From an uncultured Alphaproteobacteria bacterium (GTDB lineage: Bacteria > Pseudomonadota > Alphaproteobacteria > CAAGCB01 > CAG-977), in contig CALYBD010000023.1 in the NCBI GenBank assembly GCA_944393745.1, forward strand, positions 1 to 40,668: DNA of 40,668 nucleotides, given 5' to 3'. Under the pieces are notes generated by a model. It was not told the DNA's origin. It saw only the letters and a program-made list of their open reading frames with translations, and searched no databases. Position 1 is the stretch's first letter, and each line of letters starts with the position of its first letter. Below are positions 1 through 40,668 of this stretch, piece after piece. The position numbers and the translations under genes are program-made.

Positions 1-36
1 CTACGGCGCGATTCTAAGCATTCTTTACCTTAGAGT

Positions 37-74
37 TAACAGCGGCGGGGAAGGAAACTTCCCCGCCGTTGTTA
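37..74 (+). terminator. Strong hairpin, probable terminator of an upstream plus-strand gene
   Basis: A 17-bp stem (37-53 with 58-74, one G-U pair) closes a GAAA tetraloop; its core is CGGCGGGGAAG pairing with CTTCCCCGCCG. The T tract after it is weak on both strands (GTTTTAT begins near 81). A plus-strand reading frame runs from the window edge to TAA at 15-17 and could be the last codons of a gene whose transcript ends here. The hairpin also lies 3' of the minus-strand gene at 100-615, so it could serve both. Confidence 0.6.
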
Positions 75-99
75 TCTATCGTTTTATACGCCGATCAAA

Positions 100-615
100 T
101 CAGTTGTGAGGATACCTCGTTTCGAACCAAACCTGACAGGCGGTTTGTTGATCCTTTCTGATCAGTTCCGGACACACAAAAGCATGATATTTTTTATGAA
201 AAAGGCGATCAGCCTTAAAGCGCCAGGAAAATTTGTATTCCTGCGGATTTTTGATTTCCAGGCACAGCATTTTGCACCCCAGAAAACTTTTATATGCCGT
301 TGAAGCAATGTCGTTAATTTTGATATCCGTTTCCGCATCAATCTTTATCGTGTCGTCCGTAATCACCAAATACGGCTTTTTACAAATATGAAAAAACCAA
401 AACGACAGATTTGACAAACCGAACATCAACAAAATCAATCCCAACAGATTGGGAAAAATATACCAGTACCACCAGCCGACAAACCATTGCCAATTCCAAA
501 AACACGGACACATAATCATCGGAGCCGTTAAAAACGCCGCCAAAAGAATCGAAGCTATGCCGAAAATTAAAAAACAAGGGCTTTTTCGATAATTAAAAAC
601 CAGTTCTTCAGCCAT
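100..615 (-). CDS. Small membrane protein with two TM helices and a PH-like cytoplasmic domain
   Basis: This is a 171-residue protein of unknown function. Two hydrophobic segments (about residues 12-36 and 47-77, very rich in Trp, Phe and Cys) are followed by a soluble domain. That domain has alternating short strands (KPYLVITDDTIKI, then CKMLCLEIKNPQEY) of the kind seen in small bacterial PH-like membrane proteins such as the STM3941 type. That family link is my inference from pattern, not a firm match. The ATG at 613-615 is preceded by AAAGGAAAAGGTC, an acceptable ribosome site. It is transcribed alone: upstream sdaA ends at 709 on the same strand, leaving 93 bp with promoter-like elements and a perfect palindrome. 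Confidence 0.7.
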   Translation of the reverse strand: MAEELVFNYRKSPCFLIFGIASILLAAFLTAPMIMCPCFWNWQWFVGWWYWYIFPNLLGLILLMFGLSNLSFWFFHICKKPYLVITDDTIKIDAETDIKINDIASTAYKSFLGCKMLCLEIKNPQEYKFSWRFKADRLFHKKYHAFVCPELIRKDQQTACQVWFETRYPHN

Positions 616-669
616 GACCTTTTCCTTTCACAATCAAGACGAACCACCCGCCTTCAGACTATATTTTTC

Positions 670-700
670 AGTCTATTTGTTAAAGTTAACTTTAGGTCAA
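670..700 (-). promoter_or_regulatory. Promoter-like element with a 14-bp perfect palindrome, upstream of the small membrane protein gene
   Basis: On the minus strand TTGACC (700-695) could be a -35 box, with TAGACT (675-670) as a -10 at a long 19-bp spacing. The spacer contains the perfect palindrome TAAAGTTAACTTTA (681-694), a shape typical of a repressor operator. The imperfect spacing keeps confidence low. Confidence 0.3.
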
Positions 701-708
701 GCGTTTTT

Positions 709-1902
709 TTATTTTTCAATGATTGTCGCCAAACCGCCGGCAGCAGTTTCTTTATATAAAGCCGGCAAATCATGGCCGGTTTTGCGCATGGCCGTTACGA
801 CATTGTCAAAAGAAACGCGATGCTGCCCGTCGGTATACAACGCATATTCTGCCGCGGCAATGGCACGATTTGCAGCAATGGCATTGCGTTCAATGCACGG
901 AATCTGCACCAGCCCCATAACAGGATCGCAGGTCAGTCCCAAAAAGTGTTCCAACCCGATTTCGGCAGCATATTCAATTTGGGAAATCGTCCCGCCGAAC
1001 AGTTGCGCCGCTGCGGCAGAAGCCATTGCGCACGCCACGCCGACTTCGCCCTGACAGCCGACTTCGGCGCCGGAAATCGATGCGTTCTGTTTAACGATAT
1101 TGCCCACCAACCCCGCCGTTGCCAACGCGTTGATAATTTCCCGGTCATTAAAATTTTGATGATGTTTCAAATAATACAGCATTCCCGACACAACGCCGCA
1201 CGATCCGCAGGTCGGAGCGGTAACAACGATACCGCGGCCGGCGTTTTCTTCGCTGACAGCCAAAGAATATGCGGACAGCAGCCCTGTCCGCGCCAGATCC
1301 GGCCTTTGCGCCAAAGCCTTTTTATAAAAAGAATACGCCTTGCGCGCCAGACGCAGCCCGCCGGGCAAAACGTCTTCGTGTTCCAGGCCGTTTTGAACCG
1401 AAGTCTGCATCTGATCCCAGACTTCCGACAAATATTGCCGGATTTCTTCGCCTTCGTTGTCAAAAACGATTGTCCAGATCGGACGACCCTGCTTTTCGGC
1501 CCATGAAACAATATCCGCAAACGTTTTATACTCATAGACTTCTTTTGCCGGCGGTTCGCCTTCTTCGCGCAGTGCGCCGCCGCCGACGCTGTAAACCGTC
1601 CAAGAATCCGTCTTGTTCCGGTTTGCGTCAAAAGAATCGAATTTCATCGCATTGGTATGAAACGGCAGAACTGTCTCTTTTTGCCAAAGAATTTGTGTTT
1701 TATCCTTGCCCAAAACGTCCAAAATCGCCTGATCGGTAAAATGGCCTTTGCCCGTGGCGGCCAAACTGCCGTACAGAGTTACTTCGTAAAAATCTGCCTG
1801 CGGATTTTTTTCAAAAAAACGCTGTGCCGCCCGCCGGGGCGCCATCGTGTGGCTGCTGGACGGACCCATTCCGATTCTGTAAAGTTCTTTTAACGACTGC
1901 AT
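709..1902 (-). CDS. sdaA: L-serine ammonia-lyase (L-serine dehydratase), iron-sulfur type, single chain
   Basis: The enzyme deaminates L-serine to pyruvate and ammonia using a 4Fe-4S cluster in the cytoplasm. The chain is 397 residues from ATG at 1902. The N-terminal beta domain carries the family hallmark MGPSSSHTMAP (12-22) and the alpha domain carries APTCGSCGVVSG (229-240). The likely cluster ligands are Cys283 (GCQGEVG), Cys325 (LTCDPVMG) and Cys336 (IPCIERN); the 11-residue spacing of the last pair matches E. coli SdaA. The frame stays open upstream to 1986, but I reject that start. GGGAGG lies 7 bases before 1902, and a promoter-like pair at 1934-1961 falls inside the extension. At 397 residues it is shorter than E. 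coli SdaA (about 454), mainly in the beta domain. Its 3' end has no clear terminator. Confidence 0.93.
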   Translation of the reverse strand: MQSLKELYRIGMGPSSSHTMAPRRAAQRFFEKNPQADFYEVTLYGSLAATGKGHFTDQAILDVLGKDKTQILWQKETVLPFHTNAMKFDSFDANRNKTDSWTVYSVGGGALREEGEPPAKEVYEYKTFADIVSWAEKQGRPIWTIVFDNEGEEIRQYLSEVWDQMQTSVQNGLEHEDVLPGGLRLARKAYSFYKKALAQRPDLARTGLLSAYSLAVSEENAGRGIVVTAPTCGSCGVVSGMLYYLKHHQNFNDREIINALATAGLVGNIVKQNASISGAEVGCQGEVGVACAMASAAAAQLFGGTISQIEYAAEIGLEHFLGLTCDPVMGLVQIPCIERNAIAANRAIAAAEYALYTDGQHRVSFDNVVTAMRKTGHDLPALYKETAAGGLATIIEK

Positions 1903-1933
1903 TGTTTTTCCTCCCGCACAGCTGTTTTTATCC

Positions 1934-1961
1934 AGTTTACCCGGATATTTCAGAGATTCAA
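1934..1961 (-). promoter_or_regulatory. Candidate sigma-70 promoter of sdaA
   Basis: On the minus strand TTGAAT (1961-1956) and TAAACT (1939-1934) are separated by 16 bp. The start codon at 1902 lies about 31 bases downstream of the -10 box, leaving room for the GGGAGG ribosome site. It supports the shorter sdaA start. Confidence 0.45.
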
Positions 1962-1996
1962 GCCCTCTGCTTTTGATCTTAGACAAGATTGAAGCA

Positions 1997-2024
1997 TTGC
2001 ATAAGCTGCATTCTTGTTTTAAAT
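1997..2024 (+). promoter_or_regulatory. Candidate promoter of the amino-acid ABC importer operon
   Basis: TTGCAT (1997-2002) and TTAAAT (2019-2024) are separated by 16 bp, 30 bases before the first ATG at 2055. Each box matches four of six consensus bases, so this is a weak call. Confidence 0.3.
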
Positions 2025-2054
2025 AAAGAGCTGTTTTTTTAACTGTTCAAAAAA

Positions 2055-3536
2055 ATGAAAGAAAAACGAATGAAACTGCTGTTTTGGTTCTTTGTTTTCT
2101 GTCTGACCGTTCCGGCCGACGGGTATGCCGATTCTGTTTTTAAAGAATTGCAGGGAAAAACCGTCGGCGTTCAGCTGGGAACAACCGGTGACGTCCTGGC
2201 AACACAAACGCCGGGCATTCTGATCGAACGATACAACAAAGCCAATGATGCCGTTCAGTCATTGCTGAACGAAAAAATCGACGCCGTCATCATTGATGAA
2301 CAACCGGCGCTGACTTTTGTACGGAAAAACACCGGATTAAAAATCCTGGATCGGGAATTTGCCAAAGAACAATATGCCATTGCCTTATCGAAAAAAAATA
2401 CACGCCTTAAAGCGCAAATCAACCGTATTTTATCGGATTTAAAGCAAAGCGGCGTTATTGAACAAATTGTCAAAAATTATATCGGTGACGAAACAAAAGG
2501 AAAATTTCCGGTTCAGCCCGTTGATCCGGCAAAAACCCCGAACGAAATGCTGAAAGTCGCTACCAGTGCGACTTTTCCGCCTTATGAATACTACAACGAA
2601 GCCGAAATTGTCGGCATTGATATGGATCTGGCCGCAGAAATCGCCCGACGGCTGGGGCGGCGACTGGTCGTTGAAGACATGGAATTTGACGCCATTGTCA
2701 ATGCCGTTCAGTCCGGCAAAGCCGATTTAGGCATTGCGGGAATGAGCGTCACGCCCGACAGACTGAAAAATGTCGATTTTACAAATCCCTACACGGAATC
2801 GAAACAAGTCATCATCATTCGTGCGCAAAACACGCTTTCTGCCGCGGATATTTCGCTGGCCGAACGATTTAAAACCGACTTTATGACCGATGCTCGCTGG
2901 AAATATCTGGTAATCGGGCTGGGACACACGCTGCTGATTACCGCTTTGGCCGTTTTGATCGGTATTTTGCTGGGCGGCGTGATCGCCATTATTCGCGTTT
3001 CCCATGATAAAAATAATTCTTTTCCCGTCTTAAATTTGTTCTGCCGCGCTTATTTGACCGTTATCCGCGGCACACCGGCCATGATCCAGCTGCTGATCAT
3101 GTATTACGTTATTTTTTCCGCCGTGAACGTTAACAAGATTCTTGTCGCCGTTTTGGCGTTCGGGCTGAATTCGGCAGCTTATGTCGCAGAAATCATTCGT
3201 TCGGGCATTCTTTCCGTCGATCACGGTCAAAACGAAGCCGGACGCAGCCTGGGATTAAGCTTTGCCCAAACCATGCGCTTTATTATTTTGCCGCAGGCTT
3301 TTAAAAACGTTTTGCCGGCTTTGGCCAACGAATTTATCGTCCTATTAAAGGAAACGTCCATCTGCGGCTATATCGGACTGATGGATTTAACCCGCGGCGG
3401 AGATATTATCCGCAGCATTACTTACGATGCTTTTTTGCCGCTGGCCGCCGTGGCTTTGATTTATCTGACTTTGGTCGTTGTCCTGACGGCAGGCGTTGAC
3501 AAAATGGAAAAAAGGCTGAAAAAAAATGAACGCTGA
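2055..3536 (+). CDS. Polar amino-acid ABC importer: circularly permuted binding domain fused to permease
   Basis: This 493-residue protein has a signal-like N-terminus (7-25), a periplasmic substrate-binding domain and a His/Gln-type permease (about 280-490, EAA loop near 395-417). In family members such as E. coli GlnH the binding domain runs lobe 1, then lobe 2, then a C-terminal tail. Here residues 26-145 are lobe 2 plus tail ([38 protein letters not shown]). Residues 163-256 are lobe 1 ([34 protein letters not shown]). The usual ligand contacts are kept: Arg236 in TPDR, aromatics in FPPYEYY, GTTGD and Asp81. It therefore looks like one complete binding domain in permuted order rather than two broken ones. 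The substrate is probably glutamine or another polar amino acid. The start could be 2055 or, less likely, ATG at 2070. The ATPase gene overlaps by 11 bp. Confidence 0.88.
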
Positions 3537-4272
3537 ATCAAAAATCATTCTGGACGTCCGCAATGTCTGTAAAGCTTACGGACAATCCGTCGTTTTAAAC
3601 GACATTACCACATGTATCAAAGAAGGCGACGTTATCGCGATTATCGGTCCGTCCGGCTGCGGCAAATCGACTTTTCTGCGTATGTTGAACGGGTTGGAAA
3701 CCCCGACGTCGGGTTCCGTTTTAATAGAAGGCATTGATATCACGGACAAAAAAACGGACATTAACCGCGTCCGTCGCAAAATCGGCATGGTGTTTCAGCA
3801 ATTTAATCTGTTCGGCCACATGACCGTGCGACAAAACATTACGCTGGCGCCCGTCAAATTAAAAATCATGTCCGAAAAACAGGCCGATCAACGCGCCGAA
3901 GAGCTGTTGGCCGAAGTCGGATTGCCCGACAAAGCCGATGTTTACCCCGCAATGTTATCGGGCGGTCAACGCCAGCGGATCGCGATTGCGCGGGCTTTGG
4001 CCATGAATCCGGACGTGATGCTGTTTGACGAACCGACTTCGGCTTTGGATCCCGAAATGGTCGGCGAAGTCTTAGAGCTTGTCCGTCGCCTGGCGCAAAA
4101 AGGCATGACAATGGTTCTGGTCACCCATGAAATGGGCTTTGCCCGCGAAGTCGCCAACCGCGTGATGTTTTTTGATGAAAAAATTATCCGCGAAGAAAAT
4201 ACGCCGCAGGAAATATTTTACAATCCGCAAAGCCCGCGGCTGAAGGAATTTTTATCAAAAGTGCTGAAATAG
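3526..4272 (+). CDS. glnQ: Polar amino-acid ABC transporter ATP-binding protein (GlnQ-like)
   Basis: This 248-residue cytoplasmic ATPase powers import through the fused binding-permease protein encoded just upstream. Motifs in order are Walker A GPSGCGKS (41-48), Q-loop QQFNLFG (from 91), signature LSGGQRQR (144-151), Walker B VMLFDEP (164-170), then the H-loop in LVTHEMGFA. The start ATG at 3526 lies inside the end of the permease gene, with GGAAAAAAGG upstream, so the two are translationally coupled. Length and motif order are normal for the polar amino-acid uptake family. The TAG stop (4270-4272) directly abuts the stop codon of the convergent channel gene, and no terminator hairpin is visible between them. 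The exact substrate cannot be read from the ATPase. Confidence 0.92.
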
Positions 4273-5022
4273 CTATTGTTTTGCCCGTGTAATCCCGCGA
4301 TTGACAACGCCGATGAACAAAGCCAGCATAATATAGCTGCTGATACATTCGAACGATACGATGATTTTAGCAAACGGCGTCAGCGGTACAATATCGCCAA
4401 AACCGACCGTTGTCACACAAATAAAGGTAAAATAAACGGCGTCCAAAATACCTTCAATGCCGGGTTTAAAGTTAAAAGCCTGCCCGGCGCCGAAAAAATC
4501 ATGCAAAAAAGAAACCGTTAAATTCAAAACGATAAAGGCCGTAATTAAAGAAATAAAAAAAGCGGAAAAATTAAACATATCGTCTTTTGTCAATATTTTA
4601 TCCGGCGCCAGATAAATCCACAGTTCGCGCATAAAGTTGCGCAGATTGGCCAGTGTCACGTACATAACGGTTAAAAAAACGCCCAAAGCAACCGTTTGCG
4701 ATCCGGCGGCATAAATCGTCAACAACCCGCAAAAAAAAGATATGCCCAAGACTTTGTTTTTATTTTTATAACGTGCCGCAGACATTTTGCGTTTCATCAG
4801 CTTAAAGAACAACGCCGTGACGATACAGCTCAGCACGCCGTTGACAAAAGGCAGCAAAATATAAAAATAAACATGATAATCCGGGGCGAAAAAAAATGCG
4901 ATCTGCCTGGAAAACAAAGACAAAATCAACAAAGAAACCAAATAACACGGATTAAAGCTGTTTATGCCGACAGCTTTGAACGTTTTCATAAAACCTGATG
5001 AAAAAAACTGATTAAACGACAC
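4273..5022 (-). CDS. Six-TM potassium-channel-like membrane protein
   Basis: The 249-residue protein has the K+ selectivity filter motif TTVGFGDIVP in a pore loop followed by a last helix (IIVSFECISSYIMLALF). About four hydrophobic helices precede a fifth (FSAFFISLITAFIVLNLTV) and the pore, giving a six-helix layout. No arginine-rich S4 voltage sensor and no C-terminal RCK/TrkA-N domain is visible, so gating is unknown. The GTG start at 5022 has AAAGGGAT about nine bases upstream. An ATG at 4989 preceded by CAGG is an alternative that would remove 11 residues. Its stop abuts that of glnQ tail to tail. It probably conducts K+ across the inner membrane. Confidence 0.82.
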   Translation of the reverse strand: MSFNQFFSSGFMKTFKAVGINSFNPCYLVSLLILSLFSRQIAFFFAPDYHVYFYILLPFVNGVLSCIVTALFFKLMKRKMSAARYKNKNKVLGISFFCGLLTIYAAGSQTVALGVFLTVMYVTLANLRNFMRELWIYLAPDKILTKDDMFNFSAFFISLITAFIVLNLTVSFLHDFFGAGQAFNFKPGIEGILDAVYFTFICVTTVGFGDIVPLTPFAKIIVSFECISSYIMLALFIGVVNRGITRAKQ

Positions 5023-5100
5023 TTTTTTATCCCTTTCTTTAAACTGACAGTAAGATCCGATTTTTTTTCGGTCAATGCGGGAAAAAGGCGATATTCGATC

Positions 5101-5150
5101 AAGACATAAGATTTCGTTTATGCTACACTGGCTTCTGTTTTCAGCGGAGG
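5101..5150 (+). promoter_or_regulatory. Candidate promoter and ribosome site of the CofE-like/DHFR-like operon
   Basis: AAGACA (5101-5106) and TACACT (5124-5129) are separated by 17 bp. GGAGG at 5146-5150 lies ten bases before the ATG at 5161, which fixes that start. The divergent channel gene begins at 5022. Confidence 0.45.
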
Positions 5151-5160
5151 CTGCTTATAA

Positions 5161-5886
5161 ATGTCTTTTGAATTTTTACCGATTCACACCCGTTTGGTTC
5201 GTCCGCCGCAGGACGATATTTTTGATATTCTGGATTCTCTGCCCGCCCTGCAGGAAAAGGATATCCTTTTTATTACCTCAAAAATCCTGGGCATTCATCA
5301 GGGACGCTGCGTGCCCTGCGCCGGCACGGATAAATCGGAACTGATCAAACGGGAAGCCGATCGCTACTTGTCCTATACTCACCCCGGCGGTTTTAACGTC
5401 AATCTGACGGTAACGGACAATGTCCTGATCCCGGCAGCAGGCATAGATGCCAGCAACGCCGACGGTTATTATGTCATGTGGCCGAAACAAACCGACAAGC
5501 TGTGCGCCGAAATCAGGACTTTTCTGTGCCGCAAGCATAAACTGAAAGACTTGGGCGTTGTTTCAACCGACAGCCATACAACACCTTTGCGTTACGGCGT
5601 CACGGGCATTGCAACCGGTCTGGCCGGAATAGAACCGTTAAAAGATCTGCGCGGACAAAAGGATCTGTTCGGCCGCGAATTGGCCTTGACGCAAGTTGAT
5701 CAGGTTGACGCTTTGGCAGCCATGGCCGTTTTGTTGATGGGCGAATCCGATGAATGCACGCCGATCGTGTTGTTGCGGGGGTGGGATAAAATTGTTTTTA
5801 ACGAAAACGGATCCATGCAGGACTTTAAAATCAGTCCGCAAGATGACCTGTACACGCCTTTATTATCGGTGATGCAATGCAAATAA
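5161..5886 (+). CDS. CofE-like (coenzyme F420-0:L-glutamate ligase family) amide ligase
   Basis: This 241-residue protein belongs to the CofE/COG1478 family, which adds glutamate to a cofactor tail with nucleotide triphosphate. Family signatures are the N-terminal strand-helix DILFITSKILGIHQGRCV (34-51), AGIDASNADG (93-102), the STDSHTTPLRYG segment (135-146; CofE proteins have a D-S/T-x-G-R-P-x-R version) and DLFGRELALTQVDQVDALAA (168-187). No other F420 gene is in the window and F420 is rare in Alphaproteobacteria, so F420 is an unlikely substrate. The next gene overlaps by 10 bp and encodes a DHFR/RibD-type reductase, so a pteridine or folate substrate is a reasonable inference: a COG1478 member in Chlamydia has been proposed as an alternative folylglutamate synthase. 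Family call firm, substrate open. Confidence 0.8.
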   Translation: MSFEFLPIHTRLVRPPQDDIFDILDSLPALQEKDILFITSKILGIHQGRCVPCAGTDKSELIKREADRYLSYTHPGGFNVNLTVTDNVLIPAAGIDASNADGYYVMWPKQTDKLCAEIRTFLCRKHKLKDLGVVSTDSHTTPLRYGVTGIATGLAGIEPLKDLRGQKDLFGRELALTQVDQVDALAAMAVLLMGESDECTPIVLLRGWDKIVFNENGSMQDFKISPQDDLYTPLLSVMQCK

Positions 5887-6383
5887 CGCTTTTTGCCGCC
5901 ATATCCGCAAACGGATTTATCGCTGATGAAAACGGAAACGGTGACTTTTCCAGTCCCGAAGATAAAAATCATCTGCGCTCCTTTTTAAACAGCAAAGCGT
6001 GCGACTGTTTTATCTGCGGACGCAAAACGGCCGAAGAATTTCAGGATCGGTTAAGCTCTAAACCGTTGTTGATTTTGACACACCAAAAAAAAGAAAACAC
6101 GGACAACAGAATCTATTTTTCGACATTGGATGAACTGGATCGTATTTTAAAGGCAAAAAATCTGTCTGATCCGACCCTTTTGGGCGGGGCGGAGACTTAT
6201 TCGTTTTTTTTGGAAAACGGATATGTCGACCGGATTGTTCTGACAACGGAAAACGTTCGGTTTAATGCCGGGAAAAGTTTGGATCTGCAGCGTTTTAGAA
6301 ATGACTTCTTTTTTAAAAAAAGAAGCCGACTGTCCGAAAAAACAACCGTGTCTTTTTATCAAAGAAAAAAACCCCGAAAATAA
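5877..6383 (+). CDS. Dihydrofolate reductase / RibD C-terminal family reductase
   Basis: The 168-residue, single-domain protein has the DHFR-like fold pattern. It starts with the strand MQITLFAAISANGFIADENG, followed by CDCFICGRKTAEEF, then the NADPH-binding turn TLLGGAETYSFFLENGYVDR and the strand RIVLTTENV. This pattern occurs in both FolA-like and RibD_C-like reductases; the ISANGFIA start resembles the RibD_C branch more than classical FolA. It overlaps the CofE-like gene by 10 bp and so is co-translated with it. The two may act on the same pterin or flavin-type compound. The TAA stop lies in the loop of a bidirectional terminator. Whether it reduces dihydrofolate or a ribosylaminopyrimidine cannot be decided from sequence alone. 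Confidence 0.78.
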   Translation: MQITLFAAISANGFIADENGNGDFSSPEDKNHLRSFLNSKACDCFICGRKTAEEFQDRLSSKPLLILTHQKKENTDNRIYFSTLDELDRILKAKNLSDPTLLGGAETYSFFLENGYVDRIVLTTENVRFNAGKSLDLQRFRNDFFFKKRSRLSEKTTVSFYQRKKPRK

Positions 6384-6391
6384 TCGGGGCT
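6371..6391. terminator. Bidirectional intrinsic terminator
   Basis: CCCCGA (6372-6377) pairs with TCGGGG (6384-6389). On the plus strand the stem is followed by CTTTTTGTTTT, and on the minus strand by TTTTTTTCTTT, so it can end both the reductase operon and the autotransporter gene. The reductase stop codon occupies the loop. Confidence 0.8.
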
Positions 6392-6398
6392 TTTTGTT

Positions 6399-9300
6399 TT
6401 AAAATGAGTATCTGAACACGGCCGTCAGCGTATGTGATGTATAATCGGGTCGCCATTCCAGATTGTAACCGGCGGAAATGTCCACGTGTTCGCCCAGCAG
6501 GTAAGCAACGGAAGCCCCCAATTCAACGCCCAGCGGATCAAAATCATCGCCTTTGACCGTATAGACGCTGCCGTTGGGCAGATTGACAACGGCATCTTCG
6601 CTTGAAGAAGTCAGATCATACGTCAAAGCGCCCGAAAATTCACTGTGCCATAAAGAGTTATTCTTTTGCGCAAAGTCGTAATTAAAACGAGTTTCGGCAA
6701 CAAACGTCAGAACGTTTGTCGAAATGCTTGAAATATCCTGTCCGATTTCGTCCTGATGCGCATCACGATCGGCGGTAACATACCGCAATCCGACAGCCGG
6801 CGTCCATTTTTCCAGATCTTTTCCGAACATCACCGAAGCCCCGAAAGACGATCCGTCATAGGAATCCGAAAGTATCATGCCGGATAAGTCTTTGTCTTCT
6901 TCATAGGTTAACGAAGTCATGTTCAAAACTGTGCTGACAAACCAATCGGCGGGTTTGTACATACCGTACAGGAAAAACGAATCCCCGGTAACGTCTGTTT
7001 CGCGCTGCAACGTATCCAACGATGTCGTTGTCGAAGCATACCCAATTCCGACGGCAAAGACATCAAACAGCAACGCATCGGCACCAAAAGCAAAACCGTT
7101 CGTATCACCGGAAAATCCGTCCGGTTCGTCGGCAGACAGATAATCCGCGGTATTATAGAACGTTTGCGCCCACATACCGAATTCTTTGGGCTGCGTATAG
7201 TTGGTTTCCCTTTTTGCCCATCTTCTGCGTTCGGTTGTGACTTCGGCTGCCTCCGGACTGCGGGGATCGACACGACGGCGATAGGCCGGACGCGGTCTGG
7301 GCACAGGACGATCATCCTGATCATAATATCCGGCACGGCGATAATAATCCTGCGCCCGCATGAAACGAGAACGATACGGAGATCCGCCCGAACGACCGTA
7401 CATTTTCTGGATTTCCCGGTATGTTCTGGACGAACTGCCCATAGACCCCATCAGACCGTTCAAACGCGCGGACAACGTGTTTGAGATTTTAGACTGCAAC
7501 GCAATCGGCTGGCGTGTCATCGCGCCGGTAACGTCCGGAGCAACAGCCGTCAACGCGTTCAGATATGCTCCTGATCGGCCTGTTCTTTGAGATAAAGCGT
7601 CCAGATGTTCGGCAACATCAAAAATCTTGGTACCGTATTCAAACAGTTCCCCGTCCAGAAAAGCTTCTGCCGTGCCGATTTGATTTTGATTTCCTTTTTC
7701 TTCCTCGGCTACCTGTCCGCCGGTGGACGTCTGAACCAAACGGTAACATAATCCGCTGCCGTTTGTACAGGTTGCGGGCGTTAGTGAATAGCGGTTATTC
7801 TCAAAATTAAACTTTCTGACAACTTCGCCTTCAACCAACTGGAAAACAGATCCTTCTTCTGCCGTCTGCACGCCGTAATCAATTGTCAGATCCAATTTGA
7901 CGTTATTGTTGATAATCAATGTACCGCCGTTCAGAATCAGCCTGCCGTATCCCGTATTGTTGACATTCCCCAGTTCATCGGTTGCTTCCCGAGAAATACG
8001 CATAACGAAATTTGAATTATCATTAAACGTAAAATCACCGACATCAATCGTTAACGCATTGACGTCTATATCCAATGTCCCGCCGGCAGACACATCACCG
8101 TTTGCCAAACTTGCGTCATTTCCGAAAGCAGCCGTTCCCGCCCCGATATGCAAAGCCCCCATATCGGCCGTATCGTTAAAATATACGGATCCGGCATTCG
8201 AAATCTTCAGCGAATTGATTGTCGCCGCCAGATTAAATTCCGCTCTGCCGTCTGCAATCAGAACTTCGTCAATTTCAGCTTGGCCTTCAAACACGGCTGA
8301 AGCCGAATTTAAAATCAATGACGTAAAGTCCGTTTCGGACAAAAACCTCAAAGAACCGTTACCGGCACTGATAACACCTTGGAATTTTTGCGCATTTTCG
8401 AATGTTGCTCCGGCCTGGCCTTCCAGCTGCAACTGGGAATTCTGTGCACCGGTCAGTTTTCCGATCCCTGAAAAATCGGATTCAACGGCAACCGTTACGC
8501 CGTCCGAAATATTAATGGTTCCTTCGACCGAAGAATACTTTAACGATCCGATTTGAGAATCACCGACAAAATCCAAAACACCGGTGCCGATCGTTACGCC
8601 GGCCAGACGTCTTGTTCCTTCGGGGATAGTGGTGGACAATTCCACATTACCCGATCCGGCAATCAGGAAACCTTCGCCGAACACGGCACCGATTTCGCTG
8701 CCGCCTTGGGTAATATGCGTTACATTGATTGTCTTGCCGGGGGCTATTTCTATATGACCGCCATCATTAAAGGCCAATGTCCCGATACTGATATCATTTG
8801 CGAATTTTGCATCACCGCCGGAAACCTTCAGCGTTCCCAGATAAGAAATCGGCGCATTAAATTCCGACCCTGTCTCTTTCAGATTCAAAGTACCGTTCCC
8901 GGTAATTTGATTTGTCCCTTTGGTTATAATTGAACCGACCGTTAACGTTTTTCCGTCCGCAATATTCAGAACCCCGCCGTTGCCGTCGGCAAAATCAATT
9001 GCCCCGATTTCCGCATCTGTCTGAATATGTGCCGTTCCCGTACCGATTTTGATCAATCCGTTAAAAGCGTCTCTCATTGCAAATATGCCGGAAGAATTGC
9101 CGCTTAACAGTAAAGTTCCCGCTCCCGTCAGCCGGTTGTTTTCGTTTACCGTAATGTTATTTGTAATCGTCAGTACGGGTGAACCGGCAGGACTGTTCGA
9201 ATTTTCGCCGATTTGCAGCGTGCCTCCGTTTTCATCAAAGACAACCGATGACAACACCGTATCGGCCGTTAAATGCAATGTCCCGGCAATATCCGCCTGA

Positions 9301-12300
9301 TTAGCCGACCCGCCCGCGAAATTTAATGTTGCTCCGTTTGTAACGGAAATCGTCCCTTTAAGAGTCGAAGCCAACATTGTCGTTGACGTACCTGAAGCAG
9401 AAGAAAGATTGTTTAAATTATTCAAAAAACCGTTCACAGTGACATTTCCGGCCAGCTCTAACGTTCCGTCCCCCGTAATAACGGAAGATACCGTGCTGCC
9501 CAGAGTATTGGAAGAAACTTTTAAAGCCGCGCCGGTTCCGATGACCAGTTGCGCGTTATCCTCCAAAATCAGTCCGTCTTTATTCTCTCCGACGCCCGTT
9601 GACGTATTGATGATATACGCCGTTGCTCCGTTTTGAACCGTTAAATTAGTCAGCCCCTTTAAATCAGAAGCAAATGATCCCGAAGCTCCGGTTCCGGACA
9701 GAATCAATTTTGTTCCGCCGATGCTGTTGCCGGCGCCAACGGTGATGTTTCCGGTTACAGTTGTAGTGTCTGATAAATTCAATGTTCCGGCATCGTCAGA
9801 ATTAAACGAAACATTGCCTATGGTCGCCCCGTAAATATTAACCGTTCCCGACCCGATTTTTAAATTCGCCAAAGACTGAGAGTCGGAGTTTTTAAATGTA
9901 CCGTCTGTTTTTAAAAACAATGTGCCCGTTCCGTAAACGGCTGTATCATTTTTACCGAAAACATCACCAACGGCCAAAATTCCGTTATTAATAACGACAT
10001 TTGCCCCTGAACCGTTTATGGTAAATTTATCAATCTGCGATTCACCGGCGTAATTAAATGTAATCGTTCCGTTTGCGGCGCCAAAATTCAAAGCGCCCAA
10101 ATTCACCAAACCGCCGAAAACGGATCCGTTTCCGCTAATCAGGTTCAAAGTACCTTCACCCTGAACAATATTTCCAGCATTTGTTATAATATTGCATGTT
10201 GCATTCTCGCAACCGTCGGACTGATCGCTTAACTGCAGAGTTGCCTTCGCGTCAATCTGCAAAACACCGCCTTTGGTTGAACTGAATTCAATACTGCCCA
10301 ATCTTGTGACCGAATCACCGGTAATCGTTGCCGTTCCCGTACCGATTTTCAAACCGCCCAACCACTGAAAATTACCGGACGAACCGCCGCTGAAACTGAT
10401 GCTGGTATTATTTAATAATTCCAACGTTCCTTTGCCGCTAATTCCGCCGGATCCCGAAATGACGTCACCGGCCATTCCGCCCTTTGCATCCAGAGCCAGC
10501 GTCCCGCCTTCTTGAATATCAATATTTCCCAAATCATTGTTTTCAAACTTTAAAATATTAACTGTCAGCACACTGCTGCCAATCTCTAAAGTTGTTTTAT
10601 TATTGCCGGTAAAAATCAACGTCCCGATTGTATCGGTCCTGTTCTGAGACGTCAGTCCCGCATACTCAACAGTGACGGCATTTTCTGATCCGTCAAGGAC
10701 AACCGTTCCGAAATTATCAAACTGCCCGTTAAACGTTAACTTATTCGTCACCCGCAGCGTTCCCGTTCCGCTCAGCTTGCTCCAGACCGAAGAAGTGCCG
10801 TTGATGGTTCCCTCACCGACCTGCAATGTTCCGTTAACATTTAATTGCGAACCAAAATACGTCGTTAAATTATCTGCGTTTAAAGAGGCGCCTTCGGCAA
10901 TATTCAATGTGCCGATGGCTTCACTGGCATTTCCCAAATATACCGCTTTAAAATCCGAATTTCCCGCATTGAAATTAACCGCTGACCGAATAACCGTCAG
11001 ATTATTCAGATCCACCCCCTGGGAGGTATTAAAATCAATTTGCGCCCCGGTTTGTGCTTCAACGGATAAATTTGGGCTGCTTAATCTGGTCGATTCATAC
11101 CCGGCCTCATCATCAAAAGTCATCAAAGATCCGGCGGCATACAGCTTTCCTTCCGATGATGTGACGACAAACTTAGATGTATTTTTAATACTGGCGTCTT
11201 CTGCCAACGTTAAAGAGGCATCATCAGATGAATACGTAATCGTTGATCCGGAAAAAAGCAGACTGTTGACATGCAGAGCCGCATAAATATTCATTGAAGC
11301 CCCGTTCGTCAAACTGACGGATTCCGCGTTAACCGAAGAATTAATGGTAATGCTCCCGCCATTAGCCTCTAATCCGGTCAGCAGGGTATTTCCTGAAAAA
11401 ATTGCATTGCCGCCGTGAACCTTAATCGTACCGAAGTCCAGTTCGAAAAAGGTCGCATTGGCGCTATCCGTTAAATCCAAAATCCCCGCCCCGGTTAATT
11501 TTGTTCCATTGGACATTTTAAAGTCTTCTTTAACCGTCAGCGTGCTGCCCGATTGAATATCAAGCGTTCCGGATCCGGAACCGAACGTAAAATAATTAAC
11601 CGTGGACGATGCCGCCAGCCTCATTGCCCCGCCGGCCAGATCCAACGTTCCTGTTTCCCAATTAATTCCCGAAGAAATCGTTATTGTCGGTGAAGAGGTG
11701 TCTTCTCCTAAAAAGCTGATTGTTCCTTCTCCCGAAAAAGTAAACGGCGTATATGCCCCTTGCTCAAAAGAAATACTGCTGCCTTTAAACAACAAGGTGC
11801 TGCCTGATGCAATATTATATTGCCCGCCGGAAATTGTCAGAGCTTGATTACGTTCAGCCGAACCGATTGTTGCCGTAACGGATGAGCTGACATTAAAGAT
11901 GCCGTTTCGAACATATATTGAACCGGTTCCGTTTTTCAGCATTAAAATTTCACCGTTTTTTTTGGAAAAATTAAACGTTCCGTAATTGATAATCAAATCC
12001 CCCGATGAAACAAACGATTGCGCTGTTCCTTTTCCGTCTTTTGAAACTACAACCGTATCTGCGGAAAATCCTTTGTATATTTGTATCCCGTTAGTTGTGC
12101 TATCATTAAATGTCCCGTTATCTATCGTCAGATTTCCGAAATATCCCCCTTCTACATAAGAAGGGGTAACCTTTGTACCGTCGACGTCTATTAGATTGAC
12201 CGTCTCACCTTCACCCAGTTCGCCTTCCAAATAACTGGCAAAATCCCATATCTTGCCGGCATTGCCCGTGCCGTTAAAATTCAATACCGTATCGCCGTTG

Positions 12301-12491
12301 ATCTGACTGATCGTTATGCCACCGTTTCCGCCCTGATAAAAACCGTCATTAATACTATACGTCTGATCCGTAAATCCGATCACCTGCCCCGGTTTTCCGT
12401 TTTCGGGAGTATTTGGTGTCTGCGCCGAAACCGATGATGACCAAAATGTCAAAGCTGTCGTTAAAAACAATAATTTTTTTAAATGTCCCAT
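6399..12491 (-). CDS. Giant classical (type Va) autotransporter, beta-solenoid passenger and C-terminal barrel
   Basis: The 2030-residue protein starts with a Sec signal (MGHLKKLLFLTTALTF, cut near SVSA-QT, about residue 23). The passenger (about 24-1690) is Gly/Thr/Asn/Ser-rich and almost Cys-free, with recurring G-x-GTL-x-L and IG-x-GTA motifs typical of a right-handed beta-solenoid. An arginine-rich linker (about 1700-1760) with PRPRPAYRRR precedes an autotransporter barrel (about 1760-2030), which starts near EFGMWAQTFYN and ends in AVFRYSF, the terminal aromatic needed for BAM insertion. No protease triad or known enzyme domain was recognised in the passenger, so adhesion or self-association is the likeliest role, by inference. 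One Cys pair sits near ATCNII, another near TCTNGSGLCY. It is monocistronic, with a promoter at 12506-12534 and a terminator at 6371-6391. Confidence 0.93.
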   Translation of the reverse strand: MGHLKKLLFLTTALTFWSSSVSAQTPNTPENGKPGQVIGFTDQTYSINDGFYQGGNGGITISQINGDTVLNFNGTGNAGKIWDFASYLEGELGEGETVNLIDVDGTKVTPSYVEGGYFGNLTIDNGTFNDSTTNGIQIYKGFSADTVVVSKDGKGTAQSFVSSGDLIINYGTFNFSKKNGEILMLKNGTGSIYVRNGIFNVSSSVTATIGSAERNQALTISGGQYNIASGSTLLFKGSSISFEQGAYTPFTFSGEGTISFLGEDTSSPTITISSGINWETGTLDLAGGAMRLAASSTVNYFTFGSGSGTLDIQSGSTLTVKEDFKMSNGTKLTGAGILDLTDSANATFFELDFGTIKVHGGNAIFSGNTLLTGLEANGGSITINSSVNAESVSLTNGASMNIYAALHVNSLLFSGSTITYSSDDASLTLAEDASIKNTSKFVVTSSEGKLYAAGSLMTFDDEAGYESTRLSSPNLSVEAQTGAQIDFNTSQGVDLNNLTVIRSAVNFNAGNSDFKAVYLGNASEAIGTLNIAEGASLNADNLTTYFGSQLNVNGTLQVGEGTINGTSSVWSKLSGTGTLRVTNKLTFNGQFDNFGTVVLDGSENAVTVEYAGLTSQNRTDTIGTLIFTGNNKTTLEIGSSVLTVNILKFENNDLGNIDIQEGGTLALDAKGGMAGDVISGSGGISGKGTLELLNNTSISFSGGSSGNFQWLGGLKIGTGTATITGDSVTRLGSIEFSSTKGGVLQIDAKATLQLSDQSDGCENATCNIITNAGNIVQGEGTLNLISGNGSVFGGLVNLGALNFGAANGTITFNYAGESQIDKFTINGSGANVVINNGILAVGDVFGKNDTAVYGTGTLFLKTDGTFKNSDSQSLANLKIGSGTVNIYGATIGNVSFNSDDAGTLNLSDTTTVTGNITVGAGNSIGGTKLILSGTGASGSFASDLKGLTNLTVQNGATAYIINTSTGVGENKDGLILEDNAQLVIGTGAALKVSSNTLGSTVSSVITGDGTLELAGNVTVNGFLNNLNNLSSASGTSTTMLASTLKGTISVTNGATLNFAGGSANQADIAGTLHLTADTVLSSVVFDENGGTLQIGENSNSPAGSPVLTITNNITVNENNRLTGAGTLLLSGNSSGIFAMRDAFNGLIKIGTGTAHIQTDAEIGAIDFADGNGGVLNIADGKTLTVGSIITKGTNQITGNGTLNLKETGSEFNAPISYLGTLKVSGGDAKFANDISIGTLAFNDGGHIEIAPGKTINVTHITQGGSEIGAVFGEGFLIAGSGNVELSTTIPEGTRRLAGVTIGTGVLDFVGDSQIGSLKYSSVEGTINISDGVTVAVESDFSGIGKLTGAQNSQLQLEGQAGATFENAQKFQGVISAGNGSLRFLSETDFTSLILNSASAVFEGQAEIDEVLIADGRAEFNLAATINSLKISNAGSVYFNDTADMGALHIGAGTAAFGNDASLANGDVSAGGTLDIDVNALTIDVGDFTFNDNSNFVMRISREATDELGNVNNTGYGRLILNGGTLIINNNVKLDLTIDYGVQTAEEGSVFQLVEGEVVRKFNFENNRYSLTPATCTNGSGLCYRLVQTSTGGQVAEEEKGNQNQIGTAEAFLDGELFEYGTKIFDVAEHLDALSQRTGRSGAYLNALTAVAPDVTGAMTRQPIALQSKISNTLSARLNGLMGSMGSSSRTYREIQKMYGRSGGSPYRSRFMRAQDYYRRAGYYDQDDRPVPRPRPAYRRRVDPRSPEAAEVTTERRRWAKRETNYTQPKEFGMWAQTFYNTADYLSADEPDGFSGDTNGFAFGADALLFDVFAVGIGYASTTTSLDTLQRETDVTGDSFFLYGMYKPADWFVSTVLNMTSLTYEEDKDLSGMILSDSYDGSSFGASVMFGKDLEKWTPAVGLRYVTADRDAHQDEIGQDISSISTNVLTFVAETRFNYDFAQKNNSLWHSEFSGALTYDLTSSSEDAVVNLPNGSVYTVKGDDFDPLGVELGASVAYLLGEHVDISAGYNLEWRPDYTSHTLTAVFRYSF
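8400..10460 (-). repeat. Imperfect long-period protein repeats in the autotransporter passenger
   Basis: About eight to nine diverged units of roughly 75-115 residues each open with a motif like ISGKGTLELL, VQGEGTLNLI, VYGTGTLFLK, ITGDGTLELA, LTGAGTLLLS or ITGNGTLNLK. Midway through many units there is an LKIGTGTATI-like motif (also LKIGSGTVNI, IKIGTGTAHI, VTIGTGVLDF). The limits are approximate. The DNA itself is not visibly repeated, so the units are old. Confidence 0.65.
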
Positions 12492-12505
12492 GGGGCGGCC
12501 TTTCC

Positions 12506-12534
12506 GGTTAGAAAATCTAAGCGTACACTGTCAA
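12506..12534 (-). promoter_or_regulatory. Promoter of the autotransporter with inverted repeat at the -10 region
   Basis: On the minus strand a perfect -35 TTGACA (12534-12529) is followed, at 16-17 bp, by a weak -10 (TCTAAC or CTAACC, 12512-12506). The inverted repeat TTAGA-AAA-TCTAA (12508-12520) covers the -10 side and could bind a regulator. GGAAAGG precedes the ATG at 12491. Confidence 0.5.
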
Positions 12535-12575
12535 CACGATAAAAGAAAAAAATTAAATAAGTGTGTAAAAATATA

Positions 12576-13322
12576 TCAAAGAAGGGGCTGAAACCGCGCG
12601 GTAATTAAAAATTCGATATTGCCTTCCGGGCCTTTGATCGGGCTTTGGCAGATTCCCTTAACCGTCCAGCCGGGCAAAGTTTCCAACCATTTTCGAACTT
12701 GGTCGCATACACTGTCGTGCAACGCCGGATCGCGCACGACGCCGTTCTTACCGACTTGGTATTTTTCCACTTCAAACTGCGGCTTGATCAGCGCAATTAA
12801 AGAAGCACCGCTTTTTTTGGCAAAAGACAACGGTACCGGCAGCACGTTTTCCAGCCGGATAAAGCTGGTATCACACACGATCAAATCAACCGGTTCGGGA
12901 ATTTGCGCCGCGGTCAGATATCGCGCATTCGTCCTTTCCAGCACGACGACGCGTTCATCGACACGCAGCTTTTGCGCCAGCTGACCGTAACCGACGTCAA
13001 CGGCGTATACTCTGGCAGCGCCGCGGGACAACAGCACGTCCGTAAATCCCCCTGTCGAACACCCGACGTCCAGACAAACAAATCCTGCCGGATCAATTCC
13101 GGATTCGTCCAATCCTTTGACCAGTTTTAATCCTCCGCGCGATACCCACGGAAACTCTTTTCCTTTTACGCGCAGAATCGTTTCGGATTTCAACATTTCT
13201 CCGGCTTTGTCAATCCGCCGGGTTCCCGCCAAAACAACGCCGGCCATAATCAAAGCCTGCGCTTTGGCCGTATTTTCGGCCAGTCCCTGCTCCACCAGCA
13301 GAAAATCTGCCCGCTTTTTCAT
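12576..13322 (-). CDS. tlyA: TlyA-family rRNA 2'-O-methyltransferase (S4 + FtsJ-like domains)
   Basis: This 248-residue cytoplasmic protein has an N-terminal S4 RNA-binding domain (KKRADFLLVEQGLAENTAKA) and a Rossmann methyltransferase domain. The SAM site is LDVGCSTGGFTDVLLSRGAA, followed by YAVDVGYGQL; KPQFE lies further on. Characterised TlyA proteins 2'-O-methylate cytidines in rRNA; some homologues are also called haemolysins. I take the ATG at 13322 as start; a TTG three bases upstream is possible but lies directly against the dxs stop at 13326. It is the last gene of the xseB-ispA-dxs-tlyA operon, an order common in Alphaproteobacteria. No hairpin terminator is visible downstream before the autotransporter promoter. 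Confidence 0.9.
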   Translation of the reverse strand: MKKRADFLLVEQGLAENTAKAQALIMAGVVLAGTRRIDKAGEMLKSETILRVKGKEFPWVSRGGLKLVKGLDESGIDPAGFVCLDVGCSTGGFTDVLLSRGAARVYAVDVGYGQLAQKLRVDERVVVLERTNARYLTAAQIPEPVDLIVCDTSFIRLENVLPVPLSFAKKSGASLIALIKPQFEVEKYQVGKNGVVRDPALHDSVCDQVRKWLETLPGWTVKGICQSPIKGPEGNIEFLITARFQPLL

Positions 13323-13325
13323 CAA

Positions 13326-15251
13326 TTATCCGATCATTGCCGCAACGGCATTCGCAATTGAACGCGCGTTTAATCCCGCCAATTCGTACTGACGTTCTAT
13401 TGTTGCCTGTTCGATAAAAGAATCCGGCATGGTAAGAAAGCGCACTTTTGTTTTTTCCAGCAAACCGTTGTTCGCCAGCCAGGTCATGATCAAAGAACCG
13501 AAACCGCCCTGCACGCCTTCTTCGACAACGGCCAGAGCCTGGTGCCCTTCAACCAGTTCGCGCAACAAAGCTTCGTCAAACGGCTTGGCGAAACGCGCGT
13601 CCGCCACCGTTGCCGAAATGCCTTCCAACGCCAGCATGTCCGCCGCAGACAAGCAGGCTTCCAACCGAGTACCCAAGCTTAAAATCGCCACGCGATTGCC
13701 TTCGCGCAAAATACGCCCTTTGCCGATTTTTAACGGTTCAAAATTTTCGGGCATGTCCGGCAAAACGCCTGCCCCGCGCGGATAACGCACCGCAGACGGC
13801 GCATCGTCAATTCCTGCCATCGTGGCCAACATTCTTTGCAGTTCTTCCTGATCTGCCGGAGCCATGACGATCATATTCGGAATCGGGCACAGCATTGCCA
13901 AATCAAACGCGCCGTGATGCGTTGCGCCGTCTTCGCCGACAAAGCCCGCCCGGTCTATTGCAAAACGCACGGGCAGTTTTTGCAAAGCAACATCATGCAG
14001 TACCTGATCATACGCCCTTTGCAAAAAGCTGGAATACAACGCGACAAAAGGCTTTATTCCTTCACACGCCAGCCCCGCGGCAAAGGTTACGGCATGCTGT
14101 TCGGCAATCCCGACGTCAAAGAAACGATCCGGAAATTTTTCGGCAAAAGTGTCCAGCCCCGTCCCTGACGGCATGGCTGCGGTAATGGCGGCAATTTTTT
14201 TATCCTGCTGTGCCAAAGCAACAATCGTGTCGGAAAAAACCTGCGTAAAGGTCGGACGCGTACTTTTTTTGGGGTGAAATTCCCCTGTTTCAATATCAAA
14301 TCCCGTCACGCCGTGATATTTGGACGGCCATTTTTCCGCCGGCCCGTACCCTTTGCCTTTGTGCGTAACGACATGAACCAGAATAGGACAGTCTTCGCCC
14401 ACATCGCGAATGTTTGTTAAAATCGGGATTAACTGTTCAAAACTGTGTCCGTCAAGCGGACCGACATAGTAAAATCCCAATTCCTCAAACAACGTTCCGC
14501 CGGTAACAAACCCTTTGGCATGACGTTCCGCCTTTAATGCCGTATTTTTGACAAACTGCGGCAACCGGGACGCCATATCCAGCGCGACCTGACGCAGGCT
14601 CATATACGGTTTGGAAGAAATCAACTGCGACAAATGATGACTTAACGCGCCGACCGGACGCGCAATCGACATATCGTTATCGTTTAAAATAACAATCAGA
14701 CGGGAATTTTTTGACCCGGCATTATTTAAAGCCTCAAACGCCATGCCGGCACTCATTGATCCGTCACCGATCACACTGATCACATTGTTTTTATGATGCT
14801 GCAGATCCCGTCCCGCCGCCATGCCGACCGCCGCGGATATAGACGTGGAGCTGTGCCCCGCCCCGAACGGATCGTATTCGCTTTCGGATCGTTTTGTAAA
14901 ACCCGATAATCCGTTCGCCTGACGCAGTGCCGAAAAACGATTTTTCCGACCGGTCAGCAGTTTATGTGCATAACATTGATGCCCGACGTCCCAAATCAGC
15001 TTGTCTTCGGGCGTATTAAAGACGTAATGCAAAGCGATGGTTAATTCCACAACCCCCAGACTGGCGCCCAGATGTCCGCCGGTTGAAGAAACGACGCGAA
15101 TAATCTCTTGCCTGATTTCCTCTGCCAGATACGGCAGATCTTCCAACGGCAGATTGCGCACGTCCGCCGGAGATTTAATCGAATCCAACAACGGGAAATC
15201 AACCTTTCGATTTTTCTGTTCGTTTTCCGTTGTTTTTTTTCTTTTGCTCAT
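13326..15251 (-). CDS. dxs: 1-deoxy-D-xylulose-5-phosphate synthase
   Basis: Dxs condenses pyruvate and glyceraldehyde 3-phosphate to DXP with thiamine diphosphate, the first step of the MEP isoprenoid pathway. The 641 residues are a full-length enzyme. Visible motifs are [20 protein letters not shown] and [16 protein letters not shown] in the N-terminal part, the ThDP-binding [18 protein letters not shown], and [18 protein letters not shown] and [19 protein letters not shown] in the Pyr domain. The start ATG overlaps the ispA stop as ATGA (15248-15251), so translation is coupled, and tlyA follows after three bases. Together with ispG in this window and ispA upstream it supplies farnesyl-type precursors for undecaprenyl phosphate and quinones. 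Confidence 0.97.
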
Positions 15252-16138
15252 GAACGGCGTTCCACGATAAAACGAGCCAATTCGCGCAACAGATCGGCTT
15301 TTTCGTCAAAGCATTCCAAAGAAGCGATCGCCTGATAAGACAAAGCGTCCGCCTGTTCCTTTGCTTTTTCCAATCCCAGTAAAGAAATAAACGTTGCCTT
15401 GTGCGCGTCCAAATCTTTACGTACGGCTTTTCCCATCGAATCCGCGTCGCCTTCCACGTCCAGGATATCATCGGTAATCTGAAAAGCCAGACCGATATCG
15501 CGCGCATAATCTTTTAAGACTTGCCTGTCTTCATAAGACGCTTTGCCCATAATTGCGCCGGCTTCACAGGCGAAAGCAAACAAGCGCCCCGTTTTCATCT
15601 GCTGCAAACGGATAATGCCGGGCATATCCATGTCGTCCATCTGTTCGGCCAGAATATCCAGCATCTGCCCGCCGATCATGCCGTTCATGCCGGCTGCTTT
15701 GGACAATTCGGCAATCAGCTGACAGCGCACGGCCGGTTCAAACAGGCATTCGTCCGCGGCAATCACGCCGAAAGCACGGGTCAGCAGCCCGTCACCGGCT
15801 AAAATAGCCGTCGCTTCGTCAAATTTTTTATGGCAAGTCGGCTGTCCGCGACGCATATCGTCATTGTCCATCGCCGGCAGATCATCATGAATCAGCGAAT
15901 AACAATGCACCATTTCCAATGCCACGGCAACGCGCAAAGCCCTGTTTTTTTCAATACCGAACAATTCGGCACTCTGCATAACCAAAAAAGGCCTTAAACA
16001 TTTTCCGCCGGCCAGAACGGAATAACGCATTGCCTCTATTACGCGGCGTTCCGGCGTATTCGGCAAAGGAAGCAGTCTGTCAAGTTCGGCCGCGACTTCG
16101 GCAGCGGTTTCTTTGATGGCGGCAGATAAGTTAGGCAT
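15248..16138 (-). CDS. ispA: Farnesyl diphosphate synthase (polyprenyl synthetase)
   Basis: IspA adds isopentenyl diphosphate to dimethylallyl and geranyl diphosphate to make farnesyl diphosphate. The 296-residue form carries the first aspartate-rich motif in [13 protein letters not shown], the second in [13 protein letters not shown], and [10 protein letters not shown]. The frame is open to 16171, but I choose ATG at 16138. GGAG lies eight bases upstream, overlapping the xseB stop, whereas the longer start would lie inside xseB. It sits four bases after xseB and overlaps dxs by 4 bp, the classic xseB-ispA-dxs arrangement. Product chain length (C15 versus C20) is inferred from family and context. 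Confidence 0.94.
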
Positions 16139-16142
16139 CGGT

Positions 16143-16421
16143 TTACTCCATTGCAGCAGGGGTGAATCCAACGGCTTCTCCGTTTAAAGAAGCCGTAATC
16201 TGATCTATTTTGGAACGGGCGTCCGAAAGCTTTTTTTCACAATGGCGGCGCAGCAGCATACCGCGTTCATAAAAATCAATGGCTTCGTCCAGCTTAACCT
16301 TTCCGGTTTCCAGCCGGCGAACGATATCTTCCAAAGCGTTCAGCGCTTCTTCAAAGCTCATTTTTTCAATAGCTTCCGCCGTTTGTACGCCGCTTTGATC
16401 ATCGCTTTGTGTGTCGCCCAT
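16143..16421 (-). CDS. xseB: Exodeoxyribonuclease VII small subunit
   Basis: This 92-residue protein is the small subunit of exonuclease VII, which degrades single-stranded DNA with the XseA large subunit (not in the window). The family core MSFEEALNALEDIVRRLE, then KLDEAIDFYERGMLLRRHC, occupies about residues 21-63; the first 20 residues are a polar extension. AAAGGAAAAAAGA precedes the ATG. It heads the operon with ispA, dxs and tlyA. The 77-bp gap to the lpxL-like gene upstream on the same strand is AT-rich with no clear terminator, so read-through from the lipid A genes is possible. Confidence 0.93.
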   Translation of the reverse strand: MGDTQSDDQSGVQTAEAIEKMSFEEALNALEDIVRRLETGKVKLDEAIDFYERGMLLRRHCEKKLSDARSKIDQITASLNGEAVGFTPAAME

Positions 16422-16498
16422 TCTTTTTTCCTTTAAAAAAAAATCAAAAACTTTCTTTAATTTTAAGCACTAATCACGCCCGCAGGTCAAAGATTTTT

Positions 16499-17524
16499 TT
16501 ATACTTTTGTTGCGGTTTTTCCGCGTTCGCAAACAGCCGCCTTAAAAATTTCCGGCGGTTTTATGCCTTTTTTCCACAAACGACGCTGTTTATACAGCTG
16601 TTTCCACATATATTTGGAATCAGGCCAACGCTTGTGCACCCACAGCCATTGGGTCGGATCGTCCCGAATCCAACGTTCCAAAACATGATTGGCTTTTTCC
16701 ATAAAGCGGCGGATATCTTCTTCGTTATTGCCGGTTTTTTCAATTTTTAACGGTTCTTCCGCCGTTAAGCGGAAATGAGCCCCTGTCAACCGCTGGGAAC
16801 GCACGGGCAAAGCCGGATAATCGTGCTTTAAAACCAACGAAGCCAAAGACGGCGTCGTCATAACGGGATAACCGAAAAAATCCACCGCTATGCCTTCGTT
16901 CATTTTCTGATCAATCAACAACGCAAAATGACCGTTTTTCCGCATCAGATCGACAATCTGGCGAAAACCGCCCATGCCTTTGGGAACCAAAACGCCCGGT
17001 ATTTTCTGGCGAAAAAAACGAAACAGCCATTCCACATACGGATTATTGGCCGATCTGTAAATCCGGTGCAGCGGTATTCCCAATTTGTTGCCGACAATTG
17101 ATGAAACTTCCCAATTCCCGATATGCGCCGAAAAGAAAATACCGGCGCGCCCGTCATCGCGCAAAGCCTCGCAACGTTCAAAATTGACGAACTCGATACG
17201 ATCTTCATAATGAACGGACAGCTGACGCAAATGAGGATATTCGACAAAAGTGCGCACCAGATTATCCCACATTCCCACGACAATCGCGTCAATTTCGGCC
17301 GGCGTTTTTTCGGGAAACGCTTTCATTAAATTATACCGGGCCACCCAGGAAATACGCAGACGCGGGCCGACATGGCGTCCTAAAAAACCGCCCGTGCCGG
17401 ACGCCCAATCCAACGGCAACAAACGAAAAATACCGCAAAAAAAGATCGTTCCGATCAATTCCAGCGGATAACGGGTACACATATAAATACCCCGTTTAAT
17501 TTTTCTTTTCAAAGATCTGTTCAC
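16499..17524 (-). CDS. lpxL: Lipid A late acyltransferase (LpxL/HtrB family)
   Basis: This 341-residue membrane-associated acyltransferase probably transfers a secondary acyl chain from acyl-ACP to Kdo2-lipid IVA at the inner membrane. A hydrophobic N-terminal segment (YPLELIGTIFFCGIFRLLPL) anchors it. The catalytic H-x4-E is in FFSAHIGNWEVSS, and GIAVDFFGYPVMTTPSLASL is a conserved family block. The start shown is GTG at 17524 with a weak GGAA site; an ATG at 17482 preceded by CGGGG is a good alternative. It lies 12 bases after lpxK, within the DUF374-waaA-lpxK-lpxL series. Which acyl chain and position it uses (LpxL or LpxM role) is not decidable here. Confidence 0.87.
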   Translation of the reverse strand: MNRSLKRKIKRGIYMCTRYPLELIGTIFFCGIFRLLPLDWASGTGGFLGRHVGPRLRISWVARYNLMKAFPEKTPAEIDAIVVGMWDNLVRTFVEYPHLRQLSVHYEDRIEFVNFERCEALRDDGRAGIFFSAHIGNWEVSSIVGNKLGIPLHRIYRSANNPYVEWLFRFFRQKIPGVLVPKGMGGFRQIVDLMRKNGHFALLIDQKMNEGIAVDFFGYPVMTTPSLASLVLKHDYPALPVRSQRLTGAHFRLTAEEPLKIEKTGNNEEDIRRFMEKANHVLERWIRDDPTQWLWVHKRWPDSKYMWKQLYKQRRLWKKGIKPPEIFKAAVCERGKTATKV

Positions 17525-17536
17525 GGCTTTATTCCG

Positions 17537-18526
17537 TTATTTTCTATGCAACGCCGACAACAAAGCACACATCGCATCGGGCGTATCCCAAACCATATAG
17601 GCATCAACAATTTGTACATGCGGCAAAAAACGCGGAGCAATCCGCACACCGTCCTTAGACGTTGTAACCAAGACGGCTTCTTGTTTATCTGCCCGGGCAA
17701 TCAGATCCGTCATATCTTCGTCCGTATAGGGATAATGGTCTGAAAAGGCCTGCGTTTCCACCACTTCACAACCATAATCTTTCAGCATTTCAAAAAATTT
17801 ATCAGGATATCCGATCCCGGCAAAAGCAAATACTTTCTTGCCGGACAGCTGAGCAATTTTTGCCACGTCCTGTTCAATATGCGTTCCGATAAACGGCAAA
17901 GACATAAAACGTTCGTCAATCCATTTTTTAACGCCGGCTTTATCTTTTCCGACAACAACAAACGCATCGGCACGTTGCAGGCCGTCTTCCACCGGTTCGC
18001 GCAAAGGTCCCGCCGGAAAAACTTTGGCGTTTCCGAAACCGTAGCGTCCGTCAAAAACGGCAAAAGACAAATCCTTTACCAACTGCGGATTTTGAAACCC
18101 GTCATCCATAATAATCACGTCCGCTCCGATTTTTTCAGCCGTTTTTGCCCCGCGTGCCCGATCCGCATCAACGATCGTCGGCGCCACACGTGCCAAAAGC
18201 AACGCTTCGTCCCCTGTTTCCTTGGCCGTATGCTTGTCCAAATCGACCAAGACGTTGCTTAATCCGCCGCCGTAACCGCGCGTTAAAAACACAGGGCGCA
18301 TACCGTTCATTTTAAAATATTCGCCGACAGATACGGCCAGAGGCGTTTTACCCACGCCGCCCATGACCAGATTTCCGATACAGATAACGGGAATCTTAGA
18401 ACGATACGATTTCGTGTTTTTCAGTTTTTGATGAACGCCCCATGCATAAATCCTGCCCAGCGGAGACAGTATTTTGCTTAAAAACGTATTTTTCTTTTGC
18501 CAGAATTTCGGAGATTTTAACGGCAT
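17537..18526 (-). CDS. lpxK: Tetraacyldisaccharide 4'-kinase
   Basis: LpxK phosphorylates the 4'-position of the lipid A disaccharide to give lipid IVA. The 329-residue protein has an N-terminal membrane-contacting region, a P-loop (GNLVMGGVGKTPLAV), the TRGYGG motif, GDEALLLAR, and DVIIMDDGFQNP, all diagnostic of the family. AGAGGGGG lies just before the ATG at 18526, 8 bases after the waaA stop. The gene order waaA-lpxK-lpxL matches that of many Alphaproteobacteria and shows that this organism makes a Kdo-lipid A type endotoxin. Confidence 0.95.
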   Translation of the reverse strand: MPLKSPKFWQKKNTFLSKILSPLGRIYAWGVHQKLKNTKSYRSKIPVICIGNLVMGGVGKTPLAVSVGEYFKMNGMRPVFLTRGYGGGLSNVLVDLDKHTAKETGDEALLLARVAPTIVDADRARGAKTAEKIGADVIIMDDGFQNPQLVKDLSFAVFDGRYGFGNAKVFPAGPLREPVEDGLQRADAFVVVGKDKAGVKKWIDERFMSLPFIGTHIEQDVAKIAQLSGKKVFAFAGIGYPDKFFEMLKDYGCEVVETQAFSDHYPYTDEDMTDLIARADKQEAVLVTTSKDGVRIAPRFLPHVQIVDAYMVWDTPDAMCALLSALHRK

Positions 18527-18534
18527 ATCCCCCT

Positions 18535-19812
18535 CTATTTACGATCGGTTAAATAATCGGCCAGTTGCGGCATTAAACGATCCAGCACGTTTGATTCCGC
18601 CAAGGCAAAAGCCTGCGCGTTTTTTTGTTTTTCCTCAAGCAATTTTTCTTCCGTCAGCAAACTGATCAAAGCCTGCGCCAGTTCCGATTCGTTTTCGGCA
18701 ACAAACAAAGCATCGGCCTCTTTTGCTCTGGCAACGATTTCGCGGAAGTTCATCATGTATTGTCCGCACAAAATCGCTTTTCCCAACCGCGCCGGTTCAA
18801 TAATATTCTGCCCGCCGAACGGAATCATCGATCCCCCGACAAAAGCCGCCGCCCCCAAACGATAAAACAATCCCATTTCCCCGATCGTATCGGCCAAATA
18901 AATATCCGTTTGCGGCTGAATATCTTCTTTGCGGGACCGCCGTGCCACGTTCAATCCGGCTTTTTTAAAAATCTCTTCAATTTCATCGGCCCGGTTCGGG
19001 TGGCGCGGCGCAACAACCGTTAAAGCGTTTTCGACCTTTTCCTTCAGTGCTTTATGCGCATACACGACCACGCTGTCTTCGCCCGCATGCGTACTGCCCG
19101 CCGTCCAACAGGGTCTGCCTTTGATTTGTTCCTGCATACGCTGAAGTTCGTCTTCGTCAACCGGTAACGGCGCCGCGGCAAATTTAATATTGCCGACACA
19201 GGCCGTATTTTTGGCGCCGATTGTTTTTAATCTGTCAGTGTCTTCCTGCGTTTGCCCAAAAGATTTAACGAACATTTCCTGAATTTGCGCACTGAAATGC
19301 GGCATTTTCTTCCATCGTTTAAAAGATTTGTCCGATACGCGCCCGTTGACCAGGATCAGCGGAATTTTCCGTTTGGAAATCACCGAAAGAATATTCGGCC
19401 AAAATTCCGATTCCAGCCACAAAACCAAATCCGGCTTCCAATAATCGACAAAACGGGTTACCTGCGCCATGCAATCAATCGGGATATATTGGTGAAAAGC
19501 CTTTCCCGTCAACCGTTTTTCCATCAACTGAGCCGATGTTACCGTCCCGGAAGTCACCAGGATATTAATGTCGGGATACTGTTCCTGAATTCTGGCAATC
19601 AAAGGCAACATGGACAACGTTTCCCCGACGCTGGCGCCGTGCAGCCAGACCAGCCGACCTTCCGGACGGGGTTTAGAGGCAAAGCCCATACGTTCGCCGA
19701 AACGATTTAAATCTTCTTTGCCGCGGGATTTGCGCACGGCCAGATAAGCGGCTATCAACGGATATCCGATGTATGTTGCCGCCCGATAAAGAGATACCGA
19801 CATTAAATTCAT
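18535..19812 (-). CDS. waaA: 3-deoxy-D-manno-octulosonic acid (Kdo) transferase
   Basis: WaaA (KdtA) transfers Kdo from CMP-Kdo to lipid IVA at the inner face of the cytoplasmic membrane. In the 425 residues one sees an N-terminal hydrophobic anchor (LYRAATYIGYPLIAAYLAV), WLHGASVGETLSMLPL with the catalytic-region Glu, LVLWLESEFWPN, AGSTHAGED and the donor-binding GGSMIPFGGQNIIEPARLG. Length is normal. The start codon overlaps the stop of the DUF374 acyltransferase gene as ATGA (19809-19812). The number of Kdo residues added cannot be inferred. It is the second gene of the lipid A block. Confidence 0.96.
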   Translation of the reverse strand: MNLMSVSLYRAATYIGYPLIAAYLAVRKSRGKEDLNRFGERMGFASKPRPEGRLVWLHGASVGETLSMLPLIARIQEQYPDINILVTSGTVTSAQLMEKRLTGKAFHQYIPIDCMAQVTRFVDYWKPDLVLWLESEFWPNILSVISKRKIPLILVNGRVSDKSFKRWKKMPHFSAQIQEMFVKSFGQTQEDTDRLKTIGAKNTACVGNIKFAAAPLPVDEDELQRMQEQIKGRPCWTAGSTHAGEDSVVVYAHKALKEKVENALTVVAPRHPNRADEIEEIFKKAGLNVARRSRKEDIQPQTDIYLADTIGEMGLFYRLGAAAFVGGSMIPFGGQNIIEPARLGKAILCGQYMMNFREIVARAKEADALFVAENESELAQALISLLTEEKLLEEKQKNAQAFALAESNVLDRLMPQLADYLTDRK

Positions 19813-20549
19813 TCTTGTGTTCCTTCCATGCGCAAGGGAAGCCGTTTTTTCAAACCGATACGCCGGTCGGCTTCCTCCGTTAAATCAATCAACCTGTCTT
19901 CCAACGTCCGGCGCCATTTTTCCACGCCGTCCCGATCCAGATCGGCCGGGATATAAATCGGTTCGCTGAATAAAACGATTCCTTTATTAAACAAAAACGG
20001 AAACAAATATTTATCCCACGTTTTCAGCACTTTTCCCCGCCGAACGGAATACGCCGACAAAACAATCGGTTTTTGCGACTTTTTTGCCAGCTGAATCAAT
20101 CCTTCGGTCATTTTATACCCTGGTTTTCGCCCGTCGGGAGACAAAGCCACCACGTTTCCCGGCTTATTCAGCGTTCTGATCATTTCCAAAGCCGCAACGA
20201 CGCCGCCGCGTTTCGACGAACCGTTAATCGGCTGAATCCCCAACCCTTTCATCGCCGAAGCCATAATCCGCCCGTCACGATGCAGAGAAATCAGCACGAA
20301 CACTTTTTTTTGCAGTTTCCTGTTCAGCACCAAAAACATATCGGACATGGACCGGCCGTGCCAAAACGTAATAAAATAAGAAAGATCCCCGCCGACATAT
20401 TCGTCGCGCAGGCCGTCCATGGACCAGCGGGACGTTTTGTAAACCAGCCAGACGTACCAGTACAGCAGCCGTCCGATCATCGTTTGAACAAACGCATTTT
20501 TGCCGATCCCTTTAAGTATACGTATTTTCCTGCGCATTTGTTTCATCAT
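19809..20549 (-). CDS. DUF374-family lysophospholipid acyltransferase-like protein
   Basis: This 246-residue protein belongs to the DUF374 branch of the LPLAT superfamily, found next to waaA in many Alphaproteobacteria. It shows FITFWHGRSMSDM (the superfamily His with an acidic residue a few positions later), VLISLHRDGRIMASAMKGLG and the family hallmark VALSPDGRKPGYKMTEG. An N-terminal hydrophobic, aromatic segment (IGRLLYWYVWLVYKTSRW) suggests membrane attachment. The start is ATG at 20549 or the adjacent ATG at 20546, close behind CCGGAA. It is the first gene of the lipid A operon and overlaps waaA by 4 bp. Its acceptor is unknown; a role in lipid A or envelope acylation is inferred from context. 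Confidence 0.85.
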   Translation of the reverse strand: MMKQMRRKIRILKGIGKNAFVQTMIGRLLYWYVWLVYKTSRWSMDGLRDEYVGGDLSYFITFWHGRSMSDMFLVLNRKLQKKVFVLISLHRDGRIMASAMKGLGIQPINGSSKRGGVVAALEMIRTLNKPGNVVALSPDGRKPGYKMTEGLIQLAKKSQKPIVLSAYSVRRGKVLKTWDKYLFPFLFNKGIVLFSEPIYIPADLDRDGVEKWRRTLEDRLIDLTEEADRRIGLKKRLPLRMEGTQE

Positions 20550-20629
20550 TTCCGGTTGAAAAACAGTGTTACTTTTTTAACCTACTACACGTTTATTAAC
20601 AAGAGATAATCAAAAATATTATTTTCATT

Positions 20630-20657
20630 TTGACTTTGTTTTATTCCCTTTTACACT
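20630..20657 (+). promoter_or_regulatory. Sigma-70 type promoter of the orphan lipoprotein gene
   Basis: TTGACT (20630-20635) and TACACT (20652-20657) are spaced 16 bp. AAGAAGGA (20671-20678) lies eight bases before the ATG at 20686. The divergent DUF374 gene starts at 20549. Confidence 0.6.
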
Positions 20658-20685
20658 ATATCTGGTTCACAAGAAGGAAAAAAAG

Positions 20686-21936
20686 ATGATCCGCAAGATA
20701 CTTGTCTGCCTGTTTTGCCTTGTTTTGCTGCCTTTGACTTCCTGTATCAAGGAAAAAAAAGGATCAAACGAAGATACTGCCGCGGCCGCACAGCCTCAGC
20801 CGCCGGGAAAGGTTTTGGATTATCTTTCTTTATCGGCGCATTTTCTGATCAATCAGCAGCAGCCGGACGGTTTTTTCAGATACGAATATGACTTTATTAC
20901 CGGCAATTATTCCCACTGGGACAATGTCATTCATCAGACCCGCGCCGGATATACGCTGATACAGTATTATATCTTTTTAATCAGAAACAATATTGATTCT
21001 CAGCTGGCTTCCATTGTCTTGTCATCTGCGGTCAAGGCCTTGAAAGGATATGCGGATTCTTCCGTTGTTCACGGAAACATGCCGGGCAAACTGATTTCCT
21101 TTTATTATAACAAAAGCGGCATTTCCACCCCCGAAACACGAAAGATTTCACCGGATCATCGTATCCGGCGACTGGAGGCCGAAATTGCGGCAACAGCTTT
21201 TGCCCTCATGACCGAAATGTCATATTGGAGCGCCACCAGCAACAATACTTTTGCCGATGCACGAAAAGATTGGCGAAAAGCTTTGATTTATCATACGCAG
21301 CAGGCTTTAAAAACGCCGGCACAGAAAAATTCTTTTATGCCTCTGATCTGGCAGGCGTTTGCCATTTATACGCAGATTGATCCGTCCGACAAAGAAATTG
21401 CCGAACTGTTGCCGCAAATCGATGCCTATTTTATGACTTTGCCGCGGTATATGAGAGACGTCGAAGATTACACCTGGGATATGATTGCGGCCAATCAGCG
21501 TTATCAGACAACACGTCAGTTATCTTTCGTTAACTTTGCCGCACGCCAGACAACCCGGCTGTTAGAGGATATGTATACCCAGCACGATACCGGCATCAAC
21601 AGTTGTTCGCTTTCTTTAGGATTGGTAGAAGCTTCGCTGATTTTAACCGGCAGAACCGGTGATTATGCCCGGATAGAACAAACGGCTTTGGGACGCAGCC
21701 AGCTGGAATATTACAGTTCTCTGAAATATACGATTTTGCCAAATCAAACCTGGATCACGTTGGGTCCCGGCCGTACGCTGCATTCCCAGGACTTTAAACG
21801 ATTTGCCGGAGCCAGCGTTTTCGGCATGCATTTGCCCAGAACAAATATCGGCCTGGTTGAATTGTGCCTGCTGACCGGTATGCGTTTTTCCAACGAAGAT
21901 ATCAAAGAATTAAAACAAGGAAAGGACAAAGAATAA
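20686..21936 (+). CDS. Predicted lipoprotein with a helical (alpha/alpha-toroid-like) domain, function unknown
   Basis: The 416-residue protein has a lipoprotein signal ending LLPLTSC, so Cys20 is the likely lipidated residue. After a short Gln/Ala/Pro spacer, the mature part (about 45-410) has helix-rich, regularly spaced segments with aromatic-rich starts such as QQQPDGFFRYEYDF and HWDNVIHQTRAGYTLIQYY. This resembles the alpha/alpha barrel or toroid folds of polysaccharide-active and terpenoid-cyclase-like proteins. I cannot assign a family. It has its own promoter and a terminator at its stop codon, so it is monocistronic. It probably sits on the periplasmic face of a membrane; a carbohydrate-related role is only a guess from the fold impression. 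Confidence 0.75.
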   Translation: MIRKILVCLFCLVLLPLTSCIKEKKGSNEDTAAAAQPQPPGKVLDYLSLSAHFLINQQQPDGFFRYEYDFITGNYSHWDNVIHQTRAGYTLIQYYIFLIRNNIDSQLASIVLSSAVKALKGYADSSVVHGNMPGKLISFYYNKSGISTPETRKISPDHRIRRLEAEIAATAFALMTEMSYWSATSNNTFADARKDWRKALIYHTQQALKTPAQKNSFMPLIWQAFAIYTQIDPSDKEIAELLPQIDAYFMTLPRYMRDVEDYTWDMIAANQRYQTTRQLSFVNFAARQTTRLLEDMYTQHDTGINSCSLSLGLVEASLILTGRTGDYARIEQTALGRSQLEYYSSLKYTILPNQTWITLGPGRTLHSQDFKRFAGASVFGMHLPRTNIGLVELCLLTGMRFSNEDIKELKQGKDKE

Positions 21937-21951
21937 CCTCTGTCCTTTCTT
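21918..21951. terminator. Hairpin between convergent lipoprotein and clpB genes
   Basis: AAAGGACA (21921-21928) pairs with TGTCCTTT (21941-21948), extended by three pairs including one G-U; the loop is 12 nt and contains the lipoprotein stop codon. The following T tracts are modest (TTAAAATTTTA on plus, CCTTGTTTTAATTC on minus), so it may end transcription from both sides, but weakly. Confidence 0.5.
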
Positions 21952-21957
21952 AAAATT

Positions 21958-24705
21958 TTATGATTGCTTCGGCGGCAGATCCGGCCCGGGCGGAAGTTGT
22001 TTTCCCGGCGGATTCAATACCGGTCGTTTAATTAGTTTTTGCGGCGCGGCCGGTGGCGGTTGTACTTCTTCAAATTCCGCATCACGGACATTTTCGTCAC
22101 GATCCGAATGTTCTTCGGAATCATCACTGGCGCCGATAATTTTCAAAGCATCATCAACAACACGGATTTTAACAACGGAATTATCCCTGACTTCACCGTC
22201 CAAAATAGCCATTGCCAACGGGTTTTCCAATTCCCGCTGGATCAGACGTTTTAACGGACGGGCACCGTACATCGGTTCATAGCCCGTATCCGCCAGCCAG
22301 TTCAAAGCTTTATCGTCCAAATCAAGTTTGATATGACGTTCGGCCAATCGGTTATCCAGCCGCGCCAGTTGAATTTGAACAATGCCTCGCATATCCAAAC
22401 GGCTTAAACGGCGGAACAACAAGATTTCATCAAGACGGTTTAAAAATTCGGGTTTAAAAGCCGCCTGCACGATTTCCATAACGGCCGGGCGAACTTTTTC
22501 GACATCTTCGCCGTCCGGCTGTTCGGCCAGAATTTGCGCCCCCAGATTTGAGGTCAAGATAATCAGAGTATTTTTAAAATCAACCGTATGTCCCTGCCCG
22601 TCCGTCAGTCGCCCGTCGTCCAAAACCTGCAATAAAATGTTAAATACGTCGGGGTGGGCTTTTTCGACTTCGTCAAACAGGATCACCTGATACGGCCGGC
22701 GGCGCACGGCTTCGGTCAAAACACCGCCCTGATCGTATCCGACATATCCCGGAGGAGCGCCCAGCAAACGCGCAACGGCGTGTTTTTCCATATATTCGGA
22801 CATATCAATCCGCAGCAGCGCCGATTCATCATTAAACAGAAATTCCGCCAAAGACCGTGCCAGTTCTGTTTTTCCGACTCCGGTCGGCCCCAAAAACAGA
22901 AACGACCCCATCGGCCTGTTCGGATCCTGCAATCCGGAACGCGAACGGCGAACGGCATTCGATACGGCTTTTACGGCCTCTTCCTGACCGATCAGACGTG
23001 CCTGAATATGATCTTCCATATGCAGCAGTTTTTCGCGTTCTCCGGTCAGCATTTTATCAACGGGGATTCCCGTCCAGCGCGACACGACGGACGCAATCAT
23101 TTCCGTTGTAACGTTTTTGCGCGCAGACACCTGAGCCGACGAGGCAAGGCTTTCCGCTTCTTTTAATTTCTTTTCCAGTTCCGGAATTTGTTTATAGCGC
23201 AGTTCGCCGGCCCGTTCATATTGCCCTTCGCGCAAAGCTTTATCCACCTCAATTCTGGCGGAATCCAGCTGTTCACGTAACTTTGCCGCACCGGCCAGCG
23301 CATTTTTGCTGGATAACCATTCCGCCGTTTTAGAAGCGGAATCTTCTTCCAGATCATGAATGTCTTTTTCCAGTTTTTCCAACCGCTCGACAGAAGCTTC
23401 GTCCGTTTCTTTTTTCAAAGCTTCGCGTTCGATTTTCAGCTGAACCAGCCGGCGGTCAATTTCGTCCAAAGCTTCGGGCTTTGAATCGATTTCCATGCGC
23501 AGCCGCGAAGCCGCTTCGTCCATCAGATCAATTGCTTTATCCGGCAGAAAACGATCGGAAATATAACGATTGGACAGCGTTGCCGCCGACACCAACGCGC
23601 TGTCCGAAATTTTCACGCCGTGATGCAGTTCGTATTTTTCCTTAATTCCGCGCAGAATGGAAATCGTATCTTCTACCGTCGGTTCATCAACGAAAACAGG
23701 CTGAAACCGCCGCGCCAAGGCCGCGTCTTTTTCAACATACTTTCTGTATTCGTCCAACGTCGTTGCCCCGATGCAGTGCATTTCACCGCGCGCCAAGGCC
23801 GGTTTTAACAAATTCGACGCGTCCATGGATCCTTCGCTGGCGCCGGCGCCGACGATCGTGTGCATTTCATCAATGAACAAAATAATCTGACCGTTGGCGG
23901 CTTCGATTTCTTCCAAAACGGATTTCAGACGTTCTTCAAATTCGCCGCGGAATTTCGCTCCGGCAATCAAAGCTCCCATATCCAATGCCAAAACTTTTTT
24001 ATTTTTTAAGCTTTCCGGCACATCACCGTTGACAATACGCAGTGCCAACCCTTCCACAACGGCCGTTTTTCCGACCCCCGGTTCGCCGATCAACACGGGA
24101 TTATTTTTCGTTCTGCGAGACAAAACCTGAATTGTTCGTCTGATTTCTTCATCGCGCCCGATCACCGGATCCAGTTTTCCTTCCTGCGCGCGCGCCGTAT
24201 AATCAAGCGTATACTTTTTTAACGCTTTGTATTTTCCTTCGGCATTAACGGAGGTTGCTTTCCTGCCCTGACGCAAATCTTCAATGGCCTTGTTCAGACT
24301 GACGGGCGTTAATCCGCATTCCGTCAAAATGCGATGCACTTCCGTATTCGGAGCAATCAGCATAGCCAATAAAATACGTTCCACCGTAACGTATTCGTCC
24401 CCGGCTTTTTGCGCGATTTCTTCGGCCTGTTGCATAATTTTGCCGAATTGCTGATTGGGATAACATTCAACCCCCTGTCCGGATACTTTCGGCAGTTTAT
24501 CAATAGCTTCCGCAACGTCTTTTTTGGCTTTTTTGGGATCCCCGCCGGCCGCTTTGATCAGTCCGGCGCACATTCCTTCGTTATCGTCCAGCAAAACCTT
24601 TAACAGATGTTCCGGTGTTAAAAACTGATTATCATTACGTTCGGCAACACCTTGTGCCGACTGAACAAACCCTCTGCTTCTTTCTGTAAATTTTTCTATA
24701 TCCAT
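21958..24705 (-). CDS. clpB: ClpB disaggregase with an extra C-terminal tail
   Basis: ClpB is a hexameric AAA+ chaperone that, with DnaK, pulls proteins out of aggregates. In order the 915 residues hold the Clp_N domain (1 to about 145), NBD1 with Walker [10 protein letters not shown], the coiled-coil middle domain (about 400-520, e.g. [14 protein letters not shown]), and NBD2 with Walker [10 protein letters not shown], Walker [12 protein letters not shown] and the pore-loop segment [11 protein letters not shown]. Usual ClpB length is about 860. Here residues 861-915 form an added tail, first acidic ([11 protein letters not shown]) and then Pro-rich ([14 protein letters not shown]). GAGG stands seven bases before the ATG, and a heat-shock type promoter lies at 24738-24766. 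The neighbourhood DUF4167-clpB is usual for Alphaproteobacteria. Confidence 0.97.
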
Positions 24706-24737
24706 TTTGTGCCTCTAGCAAAAAAATTCCCTACCTG

Positions 24738-24766
24738 ATATAGGATCACCGCTTGTTTTTCACAAG
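24738..24766 (-). promoter_or_regulatory. Heat-shock (RpoH/sigma-32 type) promoter of clpB
   Basis: On the minus strand CTTG (24766-24763), an 18-bp spacer and CCTATAT (24744-24738) match the alphaproteobacterial RpoH consensus as I know it, CTTG-N17-18-CYTATNT. The -10 box ends 33 bases before the clpB ATG at 24705. CTTGT-GAAAA-ACAAG forms a small inverted repeat at the -35 end. Confidence 0.7.
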
Positions 24767-24814
24767 AGGCCTTTCAGGTAAAACACTTTTTTTTAACGGA
24801 TTAAAACAAGAAAA

Positions 24815-25444
24815 TCAGGCTTCGGCTTCCATTGTTTTTTTGGCCGGCGGACGACCGCGACGCTTAACCGCAACGGCTTCGGCTTCAACAGGCTGAGGCG
24901 CTTTTTTGACCGGCGGACGACCGCGTCTGGGCTTTGTTTTTCCTTCCGCCATTGCCGAAACGGGAACGGACAGATCCATCTTAACCATTTCATTTAGATC
25001 GGATTCCACTGTTTGCGGTGCGGCAGGAATAAAAGAAACAACAACCGGCTCATTTATCACCTGTTCCGGTTCTGCCGGCAAAGAGGCTTGCGGTTCTTCA
25101 ACGACAGGATTTTCCTGCACCGCCGTTTCAACCGAGACAGAATCCGCCGGCTGATTTTGCTGGACATAACGTGCCCCTTCGGCCGCAATGGCCAAAGCAT
25201 TTAAACGCATATAATGATCTGCATGTTGCAGACAGCTTTCGGCCAACACGCGATCGGAAGACATCAGTTCTTTGGCGGCAGAAAGATACTTTTCCATCAA
25301 TTGAAAAGCCGTTCCGCGAAGTCTGCCTGCCGGACCGATGCTGTCATAAACCGTATTTCTGGTCGGTCCGTTATTAAATCTGCGGTTATTGTTAAAGTTA
25401 TTATGGCCGCGTCCGCGTGAACGTCCCCGAGGATTCATTCCCAT
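24815..25444 (-). CDS. DUF4167-domain protein with two C-terminal AT-hook-like motifs
   Basis: The protein starts with an Arg/Gly/Asn-rich segment (NPRGRSRGRGHNNFNNNRRF) followed by the DUF4167 core (YDSIGPAGRLRGTAFQLMEK, then ESCLQHADHYMRLNALA). A Glu/Val/Pro-rich linker leads to two basic motifs, KPRRGRPP (24934-24911) and KRRGRPP (24865-24845), which fit the AT-hook core R-G-R-P. DUF4167 is an alphaproteobacterial family of unknown function found between prmC and clpB. The frame is open to 25549, but a terminator-like hairpin lies in that extension and the family N-terminus begins at the Arg/Gly stretch. I therefore choose ATG at 25444 (25438 is also possible), giving 209 residues. A nucleic-acid-binding role is inferred. 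Confidence 0.8.
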   Translation of the reverse strand: MGMNPRGRSRGRGHNNFNNNRRFNNGPTRNTVYDSIGPAGRLRGTAFQLMEKYLSAAKELMSSDRVLAESCLQHADHYMRLNALAIAAEGARYVQQNQPADSVSVETAVQENPVVEEPQASLPAEPEQVINEPVVVSFIPAAPQTVESDLNEMVKMDLSVPVSAMAEGKTKPRRGRPPVKKAPQPVEAEAVAVKRRGRPPAKKTMEAEA

Positions 25445-25471
25445 GTAATCATACTCATCTTTGTTGAAATT

Positions 25472-25499
25472 AAAAAATCTGCCGCCGTTATTCCGGCGG
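25472..25499 (-). terminator. GC hairpin plus T run between prmC and the DUF4167 gene
   Basis: On the minus strand CCGCCG (25499-25494), a six-base loop and CGGCGG (25487-25482) are followed by CAGA and six T. It looks like an intrinsic terminator for the prmC transcript or an attenuator in the DUF4167 leader. The gene starts only about 28 bases after the T run, too close for a full promoter in between. Confidence 0.5.
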
Positions 25500-25576
25500 A
25501 AACTCCTTTTATATTTGCTTAACCTATATGGCTTCCGACAATTTTTCAATATTTTTTTGTATTTTTACTCTTTTAC

Positions 25577-26431
25577 TTAATAAAAAGCCGACAAACAGCG
25601 TGTTATTCCCCCCAAATCCGTCCCGAACGCATGAAATCGCAATCCGACCGAACAGACGATCTTGCGAACGTCTTCATGTTGTCCGTGACCGAATTCCGTA
25701 ATAAACACGCCGCTTTTTTTTAACAAAGACGGCAGCGCCGGCGCAATCCGACGATAAGCGTCCAAGCCGTCCGAACCGGCAAACAACGCCTGCGGCGGAT
25801 CAAAATCAACGACTTCCGGTTCCAGATTGTTTTTTTCCGATTCCGCAATATACGGCGGATTGGCAACAATCAGATCAAACTGCCCTAATTCCTGTGTCCA
25901 CCCGGGCAGATTCCAATCAGCCGCAACAGCTTTAAAGCGCTGCGAGAATCCGTTTGCCGCAGCGTTTTGTACCGCAACGGCCAAAGCCCGTGCGGAACTG
26001 TCCAACCCGACAGCTTGCGCATTGATAAACTCGCACAGCAACGCCTGCGCCAGACACCCCGATCCCGTTCCCAAATCCAGTATGCGCAAGGACAAAGAAC
26101 GATCCTGAAAAATTTTCAACGCCTCTTCTATCAGCGTTTCGGAATCGGGACGCGGGTCCAGAACATCTTTTGTTACCGTAAAATCCAACCGCCAAAATCC
26201 GCGCGTCTGCGTAATTTTTGAAACAGGTTCGCGTTTTAAACGGCGAACGATAAAGCCGTTTAACGTATTCAACTGATCCGGTTCGATTTCAAAATCGGGA
26301 TTCATACGCAGGAAAACAGGCGCTTTGCCGATTGCGAATGCGACCAAAGCTCGCGCGTCGGCCGCAGGTTCCGCAATACCGGCGGTTTCAAAACGAGCGG
26401 TCAAATCAGGCAAAAGATCTTTTATACGCAT
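25577..26431 (-). CDS. prmC: Peptide chain release factor N5-glutamine methyltransferase
   Basis: PrmC (HemK) methylates the glutamine of the GGQ motif of release factors. The 284 residues include an N-terminal helical domain (1 to about 75), the SAM-binding LDLGTGSGCLAQALL and the catalytic NPPYI in LIVANPPYIAESEKNNLE, which binds the target glutamine. RDRRPDSET-like sequence is present as VLDPRPDSETLIEEAL. AGGGGGAATAA precedes the ATG at 26431. The substrate gene prfA is just upstream on the same strand, as in most bacteria, but here the two are separated by 306 bp occupied by a tandem repeat. Length and motifs are normal, so the repeat has not damaged the gene. Confidence 0.95.
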   Translation of the reverse strand: MRIKDLLPDLTARFETAGIAEPAADARALVAFAIGKAPVFLRMNPDFEIEPDQLNTLNGFIVRRLKREPVSKITQTRGFWRLDFTVTKDVLDPRPDSETLIEEALKIFQDRSLSLRILDLGTGSGCLAQALLCEFINAQAVGLDSSARALAVAVQNAAANGFSQRFKAVAADWNLPGWTQELGQFDLIVANPPYIAESEKNNLEPEVVDFDPPQALFAGSDGLDAYRRIAPALPSLLKKSGVFITEFGHGQHEDVRKIVCSVGLRFHAFGTDLGGITRCLSAFY

Positions 26432-26460
26432 TTATTCCCCCTGAACGAACAACGCAGATT

Positions 26461-26733
26461 CGAGCATCGGAAACGACCGTACAGATGCCCCATTCCAAAA
26501 ACCGGATTGATTTTAGGGCGGCAGATGAAGGAAGAACCGGCGCGCAGAAGCGCAAGCGTACTTTGGCGTACGCGCGCATTCGAGCACCGGAAGCGACCGT
26601 ACAGATGCCCCATTCCAAAAACCGGATTGATTTTAGGGCGGCAGATGAAGGAAGAACCGGCGCGCAGAAGCGCAAGCGTACTTTGGCGTACGCGCGCATT
26701 CGAGCACCGGAAGCGACCGTACAGATGTCCCAT
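26461..26733. repeat. 120-bp tandem repeat (two full units and a 33-bp partial) between prfA and prmC
   Basis: Unit 1 is 26461-26580, unit 2 is 26581-26700 and a partial third copy is 26701-26733. Units 1 and 2 differ at only two positions, 26467 and 26473, and the last 107 bases are identical. Counted GC of unit 2 is 69 of 120 (about 57%), higher than the surrounding genes appear. Each unit contains a hairpin, GCGTAC-TTTGGC-GTACGC, flanked by GCGCGC-like sequence. Because 120 is a multiple of three, several frames stay open through the array on both strands, but no start with a ribosome site or recognisable protein was found. The array fills the whole gap between the prfA stop and the prmC leader. 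Confidence 0.9.
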
Positions 26734-26737
26734 AAAA

Positions 26738-27814
26738 TCAATCCAACTCGGACAAGCGGGAAAGCTGATCCTCAGTAATCAACGCTTCGATAATCTCGTC
26801 CAAAGCCGTTCCGTTCATGACCTCGTCAATTTTGTACAGGGTCAGATTGATGCGGTGATCGGTTACGCGGCCTTGCGGAAAATTGTATGTGCGAATACGT
26901 TCCGAACGGTCGCCGGAGCCGACCTGATTTTTGCGGTCAACGGCGCGTTCTTTGTCCAGTTGTTCTTGTTGCATGTCATACAAGCGCGAACGCAGAATAC
27001 GCATGGCGCGATCTTTGTTTTTAAACTGCGACCGTTCGTCCTGACAGGCAACGACGAAACCTGTCGGAATATGCGTGATACGCACGGCGGATTCTGTTTT
27101 ATTGACGTGCTGGCCGCCGGCGCCGGAAGCACGATAAACGTCTATTTTTAAATCTTTTTCATCAATTTTCAGATCGACTTCTTCGGCTTCGGGCAGGACG
27201 GCAACGGTTGCCGCAGAGGTGTGCACTCGGCCGGAAGATTCCGTTTCGGGAACGCGTTGAACACGGTGGACGCCCGATTCAAATTTTAAACGTTCAAAAA
27301 CGTTTTTGCCCGAAATACTGGCCGAAGCTTCCTTATACCCGCCGATGCCGGTATCGTTGACGGACAGCATTTCAAATTTCCAGCCCTGCACGGCGGCGTA
27401 ATGTTCGTACATACGAAACAGTTCGGCGGCAAACAAAGCGGCTTCTTCTCCGCCGGTGCCGGCGCGAACTTCCAAAATCGCATTTTTTTCATCAACGGCA
27501 TTTTTGGGCAGCAGCAAAATTTTTAACTGTTTTTCCAGTTCGGGCAAGCGTTCTTTGGCCGCATAAATTTCATCATGCGCCATAGAGCGCATTTCATCAT
27601 CCGTTTCGGGATCGTCCAACAAAGCTTGGGCTTCGTTCATATCCGACAAGACTTTTTTATAGGCCTGTATGGCCGCGACAACGTCTTTGAGCCCCGCGAG
27701 TTCTTTGGAAAGTTTGACAAACGTTTCGCCGTCAACGTTATCGCCGGAAACCAGCAAAGCTTCCAGTTCTTCGTGACGGGCTAAAACGGTATCCAGCTTT
27801 TCCTCAAAACTCAT
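26738..27814 (-). CDS. prfA: Peptide chain release factor 1
   Basis: RF1 recognises UAA and UAG stop codons and releases the peptide from the ribosome. The 358 residues are full length. The catalytic GGQ lies in [17 protein letters not shown], with the flanking [20 protein letters not shown] and [21 protein letters not shown] blocks. AGAGGAGTTAAAT precedes the ATG and overlaps the end of hisS, so the two genes are coupled with a 2-bp gap. The TGA stop comes four bases beyond the tandem repeat that separates it from prmC. The use of TGA as stop in this and other genes shows that the organism also needs RF2. Confidence 0.97.
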
Positions 27815-27816
27815 AT

Positions 27817-29082
27817 TTAACTCCTCTGCTGTTCCTGATATTTTTGCATAAAGGTATTCAGTTCGGCCGTATTGACTTCATTTTGATCGCCCGAATCCAG
27901 ATCCCGGACGGTGACAATTCCTTTTTCATATTCGTCAGAGCCCATAATAACGGCCGCGCACGCATTGATTTTATTGGCTTTTTTCATACGCTTGCCCATA
28001 TTGCCCGAATAGGCCATATCGACGATAAATCCGTTTTGGCGCAGGTTATGAGCAATCTTCATAATCGGCAGCAAAGTATCGTCGCCGACGGGGATAACGG
28101 CAATCGGCCGCGGTTCCGCCGGCTGTTTTCCCGTTTCCTGCAACAACAAAGACAAACGGTCGATGCCCGCACCGAACCCGATGCCCGCGGTTTTGGGACC
28201 GCCCAGTTCTTCGACCAGGCCGTCATAACGCCCGCCGCCCAGAACCGTTCCCTGCGCCCCCAGAGAATCCGTAATAAATTCAAATACCGTATGGCGGTAA
28301 TAATCCAGTCCGCGAACCAAACGAGGATTAACGACAAAAGGAATTCCCATTTCCGTCAGACCGGCTTTCACGCTGTCAAAAAACGCGCGGGAATCTTCAT
28401 TTAAAAAGTCAATCATCGCCGGAGCGTTTTCAACGATTTTCTTATCCCCTTCGTCTTTGGAATCCAAAATACGCAGCGGATTTTTTTCTAAACGTGTCCG
28501 GCTGTCTTCGGACAATTGATCTTTAAACTGTTCAAAATAAGCGACCAACGCTTCACGATAAGCCGCGCGGCTTTCGGCGTCGCCCAGCGTATTCAGTTCC
28601 AAACGGATAAACGGCCGCAGTCCCAAAGCAGACAGAAAATCCCAAGCCAGACACAGCACTTCGACATCGGTTTGCGGCGCGGTTGCGCCCAAAACCTCCA
28701 CGCCGACCTGATGCAGCTGGCGGTAACGGCCTTTTTGCGGGCGTTCGTAACGGAACATCGGCCCGGCATAAAACAGCTTGACCGGCTGATTTTGTTCCAT
28801 GCCTTCGGAAATAAAAGCGCGCACAACGCCGGCCGTGCCTTCGGGACGCAGCGTAAAGCTTTCGCCGCCGCGATCCGTAAACGTATACATTTCCTTGGAA
28901 ACGATGTCGGAAGTTTCGCCGACGCCGCGGGCAAAGACTTCGGTGGCTTCAAAAACAGGAGTCTGAATTTCGCCGAATCCGTAACGTTTGGCAAAATCCC
29001 TGGCCGTATTTTCCACAAACAAAAAAGCGGACAACTCTTTTCCGTAAATATCACGCGTACCGCGCGCCGGCTGTAATTTCAT
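27817..29082 (-). CDS. hisS: Histidyl-tRNA synthetase
   Basis: This class II aminoacyl-tRNA synthetase charges tRNA-His. The 421 residues begin PARGTRDI, with motif 2 in [18 protein letters not shown] followed by HQVGVEVLG. The histidine-specific [13 protein letters not shown] and [15 protein letters not shown] come next, and motif 3 in [11 protein letters not shown]. The C-terminal anticodon-binding domain (about 325-421) contains [17 protein letters not shown]. The ATG overlaps the ispG stop by 4 bp (29079-29082). The order rodZ-like, ispG, hisS is conserved across Proteobacteria. No sign of truncation. Confidence 0.97.
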
Positions 29083-30173
29083 TTTGATTCTCCCGCTTTT
29101 GCGGCGGCCATTTTTTCGGCCAGTTCCGCAATGATGTCAACGGCGTTTTCCGCGTTGATCGGTTCTTTTTGTTCTCCGCCGACAAACAGCAAAGCTTTGC
29201 CGTTGCCGCCGCCGCACACGCCGATATCGGCTTCCCGCGCTTCGCCGGGGCCGTTGACGACGCACCCCATAACGGCAATTTTTAACGGTTCGGAAATGTG
29301 TTCCAGGCGAACTTCCAAAGATTTAATAACTTTCTCGACATCAATGCCGCGCCGCGCACATGTCGGACACGATACCAAACGCACACCATGATAACGCAGT
29401 CCGAGCGTGCGCAAAATTTCAAATCCGACCTTGATTTCTTCGGTCACGTCTGCCGTTAAAGAAACACGCAGCGTATCGCCGATCCCGTCCATCAGCAGCG
29501 ACCCGATCCCCAGCGCCGATTTAACCGTTCCCGCGCGCAGGCCGCCGGCTTCCGTCACGCCCAGATGCAACGGATAATCGCATTTTTCGGCCAGCATGCG
29601 GTACGCCCGCATCGTCATTAAAGTGTCCGAAGATTTAACCGAGATTTTAAAATTAAAAAAGTCGTTGTCTTCCAATATCTTAGCATGTTCCAAAGCGCTT
29701 TCGACCATCGCTTCGGCGCACGGTTCGCCGTACTTTTCCAGCAAATGTTTTTCCAAAGAACCGCCGTTGACGCCGATCCGCATCGAACAGTTATAATCTT
29801 TGGCCGCTTTGATTACGTCGCGCACACGATCCGCGGAACCGATATTGCCCGGATTAATACGCAGACAGGCGGCACCGGCTTCGGCAGATTCGATGGCGCG
29901 TTTGTAATGAAAATGAATATCGGAAACGATCGGCACTTTGACCTGTTTGATGATTTCTTTTAACGCTTTGGTCGATTCTTCGTCCGGACAGGACACGCGG
30001 ACGATATCCGCGCCCACCGCTTCCAGCGAACGGATCTGCGCTACGGTCGCCGCGACGTCCGCAGTCGGCGTATTCGTCATGGACTGAACGGAAATCGGCG
30101 CACCGTCACCGACGGCAACGGAACCGACATATATCCGTCTGGAACGACGGCGTTTAATTTCTGGCGATTTCAT
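29079..30173 (-). CDS. ispG: 4-hydroxy-3-methylbut-2-en-1-yl diphosphate synthase (IspG/GcpE)
   Basis: IspG reductively opens MEcPP to HMBPP in the MEP pathway, using a 4Fe-4S cluster and flavodoxin or ferredoxin. The 364 residues include [13 protein letters not shown] near the N-terminus, the TIM-barrel part, and the cluster ligands in [15 protein letters not shown] (two Cys) and [17 protein letters not shown] (third Cys). ATAGGTCAGAA precedes the ATG, seven bases after the rodZ-like gene. Together with dxs in this window it shows the organism uses the MEP rather than the mevalonate route. Overlaps hisS by 4 bp. Confidence 0.97.
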
Positions 30174-30180
30174 TTCTGAC

Positions 30181-31194
30181 CTATTCTATCGTTTCAACAA
30201 CTTTGGCGGCAAAATCATCGGGAATCAGAGCAATATTTGAACGCAAAGCCCCTTTAGGTCCCAAAGACTGCGTTAACTGTCCGTCGCAATATATTTCCAG
30301 TCCGCCGGCATTTCCTGTTTTTAAAAACAGCTCTTCGGGTTTATACGAAGACACCTGATAACGGTCGCCTTTATTCAGCAGGCGGGAAAAAATAATTTCG
30401 TCCTTGCGGGTAATTTCCACCCACGTTTCTTCAGCCGCGACCAAAACCAGACGAGGGTTATAATTTTTTTGTCCGTAAACGCGAACCGTCTGCACGGGCT
30501 GTTGTTCGGCTGCCGGCGAAACAACCGCTGCCGCGGACATCTGTTGATCCGAAGCAAACGATTCATTTAAATCCTCCGGCGTTTCCCGATATTCGGGCTT
30601 GACGGGAGGAACCGGCGGAACAACGGATTCGGTTGTCATATCGGCTGGCGTTTCCGAATCCAAAGCCGTCTTTGTTTCCTCTGCCTGAACCGGCAACGGA
30701 TAAGATTGTTCGACAATGGTAATGGGTTCAACCTGTTCTGCTGCAACAACGACAGGCGTTTCTTCGTCTTCCGACAAAGAATGCCATATACCGTAAGCAG
30801 CCAGCAGCAAAACCAAAGAAATCAGCAATACTTTCGGTGCCGGCGTCATGTTTTCCGTTTCTTCTTCGGACAGGCTCAAAGCGTGTTTTTCATCTTTGTC
30901 CTGCGCAAAAAATTCCTGTTTATAACGCATGATAATATCTGCGGGATCCAATCCCAGATAGGCCGCATAGCTGCGGACAAACCCGTTGGCATAAGCTTCG
31001 CCCGGCAGTTCTTTGTAACGGTTTTCCTCCAATGCTTCCAAAAACTGGTAACGAATACACAGAAAAGACGCGATATCGCGCAAATCCTGTTTTTTTGCCA
31101 GCCGCGTCCTGCGCAACAAAGCGCCGACGGTTTCCTGCGGTTCTTCCGGCAAAACGCCGTTTGACTTATTTTCGTCCTTTTTATTCTGCGTCAT
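30181..31194 (-). CDS. RodZ-like HTH membrane protein with DUF4115 domain
   Basis: The 337-residue protein has an N-terminal helix-turn-helix of the RodZ type (about 22-90: [20 protein letters not shown], then [20 protein letters not shown]). One TM helix follows (about 121-137, [16 protein letters not shown]), then a Pro/Glu/Thr-rich periplasmic linker and a C-terminal DUF4115 domain (about 250-325, ending [13 protein letters not shown]). RodZ links MreB to the cell-wall elongation machinery. Location next to ispG is classic for rodZ. The open frame reaches 31248, but AAGGA stands eight bases before ATG 31194, and the longer start would overlap the preceding gene's stop at 31214. A cell-shape role is inferred from family. 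Confidence 0.85.
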
Positions 31195-31213
31195 CACTGT
31201 TTTCCTTGTCAGA

Positions 31214-32239
31214 TTAAGCCGGGATACGCCCCCAACGGCGCAAAGCATCTGCCGCCTGCGTCACCAAATCATCAACAATCGCCTGAACGGGTTTTTCGTC
31301 TTTGACCAATCCGACGCTTTGGCCGGCCATCAAGGACCCGTTTTCGACATCGCCGTCAATCACCGCGCGGCGCAAAGCACCCCCCCAGAAATGTTCAATG
31401 GCCAGCTGAGCTTCTTTTAATTCCATTTCGCCGCGCTGATATTTTTGAATTGTCTCCATTTGGAATTCCATAAAACGGCGCGTTCCTTCATTGGTAATCG
31501 CGCGTACGGGAATCACCGGAAAGCGCGCGTCAATCTGAACGGTCGGTACGGCATCGCGTGCATTGGCGCGGATAAAAGCCTTTTTAAAATTCGGGTGAGC
31601 AATACATTCCGTCGCGCAGACAAAACGCGTTCCCAGCTGACAGCCGGCCGCGCCCAAAGCCAAAAAAGCAGCCATCATTTCACCGGATCCGATCCCGCCG
31701 GCAATAAAAACGGGAACATCTTTGACATACGGCAAAATTTCCTGAGCCAGAATATTCGTTGCCACCGGACCGATATGACCGCCGGCTTCGGTTCCTTCCA
31801 GAATTAACGCGTCCGCTCCGGATTTAATCAGCCGCTTTGCCAAAACCAAAGCCGGTGCAAAACACATGACTTTTATACCGGCCTGCTTTAATTTTTGTAT
31901 AGCCTGTAGCGTCGGAATACCGCCGGCCAAAATAACGTGACTGACTTTTGAATCAATGCAAACATCAATCAGTTCATCTAATTGCGGGTGCATCGTAATC
32001 AAATTAACACCGAAACTGTTTTTCGTCAGAACCGCCGTCTTGGCAATTTCTTCTTTGAGTATTTCGGGCGGCATTGCTCCGCCGGCAATAACGCCGAAAC
32101 CGCCGGCATTGGATATGGCCGAAACCAAATTATGTTCGGAAATCCAAGACATGGCGCCGCCCATAATCGCATAACGCGTATTTAAAAACGTGCGCCCTTT
32201 TTCCCAAAAGAAATCCAAAACTTCATCATTCGACAGCAT
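31214..32239 (-). CDS. Nitronate monooxygenase-family (2-nitropropane dioxygenase-like) FMN enzyme
   Basis: This 341-residue TIM-barrel flavoprotein belongs to the NMO/FabK family. Visible are AIMGGAMSWISEHNLVSAIS, SNAGGFGVIAGGAM, SFGVNLI, the catalytic-His region LEGTEAGGHIGPVAT, and the FMN phosphate loop FIAGGIGSGEMMAAFLALGA followed by QLGTRFV. Nitronate oxidation is the named activity, but many family members have other or unknown substrates, and FabK-type enoyl-ACP reductases share the fold. I choose ATG 32239: it follows the lysC stop by one base and has AAGGAAAAG upstream. The frame open to 32314 would run into lysC. It is part of the long lysC-to-DUF4167 operon. Confidence 0.85.
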   Translation of the reverse strand: MLSNDEVLDFFWEKGRTFLNTRYAIMGGAMSWISEHNLVSAISNAGGFGVIAGGAMPPEILKEEIAKTAVLTKNSFGVNLITMHPQLDELIDVCIDSKVSHVILAGGIPTLQAIQKLKQAGIKVMCFAPALVLAKRLIKSGADALILEGTEAGGHIGPVATNILAQEILPYVKDVPVFIAGGIGSGEMMAAFLALGAAGCQLGTRFVCATECIAHPNFKKAFIRANARDAVPTVQIDARFPVIPVRAITNEGTRRFMEFQMETIQKYQRGEMELKEAQLAIEHFWGGALRRAVIDGDVENGSLMAGQSVGLVKDEKPVQAIVDDLVTQAADALRRWGRIPA

Positions 32240-32240
32240 T

Positions 32241-33470
32241 TTACTTTTCCTTATTTTCCAGATGAAAGGCATTATGCAAAGCTCTGACCGCCAGTTCCGC
32301 ATATTCGGCGGCAATCAGAACACTGATTTTAATTTCAGAAGTGGAAATCGTTTGAACGTTAATGCCTTTTTCGGACAAAGCCTCAAACATTTTCTGCGCA
32401 ATCCCCGTATGTGTGCGCATACCGACGCCGATCAGAGAAATCTTGGCACAATCCGAATCGGAAATCAGATTGTTATATCCGATCTTATCCTTGTTTCTTT
32501 CCAGTATGTTCAAAGCGCCGGACAAATCCGATTCGGGCAAGGTAAACGTCATATCCGTATGCGTCCCGTCGGGAGAATCGCTTTGCACGATCATATCAAT
32601 ACAAATATTGGCTTCGGCCATTGCATTAAAAACGGCGGCCGAAACGCCCGGTTTGTCCTGTACGCCGACCAGTGTGATTTTTGCTTCGTCCCGGCTGCAC
32701 GTAATGCCGCTGATAATTTCTTTTTCCACAATATCCCTCTCATCGCAAATAGTCGTTCCGACCGGATTGTTTTCAAAGCTGGAAACAACACGCAGATTAA
32801 CACGGTATTTCATCGCCAGTTCAACAGAACGCGTCTGTAGCACTTTAGCCCCGAGCGATGCCATTTCCAACATTTCTTCGTATGTAACGCGGTCAAGCTT
32901 TCTGGCATTTTTGACAAACCGCGGATCTGTCGTATAAACACCGTCGACATCCGTATAAATGTCGCATCTGTCGGCTTTCAACACAGCCGCCAACGCTACG
33001 GCCGACGTGTCTGACCCCCCGCGTCCCAAAGTCGTAATACGCCCCGATTCATTAACCCCCTGAAAACCGGCAACAACAGGAACCATTCCCGCCGCCAGAC
33101 AGGCTTGCAACCCGTCCACGTCTATCTGATTAATCCTGGCTTTGGACGCGGAATCGTCCGTCAGAACGGGAATCTGCCAGCCTGTCCATGACCGCGCCGG
33201 TATTCCGACGGCCTGCAGCGCCATGGCCAACAGTCCGATCGTAACCTGTTCGCCGGTTGAAACGACGACATCGTATTCTTCCGGGTTATAATCAGGGGTT
33301 ATTTCCTGACAATATTTTACCAGCTGATTGGTAACGCCGGCCATTGCGGAAACAACGACAACGACCTGATTTCCCGCATCGACTTCTTCTTTGACTTTCA
33401 AAGCAACGTTTTTAATGCGGTTTGTATCGCCTACGGACGTACCGCCGAATTTTTGTACAACAAGTCCCAT
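32241..33470 (-). CDS. lysC: Aspartate kinase
   Basis: LysC phosphorylates aspartate, the first step to lysine, diaminopimelate, threonine and methionine. The 409-residue chain begins with the family signature VVQKFGGTSVGD. It continues with VVVVSAMAGVTNQL, STGEQVTIGLLAMAL and LGRGGSDTSAVALAAVLKAD (kinase domain), and YTDVDGVYTTDPR. Two C-terminal ACT domains (about 260-405) imply feedback control by lysine and/or threonine. The frame is open to 33548, but homologues begin at the residue encoded by ATG 33470, although no strong ribosome site is visible there. It heads the minus-strand operon. The 154-bp gap to the divergent cupin gene must hold both promoters. Confidence 0.95.
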   Translation of the reverse strand: MGLVVQKFGGTSVGDTNRIKNVALKVKEEVDAGNQVVVVVSAMAGVTNQLVKYCQEITPDYNPEEYDVVVSTGEQVTIGLLAMALQAVGIPARSWTGWQIPVLTDDSASKARINQIDVDGLQACLAAGMVPVVAGFQGVNESGRITTLGRGGSDTSAVALAAVLKADRCDIYTDVDGVYTTDPRFVKNARKLDRVTYEEMLEMASLGAKVLQTRSVELAMKYRVNLRVVSSFENNPVGTTICDERDIVEKEIISGITCSRDEAKITLVGVQDKPGVSAAVFNAMAEANICIDMIVQSDSPDGTHTDMTFTLPESDLSGALNILERNKDKIGYNNLISDSDCAKISLIGVGMRTHTGIAQKMFEALSEKGINVQTISTSEIKISVLIAAEYAELAVRALHNAFHLENKEK

Positions 33471-33573
33471 AAAAATTTTGACCCAAGTCTGTGTGATACC
33501 ATTTAGAACCGAGTATTCATACCTTAATATAAATAACAAAGCAAGCAATGCTTAAAAAAATAAGATATATTTT

Positions 33574-33593
33574 TTGTAAAAAATCGGTTACAA
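33574..33593. promoter_or_regulatory. Inverted repeat in the lysC / cupin divergent region
   Basis: TTGTAA (33574-33579) and TTACAA (33588-33593) flank an 8-bp spacer in the 154-bp AT-rich region between the divergent lysC and cupin genes. On the minus strand a TTGTAA-N18-TATATC pair could be a lysC promoter. The cupin ATG at 33625 has AAAAAAGGAAAAAATC before it. This is suggestive only, because the region is so AT-rich. Confidence 0.25.
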
Positions 33594-33624
33594 AGAGAAA
33601 AATTTTTTAAAAAAGGAAAAAATC

Positions 33625-33987
33625 ATGGTTGTCAAATACGAAAAAGGCGCATCAGACGTCCGCCCGTGGGGAACTTGGGAAATTCTGGATACCGGAAACC
33701 GTCATACCGTCAAAAGGATTGTCGTTCATCCGGGACAGAAATTGTCTTTGCAGAGCCACGAATATCGTGACGAACACTGGATTATTACCGAAGGAACGGC
33801 TGCCGTCACCATTGACGACAAAGTCATTACGGCTGTTCCCAACACGCCTGTTTTTATTCCGGCCAAAGCAAAACACCGCATTGAAAACATCGGATCGGCA
33901 GATCTGGTTTTTATCGAAGTACAAACCGGCGATACCCTGGACGAAGAAGACATCGTCCGTTATGAAGACATTTACGGCCGCGTTTAA
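33625..33987 (+). CDS. Stand-alone cupin like the C-terminal domain of type II phosphomannose isomerase
   Basis: This single-domain 120-residue protein matches the C-terminal mannose-6-phosphate isomerase part of bifunctional GMP/PMI enzymes. Visible are RPWGTWEILDTGNRHTVKRI, HPGQKLSLQSHEYRDEHWII with the metal-binding His/Glu set, EGTAAVTIDDK, FIPAKAKHRIENIG and LVFIEVQTGDTLDEEDIVR. The guanylyltransferase half is absent. Such short proteins may isomerise mannose-6-phosphate or a related sugar phosphate; that is inferred. AAAAAAGGAAAAAATC lies before the ATG at 33625, and the divergent lysC starts at 33470. Its stop codon overlaps that of comF tail to tail in the four bases TTAA (33984-33987). 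Confidence 0.88.
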   Translation: MVVKYEKGASDVRPWGTWEILDTGNRHTVKRIVVHPGQKLSLQSHEYRDEHWIITEGTAAVTIDDKVITAVPNTPVFIPAKAKHRIENIGSADLVFIEVQTGDTLDEEDIVRYEDIYGRV

Positions 33988-34607
33988 TTTTTTCCGACGG
34001 CTTTGGCAAACGTCAGCAATCTGATTTCTTTTGCGCCGTTTTTAAGTAACACGCGGGCGCAGGAATCGGCCGTTGCACCCGTGGTAACAACATCATCAAT
34101 CAAAACGATTGTTTTGCCTTTAACATTACGGCCATAGTCAAGAGCAAAAGCCTGCTTGACATTTTCGATTCTTTCGCGACGTGTGCCCTGTTTCGGGGTC
34201 GCTTTAATTCTTTTCAGCACGCGGGGATGCGACGGAACGGCACAGATTTTTGAAACGGCAGCCGCCAAAAGAGCCGCCTGATTATACTTTCTGACCAACA
34301 GCCTGGTCCAGTGCAACGGAACACAAGTCAACAGATCCGCCCCGTCCAAAACACTGCCGCCGGCATTAACCATCATGCGCGCCAAAAGCGGCGCCAATTC
34401 CGTTTTATCCCCGTATTTCAGCGCCAAAATCAGCTGTTTGCTGACTTCATCGTAAACAACGGCCGATGCTTTACCGGGCTGATGTGCGTGAATAAACTGC
34501 AGCCGGGAAAAACATTCCGCGCACAAAGCCCCCGGCGATTCAATCCTTTTGGCGCATACGGGACAAGTCGGCGGGAAAAAAGCGTTCAGCAGCGTATCCA
34601 AAAGCAT
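33984..34607 (-). CDS. comF: ComF-family phosphoribosyltransferase-like protein
   Basis: The 207-residue protein has an N-terminal zinc-finger-like set of four cysteines (TCPVCAKRIESPGALCAEC) and a phosphoribosyltransferase domain with the PRPP motif IVLIDDVVTTGATADSC, the double-basic RKYNQAALLA and TPKQGTRRERIENVKQAF. ComF proteins support DNA uptake in competent bacteria, but homologues are widespread in non-competent ones and the biochemical role is unclear. The start ATG at 34607 encodes LLDTLLNAFFPPTCP. Its stop overlaps the cupin stop. It is divergent from the PEBP-like lipoprotein gene. Confidence 0.9.
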   Translation of the reverse strand: MLLDTLLNAFFPPTCPVCAKRIESPGALCAECFSRLQFIHAHQPGKASAVVYDEVSKQLILALKYGDKTELAPLLARMMVNAGGSVLDGADLLTCVPLHWTRLLVRKYNQAALLAAAVSKICAVPSHPRVLKRIKATPKQGTRRERIENVKQAFALDYGRNVKGKTIVLIDDVVTTGATADSCARVLLKNGAKEIRLLTFAKAVGKN

Positions 34608-34614
34608 AAAAGTC

Positions 34615-34642
34615 TGTCCAATCGTTAAAAATATGCTATAAA
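34615..34642 (+). promoter_or_regulatory. Candidate promoter of the PEBP-like lipoprotein gene
   Basis: TATAAA (34637-34642) is a good -10 box; the -35 partner TGTCCA (34615-34620) at 16 bp is weak. The ATG at 34682 follows 40 bases later with a poor ribosome site (ACGGAAAAATCCCG). Confidence 0.3.
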
Positions 34643-34681
34643 GTAGTAAGCTTTAAAATTAAAAGTAACGGAAAAATCCCG

Positions 34682-35233
34682 ATGAAAAAACTGTTTTTAT
34701 GTTTTCTGTCTTTAATAACGTTTGGCTGTTGCACCCATTATCCTCGTTACGGCATACTTCCGCCTTCCATTGCGGCGCTGTCCGTCCGGTTTATGGAACC
34801 GACCGAATGGAACGGCAAATTCGTACCGGCTTCTCAGGGTTGCCGTTTTCAGGGCGGACAGGGCAGTACGCCGGCATTGTACGTTTCCGGCATACCGCAA
34901 CAGGCTAATCTGTTGATTTTGGAAATTGACAATTTGGACATTCCGTCTTTATCCGAAAACGGCGGGTTGGGGTCCATCGGATTTTACCACAACGGCGAAT
35001 CTGCGGCCGTTTTACTGCCCGTTCCGGGGGAATCTTATTCTTTGCCCAATTTCGCATTCAAAGAAAAAGCCAACCGGGTCAACCCGACCAAGCCGTATCC
35101 TTATATGCCGCCCTGCATTGAAAAAAAACAACGTTACATGGCGACAATCAAAGCCGTAAAGCGGACAGGATCCTTTGATAAACAAAAAACCGAGCTGTTG
35201 GGAATCGGTGAAATCTATTTGGGAATTTATTAA
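34682..35233 (+). CDS. Putative lipoprotein with a PEBP-like pattern
   Basis: This 183-residue protein has an N-terminal signal (MKKLFLCFLSLITFGCC) with a plausible lipobox at Cys16. The mature part shows GIPQQANLLILEIDNLDIP and, late in the chain, YPYMPPCIEKKQRYMATIKA. These recall the phosphatidylethanolamine-binding protein (YbhB/YbcL) pattern, in which a Pro-Cys-Pro-like turn precedes a strand reading R-Y-x-x-x-x-x-A. The match is partial, and the usual DPDAP and GxxHW signatures are missing, so this is a weak family call. It is divergent from comF and overlaps the convergent Ala/Pro-rich gene by 4 bp at the stop codons. Confidence 0.6.
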   Translation: MKKLFLCFLSLITFGCCTHYPRYGILPPSIAALSVRFMEPTEWNGKFVPASQGCRFQGGQGSTPALYVSGIPQQANLLILEIDNLDIPSLSENGGLGSIGFYHNGESAAVLLPVPGESYSLPNFAFKEKANRVNPTKPYPYMPPCIEKKQRYMATIKAVKRTGSFDKQKTELLGIGEIYLGIY

Positions 35234-36402
35234 AAGCTGAATTTTTCAATCGAAGGCATTTTGGCGTCTTCAATGGACATGTTGTCAAAATCTTCTGTTT
35301 CGATTGACAAATCCTCCAAAACCAGCGAAGCGTCCAAAAAAGACGGGGACAAATCTGCCTGTAACGTTGCCGTTACGCCGGGGACGCCCCACAGCATGGC
35401 CTGTTCATCATCAGGAACGTCATATTTCGTAATCAACAGCCGCAAAAATTCCTGACGGCGTTTGGTTTTAAAATAGTGTGCCTCATCAGTGGATCCCAAA
35501 GAATGATCGCCTTTGCTGACATAGCGGATACGATAGGCCTGATTTTGGGCAAACCGGCTGGCAAATTCAACGGTTAACGTTTCACGCAGCGGTTTGTTTT
35601 CAAAAACCAGACGGCTGGTATATTCACTGTTATTGTACCGGGCGATTTCCTGTATACAGCGTTTGCGTTCATCATATTTAAACAGCATCTGTTCCATGCA
35701 CAGACGACGGTACTTCCATTCGTTCAGCGTCGGAATTTTACGATCCTGAAATTTAACGGAAAAACCGGCGGCCAAAGCTTTTTCCATTACTTCTTCCGGC
35801 GTCATTTTCAACCGAATGCCGGCGATATCAAAATCCAAAACATTCGTATCGGAGGCTTCGGTTCTTTTGGCGCGCATTTCAAACAAAGACAAATTTTCTT
35901 CTTTTTCGCTGGCTTTTGACCCCAGATCCGGCAACAAAGGCGGCGCTTTTCCCGATCCGAGCTGCGGCAAAGAAAGCGTCTGAATTTCACGAGGTCTTGA
36001 AACAGACAAAGAAAACGTCCGTTGCCTGGCGGGCGGCGAAGCAGCCGGAGCACCATCAGATGCCGGCGGCAGCTGTGCGGGCTTCGGTTGGGCTTGCGCG
36101 TTCAAAGCGGGAGCATTCGCCGGCGCGGCAGGTTGCGACACGGGAACAGCGACGGCAGGAACGGCCGCCGGAGCAGGCTGAGACACCTGGACGGCCGGCG
36201 GATTCTGCTTAACCGGTGCCGGCGCATTTTTTTGAACCGCGGCTTCTTCTTTCTTTCTTTCAGCCTCTTGTTTTTGCATTTCTTCAATTTCGGAAGACTG
36301 AAAATCTTCTTCTTCAAACAAATCGTCAAACAATTGCGCCGAAGCCCGAAATGAAAAAGAAAAAAAGACAACGCCGAAAATAAAAACAAAAATACGCTTC
36401 AT
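35230..36402 (-). CDS. Secreted protein with long Ala/Pro-rich linker, function unknown
   Basis: The 390-residue protein has a clear signal peptide (MKRIFVFIFGVVFFSFSF, cut near RASA-QL). An acidic, then Lys/Glu-rich coil (EEDFQSSEIEEMQKQEAERK) is followed by a low-complexity Ala/Pro/Gln/Val linker (about 58-125). A second half (about 185-390), apparently folded, contains the segment IAGIRLKMTPEEVMEKALAA. That segment resembles an F-x-G-I-x-L-G-M-x-x-x-E-V motif seen in small secreted or periplasmic domains that I cannot name. The linker suggests the C-terminal domain reaches away from the membrane or through the cell wall. I do not recognise the family. Its stop overlaps that of the convergent PEBP-like gene (TTAA, 35230-35233). 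No ribosome site is obvious before the ATG. Confidence 0.7.
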   Translation of the reverse strand: MKRIFVFIFGVVFFSFSFRASAQLFDDLFEEEDFQSSEIEEMQKQEAERKKEEAAVQKNAPAPVKQNPPAVQVSQPAPAAVPAVAVPVSQPAAPANAPALNAQAQPKPAQLPPASDGAPAASPPARQRTFSLSVSRPREIQTLSLPQLGSGKAPPLLPDLGSKASEKEENLSLFEMRAKRTEASDTNVLDFDIAGIRLKMTPEEVMEKALAAGFSVKFQDRKIPTLNEWKYRRLCMEQMLFKYDERKRCIQEIARYNNSEYTSRLVFENKPLRETLTVEFASRFAQNQAYRIRYVSKGDHSLGSTDEAHYFKTKRRQEFLRLLITKYDVPDDEQAMLWGVPGVTATLQADLSPSFLDASLVLEDLSIETEDFDNMSIEDAKMPSIEKFSF

Positions 36403-36485
36403 AGCCCGTGCCGTAAGAAATGTTTAATAAATGCTTTCCTATAATAAGGCGATATCGTTACTTTTTCTTAAACGGGAATATAAAA

Positions 36486-37067
36486 ATGTTTAAAATAAAA
36501 TCATTGGGGGTTTTCTGCGGTTCGGCAGACGGAAAGAATCCCAGATATATCAAAGATGCTTTAAAATTAGGACAAATTCTGGCAAAAAATAATATCCGTC
36601 TGATTTACGGTGCGGGACACGTCGGCATGATGGGCGCCGTTGCAAAAGGAGCATTGAACGAAGGCGGAATGGTCGTCGGCATTATCAATACTTTGCTGCA
36701 GGATCGGGAAAAACAGATTTTCAAACTCAGCGAATTAAAAATCCTGCCGTCTTTGCATATCCGTAAAGACGCCATGCTGGAATCTTCCGACGCTTTTTGC
36801 GTTTTACCGGGCGGAATAGGCACTTTGGACGAAATTTTCGAAGTCATGACGTTAAAACAACTGGGCGAACATCATAAACCGATCATCATGTACAATGCGG
36901 AAGGTTTCTGGAATCCGTTAAGAAACGTCATTGATACCCTGATCGGCGAAGGATATATTCGTCCCGAACACGCCCGATTGTTAACCTATGTCGATCGGAT
37001 CGAGGATATTTTGCCGACGATCGAATCGGAAATAACCGCCTGCGAAAAACAGTCCGAAACCGGCTGA
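36486..37067 (+). CDS. LOG-family protein (cytokinin riboside 5'-monophosphate phosphoribohydrolase-like)
   Basis: The 193-residue protein shows the LOG signature PGGIGTLDEIFEVMT, the N-terminal LGVFCGSADGKNPRYIKDA and IRLIYGAGHVGMMGAVAKGA. LOG enzymes hydrolyse nucleoside 5'-monophosphates at the N-glycosidic bond; in bacteria they act on AMP-like or cytokinin nucleotides, and many are annotated as lysine-decarboxylase-like by mistake. The frame opens at 36420, but ATG 36486 matches the family start and has ACGGGAA nine bases before it. It ends one base before the stop of the convergent MetH-activation-like gene, as the palindromic TGAATCA at 37065-37071. Confidence 0.9.
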   Translation: MFKIKSLGVFCGSADGKNPRYIKDALKLGQILAKNNIRLIYGAGHVGMMGAVAKGALNEGGMVVGIINTLLQDREKQIFKLSELKILPSLHIRKDAMLESSDAFCVLPGGIGTLDEIFEVMTLKQLGEHHKPIIMYNAEGFWNPLRNVIDTLIGEGYIRPEHARLLTYVDRIEDILPTIESEITACEKQSETG

Positions 37068-37068
37068 A

Positions 37069-37959
37069 TCAACGCGGGAAAACCAAAGCCAACGAAGAAT
37101 ATTCGGGCATCATCAGATAATTGCGGCTGAACGCGATATCAATCAGCGAGGCATCAAGCATTTTTATCAGGGCGGATTGCACCTTTGCGGCGCCCTGTTT
37201 GGCCGATCCCAGTCCGTACACGTCCCCCATGCAGCATTCTTCCGCGGCGATAATACCCGCCGTATACAACGTCATGGCGTTCAGCATTTCCAAAGCAAAA
37301 CCGTGCAAATAACGGTAATCCACTTCTTTTCCCGCCGACAACCAGCGTTTGGCCATTTCCGTTGCATTACGCCCCATGTTCACACCGACGGCCGCAATCG
37401 TGTCAAAAGCACCGGAGTCTTTGCGGGCAATTTTATCGGCCATACAGACGCCGTTTTTTAAACGGGGCAGATCAATTGTCAAAAAAACCTCTTTTTTGTT
37501 GTCTTTGTACAGATACAGCGTGTCTTCCTGCGCCGCGCAGAAAAAATAAGCATACAAAGCCCGGGGCTGCAGCAGCTGATGTTCCTGAGACAATGCCACC
37601 AATTTTTCCAAAACGGGCACAGCCTCTTTTTCAACGCGAAGACACCAGCTTTCCCGATTCTCTTCGGGTTTTTTGACAAATCCCCAGCGCCGTTCGAACA
37701 AAGCCAGTTCGTCCGCATAAGGAATTAAATCGACAATATTTTTTTGAGAAACAATTTTGGGACGGTAATGCGCCACATTGATCAAAGGCAAAGCCGATTG
37801 ACGTTCATTGTCATGTCCGTCAAACAAATAATGCGGCAGTTCTTCTTCGGCCGCGATCCGATGACGGGTTGTTCTGTCCGGTTCTTCCTGAACGCCGAAC
37901 AACGTATCGACAAGATGTCCGGCAGAAATATCTTTATGGTCAACTGTACTGCTGGTCAT
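37069..37959 (-). CDS. Stand-alone protein related to the MetH reactivation domain
   Basis: The 296-residue protein resembles the C-terminal activation domain of cobalamin-dependent methionine synthase. The pattern is VDLIPYADELALFERRWGFV (76-95), LLQPRALYAYFFCAA (129-143), EDTLYLYKD (145-153), DLPRLKNGVCMADKI (163-177) and VDYRYLHGFALEMLNAMT (213-230). It ends with a segment like the lid region (NYLMMPEYSSLALV, 280-293). In MetH this domain binds SAM for reductive remethylation of B12 through an R-x-x-P-G-Y-P-A-C-P motif. Here the equivalent stretch (DVYGLGSAKQG, 246-256) lacks it, so SAM binding is doubtful. No other MetH module is in the window. GAGGACGAT precedes the ATG. It may be a diverged reactivator subunit or serve another corrinoid protein. 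Confidence 0.72.
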   Translation of the reverse strand: MTSSTVDHKDISAGHLVDTLFGVQEEPDRTTRHRIAAEEELPHYLFDGHDNERQSALPLINVAHYRPKIVSQKNIVDLIPYADELALFERRWGFVKKPEENRESWCLRVEKEAVPVLEKLVALSQEHQLLQPRALYAYFFCAAQEDTLYLYKDNKKEVFLTIDLPRLKNGVCMADKIARKDSGAFDTIAAVGVNMGRNATEMAKRWLSAGKEVDYRYLHGFALEMLNAMTLYTAGIIAAEECCMGDVYGLGSAKQGAAKVQSALIKMLDASLIDIAFSRNYLMMPEYSSLALVFPR

Positions 37960-37985
37960 ATCGTCCTCTGTTGTGCGCTCTTTGT

Positions 37986-38075
37986 TTGAAGCTACGGCAA
38001 TACCTTTTAAAATAAGGTAAAAAAGATTAACCTATGTCAAAAAAACTTGTCTGTCGTTTTTTCGGGCGCTAATCT
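37986..38075 (+). promoter_or_regulatory. Two candidate promoters of mlaA-mlaC, the second implying a leaderless start
   Basis: Promoter A is TTGAAG (37986-37991), 16 bp, TAAAAT (38008-38013); its -10 sits in the loop of an inverted repeat TACCTT/AAGGTA (38001-38006, 38014-38019). Promoter B is TTGTCT (38047-38052), 17 bp, TAATCT (38070-38075), ending six bases before the mlaA ATG at 38082. Confidence 0.5.
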
Positions 38076-38081
38076 GCATCT

Positions 38082-38885
38082 ATGACAAAAAGAACAAAAT
38101 TGATTTTTATTTCTTTTCTGATCCTGATAATGCCGGGGTGCGCAACTGTTCCGACCGATCCTGCGGCATTGGCTGCTTATCGGGAAGCAAATGATCCCCT
38201 GGAACCGATGAATCGAAAGATATTTGCTTTTAATATGGCGGCGGATAAATACGCGTTGCGTCCGGTCGTCAAAGGATACAGATATGTAACGACTCCGGGA
38301 TTCAGATTAAAAGTCCGTACTTTTCTGAGCAATTTGAAAACGCCGCTGACCGTTGTTAACGATCTGCTGCAGCTGAACTTTAAAAATGCCGGAAAAGATC
38401 TGTCTCGTTTTGTCATCAATTCAACAATCGGCTTTCTGGGGGTGTTTGATGTCGCCGACAGAATGGGGATTGAACCGAACACTCAGGGATTCGGAACAAC
38501 GCTGGCCGTTTGGGGGGTACCGTCGGGACCTTATTTGGTTTTGCCGTTTCTGGGGCCGTCAAACATACGCGATTTTACGGGATCAATGGCAAATGTCGTC
38601 TTTGATCCGTTTACGTACATTTCCTATCAAAACGACAACAACGATGTCACGCGCGCCTTTTTGATCGGCGATGTCGTCGAAGCCGTCGGCGCGTATGAAA
38701 GTATCGTGGATCTGCTGGACGAAGGTCAAAAAACATCGCTGGATTTTTATGCTTATATGCGTTCCATGTTCCAGCAATACCGCAAAAAAGCAATTGAAAA
38801 CGCCAAAGGAATCAAAACCGCTGAAGACAGCAAACCCGCTTATGAATTTTCTTTGGACGAGGACTTTGATGAATTTGATGAATAA
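38082..38885 (+). CDS. mlaA: MlaA outer-membrane lipoprotein (VacJ family)
   Basis: MlaA removes misplaced phospholipids from the outer leaflet of the outer membrane and hands them to MlaC. The 267 residues begin with a lipoprotein signal (LIMPGC, Cys19). The family block follows: NDPLEPMNRKIFAFNMAADK, then FLSNLKTPLTVVNDLLQ, FVINSTIGFLGVFDVADRMG and FGTTLAVWGVPSGPYLVLPF, which includes the conserved GPYLVLP. A short acidic tail (DEDFDEFDE) ends the protein. No Shine-Dalgarno sequence is visible before the ATG at 38082, and a good promoter ends six bases upstream. mlaC follows after ten bases, an arrangement common in Alphaproteobacteria, while mlaDEF is not in the window. Confidence 0.95.
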   Translation: MTKRTKLIFISFLILIMPGCATVPTDPAALAAYREANDPLEPMNRKIFAFNMAADKYALRPVVKGYRYVTTPGFRLKVRTFLSNLKTPLTVVNDLLQLNFKNAGKDLSRFVINSTIGFLGVFDVADRMGIEPNTQGFGTTLAVWGVPSGPYLVLPFLGPSNIRDFTGSMANVVFDPFTYISYQNDNNDVTRAFLIGDVVEAVGAYESIVDLLDEGQKTSLDFYAYMRSMFQQYRKKAIENAKGIKTAEDSKPAYEFSLDEDFDEFDE

Positions 38886-38895
38886 GAGGTTGCCC

Positions 38896-39528
38896 ATGAA
38901 AAAACTGATCTTTTTTGTTTTTTGTATTTTAACCTGTGCGTTTCCGGCCGCGGCGGCAGATACGACAGCGGCAGAGGCTTTTTCCAAAAAACTGGCGGAC
39001 GATATCATGCGTGACGTTGTCAAAGCTCAGACATCCTTGCAGCAAAAGCAGGACGCTTTTCGGAAAATATTCCTTTCGGCCGTCAATATTAAATCAACGG
39101 CGCGTTTTACCCTGGGACGGTACGCCAGAACCGCGGCGCCGGAACAGCTGCAGGCCTATACCGATGCGCTGACAAACAATATTATTTACACATGGACGGA
39201 ACGCTTTAACAACTACGCCGGCGAAACCATTACGTTCGAAAGCAGCCGTCAAAGCGACAGCGGCGATTTTTACATTACCTCGAAAATCGACATTCCCGAC
39301 ACGGAAAACGACGTGGAAATCATCTGGCGCATTACGGATAAAAAAGATGTCTTAAAGCTGGCCGACCTGGTTGTCGAAGGCGTCAGCATGCTGATGAGCT
39401 ATCGTAACGAATATACGGCCGTTTTACAGCAAAACGGCGGTGATGTTGCGGCTTTGGTCAAGCAGCTGAACGCAAAAAACGAAATTTTAAAAAATCCGGC
39501 GACAAAACAAGCGCCTGCAAAACAATAA
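38896..39528 (+). CDS. mlaC: MlaC periplasmic phospholipid-binding protein
   Basis: MlaC shuttles phospholipids across the periplasm between MlaA and the inner-membrane MlaFEDB complex. The 210-residue protein has a Sec signal (MKKLIFFVFCILTCAFPAAA, mature from about residue 21). It carries the family pattern SAVNIKSTARFTLGRYARTA, then TWTERFNNYAGETITFESSR, VEIIWRITDK and LVVEGVSMLMSYRNEYTAVL. The open frame extends upstream to 38671 inside mlaA, but AAGAGG stands before ATG 38896, and the signal peptide starts there. A Pro/Ala/Lys-rich tail (NPATKQAPAKQ) is not part of the fold. It is co-transcribed with mlaA. Confidence 0.94.
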   Translation: MKKLIFFVFCILTCAFPAAAADTTAAEAFSKKLADDIMRDVVKAQTSLQQKQDAFRKIFLSAVNIKSTARFTLGRYARTAAPEQLQAYTDALTNNIIYTWTERFNNYAGETITFESSRQSDSGDFYITSKIDIPDTENDVEIIWRITDKKDVLKLADLVVEGVSMLMSYRNEYTAVLQQNGGDVAALVKQLNAKNEILKNPATKQAPAKQ

Positions 39529-39532
39529 GGGA

Positions 39533-39561
39533 TTGACAAATTTCTGTTTTTTTGTCAGACT
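39533..39561 (+). promoter_or_regulatory. Promoter of rpsD
   Basis: A perfect TTGACA (39533-39538) is followed by a 17-bp T-rich spacer and CAGACT (39556-39561), a -10 that matches three of six bases. It lies five bases after the mlaC stop. Confidence 0.6.
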
Positions 39562-39668
39562 ACCCGCCTTATTCCTGAGAATGCGGACGGTTCGCCGCCC
39601 CGCTGCCCCTGAAATACCGGGTGCAGACTATCGGGACAACAACAATAAATGATGGAGTATATAAACTT
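39562..39668 (+). promoter_or_regulatory. Structured 5' leader of rpsD
   Basis: About 100 nt separate the promoter from the ATG. CTGC-CCC (39603-39609) pairs with GGG-T-GCAG (39619-39626) with one bulged T, and GCGG/CCGC pairs just upstream. GGAG at 39654-39657 lies 11 bases before the start. Feedback binding of S4 to its own leader is known in other bacteria; here it is only suggested by the length and structure of the leader. Confidence 0.35.
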
Positions 39669-40283
39669 ATGTCAAAGCGTTTAGCTGCAAAATTCAAAAT
39701 CAACCGCCGTCTGGGCGTTAATTTGTGGGGCAGAGCCAAAAGCCCCGTCAATCGCCGCGAATACGGTCCCGGTCAGCACGGTCAGCATAAAGGCAAACCG
39801 ACCGACTACGGCACACAGTTGATGGCGAAACAGAAATTAAAAGGTTATTACGGCAATGTTTCCGAAAAACAGCTGCGCCGGTATTATGCCGAAGCCATTC
39901 GCCGTACGGGTGACACGTCCGAACACCTGATCGGTTTGTTGGAAAGCCGTTTGGACGCGATTGTTTACCGCATGAAATTTGTTCCCAGCGTTTTTGCCGC
40001 CCGTCAGTTTGTCAACCACGGACATATTCTGGTCAACGGTAAACGCGTCAACATCCCGTCCTATCAGGTAAAAGAAGGCGATGAAATTTCCATTCGTGAA
40101 AAATCCCGCCAGCTGGCCATCGTTTTGGAAGCCGAAGCTTCCGTCGAACGCGATGTTCCCGAATATATGGAAGTTGACCACAAAGCCGGCAAAGGAACGT
40201 TCCTGCGTGTGCCGAAACTGGCTGATGTTCCGTATCCGGTACAAATGGAACCGAATCTGGTCGTCGAATTTTATTCGCGTTAA
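39669..40283 (+). CDS. rpsD: 30S ribosomal protein S4
   Basis: S4 nucleates assembly of the 16S rRNA 5' domain. The 204-residue protein begins [20 protein letters not shown], has [17 protein letters not shown] and the S4 RNA-binding domain from about residue 94 ([14 protein letters not shown], then [20 protein letters not shown]), and ends NLVVEFYSR. The length is normal for Alphaproteobacteria. The ATG at 39669 is chosen over the upstream frame opening (39621) because family members start there. The N-terminal part lacks the four-cysteine zinc motif found in some bacteria. It is transcribed alone from its own promoter and ends at a strong terminator, as in other Alphaproteobacteria where rpsD lies outside the alpha operon. 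Confidence 0.97.
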
Positions 40284-40304
40284 TTCGGAATATTCCTTTT
40301 TTAC

Positions 40305-40331
40305 AAAAGCCTCCTTTAAAAGGGGGCTTTT
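40305..40331 (+). terminator. Intrinsic terminator of rpsD
   Basis: AAAGCCTCCTT pairs with AAGGGGGCTTT (one G-U pair, three-base loop) and is followed directly by a run of seven T from 40328. It starts 22 bases after the rpsD stop. Confidence 0.9.
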
Positions 40332-40334
40332 TTT

Positions 40335-40600
40335 ATGCTTTTTTTTCAGAGGAATAAAAAATTCAGACCGATTCTTTTGTAAAGATCGGATAAAAGCCTT
40401 CGTTTTTTAGCAAAGCAAAAATAAGCCGAACAATCCGATTTAACAATAAAACCGCGATGTCTCTTTAAATAACCGGATCAAAAGAAAACGATAAAACATT
40501 TTGATTTTCAAGGATAATTTTTTTAATCGCCGTTTTTTTTGATCTGTTTTTTTTCAATTTTTGCAGTAGTGAAGATCACAATCAAAATATTACACTTTTA
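40335..40600. other. AT-rich intergenic DNA, no gene found
   Basis: No open frame with a ribosome site or recognisable protein is present. A/T runs dominate. ATCGGAT (40385-40391) can pair either with CCGAT (40368-40372) or with ATCCGAT (40433-40439), a possible alternative RNA structure. The long AT-rich stretch could be a promoter or untranslated region of a gene beyond the window edge. Confidence 0.6.
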
Positions 40601-40668
40601 TTACAAAAATATCCCAACCATCACCTTAACAACTACACCCACCTTACTCCGACTCACAAATTCATCAT
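40601..40668 (-). CDS. Possible 3' end of a minus-strand gene cut by the window edge
   Basis: One minus-strand frame is open from the edge to TAA at 40603-40601 and would encode about 22 residues rich in Val, Lys and Gly (e.g. SRSKVGVVVKVMVGIFL). The plus strand here is almost free of G, so the strand skew is marked. It may equally be non-coding. Confidence 0.2.
   Translation of the reverse strand, partial: DEFVSRSKVGVVVKVMVGIFL

Follow-up and report, generated by a model that had tools for sequence, protein, structure and literature searches.

What does a CofE-like gamma-glutamyl ligase do in a bacterium without an F420 pathway, when its gene overlaps that of a small reductase? The locus that raises this question lies in a window of 40,668 nucleotides, which is contig C23 of a 2.25-Mb alphaproteobacterial genome that is 99% complete (G000). 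The relatives considered here are Alphaproteobacteria MAGs from rumen, horse faeces and other sources. The original prediction described a ligase with AGIDASN and FGREL motifs whose gene has a 10-bp overlap with that of a DHFR-fold reductase, and the open reading frames, motifs and Pfam matches agree with this description:

5161..5886, forward strand: FolC2-type (COG1478/PF01996) gamma-glutamyl ligase, 241 aa, proposed dihydrofolate/folylpolyglutamate synthase in FolC's stead
5437..5457, forward strand: AGIDASN motif of the ligase, common to CofE, read from the sequence
5569..5592, forward strand: DSHTTPLR, ligase residues 137-144, from an alignment with CofEs
5668..5682, forward strand: FGREL motif of the ligase, common to CofE (YGREL in A. 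fulgidus), from sequence comparison
5877..5886, forward strand: 10-bp reading-frame overlap of ligase and partner, from the ORF coordinates
5877..6383, forward strand: partner, T. maritima-type dihydrofolate reductase, 168 aa, from profile and predicted structure
5961..5963, forward strand: partner residue Asp29, which falls on the catalytic acid position of T. maritima DHFR (Asp27)
6366..6395, no strand assigned: terminator-like bidirectional hairpin (a pattern match only), common to the pair and a convergent autotransporter gene

The ligase and DHFR frames also overlap in most relatives that retain the pair, and the 10-bp overlap suggests that the two genes are translationally coupled. The DHFR stop codon falls within the hairpin. 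The convergent gene (6399-12491) encodes a 2030-aa autotransporter-like repeat protein; several congeners also have a homologue downstream of their pair.

The alternative folylpolyglutamate synthase of Chlamydia, which the original prediction mentioned as a proposal, has in fact been published with complementation data: De Crecy-Lagard et al. (2007; PMC1971073) predicted, and then showed in an E. coli folC mutant, that CT611, a COG1478 member termed 'folC2', can complement the loss of FolC. Organisms with CT611-type proteins possess folK/folP and lack folC and the other cof genes, and folate activity in the family has been shown only for Chlamydia CT611 (PMC1971073). We use folC2 in this sense; the name has also been given to the second folC of Lactobacillus, which is a different thing (PMC5061717).

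The folate gene content of the window's genome is incomplete in a similar manner. No canonical folC was found above the cut-off in this 99% complete genome or in any folC2-bearing genome of the order, and the weak FolC matches in the window's genome correspond to a MurE-MurF fusion, MurC and MurD. The fusion is a single 942-aa protein encoded on another contig (G000:C2, L116 933-3761), and most relatives have similar ORFs of about 950 aa. FolK and FolP are present in one fused protein, whose gene is not adjacent to that of the ligase, ThyX is present, and a DHFR_1 search of the genome returned the partner as its sole match. The original prediction had proposed the absence of folC and folA as the way to decide between a pair that glutamylates and reduces folate and one that makes another glutamylated pterin or flavin. 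With canonical folC missing, the partner the sole DHFR-family match, and folK-folP and thyX present, the folate option is favoured, and the other is not needed to explain this gene content. Although the substrate of the ligase is deduced from gene content, it seems highly improbable that the pair makes some other glutamylated cofactor of pterin or flavin type: a genome with FolK-FolP and ThyX would then have no folate-glutamylating enzyme, folC and folC2 would not be expected to exclude each other as described below, and the Chlamydia homologue complements folC (PMC1971073). We give equally little credence to the idea that the product of the pair is a reduced, glutamylated pterin different from ordinary folate, with an unrecognised enzyme glutamylating the latter. 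We thus conclude that the pair very probably carries out the last steps of tetrahydrofolate synthesis, replacing the missing Mur-type FolC and classical FolA.

The family assignment of the ligase is consistent with this folate role. The protein matches the Pfam F420_ligase model PF01996 (E 2.5e-35, 122 bits; cut-off 25), but among NCBIfam models it scores best with TIGR04132 (213 bits), the 'putative folate metabolism gamma-glutamate ligase' family (intra_fol_E_lig), against 125 (TIGR01916), 121 and 92 bits for the CofE models. Since 213 bits lies below the curated TIGR04132 cut-off of 350 bits, which every FolC2-like relative tested also misses, we class the ligase as a divergent FolC2 relative; its TIGR01916 score of 125 bits is likewise below the cut-off of 180.65. 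FolC2-like proteins from seven relatives, in the order and in other lineages, obtained 178-231 bits with TIGR04132 versus 105-140 bits with the CofE models. Two CofEs from other Pseudomonadota showed the reverse (64-73 versus 231-241 bits) and passed TIGR01916. Of the COG1478 phylogeny suggested in the original prediction, the CofE side was covered, and there the ligase stands apart: the tree splits 27 FolC2-like rows from three CofEs at 100/99 support, in an alignment to which the A. fulgidus CofE was added, from which a misaligned row was removed and which holds no Chlamydia or Wolbachia sequences. A tree from an automatic alignment, which had a misaligned third row and placed two CofEs inside termite Saccharibacteria, was discarded once the careful alignment had separated CofE cleanly.

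The fold of the ligase is that of CofE. Apart from CofE structures, led by 2phn (Z 25.4 over 226 residues), the PDB has no match to its AF2 model (pLDDT 88), the next unrelated entry reaching Z 3.6. The A. fulgidus CofE (2g9i/2phn/7uld) has the same fold over these 226 residues, with 29% identity, and has the AGIDASN, FGREL/YGREL and LLMGE motifs in common with the ligase. Within AGIDASN, residues G94, I95, D96, S98 and N99 are invariant (n=27 homologues). CofE differs in the loop that corresponds to DSHTTPLR, which reads D-x-x-G-R-x-[FW]-R in 3/3 CofEs, whereas P142-L143 of the DSHTxPLR-like loop is invariant in 27/27 FolC2-like sequences; from this comparison, the loop may set the substrate of the ligase. 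Canonical FolC (TIGR01499), which has the Mur-ligase fold and is not encoded in the genome, is unrelated to the ligase in fold, and the reaction proposed for the two is the same.

The common fold and the AGIDASN/FGREL motifs could also be read as those of an ordinary CofE. However, the host appears to lack the F420 pathway, as the original prediction had stated: CofD (PF01933) was found in 0/12 genomes (the window's genome and 11 relatives), with control genomes positive in 10/14 cases. Moreover, a RibD_C search of the window's genome matched the partner only, so that the host would not be expected to make the deazaflavin from which F420 is built, and without CofD and RibD a deazaflavin substrate is excluded in practice. 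Together with the scores well below the CofE model cut-offs, where true CofEs pass TIGR01916, and the separate clade at 100/99, these observations lead us to reject an F420 role for the ligase in practice, and we consider it to have next to no chance of being correct. The same RibD_C search gave zero matches in nine relatives. The lack of RibD apart from the DHFR partner suggests riboflavin auxotrophy or an unrecognised reductase.

The partner had been called 'DHFR/RibD-type', and our analysis retains the first half of this label: the protein appears to be a DHFR proper, nearest to that of T. maritima, and not RibD-like. By Pfam, RibD_C (6.2e-8, 33.1 bits; cut-off 24.1) is marginally better than DHFR_1 PF00186 (9.7e-8, 32.3 bits; cut-off 25), which would fit a RibD-type reductase of the riboflavin pathway. 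Yet a profile of 11 partner proteins retrieved T. maritima DHFR (1cz3) first, over its full length and with E 9.6e-28, followed by other DHFR-family entries. For the AF2 model of the partner (pLDDT 91), 50/50 VIA-align matches listed were DHFRs, the best again 1cz3 (Z 19.9); RibD is not among these 50 matches, which is no proof of difference. Asp29, at the position where E. coli DHFR has Asp27 and a catalytic Asp or Glu is expected, is invariant (n=11 homologues). In 30 genomes searched with the partner profile, strong matches (E below 1e-50) occurred in 11, directly beside folC2 in 11/11. Considering also that the genome has no other RibD, a riboflavin-pathway role is very unlikely, and we rejected it on the RibD_C distribution, the profile match and the structure comparison. 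T. maritima DHFR (1cz3/1d1g) resembles the partner in the full-length profile match, the Z of 19.9 and an SSxED segment with the catalytic Asp; it differs in that identity is 22% and in that the partner gene, unlike that of T. maritima, overlaps folC2. In other CPR bacteria, DHFR genes have been shown to rescue E. coli delta-folA (PMC11974145).

The distribution of these genes across the order supports a substitution of one synthase by another. In 12 genomes, folK/folP were found in eight, and exactly one of folC or folC2 in 8/8 of these. Seven carry folC2 and no folC; the eighth, G001, has a canonical folC beside accD and lacks folC2. Two genomes (G008, G009) are devoid of folK/folP, folC and folC2 altogether. 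Two others (G003, G004) have folC2 and lack folK/folP, and there the ligase would act on salvaged folate only; G003 lacks the DHFR partner as well. G010 is without the partner and has a classical folA elsewhere in its genome. In G011, folK-folP and folC2 are present, but we found no DHFR-family match and no ThyX. It could thus be argued from G003 and G004, and from the many FolC2-bearing relatives of 0.6-1.1 Mb that likely live by salvage, that the ligase is a folylpolyglutamate synthase only, acting on salvaged folates, with no role as a de novo dihydrofolate synthase. We regard this as unlikely, since seven genomes with folK-folP, the window's and those of six relatives, would then be left with nothing that can attach the first glutamate.

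The pair itself is recurrent. The two genes are adjacent, and mostly overlap, in 6/7 genomes of the genus, and five genomes from distant lineages have the pair as well. This argues that the pairing is not due to chance. The distant cases come from 18 further folC2-bearing genomes (Saccharibacteria, Parcubacteria, Uhrbacteria, Falkowbacteria, termite-gut Bacillota, Rickettsiales and Alphaproteobacteria), where ligase and DHFR genes are adjacent in 5/18 and canonical folC above the cut-off is present in 0/18, a test that is weaker on its own as these genomes are mostly small and of unstated completeness. Saccharibacteria have ligases with 59-65% identity to the one in the window. Of 398 genomes drawn from the phylum of the window's genome, only 5 gave any match; the remaining four matches are weak and, where a family was found, CofE. 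This identity and this rarity suggest that the ligase gene was transferred laterally. In three termite Saccharibacteria loci, a gene for a Vut_1 queuosine-precursor/vitamin transporter lies just upstream of folC2 (L048 7310-8050, L051 7267-7998 and L052 7244-7951, with TIGR00697 above its cut-off in L052); it is possibly involved in pterin or deazaguanine uptake. In a termite-gut MAG labelled Bacillota (L050 1525-2642), folC2 shares its end with an overlapping GTP cyclohydrolase II gene, after which comes QueH. This cyclohydrolase could take the place of FolE in making pterins, or its role could lie in deazaguanine metabolism.

Based on gene content, homology, fold, conserved catalytic positions and the exclusion of folC, the following activities may be proposed. 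The fused FolK-FolP would supply dihydropteroate upstream of the pair. The ligase would then add glutamate to dihydropteroate as a dihydrofolate synthase and/or extend the gamma-glutamyl tail of folate as a folylpolyglutamate synthase, presumably using GTP like CofE. The partner DHFR would turn dihydrofolate into tetrahydrofolate and, downstream, ThyX would make dTMP and free tetrahydrofolate. Because tetrahydrofolate is released by ThyX, a modest DHFR activity should suffice.

The system closest to the ligase is CT611 of C. trachomatis, likewise a CofE-family protein in a host with folK/folP and without folC or cof genes, linked to folate genes and with TIGR04132 as its best-scoring family. 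The ligase differs in its 213 bits (below 350), in its location away from folK-folP and in its pairing with a T. maritima-type DHFR. The hosts differ as well, Chlamydia on one side and gut/rumen Alphaproteobacteria and Patescibacteria on the other. Since the function of CT611 was shown in 2007, we interpret the ligase as a divergent case of a known substitution and not as the sign of a new cofactor. What is new here, judging from sequence comparison, is most likely the divergent ligase, its recurrent DHFR partner and the new hosts. In a literature search largely outside subscription journals, we found no paper on a ligase-DHFR pair in gut Alphaproteobacteria or Saccharibacteria, and none tying folC to Saccharibacteria.

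Our results would extend the substitution of a folate enzyme by a CofE relative to rumen/gut Alphaproteobacteria, Saccharibacteria and other Patescibacteria. Annotation would label such a ligase as an F420 ligase and its host as folate-incomplete, and a PF01996 match alone is unsafe evidence for F420. The ligase-DHFR pair, repeated in unrelated lineages, offers candidates for two missing folate steps, and this may matter for calls of folate auxotrophy and for antifolate targets in CPR bacteria.
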